A program made the position numbers and the translations under genes. A DNA stretch of 64,000 nucleotides from Pseudorhodoferax aquiterrae (GTDB lineage Bacteria; Pseudomonadota; Gammaproteobacteria; Burkholderiales; Burkholderiaceae_C), in the NCBI RefSeq assembly GCF_014652235.1, contig NZ_BMYK01000004.1:248001-312000 (forward strand), written 5' to 3'. Positions 1 through 64,000 of this stretch are shown here, in pieces. Under the pieces are notes generated by a model, which did not search any database, had not been told where the DNA came from, and saw only the letters and a program-made list of their open reading frames with translations. Each line of letters starts with the position of its first letter. Positions within the stretch are counted from its first letter, which is position 1.

Positions 1-34
1 AAAAAACCACCCTTTGCCTCAACAGGAGCACGAC

Positions 35-565
35 ATGGCCAAGAAGAAGTCCAGCGCATCCGCGGTCCTCGCACTGCCCACCGGCGGCGCACCCGCGATC
101 AACATCGGCATCAGCGAGAAGGACCGCGAGGCCATCGCCAAGGGCCTGTCGCGCCTGCTGGCCGACACCTACACGCTGTACCTCACCACGCACAACTTTC
201 ACTGGAACGTGACCGGCCCGATGTTCAACACGCTGCACGCGATGTTCATGGCCCAGTACACGGAACTGTGGAACGCGGTGGACCCGGTGGCCGAGCGCAT
301 CCGCTCGCTGGGCCACAAGGCGCCGGGCTCCTATGCCCAGTTCGGCCAGCTGACCTCCCTGGCCGACGCGCCGACCGAGCCGCCGGCCGCGCTGGAGATG
401 GTGCGCATCCTGGTCAAGGGCCACGAGGCCGTGGCCCGCACCGCGCGCGAGTTGTTCCCGGTCGCCGACAAGGCCAGCGACGAGCCCACGGCCGACCTGC
501 TGACCCAGCGCCTGACCGTGCACGAGCAGACCGCCTGGATGCTGCGCTCGCTGCTCGAGGAGTAA
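35..565 (+). CDS. Dps-family ferritin-like protein
   Basis: Predicted DNA-protection/mini-ferritin protein of 176 residues, the usual Dps length. It would oxidise and store ferrous iron as a dodecamer in the cytoplasm, limiting peroxide damage. The ferroxidase signature is visible: HNFHWNV followed by an F-x-x-LH stretch (about residues 52-68), then D-x3-E in DPVAERI. The lysine-rich N-terminus (MAKKK) could bind DNA. The ATG at 35 is preferred because AGGAG lies six bases upstream; an in-frame TTG at 14 would include that ribosome-binding site. The stop codon touches the ubiA start, so the two genes probably share a transcript. The family call is secure; DNA binding is inferred. Confidence 0.93.
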
Positions 566-1510
566 TTGGCCGCGACCCTGCCAGCGCCGCCCGCGCCCGG
601 GCGGCTGGCGCTGTACCTGGACCTGATCCGCTGGAACCGGCCCGCGGGCTGGTTGCTGCTGCTGTGGCCGTCGCTGGGCGCGCTGTGGATCGCGGCCGGC
701 GGCTTTCCGGGCTGGCACCTGCTGGCCGTGTTCACGCTGGGCACCATCCTCATGCGCAGTGCGGGCTGCTGCGTCAACGACGTGGCCGACCGCGACTTCG
801 ACCGCCATGTCAAGCGCACGGCGCAGCGGCCCGTGACCAGCGGGCGCATCGCACCGCGCGAGGCGCTGGCGGTGGGCGCGGTGCTGGCGCTGGCGGCCTT
901 CGGGCTGGTGCTGACGACCAACCTGGCCACCATCGCCTGGTCGTTCGCGGCGCTGGCCGTCACACTCGTCTATCCGTTCGCCAAGCGCTATGTCTCCATG
1001 CCGCAGGCCGTGCTGGGCGTGGCCTTTTCCTTCGGCATCCCGATGGCGTTCTCGGCCGTGCGCGGCGGGCCGGCCTGGGAGCTGTTCACGGGAGGTGGCA
1101 CGTTCAGCCTGCAGGCCGCCTGGGCCAGCGTGCCGCCGCTGGCCTGGCTGCTGCTGCTGGGCAACCTGTTCTGGGTGATCGCCTACGACACCGAGTACGC
1201 CATGGTCGACCGCGACGACGACCTCAAGATCGGCATGAAGACCTCGGCCATCACGCTGGGCCGCTTCGACGTGGCCGGCGTTCTGGCGAGCTACGCGCTG
1301 TTCCTGGCGATCTGGACACTGGCGCTGCGGCCGCGGGTGCCAGGTTGGTTGTTCTACGTGGGTATTGCCGCGGCAGCCGTGCAGGTGCTGTGGCATGCCA
1401 CGCTGATCCACGACCGCACGCGCGAAGGCTGCTTCAAGGCCTTCCGGCTCAACCACTGGCTGGGCTTCGCGGTGTTCGCCGGCATCGTGGCCGGCTACAC
1501 GCTAGCCTGA
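566..1510 (+). CDS. ubiA: 4-hydroxybenzoate polyprenyltransferase UbiA
   Basis: Membrane prenyltransferase that joins a polyprenyl chain to 4-hydroxybenzoate, an early committed step of ubiquinone synthesis. The 314 residues match the family length. Both Mg-diphosphate-binding Asp motifs are present: NDVADRDFD at about 71-79 and [12 protein letters not shown] at about 208-219. They sit between many hydrophobic helices. The start appears to be a TTG directly abutting the dps stop, since the next Met lies too far inside the conserved region. That implies translational coupling to dps. The gene converges on proC with no gap between the stop codons. Confidence 0.95.
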
Positions 1511-2338
1511 TCAGGCCTTGCCGAACTCGTCGCCCAGTTCCCGGGCGCGCTGTTCGGCGGCCTGCATCGCGCGCTCGAAGGCCGGGCCCACGCCGGCTTC
1601 CTGCATGGACGTGATCGCCGCATAGGTCGTGCCGCCCTTGGAGGTCACGCGCTGGCGCAGCGTCGCCAGCGGTTCGTCGGAGCGGCGCGCGAGTTCCGCG
1701 GCGCCCGCGAAGGTGCCGACGGCCAACTGCTGCGCCTGCGCGGCCGACAGGCCCATGCCGGTTCCGGCCTGCACCATGGCTTCGAGGAAATAGAACACGT
1801 AGGCCGGGCCCGAGCCCGACAGCGCGGTCACGGCGTCGAGCTGGGCTTCCTGTTCCACCCACAGCGCGGCGCCTGTGGTGGCGATGACCTGCTCGACTTG
1901 GGCGCGGTCGGCCGCGCTGACGGCGTCGCGGGCGTACAAGCCCGTCATGCCCAGGCCCACCAGCGCGGGCGTGTTGGGCATGGCGCGCACGATGCGCTCG
2001 CTGCCGAGCCAGCCCGCGATGCTGTCGCTGCGGATGCCTGCTGCCACGCTCAGGTGCAGCGCACCGGCGGCATGGGCGCGCACAGGCGCGGCGGCTTCGG
2101 CGAAGACCTGGGGCTTGACGGCCCAGACCACGAGGCCGGCATCGGCCAGCGCCGGGCCGGCCTGCGGCGTGGCCTGCACGCCGTGGTCGGCCAGCAGCTT
2201 GGCTCTGGTTTCGGCGAACGGCTCGACCACCTGCACACGGGCGGCCGGCAGGCCCTGGCGGACCAGCCCGCCGATGATGGCGCTGGCCATGTTGCCGCCC
2301 CCAATGAAGGCGATGGTCGTGTCGAAAGAAGTGGACAT
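1511..2338 (-). CDS. proC: Pyrroline-5-carboxylate reductase ProC
   Basis: Cytoplasmic enzyme that reduces 1-pyrroline-5-carboxylate to proline with NAD(P)H, the last step of proline synthesis. The protein has 275 residues. It shows the Rossmann motif FIGGGNMA at about 11-18, the MPNTPA segment at about 120-125, and the substrate-site stretch LSGSGPAYVF at about 173-182. The ATG overlaps the stop of the upstream phytase-like gene by one base (TGATG), so the two are probably coupled. It is the last gene of the glpR-glpK-lipoprotein-proC unit, an unusual place for a proline gene. Confidence 0.96.
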   Translation of the reverse strand: MSTSFDTTIAFIGGGNMASAIIGGLVRQGLPAARVQVVEPFAETRAKLLADHGVQATPQAGPALADAGLVVWAVKPQVFAEAAAPVRAHAAGALHLSVAAGIRSDSIAGWLGSERIVRAMPNTPALVGLGMTGLYARDAVSAADRAQVEQVIATTGAALWVEQEAQLDAVTALSGSGPAYVFYFLEAMVQAGTGMGLSAAQAQQLAVGTFAGAAELARRSDEPLATLRQRVTSKGGTTYAAITSMQEAGVGPAFERAMQAAEQRARELGDEFGKA

Positions 2339-3474
2339 CACAAGGGTTCCGTGAGGGCGAAGGCCACGAACTGCGTGACCTGCCCGGGGTTGAAGTTGTC
2401 GTCGCTGAGCAGCACCAGCGTGCGCAGGGCGGGACGGTCGGCCGTGGCCGGCAGCAGCGGGCCCCAGGCCAGCGATTCGGTATTGTCCAGGCGCGACAGA
2501 CCCGATCCTTGCGGCCCAGCGAGGTAGGCCGACAGGTCGGCCACGAGCGTCTTGGCCAGCGGTCGGAAGCGGCCTGGCACGAGCGGGTCCAGCGCCAGCG
2601 TGTCGTCGCCGCTGGCCAGGTCCACGCGGTACAGGCGCAGCGTGTTGCCCACGCCCATGGCGTAGGCGCGCTCGAGCACCAGCATGCGCTGCGCATCCAG
2701 CATCAGGATCTCGGACACGCCGTTGTCGGCGTACAGACCCGGCGCCCGGGGCGCTTGGGGAATGGCCTCGGGGATGTAGGCGCGCTGGGCCAGCGCGCGG
2801 CCGCTGGCCAGGTCGAACAGCGTGAAGCGGCAGGGGCCGCCCATCTGCTGCAGCGTGGGCTCGGGGCCGTCCTGCACGAGCGCGTTCTCCATGGCCAGCC
2901 AGGCCTGTCGGCCGTCCGGCGTGAGCGCCAGGCCCTCGAAGCCCAGGTTGTGCCGCGGGCCGCGCTGGCCCTGCGGATCGGGCACGAACTGGGGCGGCAG
3001 CGCGAAGCTGCGCAGCAGCCGGCCCTCGCGCGTGGATTCGTGCAGGGACGGACCCACGCCGTGGCGCACATCGCCTTCGGTGGACCACAGCACGGTGCCG
3101 GTGGTCGGGCGCCAGCGGATGGCTTCGGCGTCGGGGCGCGCGGGCGCGTCCAGCCGCACCACCTCCAGCAGCGCGGGCGGGCCCAGCCGCTCGGCCGTGA
3201 GCGGCAGGCGCAGCGTGTAGAAGCGGGCATCGCCCGGGGCGTCGCTGATGGCCACCCAGAGGCCTTGCGCGGGGTCGTAGTCCAGGCCCGAGAGCCCGCC
3301 GACCGTGCTGCCGCCAAAGCGCAGGCGGTGCGGCAGCGTGGTCTCGCCGATCAGGCGCAGCCCTGGGTGGCGCACCGCGGCCGGCGCCACGGCATGGCCG
3401 CAGGCGGCGAGCGCCAGGCCGGCGCAGGCGCCGAGCAGCAGATGGCGGCGGGGCAGGGAGAGGGCGGGCGGCAT
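2338..3474 (-). CDS. Esterase-like/phytase-like beta-propeller lipoprotein
   Basis: Probable exported protein of 378 residues from the esterase-like activity of phytase family (PF13449 type). The N-terminus has RRHLLLG, then a hydrophobic stretch and a lipobox ending LAAC with the cysteine at about residue 25, so a periplasm-facing lipoprotein is likely. Segments typical of the family are GGLSGLDYD, RPDAEAIRW, GFEGLALTPDG and a C-terminal LLSDDNFN. The family includes periplasmic phosphoesterases, but the substrate is unknown. The gene lies 12 bases after glpK and overlaps proC, so a role with glycerol phosphodiesters is possible but unproven. Confidence 0.78.
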   Translation of the reverse strand: MPPALSLPRRHLLLGACAGLALAACGHAVAPAAVRHPGLRLIGETTLPHRLRFGGSTVGGLSGLDYDPAQGLWVAISDAPGDARFYTLRLPLTAERLGPPALLEVVRLDAPARPDAEAIRWRPTTGTVLWSTEGDVRHGVGPSLHESTREGRLLRSFALPPQFVPDPQGQRGPRHNLGFEGLALTPDGRQAWLAMENALVQDGPEPTLQQMGGPCRFTLFDLASGRALAQRAYIPEAIPQAPRAPGLYADNGVSEILMLDAQRMLVLERAYAMGVGNTLRLYRVDLASGDDTLALDPLVPGRFRPLAKTLVADLSAYLAGPQGSGLSRLDNTESLAWGPLLPATADRPALRTLVLLSDDNFNPGQVTQFVAFALTEPL

Positions 3475-3486
3475 CGGCCCGCGAGT

Positions 3487-4980
<1,494 letters not shown>

Positions 4981-4992
4981 GGATGTCTCCGT

Positions 4993-5757
4993 TCAGTTCG
5001 CGACGTGGCAGCGTACCTGAGCGTCGTGCAGTAACGCGGGAAAGGGCTCGGGCACAGGCGCGTCGGTGAACAGCCGGTCGATGCCCGACAGCCGCGCCAC
5101 CTCCACCATCGCCGGCCGGTTGAACTTGCTGTGGTCGGCCGCCAGCCAGACCTCGCGCGCATGGGCCATGATGGCCTGCGAGACCTTGACCTCGCGGTAG
5201 TCGTAGTCGCGCAGCGTGCCATCGGCCTCGATGCCCGAGATGCCGACCAGCGCGATGTCCACCTTGAACTGGCGGATGAAGTCGATCGCGGCCTCGCCGA
5301 CCACACCGCGGTCGCGCCCGCGCAGCACGCCGCCGGCCACGATCACCTCGCACTGCGGGTTGGCCGACAGGGTCAGCGCCACGTTGAGGTTGTTGGTGAT
5401 CACGCGCAGCCCGGTGTGGCGCAGCAGCGCCTGGGCGATGGCCTCGGTGGTGGTGCCGATGTTGAGGATCAGCGAGCAGTCGTTGGGCACCTCGCGCGCC
5501 ACCGCCCGTGCGATGCGCGCCTTGCCTTCGGCATGCAGGGTCTGGCGCTGGCCGTGGGCGATGTTCTCCACCGTGGAGCCGGCCACGCGCACGCCGCCGT
5601 GGAAGCGCGCGAGCAGGCCTTCGTCGGCCAGGCGCTGCACGTCGCGGCGCACGGTCTGCAGGCTCACACCGAGCGTGGCCGACAAGTCGTCCAGCATCAC
5701 CGAGCCCTGGCTTTGCACGGCGTGCAGCAATGCCAACTGGCGCGGGTTGGGGGTCAT
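4993..5757 (-). CDS. glpR: DeoR-family glycerol-3-phosphate repressor GlpR
   Basis: Transcription repressor of 254 residues. A DeoR helix-turn-helix occupies about residues 5-55 (DLSATLGVSLQTVRRDVQRL), followed by a phosphosugar-sensing domain with the IGTTTEAIAQ loop and a C-terminal AADHSKF segment. GlpR proteins bind glycerol-3-phosphate and then release their operators. The ATG at 5757 gives the usual MTPNPRQLALL start; a GTG two codons upstream is an alternative. Palindromic sites in the gap to glpS are its likely targets, including its own promoter. Confidence 0.92.
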   Translation of the reverse strand: MTPNPRQLALLHAVQSQGSVMLDDLSATLGVSLQTVRRDVQRLADEGLLARFHGGVRVAGSTVENIAHGQRQTLHAEGKARIARAVAREVPNDCSLILNIGTTTEAIAQALLRHTGLRVITNNLNVALTLSANPQCEVIVAGGVLRGRDRGVVGEAAIDFIRQFKVDIALVGISGIEADGTLRDYDYREVKVSQAIMAHAREVWLAADHSKFNRPAMVEVARLSGIDRLFTDAPVPEPFPALLHDAQVRCHVAN

Positions 5758-5810
5758 GCTCACGGGGCCGGACTTTAAGACGAAACAAAAGGAAAGGCTT
5801 CGAGGGTAAG

Positions 5811-5820
5811 TCTCTAGAGA
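5811..5820. promoter_or_regulatory. Palindrome in the glpR/glpS divergent region
   Basis: A perfect 10-bp palindrome, TCTCTAGAGA, lies between the divergent glpR and glpS starts, with weaker symmetry extending outward (AA-x before, x-TT after). It could be a regulator site or part of the glpR promoter. The function is inferred from position only. Confidence 0.35.
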
Positions 5821-5821
5821 T

Positions 5822-5840
5822 TTGTTCCAACTGCGAACAA
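5822..5840. promoter_or_regulatory. Candidate GlpR operator
   Basis: An inverted repeat, TTGTTC-N7-GAACAA, lies 41 bases before the glpS start. The half-site TGTTC/GAACA resembles the core of known enterobacterial GlpR operators, which are also inverted TGTTC-type repeats. It sits between glpR/glpK and the transporter genes, where a repressor could control both directions. Confidence 0.5.
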
Positions 5841-5880
5841 CAATGCTCAAAACCGAAAGACCGCAGGAGACCGGGCCGCC

Positions 5881-6957
5881 ATGCAGTTGTCGCTGGAGGG
5901 GATCGAGAAAAGCGTTGGCGCGGAGCGTTGGCTGCATCCGCTGAACCTGGCATTGCACAGCGGTGCGGTGTCGGTGCTGCTGGGCGCCACGCAGGCGGGC
6001 AAGACCAGCCTGATGCGCATCATGGCCGGCCTGGACCAGCCCAGCGCGGGCCGCGTGCAGGCAGACGGCCGCGACGTGACGGGCGTGCCGGTGCGCGAGC
6101 GCCAGGTGGCCATGGTCTACCAGCAGTTCATCAACTACCCCTCGATGACGGTGGCCGAGAACATCGCCTCGCCGCTGCGCCTGCAGGGCCGGCTGGACCG
6201 CACCGCGATCGCCGCACGCGTGCAGGCCCTGGCCGAGCGGCTGCACATCGCGCCCTTCCTGCAACGCCTGCCGGCCGAACTGTCGGGCGGCCAGCAGCAG
6301 CGCGTGGCCATGGCGCGCGCGCTGGCCAAGGGCGCGCCGCTGCTGCTGCTGGACGAACCGCTCGTGAACCTGGACTACAAGCTGCGCGAGGAGTTGCGCG
6401 AGGAACTGGTCAGCCTGTTCGCGGCCGGCGAATCGACCGTGGTCTACGCCACGACCGAGCCGACCGAGGCGCTGCTGCTGGGCGGCTACACGGCCGTGCT
6501 CGACGCCGGCGAACTGCTGCAGTACGGGCCCACGGCCGAGGTGTTCCACCGGCCGGCCTCGATCCGCGTGGCGCGCGCGTTCAGTGACCCGCCCATGAAC
6601 TTGCTCGCCGGCCGCGTCGAAGACGGTGGCGTGCTGCTGCCCGGCGGCGTGCATCTGGCGCTGCGGCTGCCTTTGGCGACGGGCGCGCCCGTGACCGTGG
6701 GCGTGCGTGCCTCGGCGCTGCGCGTGCAGCCGCGGCCCGGCGACCGGGTGCTGCCGGGCCAGGTGGAGCTGGCCGAGATCTCCGGTTCGGACAGCTTCGT
6801 GCACGTGGCCACTGCGGCCGGCGAACTCGTGGCGCAGCTGACCGGCGTGCACGATTTCGCGCTCGGCAGCCGCATCGCGCTGCACCTGGCGCCCGAGCAG
6901 GCCTATGCCTTCGACGCGCAGGGCGCCCTGCTGGTCGCCCCCCCGCGCGCCGCCTGA
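5881..6957 (+). CDS. glpS: Glycerol ABC transporter ATP-binding protein (GlpS-like)
   Basis: First of two different ATPases of a glycerol importer of the type described in rhizobia (glpSTPQUV). It has 358 residues: an ABC domain, then a TOBE/MalK-like C-terminal domain. The signature LSGGQ (about 134-138) and Walker B LLLLDEP (154-160) are intact. Walker A is GATQAGKT (35-42), with Gln in place of the usual central Gly. The H-loop reads ATTE near residue 192 where VTHD is normal. Its own ATP-hydrolysing half-site therefore looks degenerate, while its signature can still serve the partner subunit. It starts the plus-strand operon; glpT follows after seven bases. Confidence 0.88.
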   Translation: MQLSLEGIEKSVGAERWLHPLNLALHSGAVSVLLGATQAGKTSLMRIMAGLDQPSAGRVQADGRDVTGVPVRERQVAMVYQQFINYPSMTVAENIASPLRLQGRLDRTAIAARVQALAERLHIAPFLQRLPAELSGGQQQRVAMARALAKGAPLLLLDEPLVNLDYKLREELREELVSLFAAGESTVVYATTEPTEALLLGGYTAVLDAGELLQYGPTAEVFHRPASIRVARAFSDPPMNLLAGRVEDGGVLLPGGVHLALRLPLATGAPVTVGVRASALRVQPRPGDRVLPGQVELAEISGSDSFVHVATAAGELVAQLTGVHDFALGSRIALHLAPEQAYAFDAQGALLVAPPRAA

Positions 6958-6964
6958 GACCGCC

Positions 6965-8920
<1,956 letters not shown>

Positions 8921-8928
<8 letters not shown>

Positions 8929-9730
8929 ACTGTCCAAGAAGCGCTGGGTCTTTCTCATCTGCTACCTGGTGTTCGCCATCCTGCCCATCTACTGGATGGT
9001 CATGATGTCCTTCAAGACCAACCAGGAGATCCTGTCCAGCTTCAGCCTGTGGCCCCAGCAATTCACCTGGGACAACTACCGCACCATCTTCACCGATGCG
9101 TCCTGGTACTCGGGCTACATCAACAGCCTGATCTACGTGGCCATCAACACGGTGATCTCGGTCACGGTGGCGCTGCCCGCGGCCTATGCCTTCAGCCGCT
9201 ACAGCTTCCTGGGCGACAAGCATGTGTTCTTCTGGCTGCTGACCAACCGCATGACGCCGCCCGCGGTGTTCCTGCTGCCCTTCTTCCAGCTCTACACCAC
9301 GGTGGGCCTCATGGACACGCACCTGGCCGTGGCGCTGGCGCACCTGGTGTTCAACGTGCCGCTGGCGGTCTGGATCCTGGAAGGCTTCATGAGCGGCATT
9401 CCGCGCGAGATCGACGAGACGGCCTACATCGACGGCTACAGCTTCCCGCGCTTCTTCCTGACCATCTTCCTGCCGCTGATCAAGGCCGGCGTGGGCGTGG
9501 CGGCATTCTTCTGCTTCATGTTCAGCTGGGTCGAGCTGCTGCTGGCGCGCACGCTGACCAGCGTGAACGCCAAGCCCATCGTGGCGACGATGACGCGCAC
9601 GGTGTCGGCCTCGGGCATGGACTGGGCCACCTTGGCGGCGGCTGGTGTGCTGACGATTGTTCCGGGCGCGATCGTGATCTGGTTCGTCAGGCACTACATC
9701 GCCAAAGGCTTTGCCATGGGGAGGGTGTGA
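8921..9730 (+). CDS. glpQ: Glycerol ABC transporter permease (GlpQ-like)
   Basis: Second inner-membrane permease, 269 residues, MalG/UgpE-like. The EAA loop reads EIDETAYIDGYSFPRFFL. Six hydrophobic segments span most of the length. Its start lies eight bases inside the previous gene and its stop overlaps the start of the small DUF2160 gene (TGATG), so the whole transporter is a tightly coupled operon. The symbol follows rhizobial usage and should not be confused with the E. coli glycerophosphodiesterase glpQ. Confidence 0.9.
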
Positions 9731-10038
9731 TGTTCGACTGGATGGTCTGGACCACCCCGGTGGCCATCTTCTTCATCTGCATCGCGCTGATGCTGGCCGG
9801 CATGACGGTCTGGGAGCTCAAGTCCCCCACCGTGCTGCGCAAGGGCTGGCTGCCGATCGCCACCACGCGCGGCGACCGTTTGTTCATCGGCCTGATGGCG
9901 GCGGCCTGGATCAACCTGGCCTTCGTGGGCCTGGGCGAGAAGCTCATGGAATGGCTGTCGCTGGAGAACCCGCCCAGCGTCTGGATCAGCTTCGTGTTCT
10001 CGATGGCCGTGCTGGCACTGGTCATGCGCAAGGGCTGA
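9730..10038 (+). CDS. glpU: Small DUF2160 membrane protein (GlpU-like)
   Basis: Predicted inner-membrane protein of 102 residues with about three hydrophobic segments (near residues 8-25, 50-68 and 82-98) and a basic C-terminus. It matches the DUF2160 family, found inside glycerol ABC operons between the permease and binding-protein genes. Its exact role is not known to me; an accessory subunit of the permease is the simplest idea. The start codon overlaps the stop of the preceding permease gene by one base. Confidence 0.82.
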   Translation: MFDWMVWTTPVAIFFICIALMLAGMTVWELKSPTVLRKGWLPIATTRGDRLFIGLMAAAWINLAFVGLGEKLMEWLSLENPPSVWISFVFSMAVLALVMRKG

Positions 10039-10130
10039 GTTCGAAAAAGGGCATCCGGCCCGGATGCTTCCCCGGGGCCGTGGTCACCCGTACCGCAAAG
10101 ACGGGGGAGCATCTTGAGGAGACAAGCACC

Positions 10131-11858
<1,728 letters not shown>

Positions 11859-11934
11859 TCGGCCGCGCGTCGCCCACCGCGGCGCGCACCCGGGCCGCGC
11901 GGCGCCACCAGCGCGGGCGCGGCCCGCCCATCCC

Positions 11935-13536
11935 ATGAGTTCCAGCCCTTCCTCCCCTCTGGCCACCGAGCGCGCGGCGCTGTTCGCGGCGCTTGGCGCT
12001 GCGCCGGCGTTCGACATCGCCATCGTCGGCGGTGGCGCCACCGGCCTGGGCGTGGCCGTGGACGCGGCCTCGCGCGGGCTGCGCACGCTGCTGGTGGAGT
12101 CGCACGACTTCGCCAAGGGCACGTCTTCGCGCGCGACCAAGCTCGTGCACGGCGGTGTGCGCTACCTGGCCCAGGGCAACGTGGGCCTGGTGCGCGAGGC
12201 GCTGCACGAGCGCACCACGCTCCTGCACAACGCGCCGCACCTGGCCCAGCCGCTGGCCTTCGTGATGCCCTGCTACGCGCTGTGGGAGGGGCCGTTCTAC
12301 GGCGCCGGCCTCAAGGCCTACGACCTGCTGGCCGGCGACGCGGGCCTGGGTTCCACGCGCTTCCTGTCACGAGGCGGCGTGCTGTCGGCCTTGCCCAACA
12401 TCCGGCCGCAGGGTCTCAAGGGCGGCGTCTTGTACTGGGACGGCCAGTTCGACGATGCGCGGCTGGCGCTGGCGCTGGCGCGCACGGCGGCGCGGCATGG
12501 GGCGCTGGCGATCAACTACTGCGCGGCCACGGGCCTCGTGCACGAAGGCGGCAAAGTCGTCGGCCTCACCTTGGAAGACCGCGAGACCGGGGCCGTGCAC
12601 ACCGTGCGCGCCGGTTGCGTGGTCAATGCCACCGGCGTCTGGGTCGACCAGCTGCGCGCGCAGGATGCCCAGGCGCTGGCACGGCCGGTCACGCCCATCG
12701 TCGCGCCCAGCCAGGGCGTGCATGCCGTGGTCGACCGCGCGTTCATGCCGACCGACCACGCGTTGCTGGTGCCCAAGACGGCCGATGGCCGCGTGCTTTT
12801 CGCCGTGCCCTGGCTCGGCAAGCTGATCCTCGGCACGACCGACACGCCGCGCCAGGACCTGCCCTATGAGCCGCGCCCGTTCGCCGAGGAGCTGGACTTC
12901 ATCCTGCGCGAATCGGCCCGCTACCTGGCCCGCCCGCCCACGCGCGGCGACATCCTGAGCTGCTGGGTCGGCCTGCGCCCGCTGGTCAAGCCCTCGGGCG
13001 AGGACGCCGCCACCAAAAAGATCAGCCGCGAGCACACGGTGCAGGTCAGCGCCAGCGGCCTCGTCACCGTGACCGGCGGCAAATGGACCACCTACCGCGC
13101 CATGGCCGAAGACGTGTTGCAGCAATGCTACGCACGCCGGCTGCTGCCCGGCGAAGCGCCGTGCCGCACCCAGCGGCTGCGCCTGGTGGGCGCGGACGAC
13201 CGGTTGCCGCAGGACCGGCCCGCCATGAGCGCGCCGCAGGGCGCGCAAGGCTATGGCAGCGACTGGGCAGCCGTGGCCGCCACGCCAGGAAGTGAGCGCA
13301 TGCTCGGCTCCGGCGTCAGCGAGGCCATGGTGCGCTTCGCCGCGCGCCATGAATATGCACGCACGGTCGAGGACGTGTTGGCCCGGCGCGTGCGTCTGCT
13401 GTTCCTGGATGCACGCCAAGCGGCCGCACTGGCGCGGCCGGTGGCGGAGATCTTGCGCGAGGAGGGCTGCCCCGCCCCCGAGCCCGAATCCTTCCAGGCC
13501 CTGGCCCAGTCCTATCTGCCCGCCACGGCGCCCTGA
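11935..13536 (+). CDS. glpD: Aerobic glycerol-3-phosphate dehydrogenase GlpD
   Basis: Membrane-associated FAD enzyme of 533 residues that oxidises glycerol-3-phosphate to dihydroxyacetone phosphate and passes electrons to quinone. The dinucleotide-binding motif IVGGGATG is at about 30-37. It is followed by the SSRATKLVHGGVRYL stretch and a C-terminal DAO-type domain. It completes the pathway uptake (glpSTPQUV), phosphorylation (glpK) and oxidation. No good Shine-Dalgarno precedes the ATG; a GC-rich hairpin (6-bp stem, 11913-11927) sits just upstream and may lower or regulate translation. Confidence 0.95.
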   Translation: MSSSPSSPLATERAALFAALGAAPAFDIAIVGGGATGLGVAVDAASRGLRTLLVESHDFAKGTSSRATKLVHGGVRYLAQGNVGLVREALHERTTLLHNAPHLAQPLAFVMPCYALWEGPFYGAGLKAYDLLAGDAGLGSTRFLSRGGVLSALPNIRPQGLKGGVLYWDGQFDDARLALALARTAARHGALAINYCAATGLVHEGGKVVGLTLEDRETGAVHTVRAGCVVNATGVWVDQLRAQDAQALARPVTPIVAPSQGVHAVVDRAFMPTDHALLVPKTADGRVLFAVPWLGKLILGTTDTPRQDLPYEPRPFAEELDFILRESARYLARPPTRGDILSCWVGLRPLVKPSGEDAATKKISREHTVQVSASGLVTVTGGKWTTYRAMAEDVLQQCYARRLLPGEAPCRTQRLRLVGADDRLPQDRPAMSAPQGAQGYGSDWAAVAATPGSERMLGSGVSEAMVRFAARHEYARTVEDVLARRVRLLFLDARQAAALARPVAEILREEGCPAPEPESFQALAQSYLPATAP

Positions 13537-13557
13537 CGTGTCTCACGTGTTAGCTAC

Positions 13558-13586
13558 TTGACACGCTTTTCAAGCGCGAACATAAT
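13558..13586 (+). promoter_or_regulatory. Sigma-70 promoter of the spc ribosomal operon
   Basis: TTGACA (13558-13563) and CATAAT (13581-13586) are separated by exactly 17 bases, a near-consensus housekeeping promoter. Transcription would start near 13593, leaving a leader of about 155 bases before rplN. The leader is GC-rich and shows several short hairpins but no gene. It makes the ribosomal block independent of the glp genes. Confidence 0.8.
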
Positions 13587-13748
13587 CGCGGGCTTCGCCC
13601 CTAAAAGGCGATGAAGTTTCTTGCCCAAACGTGAGCGCTCCGAGTGGTTCGGGGTGTGAGCGACGGGCCCAAGACTGACCAGGCGGGTTGCAGGTTCGGG
13701 GTTGTCCCGGTGCCGCGGCCCTCCCGGTACAAGTTGGGAATAAGCTAA

Positions 13749-14117
13749 ATGATCCAAACTGAATCCCGGCTGGACGTGGCCGACAACACGGGTGCGAAGT
13801 CCGTCCTGTGCATCAAGGTGCTGGGCGGCTCCAAGCGTCGCTACGCCAGTGTCGGCGACATCATCAAGGTGAGCGTCAAGGAAGCTGCGCCGCGCGGTCG
13901 CGTCAAGAAGGGCGAGATCTACAGCGCCGTCGTGGTGCGCACCGCCAAGGGCATCCGCCGCGGCGACGGCTCGCTCGTCAAGTTCGACGGCAATGCCGCC
14001 GTGCTGCTCAACAACAAGCTGGAGCCCATCGGCACCCGCATCTTCGGACCCGTGACGCGCGAACTGCGCACCGAGAAGTTCATGAAGATCGTGTCCCTGG
14101 CCCCCGAAGTTCTGTAA
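13749..14117 (+). CDS. rplN: 50S ribosomal protein L14
   Basis: Large-subunit protein of 122 residues, the normal L14 length. It begins [17 protein letters not shown] and has the conserved RKGEIY-type and [13 protein letters not shown] segments. L14 contacts 23S rRNA at the subunit interface. It is the first gene of the spc operon; the S10-operon genes that precede it in many bacteria are not present upstream, where glpD lies instead. Confidence 0.98.
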
Positions 14118-14126
14118 GAGGACGCC

Positions 14127-14450
14127 ATGAACAAGATTCGCAAGGGCGACGAAGTGATCGTGCTGACCGGGCGCGACAAGGGCAAGCGCGGCAAGGTGCT
14201 GCTGCGTTCGGACGATTCGCATCTGGTGGTCGAGGGCATCAACCTCGTCAAGAAGCATGTGAAGCCGAACCCCATGAAGGGCACCACCGGCGGCATCGTG
14301 GAAAAGGGCATGCCCATCCACCAATCCAACGTGGCGATCTTCAACGCCGCCACCGGCAAGGCCGACCGCGTGGGCATCAAGCTGTCCGCAGATGGCAAGA
14401 CGCGCACCCGCGTGTTCAAGTCCAGCGGCGAAGAAATCAAGGTGGCATGA
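14127..14450 (+). CDS. rplX: 50S ribosomal protein L24
   Basis: Assembly-initiating large-subunit protein of 107 residues with the KOW motif near the N-terminus ([19 protein letters not shown]). AGAGG lies just before the ATG. The order rplN-rplX-rplE is the conserved spc operon order, and its stop overlaps or nearly touches the rplE start. Confidence 0.98.
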
Positions 14451-14452
14451 CC

Positions 14453-14992
14453 ATGGCACGACTGCAAGAACAGTACCGCGACAAGATCGCTCCCGAGCTG
14501 ACCGCCAAGTTCGGCTACAAGTCGCCGATGCAGGTCCCGCGCCTGACCAAGATCACGCTGAACATGGGCGTGAGCGAGGCCGTCGCCGACAAGAAGATCA
14601 TGGACAACGCCGTTGGCGACCTGACCAAGATCGCCGGCCAGAAGCCCGTCGTGACCAAGGCCAAGAAGGCCATCGCCGGCTTCAAGATCCGTGAAGGCCA
14701 GGCCATCGGCTGCATGGTCACGCTGCGTGGCGTGAAGATGTACGAATTCCTGGACCGCTTCGTCACCGTGGCCCTGCCGCGCGTGCGCGACTTCCGCGGT
14801 ATCAGCGGCCGTGCCTTCGATGGCCGCGGCAACTACAACATCGGGGTCAAGGAACAGATCATCTTCCCCGAGATCGAGTACGACAAGGTCGACGCCCTGC
14901 GCGGCCTGAACATCAGCATCACCACGACGGCCAAGACCGACGAAGAGTGCAAGGCACTGCTCGCCGGCTTCAAATTCCCGTTCAAGAACTGA
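14453..14992 (+). CDS. rplE: 50S ribosomal protein L5
   Basis: 5S-rRNA-binding protein of 179 residues with the family stretches [23 protein letters not shown] and RDFRGISG. Two ATGs are possible: 14453 gives the standard MARLQ start and normal length. The ATG at 14447 would add MT and overlap the rplX stop. The former is chosen on family length. Confidence 0.97.
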
Positions 14993-15002
14993 GGACAGAT
15001 CC

Positions 15003-15308
15003 ATGGCCAAAAAAGCTTTGATCGAACGCGAACTGAAGCGGGAACGTCTGGTTGCCAAGTTCGCAGCCAAGCATGCCGAGCTGAAGGGCATCGCCAACAG
15101 CGCCAAGCACAGCGAAGAAGAGCGCGACGCCGCCCGTCTGGCGCTGCAGAAGCTGCCGCGCAACGCCAACCCCACGCGCCAGCGCAACCGCTGCGAAATC
15201 ACGGGCCGTCCGCGTGGCACCTTCCGTCAATTCGGTCTCGGCCGCGCCAAGATCCGCGAAATGGCTTTCGCGGGCGACATCCCCGGCGTGACCAAGGCCA
15301 GCTGGTAA
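15003..15308 (+). CDS. rpsN: 30S ribosomal protein S14
   Basis: Small-subunit protein of 101 residues, beginning [10 protein letters not shown] and ending GVTKASW. This is the long, zinc-free form: the C-x2-C ribbon of the short S14 type is absent. It lies in the conserved position between rplE and rpsH. Confidence 0.98.
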
Positions 15309-15326
15309 GCAGGCAGGAGTTTCGAA

Positions 15327-15722
15327 ATGAGCATGAGTGATCCGATCGCCGACCTGCTGACCCGCATCCGCAACGCGCAGATGGTGTCCAAGACCACGGT
15401 GTCGCTGCCTTCTTCCAAAGTGAAGATCGCCATCGCCCAGGTCCTGAAGGACGAGGGCTACATCGACGGTTTCCGCGTCGTCCAGGACGGCAACAAGTCC
15501 GAGCTGGAAATCGCGCTGAAGTACTACGCCGGCCGTCCGGTGATCGAGCGCATCGAGCGCGTGAGCCGTCCCGGCCTGCGCGTCTACAAGGGCCGCGACG
15601 CCATTCCCCAGGTCCAGAACGGCCTGGGCGTGGCCATCGTGACGACGCCCAAGGGCGTCATGACCGACCGCAAGGCGCGCGCATCCGGTGTGGGTGGCGA
15701 AGTCCTTTGCTACGTCGCCTAA
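15327..15722 (+). CDS. rpsH: 30S ribosomal protein S8
   Basis: 16S-rRNA-binding protein of 131 residues with the conserved [15 protein letters not shown] start and the [11 protein letters not shown] end. AGGAG lies seven bases before the ATG at 15327, which favours it over the ATG two codons later. In E. coli S8 also represses its own operon by binding mRNA near rplE; whether this occurs here cannot be read from the sequence alone. Confidence 0.98.
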
Positions 15723-15746
15723 AACCGGCAGCAGGAGAAAGAGCAA

Positions 15747-16280
15747 ATGTCTCGAGTAGGTAAAGCGCCGGTGTCCATTCCTGCGGGCGTGGACGTGGCG
15801 GTCAAGGACGACCAGATCAGCGTCAAGGGTTCGGGCGGTCAGCTGTCGCTGGCCCAGAACCGTCTGGTCACGGTCAAGAGCGAAGGCGGCAAGCTGAGCT
15901 TCACGCCCATCGACGAATCGCGCGAAGCCAATGCCATGAGCGGCACCATGCGCCAGCTGGTGAACAACATGGTGGTCGGCGTCAGCAAGGGCTTCGAGAA
16001 AAAGCTGACCCTGATCGGCGTGGGCTACAAGGCCACCGCACAGGGCGCCAAGCTGAACCTGGCCGTCGGCTATTCGCACCCCGTCAATGTGGACATGCCC
16101 GCCGGCATCACGGTGGCCACGCCCGCTCCCACGGAAATCGTGATCAAGGGTGCCGACCGCCAGCGCGTCGGCCAGATCGCCGCCGAGATTCGTGCCATCC
16201 GTCCGCCCGAGCCCTACAAGGGCAAGGGCATCCGCTACGCGGACGAGAAGGTCACGATCAAGGAAACGAAGAAGAAGTAA
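15747..16280 (+). CDS. rplF: 50S ribosomal protein L6
   Basis: Two-domain large-subunit protein of 177 residues that binds 23S rRNA near the factor-binding site. It starts MSRVGKAPV and carries the C-terminal [15 protein letters not shown] segment typical of L6. AGGAGA precedes the start. Confidence 0.98.
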
Positions 16281-16288
16281 GGGGCAGC

Positions 16289-16657
16289 ATGATGTTGACC
16301 AAGAAAGAACAACGTCTGCGCCGCGCGCGTCAGACCCGTATCCGGATCGCCACGCAAGGCGTTGCACGCCTGACCGTGAACCGTACCAACCTGCACATCT
16401 ACGCCAGCGTCATCTCCGGCGACGGTGCCAAGGTGCTGGCCTCCGCTTCCACGCTGGAAGCCGACGTGCGCAAGGAACTGGGCGCCTCGGGCAAGGGCGG
16501 CAATGCCGCCGCTGCCACGGTGATCGGCAAGCGCATCGCCGAGAAGGCCAAGGCCGCCGGCGTCGAGAAGGTCGCCTTCGACCGCTCCGGCTTCGCCTAC
16601 CACGGCCGCGTCAAGGCCTTGGCCGACGCCGCCCGTGAAGCCGGCTTGCAGTTCTAA
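16289..16657 (+). CDS. rplR: 50S ribosomal protein L18
   Basis: 5S-rRNA-binding protein of 122 residues, ending in the family motif [20 protein letters not shown]-x-GL. Two adjacent ATGs (16289 and 16292) could serve as start; the difference is a single residue. It lies nine bases after rplF in the standard order. Confidence 0.97.
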
Positions 16658-16674
16658 AGAGATCGGAATCCATC

Positions 16675-17199
16675 ATGGCAAGAATGCAAGGGAAGATGCA
16701 GGGCAAGGCTGAAGGGCCTGAGGACGGCCTGCGCGAGAAGATGATCGCGGTCAACCGCGTGACCAAGGTGGTGAAGGGCGGCCGTATCCTCGGTTTCGCC
16801 GCACTGACCGTGGTCGGCGACGGTGACGGCCGCGTCGGTATGGGCAAGGGCAAGTCCAAGGAAGTGCCTGCAGCCGTGCAAAAGGCGATGGACGAAGCCC
16901 GTCGCAACATGCTCAAGGTCACGCTGAAGAACGGTACCGTGTTCCACACGGTGCACGGCCACCATGGCGCCGCCCGCGTCATGATGAGCCCGGCCCCCAA
17001 GGGTACCGGCATCATCGCCGGCGGCCCGATGCGCGCCGTGTTCGAAGTGCTGGGCATCACCGACGTCGTGGCCAAGAGCCATGGCTCGTCCAACCCGTAC
17101 AACATGGTGCGTGCAACGCTGGACGCGCTGCGCAACTCCACCACGCCGGGTGAAGTGGCCGCCAAGCGTGGCAAGACGGTCGAAGAGATCTTCGGCTGA
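16675..17199 (+). CDS. rpsE: 30S ribosomal protein S5
   Basis: Small-subunit protein of 174 residues involved in decoding accuracy. The S5 double-stranded-RNA-binding fold is seen in [20 protein letters not shown] and [11 protein letters not shown], then the C-terminal GSSNPYN stretch. Normal length and place in the spc operon. Confidence 0.98.
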
Positions 17200-17213
17200 G
17201 CGAGGGAACAGAC

Positions 17214-17396
17214 ATGTCTACCCAACAAACCGTGAAGGTGCAGCTGGTGCGCAGCCCCATTGGCACCAAGGAATCCCACCGTGCCACCGTGCGCGGCCTG
17301 GGCCTGCGCAAGCTCAACAGCGTGAGCGAACTGAAGGACTCCCCCGAGGTGCGCGGCATGATCAACAAGATCGCCTACCTGGTGAAGGTCCTGTAA
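17214..17396 (+). CDS. rpmD: 50S ribosomal protein L30
   Basis: Small large-subunit protein of 60 residues with the family pattern [11 protein letters not shown], then [23 protein letters not shown] upstream provides the ribosome site. It is in the conserved place between rpsE and rplO. Confidence 0.97.
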
Positions 17397-17407
17397 GAGG
17401 AACGACG

Positions 17408-17839
17408 ATGGAACTCAACAGCATCCAACCCGCCGCTGGCGCCAAGCATGCCAAGCGCCGTGTCGGCCGCGGCATCGGCTCCGGCCTGGGCAAGACCGCG
17501 GGCCGCGGTCACAAGGGCCAGAAGTCGCGCGCTGGTGGCTACCACAAGGTCGGCTTCGAGGGCGGTCAAATGCCCATGCACCGTCGCCTGCCCAAGCGTG
17601 GCTTCAAGTCGCACCTGCTGCAATTCAACGCCGAGGTCACCCTCGCTGCGCTGGAGAAGCTGGGCGCGGGCGAAGTCGACGTGCTGACGCTCAAGCAAGC
17701 CGGCCTGATCGCCGAGCAGGCCAAGGTCGTCAAGGTCATCAACACGGGCAAGCTGACGCTGGCCGTGAAGCTGACCGGCATCGGCGCCACCGCATCTGCC
17801 AAGGCTGCGATCGAAGCAGCCGGCGGCAGCCTGGCCTGA
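17408..17839 (+). CDS. rplO: 50S ribosomal protein L15
   Basis: Late-assembly large-subunit protein of 143 residues. The glycine-rich basic stretch ([21 protein letters not shown]) and the [18 protein letters not shown] motif are diagnostic. GAGGAACG precedes the ATG at 17408. secY follows after 29 bases. Confidence 0.98.
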
Positions 17840-17868
17840 TCCACAGGTCGTGAACGAGGATCTGCCTG

Positions 17869-19188
17869 GTGGCCACTAGTTCGGCAAACATCGCAAAGAC
17901 GGGCAAGTTCGGCGACCTGCGTCGCCGGCTGGTCTTCTTGCTGCTGGCGCTGGTTGTCTACCGCATCGGGGCGCACATCCCGGTGCCGGGCATCAACCCA
18001 GATCAGCTGCGTCAGTTGTTCAGCGGCCAGCAAGGCGGCATCCTGAACCTGTTCAACATGTTCTCGGGCGGAGCGCTGTCGCGCTTCACCGTGTTCGCGT
18101 TGGGGATCATGCCGTACATCTCGGCGTCGATCATCATGCAGCTGGCGACCTACGTCGTGCCGACCTTCGAGCAGTTGAAGAAGGAAGGCGAGGCCGGTCG
18201 TCGCAAGATCACGCAGTTCACGCGTTATGGCACGCTGGCGCTGGCGCTGTTCCAGTCGCTGTCGATCGCGATCGCGCTGGAAAGCTCGGCTGGCCTGGTG
18301 ATCTCGCCCGGCTTCGGCTTCCGCATGACGGCGGTCGTGAGCCTGACGGCGGGCACGATGTTCCTGATGTGGCTGGGTGAGCAGATCACCGAGCGTGGTC
18401 TGGGCAACGGCATCTCGATCCTGATCTTCGCCGGCATCGCGGCCGGTCTGCCGAGTTCCATCGGCGGCCTGCTGGAGCTGGTGCGCACGGGTGCGATGAG
18501 CATCATCGTGGCGCTGATCATCGTGGTCGTCGTGGCCCTGGTCACCTACTTCGTGGTGTTCGTGGAACGTGGTCAGCGCAAGATCCTCGTGAACTATGCG
18601 CGGCGCCAGGTCGGCAACAAGGTGTACGGCGGGCAATCGTCCCACCTGCCCCTGAAGCTGAACATGGCCGGTGTGATCCCGCCCATCTTCGCCTCGTCCA
18701 TCATCCTGCTGCCGGCGACGGTGGTGGGCTGGATGAGCTCGGGTGGCGAGAGCTGGTTCTCCCGTCTGCTGCGCGATGCCGCCGCGACGCTGAGCCCCGG
18801 CCAGCCGGTCTACGTGATGTTCTACGCCGCGGCGATCGTGTTCTTCTGCTTCTTCTACACGGCGCTGGTGTTCAACAGCCGTGAGACGGCAGACAACCTG
18901 AAGAAGAGCGGCGCGTTTATTCCGGGCATCCGTCCGGGCGAGCAGACCGCACGCTACATCGACAAGATCCTGCTGCGACTGACGTTGGCCGGTGCCATCT
19001 ACATCACCTTCGTCTGCCTGCTGCCGGAGTTCCTGATCCTGAAGTACAACGTTCCGTTCTACTTCGGAGGCACGTCGCTGCTGATCATCGTGGTCGTCAC
19101 CATGGACTTCATGGCCCAGGTGCAGAACTACATGATGTCGCAGCAGTACGAGTCCCTGCTCAAGAAGGCGAACTTCAAGGGCGGTTGA
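17869..19188 (+). CDS. secY: Preprotein translocase subunit SecY
   Basis: Central channel subunit of the Sec translocase, 439 residues with ten hydrophobic segments. Diagnostic stretches are [12 protein letters not shown], the plug-region [22 protein letters not shown] and [20 protein letters not shown]. The start is GTG at 17869, giving the N-terminus [20 protein letters not shown]. It is the last spc gene before the degraded infA and rpmJ. Confidence 0.97.
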
Positions 19189-19199
19189 AGAAGGATTTC

Positions 19200-19331
19200 A
19201 CCGGGAAGGGTCGGACACGCGTCCGCCCCGACTGCGGTGGCAAGGTGACGGTCGAATTGACGCCTTACGACCTGTCGCGAGTGCGGAAGAGGTTCCGCAC
19301 CAATGGGTTGGCAAGGGCAAACAGTTTTAGG
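19200..19331 (+). pseudogene. infA: Degraded infA (IF-1) remnant between secY and rpmJ
   Basis: The 151-base gap between secY and rpmJ, where infA normally lies, encodes only the C-terminal part of initiation factor IF-1. In one frame, codons from 19242 read KVTVELTPYDLSR and then VRKRFR, matching the end of IF-1 (KVTVELTPYDLSRARIVFRAK type). The normal stop is lost and the frame runs on to TAG at 19329-19331. The upstream part (GKGRTRVRPDCGG) has only faint likeness to IF-1. The first roughly 40 residues, including the OB-fold start, are missing. The only in-frame start candidates are a TTG overlapping the secY stop (19185) and internal GTG/TTG codons, so a working IF-1 is unlikely. Confidence 0.8.
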
Positions 19332-19339
19332 AGAGAGTT

Positions 19340-19453
19340 ATGAGAGTTTCGGCTTCGGTCAAGAAAATCTGCCGCAACTGCAAGATCATCCGCCGCAACG
19401 GCGTGGTCCGCGTGATCTGCACCGATCCGCGTCACAAGCAGCGCCAAGGCTGA
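19340..19453 (+). CDS. rpmJ: 50S ribosomal protein L36
   Basis: Very small large-subunit protein of 37 residues, [20 protein letters not shown] and onward. It is the zinc-binding form, with C11, C14, C27 and H32 forming the ribbon. TAGGAGAGAG gives a strong ribosome site before the ATG at 19340. Confidence 0.96.
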
Positions 19454-19473
19454 GCAGGATTTAAGAGGACGTT

Positions 19474-19839
19474 ATGGCACGTATTGCTGGTATCAACATT
19501 CCGCCGCATCAGCACGCTGAGATCGGCCTGACCGCGATTTATGGCATCGGCCGCACCCGCGCACGCAAGATCTGCGTCGCTTGCGGCATCGACTTCGCCA
19601 AGAAGGTCAAGGATCTGACGGACGGCGACCTGGAAAAGATCCGCGACCAGATCGCCCAGTTCACGATCGAAGGTGACCTGCGCCGCGAGACCACGATGAA
19701 CATCAAGCGCCTGATGGACATCGGCTGCTACCGCGGTTTCCGTCATCGCCGCGGCCTGCCGATGCGCGGTCAGCGCACGCGCACCAACGCCCGCACCCGC
19801 AAGGGTCCGCGCAAGGCCGCCCAGGCCCTGAAGAAGTAA
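19474..19839 (+). CDS. rpsM: 30S ribosomal protein S13
   Basis: Head protein of the small subunit, 121 residues, beginning [12 protein letters not shown] and ending in a basic tail ([16 protein letters not shown]). It is first of the alpha-operon set rpsM-rpsK-rpsD-rpoA-rplQ. AAGAGGA lies before the ATG. Confidence 0.98.
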
Positions 19840-19857
19840 AGAGATTGAGAGATCACC

Positions 19858-20262
19858 ATGGCTAAGCAACCGTCGAACAACGCCGCCCAGCGCGTGCGCA
19901 AGAAGGTCCGCAAGAACGTCTCCGACGGTGTTGCGCACGTGCACGCTTCCTTCAACAACACCATCATCACGATCACCGACCGCCAGGGCAACGCCCTGTC
20001 GTGGGCATCGTCCGGTGGTCAAGGCTTCAAGGGCTCGCGCAAGTCCACGCCCTTCGCTGCCCAGGTGGCGTCCGAAGTGGCTGGCCGTGCGGCCATGGAG
20101 CAGGGCATCAAGAACCTGGACGTCGAGATCAAGGGCCCCGGCCCCGGCCGCGAGTCCTCGGTGCGTGCACTGGGCGCCCTGGGCATCCGCATCACGTCGA
20201 TCTCCGACGTGACGCCTGTCCCGCACAACGGCTGCCGCCCGCAAAAGCGCCGCCGCATCTGA
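19858..20262 (+). CDS. rpsK: 30S ribosomal protein S11
   Basis: Platform protein of the small subunit, 134 residues, with the conserved [19 protein letters not shown] and [12 protein letters not shown](P/Q)K-type end. The first 15 residues are a basic tail. Normal length and position, 18 bases after rpsM. Confidence 0.98.
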
Positions 20263-20291
20263 GCGTTTCTCGCTTCTCTCATAAGCCCACC

Positions 20292-20335
20292 GCCGTCGGC
20301 ATCTGACCGACGGCTCCTGCCGCATGCCGCGGCAG
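20292..20335 (+). promoter_or_regulatory. Tandem hairpins in the rpsD leader
   Basis: Two perfect hairpins lie in the 97-base gap before rpsD. The first has an 8-bp stem, GCCGTCGG/CCGACGGC, with a 7-base loop (20292-20314). The second has a 7-bp stem, CTGCCGC/GCGGCAG, with a 5-base loop (20317-20335). No U-run follows, so they are not simple terminators. S4 is a known mRNA-binding autoregulator in other bacteria, so a translational control element is plausible. Confidence 0.4.
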
Positions 20336-20359
20336 CAGTTGATTCAAAGGACACACCAA

Positions 20360-20983
20360 GTGGCACGCTATCTCGGCCCCAAGGCCAAACTCTCCCGCCG
20401 CGAAGGCACCGACCTGTTCCTGAAGAGCGCCCGCCGCTCGATCAGCGACAAGGCCAAGTTCGACTCCAAGCCTGGCCAGCACGGCCGCACCTCGGGTTCG
20501 CGCACCAGCGACTACGGCCTGCAGCTGCGCGAGAAGCAGAAGGTCAAGCGCATGTACGGCGTGCTCGAGAAGCAGTTCCGCCGCTACTTCGAGGAAGCCG
20601 ACCGCCGCCGTGGCAACACCGGCGCCAACCTGCTCACGCTGCTGGAATCGCGCCTGGACAACGTGGTCTACCGCATGGGCTTCGGCTCCACGCGCGCCGA
20701 AGCGCGCCAGCTGGTCTCGCACAAGGCCATCACCGTGAACGGCAAGAGCGTGAACATCGCCTCCTACATGGTCAAGGTCGGCGACGTGGTGGCCGTGCGC
20801 GAGAAGTCCAAGAAGCAGAACCGCATCGTCGAAGCGCTGCAACTGGCCCAGCAAGTCGGTATCCCGGCCTGGGTGGAAGTCAGCGTGGACAAGGCCGAAG
20901 GCACCTTCAAGAAGACGCCGGACCGCGATGAGTTCGGCGCCGACATCAACGAATCGCTGATCGTCGAACTGTATTCGCGCTGA
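20360..20983 (+). CDS. rpsD: 30S ribosomal protein S4
   Basis: Primary 16S-rRNA-binding protein of 207 residues. The start is GTG at 20360, giving (M)[20 protein letters not shown], the standard S4 N-terminus; a longer reading from 20324 would include the leader hairpins and is rejected. The S4 RNA-binding domain ([14 protein letters not shown]) follows at about 94-107. Confidence 0.97.
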
Positions 20984-21091
20984 TCGGCGCGACGCACCAA
21001 GCGATTCATTCCTGGGCCCGCACGCACGCGGGCCTAGGCACTTCACCAGCCTTACCGGTGTAACGAGCTGGGGGTATTGAGAGGAAGCTGC

Positions 21092-22081
21092 ATGCAAACC
21101 AATCTGCTGAAACCCAAAGCCATCAATGTGGAGCAACTTGGCCCGAACCGGGCCAAAGTTGCTTTGGAGCCGTTCGAGCGCGGCTACGGTCACACGCTGG
21201 GCAACGCGCTGCGCCGAGTCCTGCTGTCCTCGATGGTGGGCTATTCGGCAACCGAAGTCACGATCGCCGGCGTGCTGCACGAGTACTCGTCCATCGACGG
21301 TGTCCAGGAGGATGTGGTCAACATCCTGCTGAACCTGAAGGGCGTGGTGTTCAAGCTGCACAACCGCGACGAGGTCACGCTGAGCCTGCGCAAGGACGGC
21401 GACGGCGTCGTCACGGCCGCCGACATCCAGACGCCCCACGACGTCGAGATCATCAATCCGGAGCATGTCATCGCCACGCTGTCGCAAGGCGGCAAGCTGG
21501 ACATGCAGATCAAGGTCGAGAAGGGCCGTGGCTACGTGCCCGGCAGCATGCGCCGCCATGGCGACGAGCAGACCAAGTCGATCGGCCGCATTGTGCTGGA
21601 CGCATCGTTCTCGCCCGTCAAGCGCGTGAGCTACACGGTCGAAAGCGCCCGCGTCGAGCAGCGCACGGACTTGGACAAGCTGGTCGTCGAGATCGAGACC
21701 AACGGTGCCATCACCGCCGAAGACGCCGTGCGCGCCTCGGCCAAGATCCTGGTCGAGCAACTGGCCGTGTTCGCACAGCTAGAAGGCAGCGAGCTGGCGG
21801 CATTCGATGCACCGGCACCCCGCGGCAATGCGCAGTTCGATCCGATCCTACTGCGCCCCGTCGACGAACTCGAACTGACCGTGCGTTCGGCCAACTGCCT
21901 GAAGGCCGAGAACATCTACTACATCGGCGATCTGATCCAGCGCACTGAAAACGAGCTGCTGAAGACGCCGAACCTGGGCCGCAAGTCCTTGAACGAAATC
22001 AAGGAAGTGCTGGCCTCGCGTGGCCTGACCCTGGGCATGAAGCTGGAAAGCTGGCCGCCCGCAGGTCTGGACAAGCGATAA
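21092..22081 (+). CDS. rpoA: RNA polymerase alpha subunit
   Basis: Alpha subunit of RNA polymerase, 329 residues. The N-terminal assembly domain includes [18 protein letters not shown]. The C-terminal domain that contacts promoter UP elements and activators includes [18 protein letters not shown] and [22 protein letters not shown] precedes the ATG at 21092; an in-frame start at 21077 would swallow that site. A GC-rich imperfect hairpin (11-bp, loop ACGCAC) occurs in the gap after rpsD. Confidence 0.98.
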
Positions 22082-22154
22082 TTCCTCCCCCTCAACCTGG
22101 TGAACGGGCGGTACCTGGTACGGCCGCCCTGATCGATAACGAAAGGAAATCACC

Positions 22155-22556
22155 ATGCGTCACGGACACGGCCTCCGTAAACTGAACCGCACGAGCGAGC
22201 ACCGTCTCGCGATGCTGCGCAACATGATGAACTCGCTCATCGAGCACGAAGTCATCAAGACCACCTTGCCCAAGGCCAAGGAACTGCGCCGCGTCGTCGA
22301 GCCCATGATCACGCTGGCTAAGGAACCCACGGTGGCGAACCGCCGCCTGGCCTTCGACCGCCTGCGCAACCGCGACAGCGTGGTCAAGCTGTTCAACGAC
22401 CTGGGCCCGCGCTTCAAGGCACGTCCCGGTGGCTACACGCGCATCCTGAAGATGGGTTTCCGCGTTGGCGACAACGCGCCCATGGCGCTGGTCGAACTCG
22501 TGGACCGCCCGGAAGTTTCTGAAGAAGTTTCTTCCACGGAAGAGACGAAGGCGTAA
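22155..22556 (+). CDS. rplQ: 50S ribosomal protein L17
   Basis: Large-subunit protein of 133 residues, beginning [17 protein letters not shown], the diagnostic L17 start, with an acidic C-terminal tail ([11 protein letters not shown]). It is the last protein gene of the alpha operon; GAAAGGAAA lies before the ATG. Confidence 0.98.
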
Positions 22557-22581
22557 AAATACGCTATACTTGCTGTCTTGC

Positions 22582-22658
<77 letters not shown>

Positions 22659-22681
22659 ACACAGAGTGCTGAAAAGCACTG

Positions 22682-22710
22682 ACAAAGCCCGCCTTGAGCG
22701 GGCTTTGTCA
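22682..22710 (+). terminator. Strong hairpin terminator after tRNA-fMet
   Basis: A perfect 12-bp stem, GACAAAGCCCGC/GCGGGCTTTGTC, with loop CTTGA, lies 24 bases after the tRNA. The T-rich 3' arm acts as the usual U-tract. It ends the ribosomal/tRNA transcription block. The following 227 bases to 22937 hold no gene that I can support. Confidence 0.8.
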
Positions 22711-22937
22711 TTCCAGCGGTGTCGAATCGTTGCTATGTGATTGCTGGCTCCTCGGGGCAGCGCAGGTCTCTCCGATTCCTCGTTGCGGCACGGTCTTGAA
22801 GTCGCGGGAAGTTGAGGACATGCATGCCGCGCCGAGTCTCCTGAATAAGCGGTTCCCTAAGCTCCATCAGATGCGCAGGGCCTGACCAGCGCCACGTTGA
22901 CGTCAGGCAGCGGCGCGCCAGGCGCCACCGCCCTGCG

Positions 22938-24404
22938 TCAGAGCGGATCGAATGGAAACACCGGTCGCTGAATGTTGGCGTACGGAAAGCGCCCGAAGTC
23001 CGCCGTGGTGACCCCTGCGCTGTCGCACTCGACCAGACCGCCGGACAGCGGCACGAACACCGGCCGGCAGTACATGCGGGACTTGAGCAGCACGTAGCGG
23101 GCCTGCGTGGGATCGATGCCGACGCAGGTGAACACCGCCAGGTCCCACGGCTCCTGCGTCTGCTCGGTCACGACGATCTGGGCCGTGCCGATGTCCAGTT
23201 GCACCGAGCGGCCCATGTGGAAGCGCTGGCCGCGGTAGATCGGGCCGGTCACCGTGTACCAGCCGTCGCTCACGGCACGCACGGTGCCGCGCAGCATCAA
23301 CGGCCTGGCCTGGCGGCCAATGTGCTCCAGCGGCACCTTGTTCCCCAGCGCGACCTCGATCTCGGCGCCCACGCCGGCGGCGACGAGCTCGGCCACCGCC
23401 TGCGGATCGCAGACGGGGCCGACCGCGATGCCGGTCAGGCCCTGGGCGAGTGCCTCCTGCAGCACGTCCATCGTGTCGCAGGTGCCGCCGGACATGCAGT
23501 TGTCGCCGTGGTCGAGCAGCAGGATGGGCTTGTCCTGCCCTTCGGCCATCGCCTTGGCGCGCGCCAGCGAGTCGGCCAGCGCTTCGCTGTCGTAGCGGTA
23601 GGCCTCGCGCTGCTGCCAGATGCCGTCGGCCAGGGCATCGACGGCGCGTTGGCCGGCGGTGGCCTCCTGCTGCCGCACGGTCGCCACGACGGACATGCAA
23701 GGCGCTGCGATGTCGGCCAATGCAAAGCCGCTGAACACCGTCACGGCCGGCATGCCGGCGCGTTCCAGGTCCCTGGCCGCGTTCACCGCGCTCTGCATCG
23801 CGCCGCCCAGCGTGGTGCTGCGCAGCGTATGACTCATCAGCGGCAACTGCTTCCACACCACCTTGTAGCGCGCCTGGCCGTGGAGCATCTCCAGCAGCAG
23901 TCGGCCAGCATGCTCGCCCGTTTCGTACATGTCGATGTGGGGGTAGGTCTTGAAGCCCACCATCACGTCCGCGTTGCGCACCATGCGCTCGGTGAGGTTG
24001 CCGTGCAGGTCCAGCGCCACGCCGATGGGCACGCCGGGCGCGGCCGCGCGCACGCGCTCGAGCAGCGCGCCCTCGCCGTCGGGCGCGTTCTCGGCCACCA
24101 TGGCGCCGTGCAGGTCCAGCAGGATGGCGTCGCAGCCGGGCACCGCGTCCAGGATGCGCCGGGTCACTTCCTCGTAAGCGGCCGCATGCACCGGACCGCT
24201 GGGGTTGGCTGTTGCCGACACTGGCGTCACCGGTGTGGCGCCGATCGCCTCGACCGCATCGATGAACGCGGCCATGGCCGTGCGCATGCCCTTGTTGGCA
24301 GCGTAGGCCTGCGGCCCGAAGGTGGGCGCGAACGCGGCCAGCGGCGTCGGCACCGGCGAGAAGGTGTTGGTCTCGTGGTTGAAGCGCGCGATGAGGATCT
24401 TCAT
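22938..24404 (-). CDS. M81-family (MlrC-like) metallohydrolase
   Basis: Protein of 488 residues from the M81/DUF1485 family, whose named member MlrC takes part in microcystin breakdown. Visible marks are the start MKILIARFNHETNTFSP, the DAILLDLHGAM segment with a metal-ligand pattern (D-x-H-G), VALDLHGNLT, and LLLDHGDNCMSGGTCD. The true substrate is unknown. The start overlaps the upstream amidohydrolase by four bases (ATGA). Joint presence with an M20 amidohydrolase and an importer suggests a catabolic role for an amide or ureido compound. Confidence 0.86.
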   Translation of the reverse strand: MKILIARFNHETNTFSPVPTPLAAFAPTFGPQAYAANKGMRTAMAAFIDAVEAIGATPVTPVSATANPSGPVHAAAYEEVTRRILDAVPGCDAILLDLHGAMVAENAPDGEGALLERVRAAAPGVPIGVALDLHGNLTERMVRNADVMVGFKTYPHIDMYETGEHAGRLLLEMLHGQARYKVVWKQLPLMSHTLRSTTLGGAMQSAVNAARDLERAGMPAVTVFSGFALADIAAPCMSVVATVRQQEATAGQRAVDALADGIWQQREAYRYDSEALADSLARAKAMAEGQDKPILLLDHGDNCMSGGTCDTMDVLQEALAQGLTGIAVGPVCDPQAVAELVAAGVGAEIEVALGNKVPLEHIGRQARPLMLRGTVRAVSDGWYTVTGPIYRGQRFHMGRSVQLDIGTAQIVVTEQTQEPWDLAVFTCVGIDPTQARYVLLKSRMYCRPVFVPLSGGLVECDSAGVTTADFGRFPYANIQRPVFPFDPL

Positions 24405-25672
24405 GCCTGGATTTCCGCTGCGGCGAGCATGGCCCGCAGCAGCACATTGCAGCCGGCCTCGAGGTGTTCGGGCTCCGCGGATTCGATTTCGTTGTGGCTG
24501 ATGCCGTCGGCGCAGGGCACGAAGATCATCGCCGTGGGCGCTACGCGCGCCAGGTACACGGCGTCGTGGCCGGCGCCGCTGACCACGTCCATGGCGCTGT
24601 AGCCCAGGTCGGTCGCGTGCGCGCGGATGGATTCCACCAGGGGTGGTGCGAAGGGCTGCGGCGGGAAGCTGACCACCTGCTCGATGTCGATGGCGATGCC
24701 GCTCTGCTGCGCAAAGCGCTCGCAGACCGCGCGCAGGTCCTGGTCCATGGCCAACAGCTGGACATCGTCCGGCGCGCGCAGGTCCACGCTCATCGTCACC
24801 TGGCCTGGGATCACGTTGCGCGAGTTCGGGAACACCTGCAGCGATCCGACCGTGCCGCGGCCGTGCGGTGCGCGCACGGTGGCGATGCGGTTCACCTCGG
24901 CGACGAGCCGGGCGGCGACCAGCAGGGCGTCCTTGCGCAACTCCATGGGCGTGGGGCCTGCGTGGGCCTCCATGCCGGTCAGCCGGACGTTGTACCAGCG
25001 CTGGCCCAGGGCGGCGGTCACGACACCCACGACCTTGCCATGGTTCTCCAGCACCGGCCCCTGCTCGATGTGCGCCTCGAAGTACGCGCCCACCGTGCCG
25101 GCCGCTCCCGTGGGCGCCTGGCCGGCGTAGCCGATGGCCTGCAGGGCCTGCTGGACGGACACGCCTTCGGCATCGGTCTGGGCCAGCGCATGCGCCAGCG
25201 TGAACGCGCCCGCGTGCACGCCCGATCCCATCATCACGGGCGTGAACCGGGAGCCTTCCTCGTTGGTCCAGACCGCCACCTCGATCGGGGCGCGCGTCTG
25301 CACCCTGGCCGCGTTCAGCGTGCGGATCACCTCCAGGCCGGCCAGCACGCCGTAGTTGCCGTCGAACTTGCCACCGGTCGGCTGTGTGTCGATGTGGCTG
25401 CCGGTCATCACGGCCGGGCGGTCGGGGTCGGTGCCGGCGCGGCGCGCGAAGATGTTGCCGATGCCGTCGACCCGCACGCTGCAGCCGGCCTGCTCGGCCC
25501 AGCGCACGAACAAATCGCGCCCCTGGCGGTCCAGGTCCGTGAGCGCCAGGCGGCAGACTCCGCCCTTGGGCGTGGCACCGATCGCGGCCAGGTCCATCAG
25601 CGACGCCCACAGGCGCCTTCCGTCCACCCGCATTTCCCGGGCGCGTCCTTCGACGCTGGTTGTCACCTGCAT
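24401..25672 (-). CDS. M20-family Zn amidohydrolase (N-carbamoyl/allantoate type)
   Basis: Cytoplasmic zinc hydrolase of 423 residues from the group that includes beta-ureidopropionase, N-carbamoyl-L-amino-acid hydrolase and allantoate amidohydrolase. The metal-site patterns are present: TGSHIDTQPTGGKFDGNYG, NEEGSRF, HIEQGP and, near the end, GAGHDA and DGISHNE. The dimerisation-domain stretch GMEAHAGPTPM follows HIEQGP, as in the family. It belongs to the operon after the ABC transporter, 84 bases downstream of its last gene. Which N-carbamoyl or amide substrate it uses cannot be decided here. Confidence 0.88.
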   Translation of the reverse strand: MQVTTSVEGRAREMRVDGRRLWASLMDLAAIGATPKGGVCRLALTDLDRQGRDLFVRWAEQAGCSVRVDGIGNIFARRAGTDPDRPAVMTGSHIDTQPTGGKFDGNYGVLAGLEVIRTLNAARVQTRAPIEVAVWTNEEGSRFTPVMMGSGVHAGAFTLAHALAQTDAEGVSVQQALQAIGYAGQAPTGAAGTVGAYFEAHIEQGPVLENHGKVVGVVTAALGQRWYNVRLTGMEAHAGPTPMELRKDALLVAARLVAEVNRIATVRAPHGRGTVGSLQVFPNSRNVIPGQVTMSVDLRAPDDVQLLAMDQDLRAVCERFAQQSGIAIDIEQVVSFPPQPFAPPLVESIRAHATDLGYSAMDVVSGAGHDAVYLARVAPTAMIFVPCADGISHNEIESAEPEHLEAGCNVLLRAMLAAAEIQA

Positions 25673-25755
25673 GGCTGTCTTCTCTCCTTGGGCCGCTTCG
25701 CCCGGGCTGCGTTCGCGCAGGCCGGCCGCGGCATGGTTGCTTGCGTGTTGCGCGG

Positions 25756-26493
25756 TCACAGGATCCCCACCCCGAGGTAGCGGTCCTTGACCTCGTCGTC
25801 GGCCAGGAACGCGGCGTTCGTCGCTTCGTGCACGATCGCGCCCTGTTCGATGATGTAGTGGCGGTCGGCCAGCTGCGTGCAGACCTCCAGGTTCTGTTCG
25901 ACCAGCAGGATCGCCACGCCGGCGGCCCGGATGACCTTGAGCTGCGCCACGATCTCCTCGACGATGACCGGCGCCAGGCCCTCCACGGGCTCGTCCAGCA
26001 TCAACAGGCGCGGCGCGTTCATGAGCGCGCGGCCGATGGCGAGCATCTTCTGCTCGCCGCCGGACAGCTGCCCTCCGCCGTTGTTGCGGCGCTCCTTGAG
26101 CCGCGGGAAGATGCGGTACACGTCGGCCAGCTGCCACGGCGAGTTCTTGCGCTGGCCGAGCAGCAGGTTCTCCTCGACCGTCAGCAGCTTGAACACCCCG
26201 CGGTGCTCGGGCACCAGGCAGATGCCCCGCTTGGCGACCTGGTGGGTCGCCAGCCGGCTGAGCTCTTCGTCGCCGAAGCGCACCCGGCCCTGACTGGGCG
26301 GCATGACGCCGGCGATGGTCTTGAGCGTCGTCGTCTTGCCAGCGCCATTGCGGCCCAGCAGCGTGACCAGCTCGCCATCGGCCACCTGCAAGGACACGCC
26401 CTGCAGCACGTGGCTCTTGCCGTAGTGGGCGTGGACAGCGTCGACGGCGAGCAGCGGGTGGCGCGGGCGCTGCGAACCGATGCGCGCGGTCAT
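25756..26493 (-). CDS. ABC transporter ATP-binding protein (LivF-like)
   Basis: ATPase of 245 residues, LivF type, from a hydrophobic-amino-acid/amide uptake system. Walker A GRNGAGKT, signature LSGGEQ and Walker B LLMLDEP are intact; the C-terminal ALNG-like tail is short. It overlaps the LivG-like gene by four bases (ATGA). The substrate of the system is unknown, but its operon partners are hydrolases of amide or ureido compounds. Confidence 0.92.
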   Translation of the reverse strand: MTARIGSQRPRHPLLAVDAVHAHYGKSHVLQGVSLQVADGELVTLLGRNGAGKTTTLKTIAGVMPPSQGRVRFGDEELSRLATHQVAKRGICLVPEHRGVFKLLTVEENLLLGQRKNSPWQLADVYRIFPRLKERRNNGGGQLSGGEQKMLAIGRALMNAPRLLMLDEPVEGLAPVIVEEIVAQLKVIRAAGVAILLVEQNLEVCTQLADRHYIIEQGAIVHEATNAAFLADDEVKDRYLGVGIL

Positions 26494-27269
26494 GCCTTGC
26501 CCCCGGTGATCATGTTTCCGAGGTAGGCCGCGCGCACCAGCGCATTGCTCCGGATCTCGTCCGGCTTGCCCTCGGCGATCACACGCCCTTGCTGCATCAC
26601 CGTGATGGTGTCGGAGATGTTCATGACGATGTTCATGTTGTGCTCGATCAGGACCACTGTGTGCTCTTCTTTGAGTCCCTGGATCAGGTCCTTCATCTCG
26701 TCCAGGTCGTCGATGCCCATGCCGGAGGTCGGCTCGTCCAGGAAGATGGCCTTGGGCCTGGCGGCCAGCGCCATGCCGACTTCCAGGCGGCGCTGCTGGC
26801 CGTGCGAGAGGTTGCTGGATGGCGTGTCGCTCAAGCGCTCCAGGCCGAGCCGCTTCAGCACGCCGTGGACGACCTCGGCGCGGGCACGGCGGCCGAACGG
26901 CGGATGCCAGGGGTCGTGCGCGCCCGCCGGCGCGACGCCCTGCGCGGCCAGCCGCAGGTTCTCCCGCACGGTCAGCGTGGGGAACAGGCTGGTGACCTGG
27001 AACGAGCGTGCCATGCCGCGCCGCACGCGCCGGTGGTCCGGCTCGTGGGTCACGTCGTGGCCGTCGAAGACGATCTTGCCGCCGCTCACCGTCTTGTTGC
27101 CGGTGAGCATGTGGAACAGCGTGGTCTTGCCCGCGCCGTTCGGACCGATCACCGAATGGACGGTGTTGGCCCGGACCTGCAGATCCACACCGCCCAGGGC
27201 CACGAACTTGCCGTAGTGCTTCTGGACGCCCCTGGCTTCCAGCAGGATGGGTGCTGCGGCGCTGGTCAT
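26490..27269 (-). CDS. ABC transporter ATP-binding protein (LivG-like)
   Basis: ATPase of 259 residues, LivG type. Walker A GPNGAGKT, signature LSHGQQRRLEVGMAL and Walker B AIFLDEPTSGM are present; the H-loop is LIEHNMNIVM. LSHGQ in place of LSGGQ is common in this subfamily. The start overlaps the LivM-like gene by four bases. Confidence 0.92.
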   Translation of the reverse strand: MTSAAAPILLEARGVQKHYGKFVALGGVDLQVRANTVHSVIGPNGAGKTTLFHMLTGNKTVSGGKIVFDGHDVTHEPDHRRVRRGMARSFQVTSLFPTLTVRENLRLAAQGVAPAGAHDPWHPPFGRRARAEVVHGVLKRLGLERLSDTPSSNLSHGQQRRLEVGMALAARPKAIFLDEPTSGMGIDDLDEMKDLIQGLKEEHTVVLIEHNMNIVMNISDTITVMQQGRVIAEGKPDEIRSNALVRAAYLGNMITGGKA

Positions 27270-28258
27270 GCGCGGCCTCCTTCGGCGCGCGTTGCGGCAG
27301 CGGCGGCCGCGTCGCCCTTCTTCGGTCGCACCAGCGCCCAGCCGTCCTCCAGCAAGCCCCACAGGCCGCGCTGCATGCCCAGGCTCACGACCATCAGCAC
27401 CACGCCCAGCAGCAGCAACCAGCGCGGCCACAGCGTGGACAGCCAGTCGCCGAGCAGCACGTAGAAGGCCGCGCCGAGCACCGAGGCCAGCAGGTTGCCC
27501 TTGCCGCCGATGACGGCCATGACGAGGATCATCTCGCTGGTGTGGAACTCGGCGTTCGACAGCGGCGCGATGCCCGTCATCATGGCCTGCAGCGCGCTGG
27601 CCAGGCCGGTGACGGCGCCGGAGATCACGAAGGCCTGCAGTTTGAGCAGGCGCAGGTTGTAGCCCACTGCGCCGGCACGCTCCTCGTTGTCGCGCACGGC
27701 CAGCAGGGTGCGGCCGAACACCGAATCGCAGATGCGGCGCAGCAGCCAGAACGACAGCAGGAACAGCGCCGCGACGAAGGCGTAGTAGTGCCAGGGCGTG
27801 GCCAGCGACCACAGCACCGTGTCGCCCACCTGCAGCGGCGGACGCGGGATGTCGAGCAGACCGTTGTCGCCCCCGGTCAGGTCCGTCGCCGAGTAGGCGA
27901 CGAAGTAGAACATCTGCGAGAACGCCAGCGTCAGCATGACGAAGTAGGTGCCGCGCTGGCGGATCGAGACCCAGCCGACGATGGCCGCACCGGCCGCGCC
28001 GATGGCCACGGCGGCCAGCAGGGCCAGCGGCATGGGCAGCTGCCAGCGGGTCAGCAGGATGCCGATGCAGTAGCTGCCCAGGCCGAAGAAGATGCCTTGG
28101 CCGAACGAAAGCAGCCCGGTGTAGCCGAGCAGCAGATTGCAGCCCATGGCGGCCAGCGCGAAGATCAGCACTTCGCTGGCCAGCAGGCCCGACTGCATGG
28201 TCAATGGCATGGCCAGCACGATGGCCAGCGCCAGGAGGGTGTGGGAATGCTTGCTCAT
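27266..28258 (-). CDS. ABC transporter permease (LivM-like)
   Basis: Inner-membrane permease of 330 residues with about nine hydrophobic segments and the family stretch GYTGLLSFGQGIFFGLGSY. The start MSKHSHTLL at 28258 lies five bases after the LivH-like stop. The C-terminus ends in an Ala-rich hydrophilic tail (GDAAAAAATRAEGG). Confidence 0.9.
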   Translation of the reverse strand: MSKHSHTLLALAIVLAMPLTMQSGLLASEVLIFALAAMGCNLLLGYTGLLSFGQGIFFGLGSYCIGILLTRWQLPMPLALLAAVAIGAAGAAIVGWVSIRQRGTYFVMLTLAFSQMFYFVAYSATDLTGGDNGLLDIPRPPLQVGDTVLWSLATPWHYYAFVAALFLLSFWLLRRICDSVFGRTLLAVRDNEERAGAVGYNLRLLKLQAFVISGAVTGLASALQAMMTGIAPLSNAEFHTSEMILVMAVIGGKGNLLASVLGAAFYVLLGDWLSTLWPRWLLLLGVVLMVVSLGMQRGLWGLLEDGWALVRPKKGDAAAAAATRAEGGRA

Positions 28259-28263
28259 GGTGT

Positions 28264-29124
28264 TCAGGCAGGACGGCCCAGCAGGCCGTGGGGACGGAGC
28301 AGGAGAACCGCGGCCATGGCCACGTAGATCATGAGCCGGGCGCCCTCGGGCCAGACCGTGCTCATGAGGCTCTGGATGATCCCGATGAGCAGGCCGCCCA
28401 CCAGCGCACCCGAGAAGCTGCCCATGCCGCCGACCACCACGATCACGAAGGCCACGCCCAGCGCCTCGATGCCCATGAACGGCTCGGCGCCGCGGATCGG
28501 CGCGGCCAGCACGCCGGCCAGCGCCGCGGTGGCCGCGCCCAGCGCGAACACCAGGCTGAAGATGCGGTAGACGTTCAGGCCGAGCAGCGAGACCATCTCG
28601 GTCGATTCGCTGCCCGCGCGCACGGCGCTGCCCAGCCGCGTGCCCTCCAGCACCCACCACAGCAGCACCGCCAGCGCGGCCGTGAACCCGATCACGAACA
28701 GGCGGTACTTGGGGTAGATGAAGCTGCCCCAGATCACGACGCCGTCGAGCAGCTCGGGGACGGCCACGCTGTCGCCCAGCGGCCCCCATTGCAGGATCAC
28801 GAGCTCCTGCACCACCAGCGCGATGCCCACCGTGACGAGGATGTGGAACTCATGGGCCTTGGCGTAGACGTGGCGCAGCACCAGCTTCTCTGTGAACCAG
28901 CCCAGCGCGCCCACGGCCAGCGGTGCCAGCACCAGGGCCGCCCAGAAGCTGACGCCCCAGCGCGTCAGCTGGAAGCAGAAGTAGGCGCCCAGCAGGTAGA
29001 AGGCCCCGTGCGCGAAGTTCACGAAGCGCAGCAGGCCGAAGACGATGGACAGACCGACGGCCAGCAGGAAATACAGCATGCCGATGCCGATGCCGTTGAT
29101 CGTCTGCAAGAGATAGATGCTCAT
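28264..29124 (-). CDS. ABC transporter permease (LivH-like)
   Basis: Inner-membrane permease of 286 residues with about eight hydrophobic segments, starting MSIYLLQTINGIGIGMLYFL. The typical LRFVNFAHGAFYLLGAY segment is near residue 35. It is separated from the binding-protein gene by about 100 bases with no terminator, so one operon is likely. Confidence 0.9.
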   Translation of the reverse strand: MSIYLLQTINGIGIGMLYFLLAVGLSIVFGLLRFVNFAHGAFYLLGAYFCFQLTRWGVSFWAALVLAPLAVGALGWFTEKLVLRHVYAKAHEFHILVTVGIALVVQELVILQWGPLGDSVAVPELLDGVVIWGSFIYPKYRLFVIGFTAALAVLLWWVLEGTRLGSAVRAGSESTEMVSLLGLNVYRIFSLVFALGAATAALAGVLAAPIRGAEPFMGIEALGVAFVIVVVGGMGSFSGALVGGLLIGIIQSLMSTVWPEGARLMIYVAMAAVLLLRPHGLLGRPA

Positions 29125-29227
29125 ACGGGTGGGTTCACGAAAGCGCGTGGACGACGGGCGCAGACCGCCGGGTCGCCCCGACAGGTCGGCGCGGCGGCAG
29201 TGGCCTGCGTGGCGGGAGGTGGGGCGG

Positions 29228-30433
29228 TCAGCCCAGCGTGCAGCCCGTCTGGTTCACGGGCAGGAAGGACTTGCCGGAACTCAGGACGTCCACGAAGTCG
29301 TCCTTGTTGGCCATCTTGGCCTTGGCCTTGCCCTTGAGCAGGTAGTAGTCCTTGATCACCTGGTGGTCGCCCTTGCGCACCTCTTCGTCGCCGGTCAGGC
29401 CCTGGTACTTCATGCCTTCGAGCGCGGCCACCACCGCCTTCTGCTCCACGGAGCCCGCCTTGTTGATGGCCTCGATGAGCAGGCGGGTGCAGACGTAGGA
29501 GCCGGCCAGCGAGTAGTTCGGGCTGGACTTGAACTTGTCGGCCGTGCGCTTGACCAGTTCGCGGTTGAGCGGGGAGTCGACCGTGTGCCAGTACTGGGCA
29601 CCGAAGTAGATGCCGTCGCAGGTGTCGGCGCCCAGTGCTTCGAACTGTTCCAGGCCCGAGGCCCAGGCCACCAGGATCGCCATGCGCTTGTTCATGCCGA
29701 AGCTGATGGCCTGGCGCAGCGCGTCCGACGACTGGGCGCCGAAGTTCAGCAGCAGCAGCACGTCGGGCTTGGCCGCGATGGCGTTGGTCAGGTAGCCGCT
29801 GAACTCCTTCTCGTTCAGCGAGTGGTAGCTGTTGCCGACGTGCTCGACGCCCTTCTCCTTGAAGATGTCCTTGGCCGCCGACAGCAGGCCGTCGCCGAAG
29901 ACGTACTGCGGCGTGATCGTGTACCAGCGCTTGGCCTTGGGCAGCAGGTCGATCAGCGGGCGCACGGTCTGGCCGATGGCACCGAAGGTCGGCACCGACC
30001 AGCGGAAGGTCGCGCTGTTGCAGTCCTTGCCGGTGATCTCGTCCGCACCCGCCGTCGTGATCAGGACGCCGCCGGCCTTCTCTGCCTCCTTGCCCATGGC
30101 CAGGGTCTCGGACGACAGGATGCCGCCGGCGAAGAAGCGGATGCCCTGCTGCTGGGCCGACTCCTGCACCTTGCGCACCGCCGTGGCGGGCTTGCCCTCG
30201 GTGTCCAGCACCGTGTAGCCCAGGGGGCGGCCGAGCACCTTGCCGTACTGCTCCACGGCCAGGCGCATGCCCAGGTCGGCGAACTTGCCGTTGGCCGCGA
30301 ACGGGCCGGACATCGGCACCGGGCAACCGAGCTGGATCTGGTCCTTGGCCTGCGCCCAGGCGGTGGACGACAGGCCGAGCGCCGCAGGAACGGCGCCCAG
30401 GGCGGGCAGGGAGAGGAAACGTCGACGTTGCAT
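29228..30433 (-). CDS. ABC transporter substrate-binding protein (Peripla_BP_6 type)
   Basis: Periplasmic binding protein of 401 residues for the Liv-type importer. The N-terminus MQRRRFLSLPALGAVPAALG with AWAQA looks like a Tat-type signal. The receptor-family pattern is visible in QIQLGCPVPMSGPFAANGKF and VRKVQESAQQQGIRFFAGG. The start at 30433 is chosen because it begins the signal; an in-frame ATG at 30448 would add five residues. It is the first gene of a seven-gene operon with two permeases, two ATPases and two hydrolases. Confidence 0.88.
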   Translation of the reverse strand: MQRRRFLSLPALGAVPAALGLSSTAWAQAKDQIQLGCPVPMSGPFAANGKFADLGMRLAVEQYGKVLGRPLGYTVLDTEGKPATAVRKVQESAQQQGIRFFAGGILSSETLAMGKEAEKAGGVLITTAGADEITGKDCNSATFRWSVPTFGAIGQTVRPLIDLLPKAKRWYTITPQYVFGDGLLSAAKDIFKEKGVEHVGNSYHSLNEKEFSGYLTNAIAAKPDVLLLLNFGAQSSDALRQAISFGMNKRMAILVAWASGLEQFEALGADTCDGIYFGAQYWHTVDSPLNRELVKRTADKFKSSPNYSLAGSYVCTRLLIEAINKAGSVEQKAVVAALEGMKYQGLTGDEEVRKGDHQVIKDYYLLKGKAKAKMANKDDFVDVLSSGKSFLPVNQTGCTLG

Positions 30434-30510
30434 GGGGGTTCCATTCATGGGGCTCAAGGGACCTCGACTCTTTCGCACGAGGCATGCCAGCGGCCTGGAC
30501 CGCTATGGTC

Positions 30511-30530
30511 CTATTTATAGGTATAAATAG
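30511..30530. promoter_or_regulatory. Perfect 20-bp palindromic operator candidate
   Basis: CTATTTATAGGTATAAATAG has perfect 9-bp arms around a GG centre, in a very GC-rich genome. It lies between the binding-protein operon and the divergent GntR regulator and covers the predicted -10 box of the former. It is the best candidate binding site for the GntR protein encoded at 30623. Confidence 0.6.
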
Positions 30531-30550
30531 AACAAATATGATGCGTGCAA
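30522..30550 (-). promoter_or_regulatory. Predicted sigma-70 promoter of the Liv-type operon
   Basis: On the minus strand, TTGCAC (30550-30545) and TTTATA (30527-30522) are 17 bases apart. The -10 box lies inside the perfect palindrome, so a bound regulator would block it. Transcription would begin about 80 bases before the binding-protein start. Confidence 0.5.
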
Positions 30551-30622
30551 ACCCTAGGCGGATGGCATGCGCACGAACGCGGTGCACGCCCCGCACCACC
30601 TTGAACCCCCGCGGGGCCGGGC

Positions 30623-31498
30623 ATGGCGCCCCTTGACATGTCGGACAATCCATCCATGGCATCACGGCAACCGTCCACCCTGGCGATCAAGCAGCTCAAG
30701 CGATCCGATCTGGTCGCCGAGGAGATCAAGCGCTTGATCACCGACCGCAACCTCAAGCCCGGGGACCGCATGCCGCGCGAGAGCGAGCTGCAGGTCCAGT
30801 TCGAGGTCAGCAAGGGGACGATCCGCGAGGCGCTCAAGTCGCTCGAGGTGCAGGGCCTGATCACGATCTCCACCGGGCCTTCGGGTGGCGGCACGATCGC
30901 GGAGGTTCCGCTCACGCGCACGCTGCAGTTCATGCAGAACTACCTCTTCTTCAAGGAGGTCTCGATCGACGACATCTACAAGGTGCGCATGGCCCTGGAG
31001 CCGGAGCTGGCGGCCGGCGCGGTGCCGCACCTGACCGAAGCGGATTTCGACGCGCTCGAGCACAGCATCGCGTGCTGCGACCCGAACCAGGGCCACGAGG
31101 ACCTGGTGAGCCAGCGGCGCGACGACATGAACTTCCACGACCTGCTGGCCGCCGCCAACCCCAATCCCTTCCTGCGCTTCACCTGCGAGCTGATCAACGA
31201 GATGCTGCGCGAACTGACGGTGTTCGGCAACCGCACGCCCCAGGCCGAATCGCGCAGGTTCGGCGAGCGCAACACCGCGTTCCACCGTGAGATCCTGCAT
31301 GCCGCGCGGGCGCGGGACGCCGACCGCGTGCGCCAGCGGATGGTCGAGCACATGCAGGACGCGGCCAGCAGCGTCAAGCGCCTGAAGGGGCGGCTGCAAG
31401 GTCGCTTGATCCTCGATACCGAAACCACGCGTCGCCGCGCCATGGTCACAGCGGCCCGGTCGACGAAGGCCGCGACCGAGCGATCCAGCACCAAGTGA
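30623..31498 (+). CDS. FadR-type GntR-family regulator
   Basis: Transcription regulator of up to 291 residues. It has a winged helix-turn-helix (SDLVAEEIKRLITDRNLKPG, then PRESELQVQFEVSKGTIREALKSLE) and a C-terminal FCD-type effector domain with helical His/Asp-rich segments (MNFHDLL, FHREILHAA). Several in-frame ATGs (30623, 30638, 30656) have no clear ribosome site, so the exact start is open. It faces the Liv-type operon across the AT-rich palindrome and most likely represses that operon until the substrate or a breakdown product binds. Confidence 0.88.
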   Translation: MAPLDMSDNPSMASRQPSTLAIKQLKRSDLVAEEIKRLITDRNLKPGDRMPRESELQVQFEVSKGTIREALKSLEVQGLITISTGPSGGGTIAEVPLTRTLQFMQNYLFFKEVSIDDIYKVRMALEPELAAGAVPHLTEADFDALEHSIACCDPNQGHEDLVSQRRDDMNFHDLLAAANPNPFLRFTCELINEMLRELTVFGNRTPQAESRRFGERNTAFHREILHAARARDADRVRQRMVEHMQDAASSVKRLKGRLQGRLILDTETTRRRAMVTAARSTKAATERSSTK

Positions 31499-31537
31499 GG
31501 CGGCGCGGCCTGCCTGCGGCGGCCTGCGCCGCTTCGG

Positions 31538-33478
31538 TCAACCCCGCCCCGCCACCGCCGTCCGCGCCTGCACCGCGCTCTCGACGATGTGCGGCGCCAC
31601 GCCCCGCCGCTTGAGCGCATCGCCCAGCTTCATGCGCAGAAAGCCGCTCGTGGTGTAGCGCGCCACGCTCGCGTAGTGCTGGTCCACGAGGCCGCGCACC
31701 ATTTCCGAATAGGCGTCCAGCACGTCGGGCAGGATCGCGGAATGGTCGTAGTTGACGACCACGTCCACGCGCCGGCCCAGCGGCGCCACGCGGCGCAGCA
31801 CCTGCTCGCGGATGGCCTGCACATCGGCCAAGCTGCGCACGGTGTGGCCCTCGAAGTTCACGAACAGCAGGTTCTTGTCCGCGTCGTAGGCGAAGCGCTG
31901 CTCCAGCGGCAGGCCCAGCATGCCCTCGCGCAGGCCCATGGGCGCCGGCGCGAAGATGCGCGCATCCATGGGCGCGGGCGGGGCGTGCATGACGGGCACG
32001 AAGTCCATGCAGTCCAGGATGTCGCGCTGCAGGTCCACGCCGGGGGCGATCTCCACCAGTTCCAGACCCTGCGCGCAGAGCCGGAACACGCAGCGCTCCG
32101 TCACGTACAGCACGCGCTGGCCGCGTTCCACGGCGATGCGGCCGCTGAAGGTGCGGTGCTCCACCTGGTGCACGAACTTCTTCGTGCCGCCGGCCATGAA
32201 GCTGCCCACGAACACCACCTGCTTGGCGTTCTGGCTGATGTTGATGAAGCCGCCCGCCCCGGCCAGCTTGGGGCCGAAACGGCTCACGTTCAGGTTGCCT
32301 TCGCGGTCGGCCTGGGCCAGGCCCAGGAAGGCGATGTCCAGCCCGCCGCCGTCGTAGAAGTCGAACTGGTAGGGCTGGTCGATGATGGCCTGGGTGTTGA
32401 CGGCGGCGCCGAAGTTGAGCCCGCCCGCCGGCACGCCGCCGATCACGCCCGGCTCGGCCGTCAGCGTCAACAGGTCGATCACCTTCTCCTCGTGCGCGAC
32501 CTCGGCGATGCCCTCGGGCATGCCGATGCCCAGGTTCACCACGCTGTTGGCCTGCAGCTCCAGGGCGGCGCGCCGGGCGATGGTCTTGCGCGGCCCCATG
32601 GCCATGGGCGCGGTGCCGGCCAGCGGCACGCGCAGCTCGCCGCTGAAGGCCGGGCTGTAGGGCTCGGCGAAGGTCTGCCAGTGGTTCTCGGGCCGCGCCA
32701 CCACCACGCAGTCCACCAGCACGCCGGGGATCTTCACCTGGCGCGCCGGCAGCGCGTGGCGCTCGGCCAGGCGCTCGACCTGCACGATCACGGTGCCGCC
32801 GGAGTTGCGCACGGCCATTGCGATGGCCAGCGCCTCCAGTGTCAGCGCCTCCTTCTCCATCGTGATGTTGCCGTCCGGGTCGGCGGTGGTGCCGCGGATG
32901 ATGCCCACGTCGATCGGGAAGCCCTGGTAGAACAGGTAGTCGCGCCCGTCGATCGGCATCAGCCGCACGATGTCCTGGGTGGTGCGTTCGTTGAGCTTGC
33001 CGCCGCCATGGCGCGGGTCGACGAAGGTTCCCAGGCCCACGCTGGACAGATGCCCCGGCTTGCCGCCCGCGATGTCGCGGAACAGGTGCGAGATCACGCC
33101 CTGCGGCAGGTTGTAGGCCTCGATGCGGTTGGACACGGCCAGCTGCTGCAGGCCCGGCACCAGGCCCCAGTGCCCGCCGATCACGCGCTTGACCAGGCCC
33201 TCGTGCGCCAGGTGGTTCAGGCCCTTGTGCTTGCCATCGCCCTGTCCGGCCGCGTAGACCAGCGTGAGGTTGCGCGGCTTGCCGTAGGCCTGGGGATGCT
33301 CGTCCTCGGAGGCGAGGAACGGCTCCTCCAGCGCGATGGCGATCTCCTCGGCGAAGCCGATGCCGACGAAGCCGCCGGTGGCGACGGTGTCGCCGTCGCG
33401 GATCAGGCGCACGGCCTGCGCGGCCGTCACGATCTTGGTCCGCTGCGCGGGGGCGGCAGCTTGTACCGGGTCATGCAT
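31538..33478 (-). CDS. Fused acyl-CoA:acetate/3-ketoacid CoA-transferase
   Basis: CoA-transferase of 646 residues with both family-I halves in one chain (YdiF-like). The first half begins [22 protein letters not shown]; the second begins near residue 320 ([24 protein letters not shown]). The glutamate expected to form the CoA thioester is in [10 protein letters not shown]. It would move CoA between acetyl- or succinyl-CoA and a short keto or hydroxy acid. It ends the operon with the GntP permease and binding protein, so it may activate the acid that the permease imports. The start at 33478 (MHDPVQ) has GGAGACTGAG upstream. Confidence 0.9.
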
Positions 33479-33506
33479 GCTCAGTCTCCTTGTGGTGCGG
33501 CGCGCT

Positions 33507-34316
33507 TCAGTTGAACGGCTCTTCGCGGATGCGGCGCTTGTGGTCCTCGACCGGGTCCACCTCGGCCTGCAGCTGCGCGCGCACGATGCGCGCGGCCGTG
33601 CCGTCGGCCTGCATCGCAGCCCAGGCCGCCTCCCATTGGGCGGCCTCGTCCTGTGCAACGTCGGGCGAAGTGGCCAGGTACAGCCGCGAGGGCCGGATCA
33701 CCTGGCCGAACTGCAGCACGTCCAGGTTGCCGCGCACTTCGCGCACGGCATGCACGACCATGGCGCGTGGCGCGATCCAGGCGTCGATGCGCCGGTCCTT
33801 CATGCGCTTGGCGTTCATCCATTCCTCGCGCTGCGGCGAGACCTTGGCGAAGCCCAGCGAACGCACCAGCGCCTCGGCGCCGGAGAACTCCAGCACGCCG
33901 ACCGGCCGGTCCCGGACGTGCGCGAGGTCCGACACGTCCACGCCGGGCGAGCCCACCAGCACCAGGTCGTCGGTCATGAGTTCCACCATCCAGCGGTAAT
34001 GCGGCTCGCGCTCGGGCGAACGTGTGAGCGCCAGGATGCCCACGCGCGGGCCCTGGCGTGCGATCTCCTGGGCGCGGAACCACGGCAGGTACTCGATGCG
34101 GCCCGAGTGGCCGACACGGCCGGCCAACTCCTGCACCAGCGCGTGCAGCACGCCACGGCCGGGCCCGGGATCGGCCGAAACCGAGGCCGAAGGCACCTGG
34201 TAGGTGTAGGGCGGCAGCTCGGCCGCCAGCAGGCGCAGCTCCGGCAGGGCCTGGGCGCGGGCGCTGCCGGCCAGCAGGGCCGTGGCCAGCCACAGCAGGC
34301 GGATCAGGTGTGCCAT
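33507..34316 (-). CDS. Periplasmic solute-binding protein (SBP_bac_3-like)
   Basis: Exported protein of 269 residues; the signal peptide covers about residues 1-21 ([10 protein letters not shown]). The fold pattern resembles family-3 solute-binding proteins ([38 protein letters not shown]). No ABC permease is near, so it may be a sensor or accessory protein rather than a transport subunit. It lies between the GntP permease gene (two bases away) and the CoA-transferase gene. Confidence 0.7.
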
Positions 34317-34318
34317 GG

Positions 34319-35704
34319 TCAGAACACCCCCACAGTGAGGTACAGGCCCAGCACCAGGATGCTGGCGGCGAAGGCCGTCAGGCTGCCCACCACGAACAGG
34401 TCGAAGTAGGACTGGCGGTGCGTCAGCCCGCAGATGGCCAGCAGCGTGATCACCGCGCCGTTGTGCGGCAGGATGTCCATGGCCGCCGAGCCCATCGCCG
34501 CGATGCGGTGCATGATCTCCGGGTTGATGCCCGCGGCCTGCGCCGCGTTCACGTAGTACTCGCCCATGGCGCCCAGCGCCAGGCTCATGCCGCCGGAGGC
34601 CGAACCTGTCATGCCGGCCAGCACGGTGACCACCAGCCACAGCGAGATCACCGGGTCCGAGGTCACGGCCTTGAGCCCTTCACGCACCACGGCAAAGGCC
34701 GCCAGCGCGGCGATCACGGCGCCGTAGCCCACTTCGGAGGCCGTGTTGGCCATCGGCAGCAGCGAGCCCAGCGTGCCCTTGTTGATGGCGCCCTGCAGGT
34801 CGGCGATGCGCTGGCGGTTCGTCAGCGCCAGCACCACGCAGGCCGCCAGCATGGCGCCGATGATGGCCCAGATGGCCAGCACCTTCTTGAGGTCGATGTT
34901 CTTGAACTTGGCCGTGGCCAGCTCGCTGTGGTCGAAGGCCGGGATCACGTACTTGGAGAGCAGGAAGTTCAGGCCGATCACGAGCAGGATGGGCAGCAGC
35001 GCGAGGAAGAACGAAGGCAGGTTGGCGTTGTCCACCGCGGCGAACTCCTCCTTGTGATCGCCGTAGCCTTCGCCGGCCCTGCGCGCCGCGGCGGTGCGCC
35101 GCGACAGCCACAGCATGCCGGTGGCGAACATGAACACTGCCGCCACCAGGCCCATGCCCGGCGCGGCGTAGATGGTGGTCTTGAAGAACGGGATCGGAAT
35201 CGCGTTCTGGATCGCCGGCGTGCCCGGCAGCGCCACCATCGTGAAGGTGAAGCTTCCGAGCCCGATGGCGGCCGGGATCAGCCGCTTGGGGATCTGCGCC
35301 TCGCGGAACAGCGAGGCCGCGATCGGATAGACCGAGAACGCCACCACGAACAGCGAGACGCCGCCATAGGTCAGCAGCGCACAGGCCAGCACCATGGCCA
35401 GGATGGCGCGCTCGCCGCCGACCCAGCGCACGATCTGGTGGGCGATGGCGCGCGCCGCGCCCGACTCGTCCATGAGCTTGCCGAACACCGCACCGAGCAG
35501 GAACAGCGGGAAGTAGGTGGCGAAGTAGCTGCCCAGCGCCGGCATGAAGATCTGCGTGTAGCTGGCGAAGAAGGGCAGGTCGCCGATGTTGAAGGCCACC
35601 GCCATGGCGGCGCAGATGGGCGCAATGAAGATGACGTTCCAGCCGCGGTGGGCCAGGAAGATGAGCAGCGCCAGGGACGCAAAGATGCCAACGATGCCAA
35701 GCAT
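34319..35704 (-). CDS. GntP-family permease
   Basis: Inner-membrane proton symporter of 461 residues with 12 or more hydrophobic segments, from the gluconate/3-hydroxybutyrate permease family. Typical stretches are VFGKLMDESGAARAIAHQIV, TYGGVSLFVVAFSVYP and GSASGGMSLALGAMGE. With a CoA-transferase in the same operon, a short hydroxy or keto acid such as 3-hydroxybutyrate is a more likely substrate than gluconate; this is an inference. The start at 35704 has CGGAGA upstream, and a -24/-12 promoter lies 42 bases before it. Confidence 0.88.
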   Translation of the reverse strand: MLGIVGIFASLALLIFLAHRGWNVIFIAPICAAMAVAFNIGDLPFFASYTQIFMPALGSYFATYFPLFLLGAVFGKLMDESGAARAIAHQIVRWVGGERAILAMVLACALLTYGGVSLFVVAFSVYPIAASLFREAQIPKRLIPAAIGLGSFTFTMVALPGTPAIQNAIPIPFFKTTIYAAPGMGLVAAVFMFATGMLWLSRRTAAARRAGEGYGDHKEEFAAVDNANLPSFFLALLPILLVIGLNFLLSKYVIPAFDHSELATAKFKNIDLKKVLAIWAIIGAMLAACVVLALTNRQRIADLQGAINKGTLGSLLPMANTASEVGYGAVIAALAAFAVVREGLKAVTSDPVISLWLVVTVLAGMTGSASGGMSLALGAMGEYYVNAAQAAGINPEIMHRIAAMGSAAMDILPHNGAVITLLAICGLTHRQSYFDLFVVGSLTAFAASILVLGLYLTVGVF

Positions 35705-35745
35705 GGGAAATGTCTCCGAGTGGGGTGAGCGTTCCCGACCCCTTG

Positions 35746-35761
35746 TGCGAAACCTGTGCCA
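35746..35761 (-). promoter_or_regulatory. Sigma-54 (-24/-12) promoter of the GntP operon
   Basis: On the minus strand the bases read TGGCACAGGTTTCGCA. The invariant GG and GC are exactly ten bases apart, as in TGGCAC-N5-TTGC consensus promoters. Transcription would start about 30 bases before the permease ATG. The divergent gene encodes a sigma-54 activator, which supports the call. Confidence 0.7.
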
Positions 35762-35795
35762 GCCCAAAACCTCGGGTTAACCCGCAGGTTTGGAG

Positions 35796-35838
35796 CCACG
35801 AACGGCAGCTTTCGCGTGGTCGATGTACGCGTTCGTGG
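35796..35838. promoter_or_regulatory. Inverted repeat, possible sigma-54 enhancer site
   Basis: Perfect 9-bp arms CCACGAACG (35796-35804) and CGTTCGTGG (35830-35838) lie 25 bases apart, 35 to 90 bases upstream of the -24/-12 promoter. This is a typical place for activator binding. A second short palindrome, CGGTCGACCG, is at 35886-35895. Confidence 0.5.
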
Positions 35839-35940
35839 ACAGTGCTTGGCCGCGGTGTACAGTCCTCTGGACATACTGCGGCGGTCGGTCGACCGCGCCG
35901 CACGAGAGAGCAGATTCAATGAGAAAGCCCGAGGGGACGC

Positions 35941-37405
35941 ATGACCGCAGCGGCGCACACCGAAGCCTGGCCGGACGGCGTTCTGGGCCACAGCGCCGCC
36001 AGCATCCGCACGCTGGCGATCCGCTCGCTGTTCGACCGCCTGGAAGATCTGTGCGAAGGCGCCGTCGCCGTCGATGTGCAGGCGCGCGTGGCGTGGATCA
36101 ACGACAAGTACGCGCGCAAGGTCGGCCTGGACGATGCCCGGGCCGCGCTGGGCCGGCCGATCGAGGAGATCATTCCCCACAGCGCGCTGCGTGAAGTCGC
36201 GCGCAGCGGCAAGCCCATCCTGGTGGACATCATGCCGCTCGGGGCGGAACACGTGGTGGTCACGCGGCTGCCGCTGCGCGACGAACAGGGCCAGGTGGTA
36301 GGTGCCATCGGTTTCGTGCTGTACGAGCGGGTGGACGGACTCAAGCCCGTCATGGCCAAGCTGCAGCAGTTGCAGATGCGGCTGCAGGCGGCCGAGCGCG
36401 AGCTGGCCGACAACCGCCGTGCACGCTACAGCCTGGCCAGCTTTCTTGGCACCTCGGCGCCGGCCAACGAGGTCAAGCGCCAGGCGCGGCGTGCGGCACA
36501 ACTGGACGCCACCGTGCTGCTGTGCGGCGAGACCGGCACCGGCAAGGAACTGCTGGCCCATGCCATCCACCATGTGTCGCCCCGGGCGGCGCGGCCCTTC
36601 GTCAGCGTCAATGCCGCCGCCATCCCCGAATCCTTGCTGGAGGCGGAACTGTTCGGCGTCGCCCCGGGCGCCTACACCGGGGCGGACCGCCGCGGCCGCG
36701 ACGGCAAGTTCAAGCTCGCCGACGGCGGCACGCTGTTCCTGGACGAAGTGGGCGACATGCCCATGGCCCTGCAGCCCAAGCTGCTGCGCGTGCTGCAGGA
36801 GCAGGAGATCGAGCCGCTGGGTGCCAACCGCCTGCTGCGGCTGGATGTGCGCGTGATCGCGGCCAGCAGCTTCGACCTGGGCCAACGCGTGGCCGAGGGC
36901 CGCTTCCGCGCCGACCTGTACTACCGGCTGGCCGTGCTCGCACTGCGGCTGCCACCGCTGCGCGAGCGGCTGGACGACTTGCCCCTGCTGGTGGAACACC
37001 TGCTCGAGGACATCGGGGCACGCATGGGGCAGGCGGTCGACATCGACGCGGATGGCCTCGCGCTGCTCCGGCGGCACGATTGGCCGGGCAACGTGCGCGA
37101 GCTGCGCAACACGCTGGAGCGCAGCGCTGCTGCAGAGCGACACACCGCACCTGGACGCTGCGCACGTCGCCGCGGCGCTGCCCGCGCCCAGGCCCGAAGC
37201 GATGCCGCCGCCGGCCGCGCCCGTGCCGGAACCTGCCGCCGACGCGGCGGTGCAACCGCTTGCCGAGGCCTTGCTCGCGGCGGAACGTCTGGCGATCTCC
37301 GCCGCACTCCAGGCCCATAGCGGCAGCAAGGTGGCCGCGGCGCGCGCGCTCGGCATCTCGCGCGCGGCGCTGTACCAGAAGCTCGCCGCGCACGGCCTAG
37401 GCTGA
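35941..37405 (+). pseudogene. Sigma-54-dependent Fis-family activator, frameshifted near 37126
   Basis: Enhancer-binding activator with a PAS-like sensor (about residues 35-130) and an AAA+ domain. The AAA+ domain has Walker A GETGTGKE (196-203), the sigma-54 contact loop GAYTGA (243-248) and Walker B GGTLFLDEVGD (about 262-272). The first frame is intact through WPGNVRELRNTLERS (about residue 395). It then runs into unrelated Arg-rich sequence to 37320. The true C-terminus, with the Fis-type helix-turn-helix KVAAARALGISRAALYQKL, continues in the +2 frame to TGA at 37405. One extra base or two missing bases near 37121-37130 explain this. As read, the AAA+ and DNA-binding parts are separated; a sequencing error is the alternative. 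Confidence 0.82.
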
Positions 37406-37818
37406 CCAGGGCGCCAGGCCCACAGGCCGGCGTGGCCGCTTTCTCCCGCTTGTCGAACGGTCGCAGCCGGTGCCTGGCTGCCCGCCAGCCGTCGCCGCCC
37501 GCATCGCTGCTCTGCCTCGCTCGCCCCGTCGGCTGAGGTCGCGTTGGTCGCCATGGAGGACGGACTCCCCGTCACCAGCGCATAGTTCGTATGCAACTTG
37601 AAACAAAATTTAGACCGGTTTCAAGAATACAAAACACACAAATGGAACACTAAAAGTGAAAAACTCGCACCCCTCTCATTGGCCGTAAAAATTGTGTACC
37701 AAAGGTGCGCGTTTCGTCAGCGCTGAGGTCATCGGGGGAGGCAGCGCTGAGACCGGGGATCGGGAGCCGAGCTATCTGCTTCAGCTTTTGAACCAATACA
37801 ACAAAGTACGAGGAACCC
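37406..37818. other. Intergenic region upstream of the PEP-CTERM gene
   Basis: These 413 bases hold no gene I can support. Bases 37590-37700 are clearly AT-rich against a GC-rich background. They contain an inverted repeat, CTTGAAAC-N13-GTTTCAAG (37597-37625). Further on, CAGCGCTGAG occurs twice, at 37718-37727 and 37742-37751. These are likely control sites for the PEP-CTERM gene or for the adhesin locus behind it. No clear -35/-10 pair or sigma-54 site was found. Confidence 0.5.
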
Positions 37819-38466
37819 ATGAAATTTCGTCCAAGAATGCTGCTCGCGGCCCTGGCTCTGGCGGGCATGGCAGGCGCCGCCCAGGCCGATGTGCTGATGG
37901 TCGACGTCAACAACGGGTACACGACCCTGGCCGAGGCGCCGGGCTACCAAGGCGAAGTCGCGCAGTGGAGCGTCACCAACACCACGCCGGTCGGCGCGCC
38001 ATACGACAGCTTCGTGGCCTATTGCCTGCAGATGATGGAATCGGTCGACCAGGTCGGCACGCAGAACTACACCCGTGTGAGCTTCAACGCCAGTGCCGAC
38101 GTGCAGGAGCTGTACGACCGCTTCTACAGCCAATCCCTCACCAGTGCCGTCAATGCCGTGGGTTTTCAGCTGGCGCTGTGGGACTTGCTCGGCCAGGGCG
38201 ATGCGACCGGCTTCGTGACCGGGCTGGCGGGCGCAGGCGCTGCGGCCCTGATGATGTTGGACGAAGTGGCCAATGGCACCGATCCCTACGAGGAGGGCCA
38301 GTACGAGCTGATCTCCTGGATCTCGGAAGACAAGCAGGATCTGCTGCAGGCCGTGCGCACGGGTGGCGGCGAGGTCCCCGAGCCGAACGCCCTGGTGCTG
38401 GGTGGCGTCGGCCTGGTCGCCCTGGGATGGGCATCGCGTCGCCGCAAGACGATCGACCGGGGCTGA
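37819..38466 (+). CDS. PEP-CTERM sorting-domain protein
   Basis: Exported protein of 215 residues. A signal peptide covers about residues 1-23 (AGAAQA-DV). The C-terminus is a textbook exosortase sorting signal: VPEPNALVLGGVGLVALGWASRRR, i.e. a PEP motif, a hydrophobic helix and an Arg cluster. Such proteins are cut and released or anchored by an exosortase, usually with exopolysaccharide. No exosortase gene is in the window. The middle part is related to no family I can name. AAGTACGAGGAACCC provides the ribosome site. The neighbouring type I-secreted adhesin suggests a cell-surface or biofilm locus. Confidence 0.88.
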   Translation: MKFRPRMLLAALALAGMAGAAQADVLMVDVNNGYTTLAEAPGYQGEVAQWSVTNTTPVGAPYDSFVAYCLQMMESVDQVGTQNYTRVSFNASADVQELYDRFYSQSLTSAVNAVGFQLALWDLLGQGDATGFVTGLAGAGAAALMMLDEVANGTDPYEEGQYELISWISEDKQDLLQAVRTGGGEVPEPNALVLGGVGLVALGWASRRRKTIDRG

Positions 38467-38599
38467 TTGCACCGCGCGCACGGCGCGCCGTGCGCTGCCC
38501 ACCCGGCGCGCGGGGGTGCTCGCCACCCCTGCGCCATTTGAATTCCATTGTGTTTGAACATCGTCCTGCGCCGCAGTGCGGGCGGGAGAGGAGCGTTTG

Positions 38600-41500
38600 A
38601 TGGGAGCCCCCAATAACCTGACCACCAGCGTCGAAGTCTGTGAAGACACGGACAAGACCTTCAGCCTGGTGGACCTGCTCGTCGCGGCCGGTTACACGCC
38701 CACGGCACCGGTGACGGTGACGCAGGCGCTGGTGACCAATCCGGACGGAACGATTTCCCCGGCGCCCACGTCCTTGGTGCGCCTGAGCGCCGATGGCAGC
38801 GGCATGACCATCACCGCCAGCAACGAGGCGAACTGGTACGGCAGCCTGAGCAGCCTGAACCTGGTGGTCGAGGTCGGGGTACAGACCTTCACGGTGCGCG
38901 TCAACATCACGGTCCTGCCGGTCAACGATGCGCCCGAAGGCACGGACCACACCATCGCGCTGACCGACGATGCGGGCTATGTGCTCAAGGAGTCCGATTT
39001 CGGCTTCCACGACCCGGTGGAGGGCAACCAATTCAAGTCCGTCGTGCTGACGACCCTGCCGACCTCCGGCCAGCTGCTGCTCAATGGCGTGGCCCTGGCA
39101 GCCGGTGCCGAGGTCTCGGTGCAGGACATCCGCGCTGGCGCCCTGGTGTACCGGCCGCCGGCCGCGGGGGCGGGGCCGGTCGGCTTCGACTTCCAGGTGC
39201 GCGACGACGGCGGCACCGCCAATTGCAACGGCCAGGACCTCGACCTCACCCCCAACCGCATGACCTTCGACCCCAAGCTGGGCAGCCTGGGCGACCGCGT
39301 CTGGTTCGATGCCAATGGCAACGGCGTCCAGGATGCGGGCGAGACCGGCGTGGCCGGCATCAGCGTGGTGCTGACGGGCGCGGGCGCCGACGGCACCTTC
39401 GGCACGGCGGACGACATCAGCCGGACCACGACGACGAACAGCACGGGCAACTACCTGTTCAGCAACCTGGCATCGGGCCAGTACCGCGTGAGCTTCAATG
39501 CGGGCACCACCTACGCCTTCACCGCGGCGGACCGCGGTAGCAACGACGCCGCTGATTCCGATGCCAATGCCAGCGGCGCGACGGGTGTGGTGCAACTGGG
39601 CATCGGCGAGAACGACCTGACGGTGGACGCCGGCCTGGTGCTGCGCGAAACCAACACCGCGAAACTGGGCGACCGGCTGTGGTACGACACGGACCGCGAC
39701 GGCGTGCAGGACACGGGCGAGACCGGCGTGGCCGGTGTGACCGTGACGCTGGCCGGCGCCGGTGCCGACGGCGTGTTCGGCACGGCCGACGACATCAGCC
39801 GCACGACGACCACCAACAGCACGGGCAACTACCTGTTCAGCAACCTGGCTGCGGGCCAGTACCGCGTGACTTTCGGCGCGGTGGCCGGCTATGGCTTCAC
39901 GACGGCCAACGTGGGCACCAACGACGCCGCCGACTCGGATGTGAACGCCAGCGGCGTCTCGCACACCGTCACGCTGGCCATGGGGCAGTCCGATCTGACG
40001 GTGGACGCCGGCATCGTGCAATGCGAGACCAACACCGCGAGCCTGGGCGACCGGCTGTGGTACGACACGGACCGCGACGGCGTGCAGGACACGGGCGAGA
40101 CCGGCGTGGCCGGTGTGACCGTGACGCTGGCCGGCGCCGGTGCCGATGGCGTGTTCGGCACGGCCGACGACATCAGCCGCACGACGACCACCAACAGCAC
40201 GGGCAACTACCTGTTCAGCAACCTGGCTGCGGGCCAGTACCGCGTCACTTTCGGTTCCGTCGCCGGCTACGATTTCACGACGGCCAACGTGGGCACCAAC
40301 GACGCCACCGACTCGGATGTGAACGCCAGCGGCGTTTCGCACACCGTCACGCTGGGCATCGGCCAGTCCAACCTGACGGTGGACGCCGGCATCGTGCAGC
40401 GCGAGACCAACACCGCGAAACTGGGCGACCGGCTGTGGTACGACACGGACCGCGACGGCGTGCAGGACACGGGCGAGACCGGTGTGGCCGGCGTGACCGT
40501 GACGCTGGCCGGCGCCGGTGCCGACGGCGTGTTCGGCACGGCCGACGACATCAGCCGCACGACGACCACCAACAGCACGGGCAACTACCTGTTCAGCAAC
40601 CTGGCTGCGGGCCAGTACCGCGTGACCTTCGGCGCGGTGGCCGGCTACGACTTCACGACGGCCAACGCAGGCACCAACGACGCCACCGACTCGGATGTGA
40701 ACCTCAGCGGCGTCTCGCACACCGTGACGCTGGGCATCGGCCAAAGCGACCTGACCGTGGATGCGGGCGTGGTGCAGCGCCCCGTCGGCACCGGGGCCAT
40801 CGGCGATTTCGTCTGGTTCGACTACGGCGCGGGCGCCAGCTACCACAACAACCTGCAGGACAGCAACGAAACCACGAAGCCGTACCTGGTGGTCAACACC
40901 AAGGTGGAGTTGCACGATGCCGACACGGGGGCCCTGCTGCAGACCACCTACACGGGCACCGACGGCAAGTACCTGTTCACGGGCGTCAACGCCGGCAACT
41001 ACTACCTGACTTTCGACAACACCAACGCGACGTACTACAGCACCTACTACCAGAAGTACGTCAGCGCGGCCGGCCAGGCCTACGTGACCAAGGACGTCGG
41101 CACCGACGACACGCGCGACTCGGATGTCTACAACTCCGGGGCGCTCAAGGGGCGCACCGACAGCTTCTACCTGGCGCAGGGCCAGATCGACCTCACACGC
41201 GACTTCGGCATCACGCCCATCGTGCTCGACCTGGACGGCAACGGCATCCAGACCGTGGCACGCCAGGCCTCGGACGCCAGCTTCGACCTGTTCGGCAATG
41301 GCAGCCCCGTGCATTCGGGCTGGATCTCCGGCGGCGACGGCTTCCTGGCCGTGGACAGCAACGGCAACGGCCGCATCGACGACATAGGCGAGCTGTTCGG
41401 CGGCAATGCCAAGGGCGCGGGCTTCGCCAAGCTGGCCAGCTTCGACAGCAATGGCGACGGCCTGGTCGACGGCCGCGACGCTGCTTTCGGCGAGCTGCGC

Positions 41501-41923
41501 GTCTGGGTCGATGCCGACGGCAACCGCCAGACCGACGCCGGCGAGCTGCGCACGCTGGCCGATGCCGGCATCGCCGCGCTGACCGTGGACTACGTGGAGC
41601 AGCCTTTCCTCGATGCGCAGGGCAACCTGCACCTGGAACGCAGCAGCGCCAGCCTGGCCGATGGCAGCGTGGTGGACATGACCGACGTGTACTTCAACGT
41701 CGACGCCGCCGATGCGCTGGCCGCCGGCGTGGAGCTGCCGACCATGGGCGAGCTGCTGGGCGTGGACGACGCGCTGCTGCAGCAGGCCTTCGGTGCGGGC
41801 ACGCTGAGCGGCCAGGCCGGCCTGGCTGCCGCGGAACTCGGCTTCGATGCCGCGGCCGAGGCGCAGCGGGCCATCGCCGAAGCCATGAAGCACGCAGAGG
41901 CCTCGCTGGCCGTGGGCGGCTGA
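38600..41923 (+). CDS. Large SdrD-B-repeat adhesin, type I secretion substrate
   Basis: Predicted secreted surface protein of 1107 residues with no Sec signal peptide. Order: an N-terminal Ig/cadherin-like part (with VLPVNDAPEGTD near 108); four tandem SdrD-B-like repeats of exactly 126 residues (230-355, 356-481, 482-607, 608-733); a fifth divergent copy (734-about 873); then a C-terminal calcium region. That region has three EF-hand-like loops, DSNGNGRIDD (919), DSNGDGLVDG (949) and DADGNRQTD (971). Repeats carry acidic GDRLWYDTDRDGVQD-type motifs that would bind calcium. The ATG at 38600 has GAGAGGAG seven bases upstream. The following three genes encode its likely exporter. Confidence 0.85.
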   Translation: MGAPNNLTTSVEVCEDTDKTFSLVDLLVAAGYTPTAPVTVTQALVTNPDGTISPAPTSLVRLSADGSGMTITASNEANWYGSLSSLNLVVEVGVQTFTVRVNITVLPVNDAPEGTDHTIALTDDAGYVLKESDFGFHDPVEGNQFKSVVLTTLPTSGQLLLNGVALAAGAEVSVQDIRAGALVYRPPAAGAGPVGFDFQVRDDGGTANCNGQDLDLTPNRMTFDPKLGSLGDRVWFDANGNGVQDAGETGVAGISVVLTGAGADGTFGTADDISRTTTTNSTGNYLFSNLASGQYRVSFNAGTTYAFTAADRGSNDAADSDANASGATGVVQLGIGENDLTVDAGLVLRETNTAKLGDRLWYDTDRDGVQDTGETGVAGVTVTLAGAGADGVFGTADDISRTTTTNSTGNYLFSNLAAGQYRVTFGAVAGYGFTTANVGTNDAADSDVNASGVSHTVTLAMGQSDLTVDAGIVQCETNTASLGDRLWYDTDRDGVQDTGETGVAGVTVTLAGAGADGVFGTADDISRTTTTNSTGNYLFSNLAAGQYRVTFGSVAGYDFTTANVGTNDATDSDVNASGVSHTVTLGIGQSNLTVDAGIVQRETNTAKLGDRLWYDTDRDGVQDTGETGVAGVTVTLAGAGADGVFGTADDISRTTTTNSTGNYLFSNLAAGQYRVTFGAVAGYDFTTANAGTNDATDSDVNLSGVSHTVTLGIGQSDLTVDAGVVQRPVGTGAIGDFVWFDYGAGASYHNNLQDSNETTKPYLVVNTKVELHDADTGALLQTTYTGTDGKYLFTGVNAGNYYLTFDNTNATYYSTYYQKYVSAAGQAYVTKDVGTDDTRDSDVYNSGALKGRTDSFYLAQGQIDLTRDFGITPIVLDLDGNGIQTVARQASDASFDLFGNGSPVHSGWISGGDGFLAVDSNGNGRIDDIGELFGGNAKGAGFAKLASFDSNGDGLVDGRDAAFGELRVWVDADGNRQTDAGELRTLADAGIAALTVDYVEQPFLDAQGNLHLERSSASLADGSVVDMTDVYFNVDAADALAAGVELPTMGELLGVDDALLQQAFGAGTLSGQAGLAAAELGFDAAAEAQRAIAEAMKHAEASLAVGG
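39287..40798 (+). repeat. Four tandem 378-bp repeats in the adhesin gene
   Basis: Units 39287-39664, 39665-40042, 40043-40420 and 40421-40798 have exactly the same length. The start of each is LGDR followed by an acidic WYDTDRDG or WFDANGNG stretch. Units 2 to 4 are almost identical at base level over long stretches, while unit 1 is more diverged. This points to recent duplication or gene conversion and makes copy-number change likely. Confidence 0.9.
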
Positions 41924-41933
41924 AGCCGGGCCC

Positions 41934-41968
41934 GCCGCCGCCGCACGGGCCCCGCCCCGGGCGGCGGC
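41934..41968 (+). other. GC hairpin between the adhesin and secretion genes
   Basis: Arms GCCGCCGCC (41934-41942) and GGCGGCGGC (41960-41968) can form a 9-bp stem, followed by the moderately T-rich ATTCTCATTTCG. It may act as a partial terminator that lowers expression of the exporter genes relative to the adhesin. There is no strong U-run, so this is tentative. Confidence 0.35.
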
Positions 41969-42012
41969 ATTCTCATTTCGTGCCGCCGGCAGCGCCGGCG
42001 TGCACCCATGCC

Positions 42013-44151
42013 ATGAACCCTCCTCCCATGATCCAGGCGGCGGTGCCGGCCGAGACGGCTCTGCTGGACGGCATCGCCTTCCTGGCGCGCTACTTCGGCA
42101 GCGCTATCGAACGCGCCACGCTGCTGGAGGCCGCGCGCGGCAGCGGCGGCATCGACGACCTGCTGGCCGTCTGCGCCGCGCGTGCCGGCCTGGCCTGCAC
42201 GCCACTGTCTGCGGGCGAGGTGCGCGCCACCATGCTGCCGGCGCTGGTGCGCGGCGACAACGGCCGCGTGCTGGTGGCCTTGCAGCGCGAGGGCGAGCGC
42301 TTCGAATGCCATGTGCCCGACGTGCAGGGCAGCCACTGGCTGAGCGGGGCCCAGCTGCAGGCCGAGTGCCCCGGCGCGCGTTGGCACGCCGTGCGCCCCG
42401 CGCTGTTCTTCGACCAGCGCAGCCTGCTCTACACCCTGCCGTCCGCGCGGCGCTGGTTCTGGGACGTGTTCGGCCGCAACCGCTGGATCTTCGGCTGGGC
42501 TTTGCTGGGCACGCTGGCGCTGAACCTGTTCGGCGCGCTGATCCCGTTCTTCTCGATGGCGGTCTACGACCGCGTCGTGCCCAACAACGCGCTGGGCAGC
42601 CTGTGGGTGCTCACGCTGGCGGCCGTGCTGCTGCTGGGCTTCGAGCTGGTCATGAAGCTGCTGCGCAGCGGCTTGCTGGAATCAGCCGCCCGGCGCATGG
42701 ACCTGGCCCTGTCCTCGGCCATCTTCGCGCAGTGCCTGCGCCTGCGCGCGGCCACGCGGCCGGCCTCGGGCGGCGTGCTGGCCAACCTGGTGCGCGACTT
42801 CGAATCCGTGCGCGACTTCTTCGCCGCCGGCACGCTGGCCGTGCTGGGCGACCTGCCGTTCCTGCTGCTGTTCCTGGGCCTGATCGTGCTGATCGGCGGC
42901 TGGCTGGTGCTGGTGCCGCTGGCCATGATCGTGCTGATGCTGGCCAGCGCCTGGCTGCTGCAAAAGCCGCTGGCGCGCCAGGTCATGTCCTCCACGCGCG
43001 AAGGCGCGCAGCGCACGGCCCATTTGTTCGAGACCATGAACGCGCTGGACACCGTCAAGTCCCTGGGCGCGGAGGCCTGGAGCCGGCGCAAGTGGGAGCA
43101 GCTGACGGTGGCCATCGCCCACAGCAGCCTGAAGACGCGCGAACTCGTCAACCTGGGCGCCTCGCTCTCGACCTCGGCCATGGGGCTGTCCAGCGTGCTG
43201 CTGGTCACCGCCGGCGCCGTGCTGATCGGCGAGCAGGCGCTCACGCTGGGCCAGCTCATCGGCGTGACCATGCTGTCGGGCCGGGCCCTGACGCCCGTGG
43301 CGCAGATCGCCAGCCTGATGGTGCGCTGGCAGCAGACCCGTTTGTCGCTGCAGGCCACCGACCAGATCATGGCCGCCGCCACCGACGATGCCAATGCCAC
43401 GCTGCATGCGCCGCCGCTGCGCGGCGCGCTGGAACTGCGCGAGGTGCATTTCGCCTACCCGCAGCGTCCGCCCCTGCTGGACCGGCTCAGCCTGCGCATC
43501 CGGCCCGGCGAGCGGGTCGGCTTCATCGGCAAGCTGGGCTCGGGCAAGAGCACGCTGCTCAAGCTCGTGCTGAACCTGCACCAGCCCGCCAGCGGCAGCG
43601 TCCTGGTGGACGATCTGGTCACCACCCAGCTCGACGCGCTGAGCCTGCGGCGCCAGATCGGCTACGTGCCGCAGGACGTCACGCTGTTCCACGGCACCGT
43701 GCGCGAGAACATCGAACTGGGCCGCACCGACGGCGGCGACGCGGCGCTGCTGGCTGCCATCCGCGGCGCCTGCCTGGACGAAACACTCGCCCAGCTGCCC
43801 GCCGGCGTGGACACCCAGGTCGGTGAACGCGGCGAACTGCTGTCCGGTGGCCAGCGCCAGGCCGTGGCCATCGCCCGGGCGCTGCTGCCGCGGCCGCGCC
43901 TGTTGCTGCTGGACGAGCCCAGCTCCATGATGGACCCGGCCACCGAGCAACGCCTGATCGGCCAGCTGCGTGCGCTGCCGGACACCACGCTGCTGCTGGT
44001 CACGCACCGCATGGCCATGCTGCCGCTGGTCGACCGCCTGGTCGTGATGGACCGCGGCCGCGTCGTGGCCGACGGCCCGCGCGACCAGGTGCTGCGCGCG
44101 CTCGCGCAGAACGCCGGGGCCGTTCCGTCCCCCCAGCAGGCCGCCGGCTGA
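42013..44151 (+). CDS. Type I secretion ABC transporter (LapB/HlyB type)
   Basis: Inner-membrane exporter ATPase of 712 residues. The N-terminal 130 residues form a C39-peptidase-like domain without the catalytic Cys (LLDGIAFLARYFG), so it binds rather than cuts the substrate. About six transmembrane segments follow (about 150-440), then an ABC domain with Walker A GKLGSGKS (506-513), LSGGQRQ (about 610) and LLLLDEP (about 630). It powers export of the adhesin encoded upstream. The ATG at 42013 gives MNPPPMIQAAVPAET. The gene ends seven bases before the membrane-fusion-protein gene. Confidence 0.92.
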   Translation: MNPPPMIQAAVPAETALLDGIAFLARYFGSAIERATLLEAARGSGGIDDLLAVCAARAGLACTPLSAGEVRATMLPALVRGDNGRVLVALQREGERFECHVPDVQGSHWLSGAQLQAECPGARWHAVRPALFFDQRSLLYTLPSARRWFWDVFGRNRWIFGWALLGTLALNLFGALIPFFSMAVYDRVVPNNALGSLWVLTLAAVLLLGFELVMKLLRSGLLESAARRMDLALSSAIFAQCLRLRAATRPASGGVLANLVRDFESVRDFFAAGTLAVLGDLPFLLLFLGLIVLIGGWLVLVPLAMIVLMLASAWLLQKPLARQVMSSTREGAQRTAHLFETMNALDTVKSLGAEAWSRRKWEQLTVAIAHSSLKTRELVNLGASLSTSAMGLSSVLLVTAGAVLIGEQALTLGQLIGVTMLSGRALTPVAQIASLMVRWQQTRLSLQATDQIMAAATDDANATLHAPPLRGALELREVHFAYPQRPPLLDRLSLRIRPGERVGFIGKLGSGKSTLLKLVLNLHQPASGSVLVDDLVTTQLDALSLRRQIGYVPQDVTLFHGTVRENIELGRTDGGDAALLAAIRGACLDETLAQLPAGVDTQVGERGELLSGGQRQAVAIARALLPRPRLLLLDEPSSMMDPATEQRLIGQLRALPDTTLLLVTHRMAMLPLVDRLVVMDRGRVVADGPRDQVLRALAQNAGAVPSPQQAAG

Positions 44152-44158
44152 GACCGCC

Positions 44159-45463
44159 ATGGCAAGCGATACCCGACCCCTGGCCGGCCCCGCCGACCTG
44201 GACACCACGCCGCGCCGCCTGGCCCTGGTGCTGGTGGCCGCGCTGGCCCTGTTCTGCGTCGTTGCGCTGGTCTGGATGGCCTTGGCCCGGATCGATGTGG
44301 CCGTCAACGCCCGCGGCAGCGTCGTCGCACCCAGCCGCGTGCAGGAAGTGGCCAGCCTGGAAGGCGGCATCGTGCACCGGCTGCTGGTCAAGGCCGGCGA
44401 CAGCGTGGTGCGCGGCCAGCCCCTGGCCCAGCTGGACCGTGCCCAGTACGCGGCCGACCTCGGCGAAAGCCTGCAGACGCGCCGCGCGCTGCAGGCCGCG
44501 CGCATCCGCTTCGACGCGCTGCTGGCCGGCCGCACGCCCGACTTCTCCGGCCTGGAGCCCGAGGCCGCGCCGCTGGTGCGTGAGGAACGGCGCCTGTGGG
44601 AAGAGGCCTGGCGCGAGCACCAGGCCGGCCAGGCCGCCACCGCCGAAGCCGTGCGCGCGCGCGCCGCCGCGCTGCAGGAGGCGCATGCCCGCATCGCCAG
44701 CCTGCAGGCGGCCGAGGCCTCCGCGCGCGAATCGCTGCAGATCGAGGAACGCCTGCTGCAGGCCGGCGCCGGCGCACGCGCCGACTACCTGGCGGCGCAG
44801 CAGCGCTGGCTGGCCCAGAAGGGCGAGCTGTCGGCGCTGCACGAGTCGCTGCCGCGCCTGCAGGCCGCACTGGCCGAGGCCCGGGCCCAGGGCGCGGAGC
44901 TGACGGCGCGTGCACGCGCGCAGTGGGGCCTCCAGCGCACCGAGATCGAGGGCAAGCTCGGCACACTGTCGCCGCAGGTCCAGGGGCGCGAAGACCGGCT
45001 GCAGCGGCGCGAACTGCTCTCGCCCATGGACGGCGTGGTCAACCGCGTGCTGATCGCCACGCAGGGCGGCGTGGCCGGCGCCGGCGCGCCCATCCTGGAG
45101 ATCGTGCCGCACGACGATGCGCTGCGCATCAGCGCGCGGGTCGGCCCGGCGGACATCGGCTTCCTGCATGCGCAGCAGCAGGCCCGGGTGCGCGTGGCGG
45201 CCTTCGACGCGTCCATCTACGGCACGCTGGATGCCACGGTTGCGCGCGTCGGCGCCGACGTGCTGCTGGACAACGACAAGCAGCCCTACTTCGAGGTCGA
45301 GCTCGTGGCCGCCAACGACCACCTCGAGCACGGCGGCAAGCGGCTGGCGCTGCAGCCCGGCATGTCGGTGGAGGCCAGCATCCTGACCGGCCAGCGCACG
45401 GTGCTGCAGTATTTGCTCAAGCCCGTGTTCAAGACCCTGGGCACGGCCCTGCAGGAGCGCTGA
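44159..45463 (+). CDS. Type I secretion membrane fusion protein (HlyD family)
   Basis: Periplasmic adaptor of 434 residues that links the ABC exporter to the outer-membrane channel. It has one N-terminal transmembrane segment (about 21-42), a biotinyl-lipoyl-like part (GSVVAPSRVQEVASLEGGIVHRLLVKAGD), long coiled-coil helices (about 130-275) and a beta-barrel end. The EGGI-type pattern near residue 63 matches HlyD/LapC proteins. It overlaps the TolC-like gene by one base. Confidence 0.93.
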   Translation: MASDTRPLAGPADLDTTPRRLALVLVAALALFCVVALVWMALARIDVAVNARGSVVAPSRVQEVASLEGGIVHRLLVKAGDSVVRGQPLAQLDRAQYAADLGESLQTRRALQAARIRFDALLAGRTPDFSGLEPEAAPLVREERRLWEEAWREHQAGQAATAEAVRARAAALQEAHARIASLQAAEASARESLQIEERLLQAGAGARADYLAAQQRWLAQKGELSALHESLPRLQAALAEARAQGAELTARARAQWGLQRTEIEGKLGTLSPQVQGREDRLQRRELLSPMDGVVNRVLIATQGGVAGAGAPILEIVPHDDALRISARVGPADIGFLHAQQQARVRVAAFDASIYGTLDATVARVGADVLLDNDKQPYFEVELVAANDHLEHGGKRLALQPGMSVEASILTGQRTVLQYLLKPVFKTLGTALQER

Positions 45464-46773
45464 TGGCCAGGCGCGTTCTGGTGGCGGCGGCGCTGTGGCT
45501 GGCCTGGCTGGCCGGCGCGGCCATGGCGCAGGACGAGCGCGTGTGGACCCTGCCACGTGCGCTCGAGCAGGCGCTGGTGCGCGATGCGCAGGTGGCGGGT
45601 GCCCGCGCCAAGGCCCAGGCCGCGCAGGCGCAGCAGCGCCAGGCCGACGGCCGGCTCTGGCCCAGCGCCGGTCTGCGCCTGACCCAAGGCCGCAGCTCCG
45701 ACCGCGACCCGCCGTTCGTGTTCGAGCGCAGCACCCGGCGTGGCGAAGCCTTCCTGCGCTGGAACCTGTTCAACGGCCTGGAGGACCAGCGCCAGATCGC
45801 GGCCCAGGCATTCGATGCCGTCGCCGCCGAGGCCGAGCTGCTGCAGGCACTGGACGAGGCCTGCGAGCGCATCGCCGTCGCCTACTTCAGCCTGCTGCGC
45901 CACCAGCACCTGGCCGGTCTGGCCCGCCAGCGCCTGGGCGAGGTCGAGCGGCTGGCCGCGCGCGTGGCCAGCCAGGCCGCGCTGGGCAAGGCCTCGGAGG
46001 CCGACGCCCAGCTCGCCGAGGCCTCGCGCATCGATGCGCAGCTCGCGCTGCAGGGCATCGAGGCCGAGCAGCAGGCGGCCCGCTCCCGGCTGGCCGTGCT
46101 GCTGGGGCTGCGGGAGGGCGCGGCGCTGCAAGTGGCCGATGCGCCGCTGCCGCCCGTGGATGCCGAGCTGGAGCCGCGCGCCTGGGCCGACCAGGCGGAG
46201 CGGCAGAACGGGCAATGGCTGGCCGCCGCGGCGCGCGTGGCCGGCACGCGCCGGCGCATCGCCGGCATCGCGCCCGAGTACCTGCCGCGGCTGGACCTGG
46301 ATCTGCGCCGCAGCCTGTACGACCGCACCGATCCCCAGCCCACCACCTCGCAGCGCCATGGCTGGTCCGTCGGCCTGACCTGGGAGGTGCCGCTGGGCGG
46401 TGCGCCGCGCGCGCGCCAGGACGAGCTGCGCGCCCGCGCCGCGCTGGCCGAGGCGGAACTGCAGCGTGTGCGCGACGGGGTCCAGGCCGACGCCGGTGCC
46501 GCGCGCGCGCAGGCGCGCCAGACCGCCAGCGCCGCCCCGCAGCTGACGCAACAGCGCCAGCGCTGGGAGCAGGTGGTGCGCGCCAGCGAGCTGCAGTTCG
46601 ACGCCGGCCGGCGCAGCCTGATGCAGCTGATCGACCAGTACGACCGGCGCTTCGGCGTGCAGCAGCGCGACATCGAGAACACCTGGCAGCAGGCCGAGGC
46701 CCACCTGCGGTTGCGCCGGCTGGCGGGCGATCTGGCCGAGTGGTTCGGCGTGCTGGACGGCGGCACGCGCTGA
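45463..46773 (+). CDS. Type I secretion outer-membrane factor (TolC family)
   Basis: Outer-membrane channel protein of 436 residues with a signal peptide (about 1-22, GAAMA-QD) and the TolC/OEP alpha-helical repeat pattern, with long Ala/Gln/Arg-rich helices and the FNGLEDQRQ and YLPRLDLDL stretches. The start ATG at 45463 overlaps the previous stop (TGATG), so the three exporter genes form one operon. It completes the path from cytoplasm to outside for the adhesin. Confidence 0.92.
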   Translation: MARRVLVAAALWLAWLAGAAMAQDERVWTLPRALEQALVRDAQVAGARAKAQAAQAQQRQADGRLWPSAGLRLTQGRSSDRDPPFVFERSTRRGEAFLRWNLFNGLEDQRQIAAQAFDAVAAEAELLQALDEACERIAVAYFSLLRHQHLAGLARQRLGEVERLAARVASQAALGKASEADAQLAEASRIDAQLALQGIEAEQQAARSRLAVLLGLREGAALQVADAPLPPVDAELEPRAWADQAERQNGQWLAAAARVAGTRRRIAGIAPEYLPRLDLDLRRSLYDRTDPQPTTSQRHGWSVGLTWEVPLGGAPRARQDELRARAALAEAELQRVRDGVQADAGAARAQARQTASAAPQLTQQRQRWEQVVRASELQFDAGRRSLMQLIDQYDRRFGVQQRDIENTWQQAEAHLRLRRLAGDLAEWFGVLDGGTR

Positions 46774-46819
46774 GGGCGGGGACGGTCGGCGGTGCGGGCG
46801 GCGTGCGCGGTGCCGCGGT

Positions 46820-47794
46820 TCAGTCCAGCGAGATGTTGGCGCTGCGGATGACCTCGCCCCATTTCTGCTGGTCGCGCCGCACCCAGGCGCCGACCTCCTG
46901 CGGCCCGGTGGGCAGCGGCTCCATGCCATGGGCCTCGATCCGGCGCGCCAGCTCGGGGTCCTTGAGCGTCTGCTGCAGCAAGGCGCTGATGCGCTCCACC
47001 ACCGCGGGCGGCGTCTTCAGCGGAACGTACATGGCGTACCAGGAGCTGTAGTCGAAGCCGGGCAGCGTGGCGGACATGAGCGGCAGCGAGCGGGTGGCAG
47101 GCGAGGTGCTGACCGAGGTCGCGGCGACCAGGCGCACCAGCCCCTTGTCGATGGCGGCCTGCAGCGAGGGCAGGCTGCTGAACATGGCCCCCACCCGGCC
47201 CGACGCGAGGTCGGAGATGGCCGGCGCCGTGCCCTTGTACGGCACGTGGATCACCTCGGTCTTCGACAGGCTCTTGAACAGCTCGGCGCCCAGGTGCGCG
47301 GTGCCGCCCACGCCGGCCGACGCGAAGGACAGCTGGCCGGGGTTCGCGCGGGCGTAGTCCACCAGCTCCTGCACGTTGCGGACCGGGAGCCTGGCGGACA
47401 CCACCAGCACATGGGCGCTGGTCGTCACCATGCCCACGGGTTGCAGCCGGGCCAGGTGGTCGGCGCCCCCCTGCTTGCTCAAGAGGGGTTGCAGCACCGC
47501 GTTGCCCAGCGCGGGCATCCACAGCGTGTGGCCGTCGGGCTCGGAGCGGCTGACGGCCATCAGCGAGGGGATGCCCATGGCGCCGCCCTGGTTCTCCACG
47601 ACGAAGGCCTGGCCGGTGGCTGTGGCGAGCTTCTGCGCGATCTCGCGCGCCGTGATGTCGGCGGGCCCGCCCGCGGCATAGGGCACCACGATCTTGACTG
47701 GCTTGGCAGGCCAGTGGGCCTGTGCGTGCAAGGTGCCGGCGGTGGCGCAGAGCGCTGCGACGACGAGCGCACGGCGGTAAGGGCAAGGGCTCAC
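46820..47794 (-). CDS. Bug-family (TctC-like) periplasmic binding protein
   Basis: Periplasmic binding protein of 324 residues from the tripartite tricarboxylate transporter family. The signal peptide ends near residue 21 (TLHA-QA). The family marks are WPAKPVKIVVPYAAGGPADITAR, GTAHLGAELFK and VIHVPYKGTAPA. The start is GTG at 47794, with GGAG eight bases upstream; longer readings run into the next gene. No TctA/TctB membrane subunits are nearby, as is common for Bug proteins. It is the last gene of the IclR-linked operon. Confidence 0.88.
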   Translation of the reverse strand: MSPCPYRRALVVAALCATAGTLHAQAHWPAKPVKIVVPYAAGGPADITAREIAQKLATATGQAFVVENQGGAMGIPSLMAVSRSEPDGHTLWMPALGNAVLQPLLSKQGGADHLARLQPVGMVTTSAHVLVVSARLPVRNVQELVDYARANPGQLSFASAGVGGTAHLGAELFKSLSKTEVIHVPYKGTAPAISDLASGRVGAMFSSLPSLQAAIDKGLVRLVAATSVSTSPATRSLPLMSATLPGFDYSSWYAMYVPLKTPPAVVERISALLQQTLKDPELARRIEAHGMEPLPTGPQEVGAWVRRDQQKWGEVIRSANISLD

Positions 47795-47825
47795 GGGTGT
47801 GTCTCCGTTGGTGGGGTTGGCATGC

Positions 47826-48653
47826 TCAGCGGGGGGTGGGCAGGTCGCGCGGCCCGGGGCCGTCGTAGGTCCACAGGTAGTTGCGCGGAATCGGCCCCTT
47901 GTTCCTGCCGCCCTGGCCGGTCTGTTCCCAGGCGTGCGACAGGATGCCGACCGAGCGCGAGAGGCAGAACAGGCCGCGCGCGAGCGGGGCCGGAAAGCCC
48001 AGCTCGGCATAGATCACCGCGGTGGCGCCGTCGATGTTCATGGGGATGCGGCGGCCGCCCTTGCGTGCGGCCAGTTCCTCTTCCACGGCCCGGCCGATCG
48101 CGGCGAAGCGGCCGCCGACCACGCCGCTGCGCGCGGCCTCGTCCACCAGCGCCAGCAGCCTGGGCGCGCGCGGGTCCAGCGGGTGGAAGCGGTGCCCGTA
48201 GCCCGAGACGAACTTGCCGCGTTCCTCGATCGCCTGGTCCAGGCCGGCGCGCGTGCTGTCGGCCAACGATGCGCCGGCGTCCTGTCGGCGCGCGATGTCC
48301 TCGAACATCTCCACGGCCTGCTCGCCCGCACCGCCGTGCACGTCGCCCAGCACGTTGACGGCCGAGGCCATGGCGTTGTTCAGCCCCACGCCGCAGGTCG
48401 TCGCCATGCGGGCGATGGCGATGCTGGGCGCCTGCGGTCCGTGGTCCACGCCTGCCACCAGGGCGGCGTCCAGCAGGCGCGCCTGGCCGGCGTCGGGCAG
48501 CTCGCCGCGCGTCATGAGCCAGACCATCTGGGCGAAGCCGACGCGGCCGATCAGCTCCTCGATGGCGTAGCCGCGAAAGCGGATCGCGCCGGGGCGCATG
48601 TCGATGATGGAGGTGCGCCACCAGTCGGGAACGCGGGGATCGTCGGTGCTCAT
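47826..48653 (-). CDS. Citrate-synthase-like/citryl-CoA-lyase-like enzyme
   Basis: Short citrate-synthase fold protein of 275 residues, against about 430 for true citrate synthase. The size fits the citryl-CoA lyase branch, which splits citryl-CoA into acetyl-CoA and oxaloacetate. The three catalytic positions of the fold are visible: His106 in VHGGAGE, His154 in GYGHRFH with DPR, and Asp208 in NIDGATAVIYAELG. It overlaps the CaiB-type CoA-transferase gene (ATGA), so a transferase-then-lyase pair acting on an acyl-CoA is likely. The physiological substrate is unknown. Confidence 0.84.
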   Translation of the reverse strand: MSTDDPRVPDWWRTSIIDMRPGAIRFRGYAIEELIGRVGFAQMVWLMTRGELPDAGQARLLDAALVAGVDHGPQAPSIAIARMATTCGVGLNNAMASAVNVLGDVHGGAGEQAVEMFEDIARRQDAGASLADSTRAGLDQAIEERGKFVSGYGHRFHPLDPRAPRLLALVDEAARSGVVGGRFAAIGRAVEEELAARKGGRRIPMNIDGATAVIYAELGFPAPLARGLFCLSRSVGILSHAWEQTGQGGRNKGPIPRNYLWTYDGPGPRDLPTPR

Positions 48654-49852
48654 ACAACCTTCTCCTTGATGTGTTCTTCGATCTCGCCCGGCGTGTAGCC
48701 GAGCTCTGCCAGGATGGCGGCGGTGTGCTCGCCCAGGCGCGGCGGCGGGCGGTCCACGCGGGGGGCTTCGCCGTTGAGCTTGAAGCCGGTGCGCACCACG
48801 CGGATGTCGCGCCCCACGCCGGGCACGTCCTCGAAGCTGCCCACCATGCCGCGCTGCGCGATCTGCGGGTGCTCCAGGGCCTGCGGCACCGAGTAGACCG
48901 GCCCGGCCGGCACGCCGACCGCATTGAACAGCGCCCACCAGGCGTTGGCCGACTTGGCGGACAGCGCGTCCTCCACCAGCGCCTTGAGCGCGGCGCGGTG
49001 CTGCAGCCGGCCCTGGCGCTCGGCGAAGCGCGGGTCCGTCTTCCATTCGGGGTGCGCCAGCACGTCGCACACGGCTTCCCACTGCTCCTGCTTGTTGGCC
49101 GCGATGTTGAGCAGGCCGTCGCCGGTGCGGAAGGTGCCCGAGGGGCTGGCCGTCACGTTGTCGTTGCCCAGCGGCTGGGGCGCGCGGCCGGCGATCAGGT
49201 GGTTGGAGACGGCCCAGCCCATGGTGGCCATCGCGGCTTCCAGCATCGACACGTCGACGAACACACCGCCGGTGCGCTGGCGGTCGGCCAGCGCGCTGGC
49301 CACGGCGAAGGCCGCCGTGAGGCCGCCGATGGTGTCGGCCACCGGGTAGCCCACGCGGTAGGGCGCGTTCTCCGGCGCGCCCGTGATGCTCATGACGCCG
49401 GACATCCCCTGGATGATCTGGTCGTAGGCCGGCAGGTCGCGCAGCGGGCCGTCCTGTCCGAAGCCCGAAATGGCGCAGTAGACGAGCTTGGGGTTGTCCT
49501 TCAGCAGATCCTCGTAGCCCAGGCCCAGGCGCTGCATCACGCCGGGCCGGTAGTTCTCGACCAGCACCTCGGCCGTGCGCACCAGTCGGCGCAGCGCTTC
49601 CTTGCCCTTGGGATGCTTGAGGTCCAGCGTGATGGACCGCTTGCCCGGGTTCTGCGCCAGGAAGGACACGCCCATCATGGCCTGGTTCAAGGCGGGATCG
49701 GCGCCGAGCTGGCGGGCCAGGTCGCCGGTGTGGCGCGCTTCGACCTTGATGACGTCGGCGCCCATGTGCGCGAGTTGGTGGCACGCGAAGGGCCCCGCCA
49801 GCACGTTGGTGAGGTCCAGCACGCGGATGCCGTGCAGGGGTTGGATGGCCAT
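48650..49852 (-). CDS. CaiB/BaiF-family CoA-transferase
   Basis: Class III CoA-transferase of 400 residues that moves CoA between carboxylic acids. The start MAIQPLHGIRVLDLTNVLAGPFACHQLAHMGADVIKVE is typical. The nucleophilic Asp of the family is most likely Asp173 in PVADTIGG. It lies next to a Bug-protein gene (nine bases) and overlaps the lyase-like gene. Together they suggest uptake of an organic acid, CoA activation and cleavage. Confidence 0.93.
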   Translation of the reverse strand: MAIQPLHGIRVLDLTNVLAGPFACHQLAHMGADVIKVEARHTGDLARQLGADPALNQAMMGVSFLAQNPGKRSITLDLKHPKGKEALRRLVRTAEVLVENYRPGVMQRLGLGYEDLLKDNPKLVYCAISGFGQDGPLRDLPAYDQIIQGMSGVMSITGAPENAPYRVGYPVADTIGGLTAAFAVASALADRQRTGGVFVDVSMLEAAMATMGWAVSNHLIAGRAPQPLGNDNVTASPSGTFRTGDGLLNIAANKQEQWEAVCDVLAHPEWKTDPRFAERQGRLQHRAALKALVEDALSAKSANAWWALFNAVGVPAGPVYSVPQALEHPQIAQRGMVGSFEDVPGVGRDIRVVRTGFKLNGEAPRVDRPPPRLGEHTAAILAELGYTPGEIEEHIKEKVV

Positions 49853-49861
49853 GGGTGCTCC

Positions 49862-50833
49862 TCAATCCGCCTTGATGTTGGCCGACTTCACCACGGCCGC
49901 CCAGCGCTTCATTTCGGAAGCGGCCAGCTGCGATGCCTGTGCAGGCGTGTTGGCCACGGGCGTCAGGCCCTGTTCGGCCAAACGCCGCCTGCCATCGTCG
50001 GAGTTCAGCGCTGCGACGAAGGCCTGGTTCAGCGTGTCGACGACCGGCTGCGGCGTGCCGGCGGGTGCGGCGAAACCGACCCAGAAATCCATCACGAAGC
50101 TCGGCAGCTTGGCCTCCTTGGCGGACGGCACATCGGGCAGCAAGGGCGAGCGCGCCTCGCTCGTGACCACCAGCGCGCGCAGCTTGCCCGACCGGATGTG
50201 CGGCAGCGCCGTCGGCAGCGACGTGACCAGTGCCTGCACCTGGCCTGCCATCAGGTCGGTCAGCACCGCGCCGGCGCCCTTGTAGGGGATGTGCACCAGG
50301 TCGATACCGGCGGCTGTTTTGAACAGCTCGCCGCCCAGGTGCGTGTTCGTCCCGTTGCCGCCCGATCCGTAGTTCATCGTGCCGGGCTTGGCCTTGGCCA
50401 GAGCGATGAACTCCTGCACGGTCTTCACCGGCAAGCCCGGGTGGACCACCAGCACGTGCGGCGCGGAAGCGGCCGTGATGATGTGCGAGAAGTCCTTGCG
50501 CGCATCGAACGGCATCTTGGGCAGAAGGCCTGGCGCGATGGTGAAGGACATCTCGGTCGTCAGCACGGTGTAGCCGTCCGGTGCGGCGCGCGCCACGGTG
50601 CCCCAGCCGATCAGGCCGCCGCCGCCGACCTTGTTGTCCACGACGAAGGCTTGGCCCAGGCCATTGGCGACCTGGTTGGCGGCCAGGCGCGCCACGATGT
50701 CGGTCGTGCCGCCCACGGCGTAGGGCACGACGATGGTGATCGGCCGCACCGGGAAGGTCTGTGCCGAGGCGGTGGAGCCCGCGGCAATGGCCAGGGCTGC
50801 AGCGGCAAGGGGCAGGAAGCGGGACATGTCCAT
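49862..50833 (-). CDS. Bug-family (TctC-like) periplasmic binding protein
   Basis: Second Bug protein of the cluster, 323 residues; signal peptide to about residue 24 (STASA-QT). Family marks are FPVRPITIVVPYAVGGTTDIVAR, NGTNTHLGGELFK and LVHIPYKGAGAV. It is distinct from the neighbouring Bug proteins, so the cluster probably recognises more than one acid. GGAGACC lies before the ATG. Confidence 0.92.
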   Translation of the reverse strand: MDMSRFLPLAAAALAIAAGSTASAQTFPVRPITIVVPYAVGGTTDIVARLAANQVANGLGQAFVVDNKVGGGGLIGWGTVARAAPDGYTVLTTEMSFTIAPGLLPKMPFDARKDFSHIITAASAPHVLVVHPGLPVKTVQEFIALAKAKPGTMNYGSGGNGTNTHLGGELFKTAAGIDLVHIPYKGAGAVLTDLMAGQVQALVTSLPTALPHIRSGKLRALVVTSEARSPLLPDVPSAKEAKLPSFVMDFWVGFAAPAGTPQPVVDTLNQAFVAALNSDDGRRRLAEQGLTPVANTPAQASQLAASEMKRWAAVVKSANIKAD

Positions 50834-50858
50834 GGAAGGTCTCCGGTGACGTGCGCGG

Positions 50859-51830
50859 TCAGTCGAGCTTGATGTTTCCGCTGCGCACGACGGTGCCCCA
50901 GCGCTGTTGTTCGGTCTTCAGCAGTGCGGCAGCCTCCTGCGACGTGCCGCCCACGGGTGCGCTGCCCTCGGCGAGCAGCGTGGCGATGGTGTCGGTGCGC
51001 GCCAGGGCCTTGGCCACTTCGGCTTGCAGGCGCGCCACGATGGCGGGCGGCGTGCCGGCCGGCGCGACGAGCATCTTCCAGTCGCTCGTGTCGAAGCCGG
51101 CATAGCCGCTCTCGGCCACCGTCGGCACATCGGGCAGCGCGGGCATGCGCTTGGCCGAGCTGACCGCCAGCGCACGCAGCTTGCCGGCCTTGACGAACGG
51201 GATGACCGTCTGCGGCGTCGCGAAGTAGTAGTCGACCTGGCCGCCCAGCAGATCGTTGGCCGCGGGACCGGCGCCCTTGTAGGGGATGTGCCGCGTGCGG
51301 ATGCCCGCCTGCTGCGTGAAGACCTCGCCGGTCAGGTGGCCCACGGTGCCGTTGCCGGCCGAGGCCATGGTCAGCGCATCGGGTTGGGCCTTCGCGGCGT
51401 CGACCAGGTCCTTCAAGGTCTTGTAGGGCGCCCCGTCCTTGACCACCAGCACCACGGCCTGGCCCGCCACCGTCGCCACGGGGGTGAAGGCCTTGACCGC
51501 GTCGTAAGGCATCTTCGCGTACAGCGACGGGTTGATGGCCAGGTTGGCCGTCTGGCCCATGCCCAGCGTGTAGCCGTCCGGTGCCGCCTTGGCCACGGCG
51601 TCCATGCCGATGTTGCCGCCCGCGCCGGCCTTGTTGTCCACGACCAGCGTCCAGCCCGTGCCGATGCGGACCTTGTCCAGCACCATGCGCGTCACGATGT
51701 CGGTGCCGCCGCCCGGCGGGAAGGGCACGATCACCTTGATCGGCTGGCTGGGATACGCGCCGGGTTGCGCATGTGCGGCGGCGGCAAGGACCAGCGCGAG
51801 CGCGCCGGAAAGACGGGGCGAAAGCCTCAT
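50859..51830 (-). CDS. Bug-family (TctC-like) periplasmic binding protein
   Basis: Third Bug protein, 323 residues, with a signal peptide to about residue 21 (AAAHA-QP). Family marks are YPSQPIKVIVPFPPGGGTDIVTR, NGTVGHLTGEVF and RHIPYKGAGPAANDLLGGQVDYY. It lies 25 bases upstream of the previous Bug gene. AGGAGACACC precedes the ATG at 51830. Confidence 0.92.
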   Translation of the reverse strand: MRLSPRLSGALALVLAAAAHAQPGAYPSQPIKVIVPFPPGGGTDIVTRMVLDKVRIGTGWTLVVDNKAGAGGNIGMDAVAKAAPDGYTLGMGQTANLAINPSLYAKMPYDAVKAFTPVATVAGQAVVLVVKDGAPYKTLKDLVDAAKAQPDALTMASAGNGTVGHLTGEVFTQQAGIRTRHIPYKGAGPAANDLLGGQVDYYFATPQTVIPFVKAGKLRALAVSSAKRMPALPDVPTVAESGYAGFDTSDWKMLVAPAGTPPAIVARLQAEVAKALARTDTIATLLAEGSAPVGGTSQEAAALLKTEQQRWGTVVRSGNIKLD

Positions 51831-51865
51831 GGTGTCTCCTGGATGGTTGGAAGGGCGGAAAGCGG

Positions 51866-52837
51866 TCAGGCCAGCCGGTACACGCGGCTCGCCGTGCCAT
51901 GGAACAGGGCGTGGCGCTCGGTGGTGGAGAAATCGGCCGTGAGCTTCTTGAACGCGTTCCAGCCGTTCACGAAGCTGTACGAGCCCTTGTCGACCGGGAA
52001 ATTGCTTTCGAACATGCAGCGCTCGGGGCCGAACGCGTCGATGCAGCCGAGCATCCAGGGCCGCCAGGTGGCGGCCAGCCGGTCCGAGCTTGGCGGCAGC
52101 GCGCCGCTGTCGAAGCCGAAGCCGTTGATGCGCATGCCCAGGCCGCCCAGCTTCACATGCACGTTGGGGAACCGGGCCAGCGCTTGCATGGACGCCTTCC
52201 AGCGGGCGAACACCTCGTCGCGGTGCGCCGCATGGGCGCCGATGCGCACCACGCCGCCGCAGTGGTCCACGATGATGGGCAGCGCGGGAAAGGCGGCCGC
52301 CACCTCCATCAGCTCGGGCAGCTGCGGCCAGAACAGCCAGGCGTCGTAGGACAGGCCCTGCGCCTGCAGCTGCGCCAGGCCGGCCCGGTAGGCCGCATCG
52401 CGCAGCAGGCCCGGCGGCGCGGCGGTCAGCGGGTTGGCCAGCGAACCGTCCGCATCCCAGGTGGTCAGGTGGCGCACGCCGCGAAAGCGGCCGCGGCCCG
52501 CCTGGGCATGGGCGTCCAGCACCGGGGCGACGCCGGCTCCCAGGCGCAGGTCGGCGTAGCCCACGATGCCCTTGGCGACCTCGGGCGCCAGCGCGCCCGC
52601 CGTGGACGCCACGACGAACGCGGTCTCGCCGACCGGCCGCAGGGCCTCGGGGCCATCGGCCCGGTAGCGCGTGAGCGCCTGCATGTAGACCGAGGCCTGG
52701 ACGGCGTGCCCGCTGCGGGCGTCGGCCGCGTAGTCGGCGTGCAGATAGGTCCAGCCGGGGCGGTCGTAGAAGTGGTGGTGTGCGTCCACGATGGGCAGGG
52801 CCGGCTCGTGGCCTGCTCCTGGCCACACTGCAGCCAT
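51866..52837 (-). CDS. Amidohydrolase, 2-pyrone-4,6-dicarboxylate-lactonase-like
   Basis: TIM-barrel metal hydrolase of 323 residues (amidohydrolase_2 type). The N-terminal metal motif is IVDAHHHFYDRPGW; later marks are LPIIVDHCGGV and CMFESNFPVDKG. Relatives hydrolyse lactones or decarboxylate cyclic acids. It is the first gene of the IclR-linked operon, about 90 bases downstream of the first operator. A lactone-opening step before CoA activation is a reasonable guess but not shown. Confidence 0.83.
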   Translation of the reverse strand: MAAVWPGAGHEPALPIVDAHHHFYDRPGWTYLHADYAADARSGHAVQASVYMQALTRYRADGPEALRPVGETAFVVASTAGALAPEVAKGIVGYADLRLGAGVAPVLDAHAQAGRGRFRGVRHLTTWDADGSLANPLTAAPPGLLRDAAYRAGLAQLQAQGLSYDAWLFWPQLPELMEVAAAFPALPIIVDHCGGVVRIGAHAAHRDEVFARWKASMQALARFPNVHVKLGGLGMRINGFGFDSGALPPSSDRLAATWRPWMLGCIDAFGPERCMFESNFPVDKGSYSFVNGWNAFKKLTADFSTTERHALFHGTASRVYRLA

Positions 52838-52927
52838 GCCTCGCGCACGGGAAGGTTGTTGGAACTCACCGCTGGCGCCCCGGGCAGCTGGGGGCCGTGG
52901 TCTGCTTCGTGGATGGGTAGGTCATGT

Positions 52928-52944
52928 GTTCTATCGAACAGAAC
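52928..52944. promoter_or_regulatory. IclR operator candidate 1
   Basis: GTTCTATCGAACAGAAC, an inverted repeat GTTCT-N7-AGAAC, lies upstream of the amidohydrolase operon. It is one of three near-identical sites in the divergent gap and starts exactly 20 bases before site 2, so both lie on the same helix face. Confidence 0.7.
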
Positions 52945-52947
52945 TAC

Positions 52948-52964
52948 GTTCTATGTAAAAGAAC
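52948..52964. promoter_or_regulatory. IclR operator candidate 2
   Basis: GTTCTATGTAAAAGAAC has the same arms and spacing as site 1 (GTTCT-N7-AGAAC). Sites 1 and 2 would allow binding of two dimers near the promoter of the catabolic operon. Confidence 0.7.
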
Positions 52965-53030
52965 TATAAGTGGGCCAAGCCTGGCTGGGACATACGGGAA
53001 AACCCTTGAATTTGGCGCTGCGCGCCGCGT

Positions 53031-53047
53031 GTTCTACTAGGCAGAAC
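53031..53047. promoter_or_regulatory. IclR operator candidate 3
   Basis: GTTCTACTAGGCAGAAC again shows GTTCT-N7-AGAAC. It ends 13 bases before the iclR-type start codon, where it could mediate autoregulation, and lies 83 bases from site 2. Confidence 0.65.
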
Positions 53048-53060
53048 CAGCACTGCCGCC

Positions 53061-53846
53061 ATGACGACCGAGCCATCCCATCCCACGGCCGACACCGACC
53101 CCGCCGAACCCTCGAGCGGCGTGGCGGTGCTGGACCGTGCATTCGCCCTGCTGGGCGCCTTCCAACCCACCGACGACCGGCTGAGCCTCACGGAGCTGTC
53201 GCGCCGCACAGGGCTGTACAAGAGCACGGTGCTCCGGCTGCTGGCGGCGCTCGAGCACGGGGGCTTCATGCGCAAGCTCGACGACGGGCAGTACGCCATC
53301 GGCCCGCAGCCCATGCGCCTGGCCGCGATCTACCAGCGCTCCTTCCGCGTGGATTCCGTCATCGAGCCCTTGCTGGCTGAGCTCAGCGCCAGCCTCGGCG
53401 AGACGGCTTCGTTCTACGTGCGGGCGGGAAGCCGGCGCCTGGTGGTCAGCCGCGTCGAACCGGCCCGCGCAGTGCGCGTGTCCATCCGGGTGGGGGAAGA
53501 CTTCGACGTCGCCAAGGGCGCCTCGGGCAAGGTGCTGTGCGCGTTCACCGACGACGACGCCGCGGGCGAGCCGGTGCGCGCACGCCTGTGGGCCACGTCC
53601 TATGGAGAGCGCGACGCCGAGACGGCCTCCGCCTCGGTGCCCGTGTTCGGCGCGCTCGGCGAGCTCAGGGGGGCGCTCACGGTGTCCGGCCCGCTGTCCC
53701 GCCTCGGTGAGCCCGCGGCCATGCAGACCGCCGTGGCGCAGTTGCTCGAGATGGCCCGCCGGGCCACGGCCGGCTTCGGCGGAAATCCCGCGCGGTACGC
53801 CGCGGCGGTGCAGCCGGCGCCCGGGCCGGCCGGCGCACGGATCTGA
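53061..53846 (+). CDS. IclR-family transcription regulator
   Basis: Regulator of 261 residues with an N-terminal winged helix-turn-helix (LSLTELSRRTGLYKSTVLRLLAALE, about 38-62) and a C-terminal GAF-like effector domain (VASGETASFYVR-type start, then GASGKVLCAF). IclR proteins sense small organic acids. It faces the amidohydrolase-Bug-CaiB-lyase operon, with three 17-bp repeats between, so it very probably controls that operon. It converges on the acyl-CoA ligase gene. Confidence 0.94.
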   Translation: MTTEPSHPTADTDPAEPSSGVAVLDRAFALLGAFQPTDDRLSLTELSRRTGLYKSTVLRLLAALEHGGFMRKLDDGQYAIGPQPMRLAAIYQRSFRVDSVIEPLLAELSASLGETASFYVRAGSRRLVVSRVEPARAVRVSIRVGEDFDVAKGASGKVLCAFTDDDAAGEPVRARLWATSYGERDAETASASVPVFGALGELRGALTVSGPLSRLGEPAAMQTAVAQLLEMARRATAGFGGNPARYAAAVQPAPGPAGARI

Positions 53847-53867
53847 GGCGTCGCCTGGGCCGGAGGA

Positions 53868-55679
53868 TCAGTCCGCCAGCACCACGGGCCCGGCGCTCGC
53901 CGTCGCCGCATAGAGCCGCTCGACCTCGGCATGGCGCCGCTGCAGCACCGCGCGCTGGTTGAGGTAGCCCTTGTCCGTGATCTCGCCGGCCTCCAGAGCA
54001 GGCGGGGCGTCCAGGACCAGCGCGCGGCGCGGGCTGCGTGCCGAACCCGCGCCGGCGGCGGTCTGTTCCTGCATCACCCGACACAGCGCCGCCCGCAGCC
54101 GGTCGGGCTGCTGCTGGCCGGCGGCCGAGGGGAACACCAGCAGCCCGATCTCGGCCCGGTCGTGGCCTGCGACGACGATGTCCTGCACCAGCGGTGCGAG
54201 CCGCGACACCAGTTCCACGCGCAGCGTGCCGACCGAGACCCAGGTGCCGCTGGACAGCTTGAAGTCCTCGGCCACGCGGCCGTCGAACACGATGCCGCGT
54301 GCGGGCTGCTCGGCGTCGAGCAGCCGGCCCGCATCGCCGATGCGGTAGTCGCCCTGCGCGTCGAAGGCCGCGGCGGTTTCCTGCGGGCCGTGCAGGTAGC
54401 CGGGGAACACGGTGACGCCGCGGATACGCATCTCCAGCTTGTCGCCGCTGGGCACGAAGCGCACCGCCATGCCGGGCAGCGGGTTGCCGATGCAGCCCGC
54501 ACCGTCCTGTTGCCAGTGCGCCGTGGTGATGGCCGGGGCGGTCTCGGTGCAGCCCCAGGAGGTGGTCAGCCACAGCGGCCGGCCCGGACGCACGCGTTCG
54601 GCCAGGGCCTGCAGGCGCTGCCAGGTGGAGGGCGCCAGCGCGGCCGCCGCGTAGAAGGCCAGGCGCAAGCGCGACAGGACGTCTGCAGCCAGCGCGTCGT
54701 CGGCCTCCAGCAGGGGCAGCAGCATGTCGAAGCCGCGCGGCACGTTGAACCACAGCGTGGGCCGCACTGCGCGCAGGTTGCGCGCGGTCTTCTCGACGAG
54801 CCCCGGCGCGGGCCGGCCTTCGTCGATGTACAGCGCGCCGCCATGCGCCAGCACCATGTGCAGGTTGTGGTTGCCGCCGAAGGTGTGGCTCCAGGGCAGC
54901 CAGTCCACCAGCACGGGCGGCTCCAGCGCGAGGAAGCGCCAGGTCTGCGCCATCTGCTGCTGGTTCGCGCACAGCATGCGGTGCGTGTTGATGACCGCCT
55001 TGGGCCGGCCCGTGGAGCCCGAGGTCAGCAGGTACTTGGCGTGGTCGTCGGGCGCGATCGCTTCGAAGGCCTGCTGCACGGCCGGCGTCTCGCGCTTGGC
55101 CAGCAGCGCATCGAAGGCCAGGGCGCCGGGCCAGTCGGGCGCATGGGTGCTGAACACACAGGGCACGGTCAGGTCGCAGGCCGCCATGGCCGGTCCGTAG
55201 GTCCGCGCGTCGGCCGCGTAGACCAGGGCCGGCCGCAGCAGCGCGAGCATCTCGCGCAGCCGCGTGAAGTCCGTGGCCTGGCGCGAGTAGGCGCTGGACA
55301 GCGAGCAGGCGGGCCGGCCCACATGCATGGCGGCCAGCATCAGCACGGCGTGGTCGATCGCGTTGTCCGAGAGGATGACGACGGGCCGCCCCGCCGGCAG
55401 GCGCAGGTCCAGCAGCGCCTGGCCGACCGCGCCCACGGCCGCGCGCAAGCCGGCGTAGTCCAGGCGGCGCCAGTCCTGGCCATCGCCCGTGCGTTCGGCC
55501 AGCGCGGTGGCATGTGGCGTGGCGCGTGCCCAATGCTCCAGCCATTCGCCGACACAGCGCGCATGGGGTTCCAGCGCCACGGGTGAGTGCAGCACGAAGG
55601 AGCCGTCGCCGAGCTCGGTGCGCAGTACGGCGGGCGGCGCGATCTGGGTGGGATCGCTCAGGAAGTCGATGGGCGCCAT
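53868..55679 (-). CDS. Feruloyl-CoA-synthase-like AMP-dependent ligase
   Basis: Adenylate-forming acyl-CoA ligase of 603 residues. The AMP-binding P-loop is YLLTSGSTGRPKAV, and later marks are WGCTETAPAIT and the C-terminal hinge/lysine region (DGRVAEDFKLSSGTWVSV; GEITDKGYLNQ). The N-terminal pattern (RCVGEWLEHWA, VILSDNAIDHAVLMLAAMHVG) fits feruloyl-CoA synthases. It would activate an aryl or acyl acid to its CoA ester. It lies two bases after the dehydrogenase gene, last in the operon. Confidence 0.87.
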   Translation of the reverse strand: MAPIDFLSDPTQIAPPAVLRTELGDGSFVLHSPVALEPHARCVGEWLEHWARATPHATALAERTGDGQDWRRLDYAGLRAAVGAVGQALLDLRLPAGRPVVILSDNAIDHAVLMLAAMHVGRPACSLSSAYSRQATDFTRLREMLALLRPALVYAADARTYGPAMAACDLTVPCVFSTHAPDWPGALAFDALLAKRETPAVQQAFEAIAPDDHAKYLLTSGSTGRPKAVINTHRMLCANQQQMAQTWRFLALEPPVLVDWLPWSHTFGGNHNLHMVLAHGGALYIDEGRPAPGLVEKTARNLRAVRPTLWFNVPRGFDMLLPLLEADDALAADVLSRLRLAFYAAAALAPSTWQRLQALAERVRPGRPLWLTTSWGCTETAPAITTAHWQQDGAGCIGNPLPGMAVRFVPSGDKLEMRIRGVTVFPGYLHGPQETAAAFDAQGDYRIGDAGRLLDAEQPARGIVFDGRVAEDFKLSSGTWVSVGTLRVELVSRLAPLVQDIVVAGHDRAEIGLLVFPSAAGQQQPDRLRAALCRVMQEQTAAGAGSARSPRRALVLDAPPALEAGEITDKGYLNQRAVLQRRHAEVERLYAATASAGPVVLAD

Positions 55680-55681
55680 GT

Positions 55682-56620
55682 TCAGTCCAGTTCCGGGTGG
55701 TCGGCCTTGGCCGCCATGAGGTCCAGCAGCAGCTGGTCGCGGGCGCGCTGCAGTTCGGCCGCGCTGCGGCCGGCCAGGGCCTCGTCCACACCGGCCACCA
55801 CCTTGGCCTGCAGCCCGGCATGCAGGGTGGGCGCACCCAGGTCCTGCCACCAGCTTTCGATGGGGCCGCCCAGGTGCGCCAGCAGATGCGCCATGCCGCC
55901 TTCTCCGCCCGACAGGTGCAGGTTCAGGAACGGCCCCAGCAGCGCCCAGCGCAGGCCGGGCCCATGGGCGATCGCGGCGTCGATGTCCGCCACGCTGGCC
56001 ACGCCCTGGTCGACGAGGTGGAAGGCCTCGCGCCACAGCGCGGCCTGCAGCCGGTTGGCGATGTGGCCGCGGATCTCGCGCCGCACCTGGATGGGCTTCT
56101 TGCCGATGGCGCGGTAGAAGTCCATCGCGCGTGCGATGGCCTCGGGCGCCGTCTTCGCGCCACCGCCGACCTCGACCAGCGGGATCAGGTGCGGCGGGTT
56201 GAACGGGTGGCCCAGCACCACGCGCTCCGGGTGCGTGCAGGCGGACTGCATGGCGCTGACGGCCAGGCCCGAGGAACTGGAGGCCAGCAGCGTGCCGGGC
56301 GGGGCGGCGGCGTCCATGCGCGCGTAGAGCGCGGTCTTGAGGTCCTCCCGCTCGGGGCCGTTCTCCTGCACGAAGTCGGCCCCGGCCACGGCGTCCTCGA
56401 GCCGCGCGTGGAAGCGCAGCCGCTCGGGGGCCGCGCCCTCGGCCAGGCCCATGGCCTTGAGGGCTGGCCAGTGCCGTGCCACGGCCGCGCGCAGGCGCTG
56501 CTCGGCGCCTTCGGCCGGGTCGGTGGCGGCCACGTCCAGCCCGTGCGCGAGGAAGCAGGCCGCCCAGCTCGCGCCGATCACGCCGGTGCCGACGACGGCG
56601 ACGGTTCGGATCGGGCTCAT
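55682..56620 (-). CDS. 3-hydroxyacyl-CoA/carnitine-type dehydrogenase
   Basis: NAD-dependent dehydrogenase of 312 residues from the 3-hydroxyacyl-CoA dehydrogenase superfamily. The Rossmann motif is VVGTGVIGASWA (9-20); the catalytic region includes ASSSSGLAVSAM and GHPFNPPHLIPLVEV. Close relatives include L-carnitine dehydrogenase and lambda-crystallin. It would make a 3-keto acid that the cleavage enzyme encoded in the same operon could use. It overlaps the binding-protein gene by four bases. Confidence 0.87.
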   Translation of the reverse strand: MSPIRTVAVVGTGVIGASWAACFLAHGLDVAATDPAEGAEQRLRAAVARHWPALKAMGLAEGAAPERLRFHARLEDAVAGADFVQENGPEREDLKTALYARMDAAAPPGTLLASSSSGLAVSAMQSACTHPERVVLGHPFNPPHLIPLVEVGGGAKTAPEAIARAMDFYRAIGKKPIQVRREIRGHIANRLQAALWREAFHLVDQGVASVADIDAAIAHGPGLRWALLGPFLNLHLSGGEGGMAHLLAHLGGPIESWWQDLGAPTLHAGLQAKVVAGVDEALAGRSAAELQRARDQLLLDLMAAKADHPELD

Positions 56621-57825
56621 AGCGCCTTCCAGCGCGCGCAGCGCGACTCGGCCTTGGTGGTCCAGGCGGCTTCGCCCGCGATGGTCTCCACGACCTTGTA
56701 GTAGTCCCAGGGCTCCTGCGACTCGGCCGGCGTCTTCACCTGCACCAGCCGCATGTCGTGCACCATGAGGCCGTCCTCGCGCAGCCAGCCGTTCTGCATG
56801 AACATGTCGTTCACCTTCGTTCTGCGCAGCTGGGCCATGACCTTGTCCCCGTCGTCGGTGCCGGCGGCCTGCACGGCCTTCAAGTACTGCAGCGCGGCCG
56901 AGTAGTCGCCCGCATGGAAGGAGGTCGGCATGCGCTTGTGCTTGTCGAAGAAGCGGCGCGCCCAGGCGCGCGCTTCGGGCGACTGGTTCCAGTACCAGCT
57001 GTCGGTCAGGAACATGCCCTGCGCGGTCTTCAGGCCCAGCGCGTGCACGTCGTTGATCGTGATGATCATGCCGGCCAGCTTCATGGTCTTGCCGATGCCG
57101 AACTCGGCCGCCGACTTGATCGCGTTGACCGTGTCGCTGCCGGCATTGGCCAGCGCCAGCACCTGGGCCTTGGAGGCCTGGGCCTGCAGCATGAAGGACG
57201 AGAAGTCGTTCGCGCCCAGCGGGTGCTTGACCGCACCGGCCACCGTGCCGCCGTTCGCCTCCAGCGTCTTGCTCGCATCGGCCTGCAGTGCGGTGCCGAA
57301 GGCATAGTCGGCCGTCACGAAGTACCAGCTCTTGCCGCCCGATCGGGCGACCGCATTGGCCGTGCCGCGGGCCATGGCCACGGTGTCGTAGGCGTAGTGC
57401 ACGGTGTAGGGCGAGCAGTGTTCGTTGGTCAGCCCCGAGGCGCCCGCGCCCACCACGAAGTAGGGCCGCTTCTTCTCGGCCGCCACGCCGGCCATCGCGA
57501 TGGCTGCGCCCGAGCCCACGCCGCCGATCAGCATGTCCAGCCTGTTCACGTCGAACCACTCGCGCGCCTTGGCCGCCGCGATGTCGGCCTTGTTCTGGTG
57601 GTCCACGGTGAGGAGCTCGATCTTCTTGCCGTTGACGGTGCCGCCCATGTCGGCAATCGCCATGCGGATGGCCTCGGCGCCGGCCGGCCCGTCGTAGTCG
57701 CGGTACAGGCCCGACATGTCGCTGACGAAGCCGATGCGGACGACGTCGTCCGAGATCTGCGCCTGCGCGCCGGCCGCGCAGGCCAGGGCGGCGCACAGCG
57801 CCGCCATCGTGCGTCGATGGGTCAT
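56617..57825 (-). CDS. ABC-type substrate-binding protein (Peripla_BP_6 family)
   Basis: Periplasmic binding protein of 402 residues, Liv-type, with a signal peptide to about residue 22 (AAGAQA-QI). Family marks are VRIGFVSDMSGLYRDYDGPAG and LIGGVGSGAAIAMAGVAAEKKRPYFVVG. No permease or ATPase genes are near, so it must work with a transporter encoded elsewhere or act as a sensor. It overlaps the dehydrogenase gene (ATGA) and follows the cleavage enzyme gene by ten bases. Confidence 0.9.
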   Translation of the reverse strand: MTHRRTMAALCAALACAAGAQAQISDDVVRIGFVSDMSGLYRDYDGPAGAEAIRMAIADMGGTVNGKKIELLTVDHQNKADIAAAKAREWFDVNRLDMLIGGVGSGAAIAMAGVAAEKKRPYFVVGAGASGLTNEHCSPYTVHYAYDTVAMARGTANAVARSGGKSWYFVTADYAFGTALQADASKTLEANGGTVAGAVKHPLGANDFSSFMLQAQASKAQVLALANAGSDTVNAIKSAAEFGIGKTMKLAGMIITINDVHALGLKTAQGMFLTDSWYWNQSPEARAWARRFFDKHKRMPTSFHAGDYSAALQYLKAVQAAGTDDGDKVMAQLRRTKVNDMFMQNGWLREDGLMVHDMRLVQVKTPAESQEPWDYYKVVETIAGEAAWTTKAESRCARWKAL

Positions 57826-57835
57826 GGGGTGTCTC

Positions 57836-58762
57836 CTAGCGGTTGTGGGGGGCGAACTCCGGGCGCGCTGCTCCCGGCCTCGGCAGGCCCATGATCTGGC
57901 GCGCCTCTGCGGGCGTGGCCGGTTCCATGTCGAGCTCGCGGATGATGCGCACGATGCGCTCGGTCAGCTGCACGTTGGTGGCCAGTTCGCCCTGGCGGAA
58001 GTACAGGTTGTCCTCCAGGCCCACGCGCGCATGGCCGCCCAGCAGCAGCGCGGCCACGTTGGCTTCCAGCTGCGAGGGGCCGATGCCGCTCACGCAGAAG
58101 ATGCTGTTGGCGGGCAGGGTGTCCACCATCTGCTGCAAAAAGCGCGGCGAGTACGGCATCGCGTTCTGGAAGTTGCGGTGCACGTTCATGACCAGGTTGA
58201 TGAAGTGCGGCGCGTCGTCGTGGCCCTCGCCGATCAGCGTCGTCACGTCCTGCAGGATGTGGGTGGGGCTGAACACCTCCCACTCGGGCTTGATGCCGCG
58301 CGCCTTCATGCCCGCGGCCAGCGCCCGGCCCTTGGACAGCGGCGTGTCCATCAGGATCTCCCTGCCCTCGAAGCTGAGGTTCAGCGTGGTGGCGTCCAGC
58401 GTGCACATCTCGGCGCCCGCGTCCATGCCCTGGATGCGCTCCTCCCAGGCGATCTCCCAGCGCTCGCCGGCCAGCGGGCGCACCATGTCGCCGTGCACGC
58501 CGCCGCCCGTGGAGTTGTTGAGCACGATGTCGCAGCCGGCCGCGCGGATGCGCTGGTTCATGTCGCGGTAGATGGCGGGGTTGCAGGTGGCGCCGTCGTC
58601 GGGCCGGCGCGCGTGCAGCGCCACCACGCTGGCGCCCGCGTTCCAGCAGCGCACGACGTCCTCGGCGATCTCGGCGGGCTGGGTGGGCAGGTGGGGGTTC
58701 TGCGACTTGTGGGCCATGCCGCCCGTGGGGGCGATGGTCACGATGACCTTGCGTCTGGACAT
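57836..58762 (-). CDS. Beta-keto acid cleavage enzyme (BKACE, DUF849)
   Basis: TIM-barrel enzyme of 308 residues that, in its family, condenses a beta-keto acid with acetyl-CoA to give acetoacetate and a new acyl-CoA. Conserved marks are STGGG (Ser84), EMCTLD, PEWEVF (Glu162), and GGHARVGLEDN (Arg246, Glu250, Asp251). The usual zinc pair His-x-His reads Ala48-Leu-His50 here, and the early catalytic Glu is Met16. These changes may mark a distinct substrate subgroup rather than a dead enzyme. It is first in the four-gene operon. Confidence 0.9.
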   Translation of the reverse strand: MSRRKVIVTIAPTGGMAHKSQNPHLPTQPAEIAEDVVRCWNAGASVVALHARRPDDGATCNPAIYRDMNQRIRAAGCDIVLNNSTGGGVHGDMVRPLAGERWEIAWEERIQGMDAGAEMCTLDATTLNLSFEGREILMDTPLSKGRALAAGMKARGIKPEWEVFSPTHILQDVTTLIGEGHDDAPHFINLVMNVHRNFQNAMPYSPRFLQQMVDTLPANSIFCVSGIGPSQLEANVAALLLGGHARVGLEDNLYFRQGELATNVQLTERIVRIIRELDMEPATPAEARQIMGLPRPGAARPEFAPHNR

Positions 58763-58817
58763 GCCGTCTCCTTGGCGTGGGGATGCGGCATGGTGGTCCG
58801 CGCGCCGTGCGCATTCA

Positions 58818-58831
58818 GTCATCGCGACGAC
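58818..58831. promoter_or_regulatory. Imperfect palindrome between BKACE and Crp/Fnr genes
   Basis: GTCATCGCGACGAC shows symmetric GTC/GAC ends around TCGCGA with one mismatch. It lies in the divergent gap and might bind the Crp/Fnr-like protein. The match is weak and no TTGAT-type FNR site is present. Confidence 0.25.
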
Positions 58832-58872
58832 ATTCGGCCTCAGGGTTTTCGCGGTGCGCGGCCGCGGCTGCT

Positions 58873-59595
58873 ATGGTGGCGCCCCCCACCATGCGCCGCG
58901 CTGCTCCGCCCGAAGACGCCTCCTCGCTGGACCGCCTGCTCGACGGGTCGGCCTGGTTCCCCGCGCTCGATGCGCCCGCACGCGCGCGCGTGCGCGCCGA
59001 GATGCAGCAGGTGGACGTGGCGGCCGGCGCCGCGCTGTGCCGCATGGGCGACGAACCGCAGCACTGGTACGGCGCCATCGACGGCCTGCTCAAGTGGTCC
59101 GTGACGGCCGAGGACGGCCGCTCGGTCACGTTGGGCGGCCTGTCGCGGGGCAGCTGGTTCGGCGAGGGCACGCTGCTGCGCGGCGTGCCGCGCACGGCCG
59201 ACATCGTCGCGCTGCGCCCCAGCCGCGTGGCGCTGATGCCGGTGGAGACCTTCCAGTGGCTGCACGCCACCGAGCGCGCCTTCGACCATTTCCTGCTGCG
59301 CCAGATCAACGAACGCATGCACTGGTTCCTGGGCAACTTCGCGGCCCACCACCTGCTGGACACCGACAGCCAGGTGGCGCGCGCGCTGGTCGGCCTGTTC
59401 CACCCCTGGCTGCACCCGGGCAGCGATCCGCACCTGGCCGTCTCGCAGGAGGAGATCGCCAACCTGTCGGGCCTGTCGCGCCAGCGTTGCAATGCGGCGC
59501 TGCGCCGGCTGGCGGAGGCCGGCCTGATCGCCGTGGGCTACGGCGGCATCACGGTGCTGGACCTGGCGGCTCTGCGGCGGCGCGTGCCGGGCTGA
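58873..59595 (+). CDS. Crp/Fnr-family transcription regulator
   Basis: Regulator of 240 residues with a cyclic-nucleotide-binding-like N-terminal beta-roll (GAALCRMGDEPQHWYGAIDGLLK, GSWFGEGTLL) and a C-terminal winged helix-turn-helix (VSQEEIANLSGLSRQRCNAALRRL). Cysteines for an FNR Fe-S cluster are not seen, so oxygen sensing is unlikely. The ATG at 58873 is a compromise; ATG at 58891 is also possible and no clear ribosome site precedes either. It faces the BKACE operon and may control it. Its stop and the convergent LysR stop lie in the two arms of a 7-bp hairpin. Confidence 0.87.
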   Translation: MVAPPTMRRAAPPEDASSLDRLLDGSAWFPALDAPARARVRAEMQQVDVAAGAALCRMGDEPQHWYGAIDGLLKWSVTAEDGRSVTLGGLSRGSWFGEGTLLRGVPRTADIVALRPSRVALMPVETFQWLHATERAFDHFLLRQINERMHWFLGNFAAHHLLDTDSQVARALVGLFHPWLHPGSDPHLAVSQEEIANLSGLSRQRCNAALRRLAEAGLIAVGYGGITVLDLAALRRRVPG

Positions 59596-59616
59596 GCGTC
59601 TGCGCGGCCTCTGCGC

Positions 59617-60501
59617 TCAGGCGCCGTCGCGCGGCGCGAGTTCGGCCTGCAGGTAGCGCACCAGCGCCTGCACCTTGGGCACGTTGGCGCGGTTCTCGGG
59701 CAGCAGGGCCTTGAGCCAGAACGCGTCCAGCGGGAAGTCCGCCAGCAGCGGCCGCAGCGCGCCGCTGTCGAGCGCGGGCCGGGCCAGGTAGTCGCCCAGG
59801 ATGGCGATGCCGTTGCCGGCCAGGGCAGCCGACAGCAGCAGCTGCGCCTCGTTGGTGTTCAGGCGCGGCTGCACCTTGACGCTGATGCGGCCCGCCGCGC
59901 TGCCGAAGCTCCAGGTGCTGCCGGTCGGCAGGAAGTTCAGGATGGCGTGGTCCTTGAGCTCGCCCGGGTGGCGCGGCGTGCCGCGCTCCTGGAGGTAGCG
60001 CGGCGACGCGCAGGCCGTGCGCGGCATCGGGCACAGCGGCGTCTCGACCACGCCGGCGTAGGCGTCGGGCATCAGGGTCAGCGCCAGGTCGAAGCCTTCT
60101 TCGGCCGGGTTCACGGCGCGGTCCAGCGCGACGACTTCCAGATGCAGCAGCGGGTACAGGCGCTGGAAGCGCTCGAGCAGCGGGCCGACCAGGCAGACCG
60201 TGACCGAGGTCGGCGCCTTGATGCGCAGCTGGCCCTGCAGCTGGTCGCCGACCGGGTGGGCGAACAGCTCCTGCGCGTCGGTCACCACGCGCTGCACCGC
60301 GGGCAGGTAGCCGCGGCCCACCGGCGTGAGGCGCACGCGCCGTGTCGTGCGTTCGAACAGCGCGCCCTGGACCTGCGCCTCGAGCTGGCCGATGCGCTTG
60401 GTCACGACCGAGGGCGCGATGCCCAGCTCGCGCGCCGCGGCCGAGAAGCTCTCGGTGCGCGCGACCACGAGGAAGGTCCGCAGGTTCGAGAGGGTGTCCA
60501 A
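59617..60501 (-). CDS. LysR-family transcription regulator
   Basis: Regulator of 294 residues with the N-terminal helix-turn-helix (LRTFLVVARTESFSAAARELGIAPSVVTKRIGQLE) and a periplasmic-binding-like effector domain (GQLRIKAPTSVTVCLVGPLL). It lies downstream of the Bug and FAD-oxidoreductase genes on the same strand, separated by 220 bases without a gene. It may regulate that pair, although LysR genes more often face their targets. Confidence 0.93.
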   Translation of the reverse strand: MDTLSNLRTFLVVARTESFSAAARELGIAPSVVTKRIGQLEAQVQGALFERTTRRVRLTPVGRGYLPAVQRVVTDAQELFAHPVGDQLQGQLRIKAPTSVTVCLVGPLLERFQRLYPLLHLEVVALDRAVNPAEEGFDLALTLMPDAYAGVVETPLCPMPRTACASPRYLQERGTPRHPGELKDHAILNFLPTGSTWSFGSAAGRISVKVQPRLNTNEAQLLLSAALAGNGIAILGDYLARPALDSGALRPLLADFPLDAFWLKALLPENRANVPKVQALVRYLQAELAPRDGA

Positions 60502-60721
60502 GCCGGGGCGTCAGAAGCTGTGAATGAACCGATCGCGGCCACGACGGGGTGCGCCGGGCCGCAGGCCGCTGCCCGGGCTCGTGCCCGGGCAAGGCCTGCA
60601 ACGCCCGCATGTGGCCTGGCGCGCCCCGGCCCGAAGGGCGAGGCCCTGGGCGCGGCGATGGTGCTGGACACCACTGGTCATCGGGCCTCGCGTGGTCGTG
60701 AGGGGTTCGTTCACAGCTTCT

Positions 60722-61699
60722 TCAGTCGACCGAGATGTTCTGCGCCCGGATGATCGCGCCCAGCAGCGCGGCTTCTTCCTTCACGCGCTGGTGCAGGCCC
60801 TCGCTGGAGGTGCCCACGGCCTGCCAGCCCTGGTTCAGCAGCCGCGTGCGGGTCTCGGGTTCGCGCAGGATGCGCGGCACCTCGGCCGCCAGCCGCGCCT
60901 GCGCGGCCTTGGACAGACCGGCCGGGCCGACCAGCGCGGTCCAGACCTCCAGGTTGAAGTCCTTCACGCCGGCATCGGCCAGCGGCGCGACGGAGGGCAC
61001 CAGCGCGCTGCGCCCGCTCGTGACGCCGATGGCCTTGAGCTTGCCGGCCTGCACCTGCGGCATGGCCACGCCCGGCGGCACCAGCGCCATCTGCACCTGC
61101 TCGCCGATGATGGCCGTGACGACCGCGGGGTTGCCCGAGTAGGGCACGTGCACGGGTGCGATGCCCGACCTGCTCTTGAGCAGTTCCATGCCCAGGTGGG
61201 CGACCGAGCCGGCACCGACGGAGCCGTAGTTGGCCTTGGCGCCGGCCTGGCGCATGGCGGCGAAGAAGGCCGCGCCATCGGGCAGCTGCGGCGCGGCCAC
61301 CAGCACCAGTGGCGCGGTGGCCAGCAGCGAGATCTCGGCGAAGTCCTTCTGCGGGTCGTAGCTGAGCTTGGGGTTGAGCAGCTTGGCCGAGGTCAGGTTG
61401 CCGTTGATCACGACGCCCAGCGTGTGGTCGTCCGTGGCCTTGGCGACCTGGTCGGCCGCGATGTTGCCGGAGGCGCCGGGCTTGTTCTCGACGATGACGG
61501 GCTGGCCCAGCACGCGGCCGAGCGGGTCGGCCAGCGCGCGTGCTGCCATGTCGGGCGTGGAGCCGCCCGGAAAACCCACGAGCAGCCGCACCGGCCGCGT
61601 CGGCCAGCTGGGGTCCGCGGCCTGGGCCGTGCCCAGCGTGGCGCCCAGTGCACAGGCTGCCAGGCAGGCCAGGGCCGTGCGTCTTGTCTCTTTGTTCAA
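60722..61699 (-). CDS. Bug-family (TctC-like) periplasmic binding protein
   Basis: Fourth Bug protein in the window, 325 residues. The start is probably TTG at 61699 (LNKETRRTALACLAAC), because GAGGAGAG lies about seven bases upstream and a signal peptide follows (cleavage near GTAQA-AD). Family marks are WPTRPVRLLVGFPGGSTPDMAAR and VHVPYSGNPAVV. It follows the FAD-oxidoreductase gene by 22 bases and likely binds that enzyme's substrate. Confidence 0.88.
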   Translation of the reverse strand: MNKETRRTALACLAACALGATLGTAQAADPSWPTRPVRLLVGFPGGSTPDMAARALADPLGRVLGQPVIVENKPGASGNIAADQVAKATDDHTLGVVINGNLTSAKLLNPKLSYDPQKDFAEISLLATAPLVLVAAPQLPDGAAFFAAMRQAGAKANYGSVGAGSVAHLGMELLKSRSGIAPVHVPYSGNPAVVTAIIGEQVQMALVPPGVAMPQVQAGKLKAIGVTSGRSALVPSVAPLADAGVKDFNLEVWTALVGPAGLSKAAQARLAAEVPRILREPETRTRLLNQGWQAVGTSSEGLHQRVKEEAALLGAIIRAQNISVD

Positions 61700-61721
61700 A
61701 GTCTCTCTCCTCAAGCGTTGG

Positions 61722-63092
61722 TCAATCGTCGCGGCCCAGCCAGGCGCCGTCCTGCGCAAGCTGGGCCTGCAGTGCCGGCACGTCGATGGCGCGCAGGTCC
61801 CGCCCGTGCTGCAGCGCCTGCGCGGCCGCGGTGCCGGCCGCCTGGCCCATCACGAAGCAGGCGCCCGACACGCGCGCGGCCGACTGGCCCAGGTGCGTCA
61901 TCGAGGCGCAGCGGCCGGCGACCAGCACATTGTCCAACGTGCGCGGCAGCAGCATGCGGTAAGGCAGGTGGTTGTAGCCGCGTGACCGCGGGATGTCCTG
62001 CCACTGGAAGGCGATGTTGCCCGCCACATGTTCCTCGATCATCCAGCCGTTGACGCCGATGGTGTCGGCGAAGCTCGCGCAGTCCAGCACGTCGCGCGCG
62101 GTCAGCTGGTAGTCGCCCAGCACACGCCGCGTCTCGCGCACGCCGACCTGCGGCGCGATCTCCAGCAGGTAGGCGTTCTCGAAACCCGGTGCGTAGGCGC
62201 GCAGGAAGCGGAAGAAGTTGAGGATCTGGCGCCGGCCTTCGATCTCGGCGGCGCTGAGTTCCAGCGCATTGGTGCCGTCCACGGGGCCGCCCTCGGCATT
62301 GGCCAACTGGGTCACGTTGGCGCGCCATTCGGCCGGGTTCTTTTGCGGCCGGATGATGGGCGTCTTGCGGGCGAAGGTGTAGCCGTCGCGCTCGGCCTGT
62401 TCCATGAGGCCGTCGAAGCGGTTCCAGATGTCGCCCGCACGCTGCGGGTCCACGCCGTTCACGCGGAACATGGTGGACGGGTACATCATGTCCTCGCCCT
62501 GGCCTTGCGCGTCGCGGCCCTTCTCGAACGGCGCGCCGGCCCAGGTGGCCAGGTCGCCGTCGCCCGAGCAGTCGATGAACACGCGGCCCCGCACGGCGCG
62601 GCGGCCCGACTTGGTCTCCAGCAGCAGGGCGGCCACGCGGCCCGGCCCGGCCATCTGCACGCCCACGGCATGGGCATGGAACAGCACCTGCGCGCCGCTG
62701 CCGACGACCACGTCGTCGGCCGCGAGCTTGAAGGCCGCGTTGTCGTAGGCCTGGGCGGCGATCTTGCCGCCGAACAGCAGGTGCGGCTCGCGCAGGCCGC
62801 CCAGCGCGTCCATGCGCTGCAGCAGGTCGTCGGCGATGCCATGCACGACCTGGCGCACGGCGCCGTGCACGTTGGCGTGCAGGCCGCAGAAGTTGGTCAC
62901 GCCGGCCGCCGTCCCCATGCCGCCCAGGAAGCCGTAGCCCTCCACGAGCAGCGTGCTGCGGCCCTGGCGCGCGCTGGCGGCCGCTGCGGCGATGCCGGCC
63001 GGCCCGCCGCCGAGCACCACCACGTCGTAGGCACCGTGGACGGGGGTCTGGCGGCTCGGTTCGGTGATCGGTTCGAAGGTGGTTGGCTGCAT
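61722..63092 (-). CDS. FAD-dependent oxidoreductase (FAD_oxidored, PF12831-like)
   Basis: Flavoprotein of 456 residues. The FAD-binding motif VVVLGGGPAGIAAAAA is near residues 24-39, a second fold piece reads GRVFIDCSGDGDLA, and the C-terminal FAD stretch is NVLVAGRCASMTHLGQSAARVSG. Related enzymes oxidise small organic molecules; the substrate is unknown. The start MQPTTFEP at 63092 has GGAG eight bases upstream; ATG at 63106 would add MERPA. It heads the operon with the Bug protein. Confidence 0.87.
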   Translation of the reverse strand: MQPTTFEPITEPSRQTPVHGAYDVVVLGGGPAGIAAAAASARQGRSTLLVEGYGFLGGMGTAAGVTNFCGLHANVHGAVRQVVHGIADDLLQRMDALGGLREPHLLFGGKIAAQAYDNAAFKLAADDVVVGSGAQVLFHAHAVGVQMAGPGRVAALLLETKSGRRAVRGRVFIDCSGDGDLATWAGAPFEKGRDAQGQGEDMMYPSTMFRVNGVDPQRAGDIWNRFDGLMEQAERDGYTFARKTPIIRPQKNPAEWRANVTQLANAEGGPVDGTNALELSAAEIEGRRQILNFFRFLRAYAPGFENAYLLEIAPQVGVRETRRVLGDYQLTARDVLDCASFADTIGVNGWMIEEHVAGNIAFQWQDIPRSRGYNHLPYRMLLPRTLDNVLVAGRCASMTHLGQSAARVSGACFVMGQAAGTAAAQALQHGRDLRAIDVPALQAQLAQDGAWLGRDD

Positions 63093-63171
63093 TGCGGGGC
63101 GCTCCATGGAAAGTGGGCGCATCTTAGTGATGCAGCGCATTGCAAACAATCGGCTGCGTTGCGAGAAGAAA

Positions 63172-63188
63172 ATTCGCGGTCCGCGAAT
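63172..63188. promoter_or_regulatory. 17-bp palindrome between FAD oxidoreductase and ATPase genes
   Basis: ATTCGCGGTCCGCGAAT has perfect 8-bp arms around a single T. It lies in an AT-richer divergent gap (63093-63250), 80 bases before the FAD-oxidoreductase start and 62 bases before the ATPase start. It is a candidate operator for either gene. Confidence 0.5.
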
Positions 63189-63250
63189 AATCATCCGTGC
63201 TATGGAGGTTTTTCCTTGAAAATTCAACGTCTATCGTTCATATTTCAAGG

Positions 63251-64000
63251 ATGATCAGCCGCTCCACCGACGCTGTCGTACGCGACCGCCTTGCCGATAT
63301 GCCGGCCGTGGTGCTGCTCGGCCCGCGCCAGGTGGGCAAGACCACGCTGGCGCGGCAGATCGCCGCGCAGTGGCCGGGCGGCGCCGTGTACCTCGATCTG
63401 GAGCGGCCGGCCGACCGCCTGCGGCTGGAGGATGCCGACGCCTACCTGCGCGCGCAGCAGGGTCGACTGGTGGTCGTGGACGAGATCCACCGCGCCCCGG
63501 GCATCTTCGAGGTCCTGCGCGGCATCGTCGACGAGCGCCGCCAGGCCGGGCTGCGCAGCGGCCAGTTCCTGCTGCTGGGCTCCGCCGCGCTGGACCTGAT
63601 GCGCCAGTCCAGCGAGACACTCGCGGGCCGCGTGGCCTACGTGGACATGGCGCCGGTCGACACCGCGGAGGCGGCGCAGGCCGGCATCGCCGACGCCCAG
63701 CTGTGGCTGCGCGGCGGCTTTCCCGACAGCCTGCTCGCCAGCGACGAGCGGCGCAGCCTGGACTGGCGGCGCGACTTCATTCGCAGCTACCTGGAGCGCG
63801 ACGTGCCCATGTTCGCGCCGCGCATGCCGGCCGAGGCCATCGGGCGCCTGTGGACCATGCTCGCGCACCAGCAGGGCGGCGTGCTGAACCAGGCCCGCAT
63901 CGCCAGCGCGCTGGGCGTGTCCAACCCCACCATCGACCGCTACATCGACCTGCTCGTGGACCTGCGCCTGGTGCTGCGCCTGCGGCCCTGGTCGGGCAAT
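63251..64000 (+). CDS. AAA_14/DUF4143-type ATPase (partial, runs off the window)
   Basis: First 250 codons of an ATPase from the AAA_14 family, which usually carries a C-terminal DUF4143 domain. Walker A is GPRQVGKT (24-31) and Walker B is VVVDEIHRAP (about 74-83). Further marks are FLLLGSAAL and, at the DUF4143 junction, RSYLERDVP and LVDLRLVLRLRPW. The role of the family is not settled. The ATG at 63251 follows TTTCAAGG directly, an unusually close ribosome site, so the start is uncertain. The 3' end lies beyond base 64000. Confidence 0.85.
   Translation, partial: MISRSTDAVVRDRLADMPAVVLLGPRQVGKTTLARQIAAQWPGGAVYLDLERPADRLRLEDADAYLRAQQGRLVVVDEIHRAPGIFEVLRGIVDERRQAGLRSGQFLLLGSAALDLMRQSSETLAGRVAYVDMAPVDTAEAAQAGIADAQLWLRGGFPDSLLASDERRSLDWRRDFIRSYLERDVPMFAPRMPAEAIGRLWTMLAHQQGGVLNQARIASALGVSNPTIDRYIDLLVDLRLVLRLRPWSGN

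What the first reader, a model, noticed from the sequence alone, without database searches (positions are those of the whole stretch)
19189..19339. infA lost from the ribosomal cluster, leaving a C-terminal fossil
The sequence shows secY followed by a short stretch that still encodes KVTVELTPYDLSR and R-x-F-R in one frame, then rpmJ. This is the end of IF-1 without its start, stop or OB-fold N-terminus. IF-1 is essential in bacteria studied, and betaproteobacteria often carry a second infA elsewhere, so a paralogue has probably taken over. Such a fossil would catch a gene-replacement event in progress. A less likely option is a short remnant peptide from the TTG at 19185.
Basis: partly seen in the sequence, partly recalled or inferred. 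Interest (0 to 1): 0.72.

Follow-up and report, generated by a model that had tools for sequence, protein, structure and literature searches.

The report
Relic of a lost infA gene
The gene for translation initiation factor IF-1 has been cut out of its usual place among the ribosomal protein genes, leaving part of its back half as a relic, while three intact IF-1 genes elsewhere in the genome can probably do its job; related bacteria have made the same swap many times.

Summary
Confirmed. The secY-rpmJ spacer (19189-19339) holds the 3' part of the cluster infA without its start: infA nt 146-215 of 219 align with score 78, shuffle maximum 31. Five of six held species of the genus carry the relic; the sixth has no detectable trace, so an assembly fault is very unlikely. 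The genome has three intact infA genes elsewhere, all of a second type 57-59% identical to the cluster type; the relic resembles the cluster type. Of 242 family genomes with an IF-1 match, 97 lack a cluster-type copy, and 55 of those have a single IF-1 match. On a 163-row tree, absence needs at least 27 changes, 19 forced by well-supported branches. So this is a finished, often repeated replacement by an old paralogue, like those published for rpmJ and rpsN (PMC8046335). A lead remains: a 33-nt block in the relic has 1 change where about 13 are expected at the pooled four-fold rate, and an adjoining 8-bp hairpin is kept through three double changes. Other spacers of the operon behave alike, so I read it as an ordinary structured spacer; a new RNA element is possible but unproven.

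The parts
17869..19188 (+). secY, intact, upstream neighbour
   Evidence: 439-aa ORF; relatives of the SecY protein found
19189..19339 (+). spacer that in many relatives holds the whole infA gene
19235..19303 (+). infA relic, secure part: infA nt 146-215 of 219
   Evidence: score 78, shuffle maximum 31 of 100
19195..19234 (+). infA relic, probable upstream part (from about codon 36)
   Evidence: significant in sister species G004 and G005, not in the window, G002 or G003
19245..19277 (+). 33-nt block almost unchanged in five species; can fold as a 10-bp stem-loop together with 19278
   Evidence: 1 parsimony change in 33 columns; 10 invariant pairs, which are no evidence for or against the stem
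19281..19300 (+). 8-bp hairpin with a 4-nt loop, kept through three double changes in five species
19185..19343 (+). 52-aa open frame from the TTG at the secY stop to a TGA overlapping the rpmJ start; probably not a gene
19329..19335 (+). AGGAGAG, likely ribosome binding site of rpmJ
   Evidence: read from the sequence; AGGAG is kept in most aligned spacers
19340..19453 (+). rpmJ, intact, downstream neighbour
   Evidence: 37-aa ORF; found in 58 of 60 relatives

Best explanation
The cluster copy of infA became dispensable because the lineage also carried an old second type of IF-1 gene at other loci. In an ancestor of the genus the start and about the first 35 codons of the cluster gene were deleted. 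The rest survives in five of six held species as a relic that changes freely in much of its length and is now part of the spacer between secY and rpmJ. Shown: the relic, its cluster-type character, three intact second-type genes in the same genome, absence of the gene in all six held species of the genus, and repeated absence in the order. Inferred: that the second-type proteins supply IF-1 activity, which of the three does, that one deletion in the genus ancestor explains all six, and the order of events.
For: Relic against shuffles; the same relic in G002-G005 and a gap of 60 bp in G001; intact infA at this place in the sister genus, G190/L249; three intact copies in the own genome, each over the Pfam cut-off, 57-59% identical to the cluster type; the relic reads LTPYDLSR like cluster-type genes, the three copies LSPYDLTKG or LSPYDLSKG. 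In the family sample 97 of 242 genomes with an IF-1 match lack a cluster-type copy and 55 of these have one match only. Absence needs at least 27 changes on the tree. A decay series is seen in relatives.
Against: No expression or complementation data. 97 of 242 rests on a score gap as a stand-in for position; it agreed with the DNA in 80 of 80 loci read, but the others were not read. The almost unchanged 33-nt block and the kept hairpin do not fit pure neutral decay.
Confidence: 0.92

Rival explanations
1. The relic has been recruited as a cis-acting RNA element: two neighbouring stem-loops upstream of the rpmJ ribosome binding site that tune rpmJ and the alpha genes or protect the transcript. 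This adds to the main explanation of gene loss and does not replace it.
For: 33-nt block with 1 change against 12.6 expected at the pooled four-fold rate (P about 5e-5, not corrected for picking the block). Hairpin unbroken in 40 of 40 cells with three double changes; no sliding control has any double change. 1 of 134,504 unconstrained simulations with as many variable stem columns kept it whole.
Against: G001 lacks it. The column-shuffle control reaches the observed values in 10 of 500, and the simulation used equal branches and started from an already perfect hairpin. The four-fold rate differs from 0.07 (rplX) to 0.67 (glpD) between genes; at the lowest rate the block would not stand out. 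The window's spacer folds no better than its shuffles (z -1.3; local p 0.18). The rpsK-rpsD and rpoA-rplQ spacers of the same species also show kept stems. Repair copying one arm of a near-palindrome from the other could give paired changes without selection (recalled mechanism, not tested). No Rfam family matches the spacer.
Confidence: 0.28
2. The 52-aa frame is a short gene, translated from the TTG at the secY stop, whose VTVELTPYDLS peptide is under selection.
For: The frame is open in the window, G002, G004 and G005; the single change in the block is synonymous.
Against: In G003 the frame meets a stop after the block. Residues outside the block vary freely. G001 has nothing. Only 16 bits to PF01176.
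Confidence: 0.05
3. Assembly error: infA is intact and the assembly dropped most of it.
For: Draft assembly in 94 contigs.
Against: Four other species show the same relic with their own substitutions and a fifth has a 60-bp gap.
Confidence: 0.01

Closest known systems
Deletion of rpmJ (events P50-P52) and rpsN (F81) from the spc operon in lineages with an old second copy elsewhere (PMC8046335; passages seen)
   Same: Same operon; a gene disappears from the cluster where a homologue, judged there to be present in the last common ancestor, exists at another place; type 1 and type 2 copies can be told apart by sequence.
   Different: Those cases concern Gammaproteobacteria and Bacilli and few events; here it is infA in Burkholderiales, with at least 19-27 changes and relics still readable. 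In the passages seen, infA is mentioned only as part of the ancestral proteobacterial operon.
infA2 between secY and rpmJ in Bordetella pertussis (PMC7742992; passages seen)
   Same: Same gene order; the cluster copy is listed as 'IF-1 2', which implies another IF-1 gene in a betaproteobacterium.
   Different: The cluster copy is present and listed with expression values there.
Loss of infA from chloroplast genomes with a nuclear copy taking over (recalled; only listed chloroplast papers that mention infA and pseudogenes)
   Same: The same factor is lost repeatedly from its old gene cluster.
   Different: There the replacement gene is in the nucleus; here it is a second bacterial type in the same genome.

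Membership tests
Functional IF-1 gene (PF01176) | Scores over the curated cut-off over the whole domain | tested here: not met
   16 bits against 30.2; profile positions 33-58 of 64
Functional IF-1 gene (PF01176) | Start codon and N-terminal half of the domain | tested here: not met
   Nothing before about infA nt 105 aligns
Gene relic (pseudogene) | Homologous piece at the place of an intact gene in relatives | tested here: met
   intact infA at this place in L249
Gene relic (pseudogene) | Free of selection | tested here: inconclusive
   Tail 20 changes in 32 columns, block 1 in 33; paired changes in the tail
Replacement by a paralogue, as for rpmJ and rpsN in the spc operon | Intact second-type copy elsewhere in the same genome | tested here: met
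   Three copies
Replacement by a paralogue, as for rpmJ and rpsN in the spc operon | Second type older than the loss: found together with the cluster type in relatives | tested here: met
   97 of 145 genomes with a cluster-type copy have two or more IF-1 matches; second-type copies read in G007, G012, G019, G022, G026, G028, G031 and G035, which also have the cluster type
Replacement by a paralogue, as for rpmJ and rpsN in the spc operon | The paralogue supplies the lost function | not testable with these tools
   Suggested by 55 of 97 genomes with a single, not cluster-type, match
Cis-acting structured RNA | Stem kept by paired changes | tested here: inconclusive
   Three double changes, no broken cell, five sequences, 10 of 500 shuffles as high
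Cis-acting structured RNA | Match to a known family | tested here: not met
   No match in the spacer up to E = 1
Cis-acting structured RNA | Effect on expression of the linked gene | not testable with these tools
   needs an experiment

The most novel reading that the evidence does not exclude
The 3' end of the dead infA gene has been kept as a structured RNA leader of rpmJ and the alpha genes in this genus: an almost unchanging 33-nt stem-loop plus a hairpin held by compensatory changes. A dead coding sequence would have become a cis-acting RNA, possibly one that was already folded inside the living gene (codon-column shuffles hint at folding in codons 34-64 of intact infA).
Probability: 0.28. 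Interest if true: 0.6.

Novelty: new member of a known kind. Interest (0 to 1): 0.42.

Why it matters
IF-1 is essential in the bacteria studied (recalled), and the paper seen places infA in the spc operon of the proteobacterial ancestor. Yet in this order absence of the cluster copy needs at least 19-27 changes on a 163-row tree, with an old second IF-1 type in its place. That gives a natural series of stages, from two copies through fresh pseudogenes and 3' relics to a clean gap, in which to study how an essential gene leaves an operon and what the spacer left behind must still do.

Tried and rejected
Promoter or terminator in the spacer: none found in 18900-19600. Known RNA family: none in the spacer; a sub-threshold Alpha_RBS match (27.6 bits, gathering 38) lies downstream at 19451-19506. 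Spacers that lost infA being specially structured: weak. Mean z is -0.93 in 69 of them against -0.56 for the last 110 nt before rpmJ in 85 intact rows. Local hairpins reach p <= 0.05 in 22 of 62, but in 63 of 73 rpsK-rpsD spacers of the same group and 52 of 65 of the intact group.

A rule that only the 3' end survives: it holds for 21 of 21 spacers under 236 nt whose relic beat all 100 shuffles (start at infA nt 121 or later), but several are close kin, and of the six longer ones four keep parts before nt 120 (L031, L075, L204, L221). Suppressed synonymous variation at the 3' end of living infA genes: not seen (mean third-position entropy 1.33, 1.28, 1.33 in the three thirds). Codon-column shuffles suggest folding in parts of the gene (codons 34-52 z -4.9, 52-64 z -4.1, 9-20 z -4.2, but 33-44 z +2.2), with no control for kinship.

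Rows dropped: one search read rplE, rpsD and 'amh' in a wrong frame or as a wrong gene, so they were left out. L030, L042 and L082 had no rpmJ after secY and were dropped. Genomes without an IF-1 match, 8 of 250, are not in the 242. For the tree I read, besides the genus, 50 of the other 94 genomes without a cluster-type copy and 30 of 145 with one, chosen by that label and by a listed rpmJ place, so its proportions are not frequencies; some genomes are in it twice (identical rows L010/L234 and L008/L250). In the IF-1 tree few forks are resolved, and L301, which I had labelled second type, is a cluster-type copy. The first alignment of the relic had a wrong stretch for G003 and was redone.

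Papers: seven searches listed no title or abstract start about infA loss from this cluster in bacteria; one search was swamped by 'infant' and tells nothing. Passages were seen of two papers. Only open-licence PMC papers are held.

Full report
What is there. secY ends at 19188 and rpmJ begins at 19340. The 151-nt spacer carries the 3' part of infA: 19235-19303 matches infA nt 146-215 of 219 with score 78, against at most 31 in 100 shuffles. Two sister species, G004 and G005, carry the homology upstream to about codon 36 (0 of 200 shuffles as high in each), which maps to window 19195; in the window itself, G002 and G003 that stretch is not significant (46, 181 and 38 of 200). The start codon, about codons 1-35 and the stop are gone. 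A 52-aa frame runs from TTG 19185 to a TGA that overlaps the rpmJ start.

Who else has it. Six genomes of the genus are held. Five, this one included, carry the relic; G001 has a 60-bp gap without a detectable trace. In the group next to the genus on the tree (code g64), G190 still has an intact infA at this place (L249), one species has a decayed copy (L217, infA nt 129-213) and one has none detected (L188). By parsimony the loss is at least as old as the common ancestor of the six, and the place did hold infA before.

What took over. The same genome has three intact infA genes on other contigs, each over the Pfam cut-off. All three are of a second type, 57-59% identical to the cluster type; two of them are about 99% identical over the domain. 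The two types lie on two sides of one weakly supported branch. The relic reads LTPYDLSR as cluster-type genes do, while the three copies read LSPYDLTKG or LSPYDLSKG, so it descends from the cluster gene and is not a stray piece of a paralogue. In the family sample, 242 of 250 genomes have an IF-1 match. Sorted by best score (a clear gap between E = 6.5e-26 and 9.3e-25 among the listed matches), 97 lack a cluster-type copy, 55 of them with a single match; 145 have one, 48 of them as the only match. The sorting agreed with the DNA at the place in 80 of 80 loci read. So the second type alone seems enough in many species; this is inferred from presence, not tested.

How often. On a FastTree tree of 163 rows from eight proteins of the cluster, presence or absence of infA between secY and rpmJ needs at least 27 changes; starred branches alone force 19. 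The count cannot tell loss from gain, but regain at exactly this place is unlikely. Stages of decay are seen: a near full-length degenerate copy in Massilia aurea (L075), partial copies (L204, L221), short 3' relics, and spacers without a trace. Of 76 rows without the gene, 27 have a relic that beats all of 100 shuffles. In the 21 of these with a spacer under 236 nt the relic comes from nt 121 or later; of the six with a longer spacer four keep earlier parts. One simple reading is that the start region goes first and the end beside the rpmJ ribosome binding site goes last; many rows are kin, and I do not press it.

Is the relic still doing something. In five species the 33-nt block 19245-19277 has one parsimony change. 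At the four-fold rate pooled over 14 genes, 0.38 per site (592 changes at 1548 sites), 12.6 are expected, P about 5e-5 before correcting for having picked the block. The rate ranges from 0.07 to 0.67 between genes, and at the lowest one the block would not stand out. The tail next to it has 20 changes in 32 columns, yet its 8-bp hairpin (19281-19300) is unbroken in all five species, with three pairs changed on both sides. Only 1 of 134,504 unconstrained simulations with at least as many variable stem columns kept it whole, in a simple model with equal branches; the column-shuffle control is milder (10 of 500). Against a special function: G001 has no trace of it; the window's spacer is not more stable than its shuffles (z -1.3; local p 0.18); and other spacers of the operon in the same species behave alike: rpsK-rpsD has 2 of 19 pairs with double changes and 4 of 113 cells broken, rpoA-rplQ 3 of 14 and 0 of 84, in structures predicted from those same sequences. 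Local hairpins are commoner in rpsK-rpsD spacers (63 of 73 at p <= 0.05) than in spacers that lost infA (22 of 62). I conclude that the relic most likely lives on as an ordinary, partly structured spacer; a dedicated RNA element remains possible.

Comparison with the known. The closest published case seen is the deletion of rpmJ and rpsN from the same operon in lineages with an old second copy (PMC8046335, passages seen). That paper places infA in the spc operon of the proteobacterial ancestor; the passages seen do not treat its loss. In Bordetella pertussis the copy between secY and rpmJ is listed as infA2, IF-1 2 (PMC7742992, passages seen), so two IF-1 genes in a betaproteobacterium are not new. 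Seven searches of the held papers listed no report of infA loss from this cluster in bacteria (uninformative). The finding is a new and well-documented example of a known kind of event.

Noticed in passing
window 11935-14117: An ORF that looks like a glycerol-3-phosphate dehydrogenase (recalled likeness) stands right before rplN, so the S10 genes that usually precede rplN are not next to it here.
   Followed up: no
L002, around 1100-1430: One of the three second-type infA genes lies beside a gene with a glycine-rich tail that looks like an RNA-binding (RRM) protein, read by eye; L001 has a pilin-like gene and L003 a HIT-like gene nearby (by eye).
   Followed up: no
intact infA genes of relatives, codons 34-52: The middle of living infA genes folds strongly (mean z -2.28 over 85 stretches) and more than codon-column shuffles (z -4.9): perhaps an RNA structure inside the coding sequence. 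No control for kinship.
   Followed up: partly
L222 and L223, spacer nt about 15-35 after secY: The spacers of G009 and G015, from two different genera, share a nearly unchanged stretch with TATAGT that looks like a promoter -10 box, upstream of a well-kept infA 3' relic (by eye).
   Followed up: no
L077 (Sutterella wadsworthensis), secY-rpmJ spacer: 234-nt spacer without detectable infA and the lowest folding z of the 69 spacers (-4.8).
   Followed up: no
G128 (family sample): Listed as 100% complete, yet with neither an rpmJ nor an IF-1 match; probably the ribosomal cluster is missing from the assembly, but IF-1 should be looked for.
   Followed up: no
L075 (Massilia aurea): A near full-length but degenerate infA between secY and rpmJ, with an intact gene in its tree neighbour L083: a young, independent loss outside the window's family.
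   Followed up: partly
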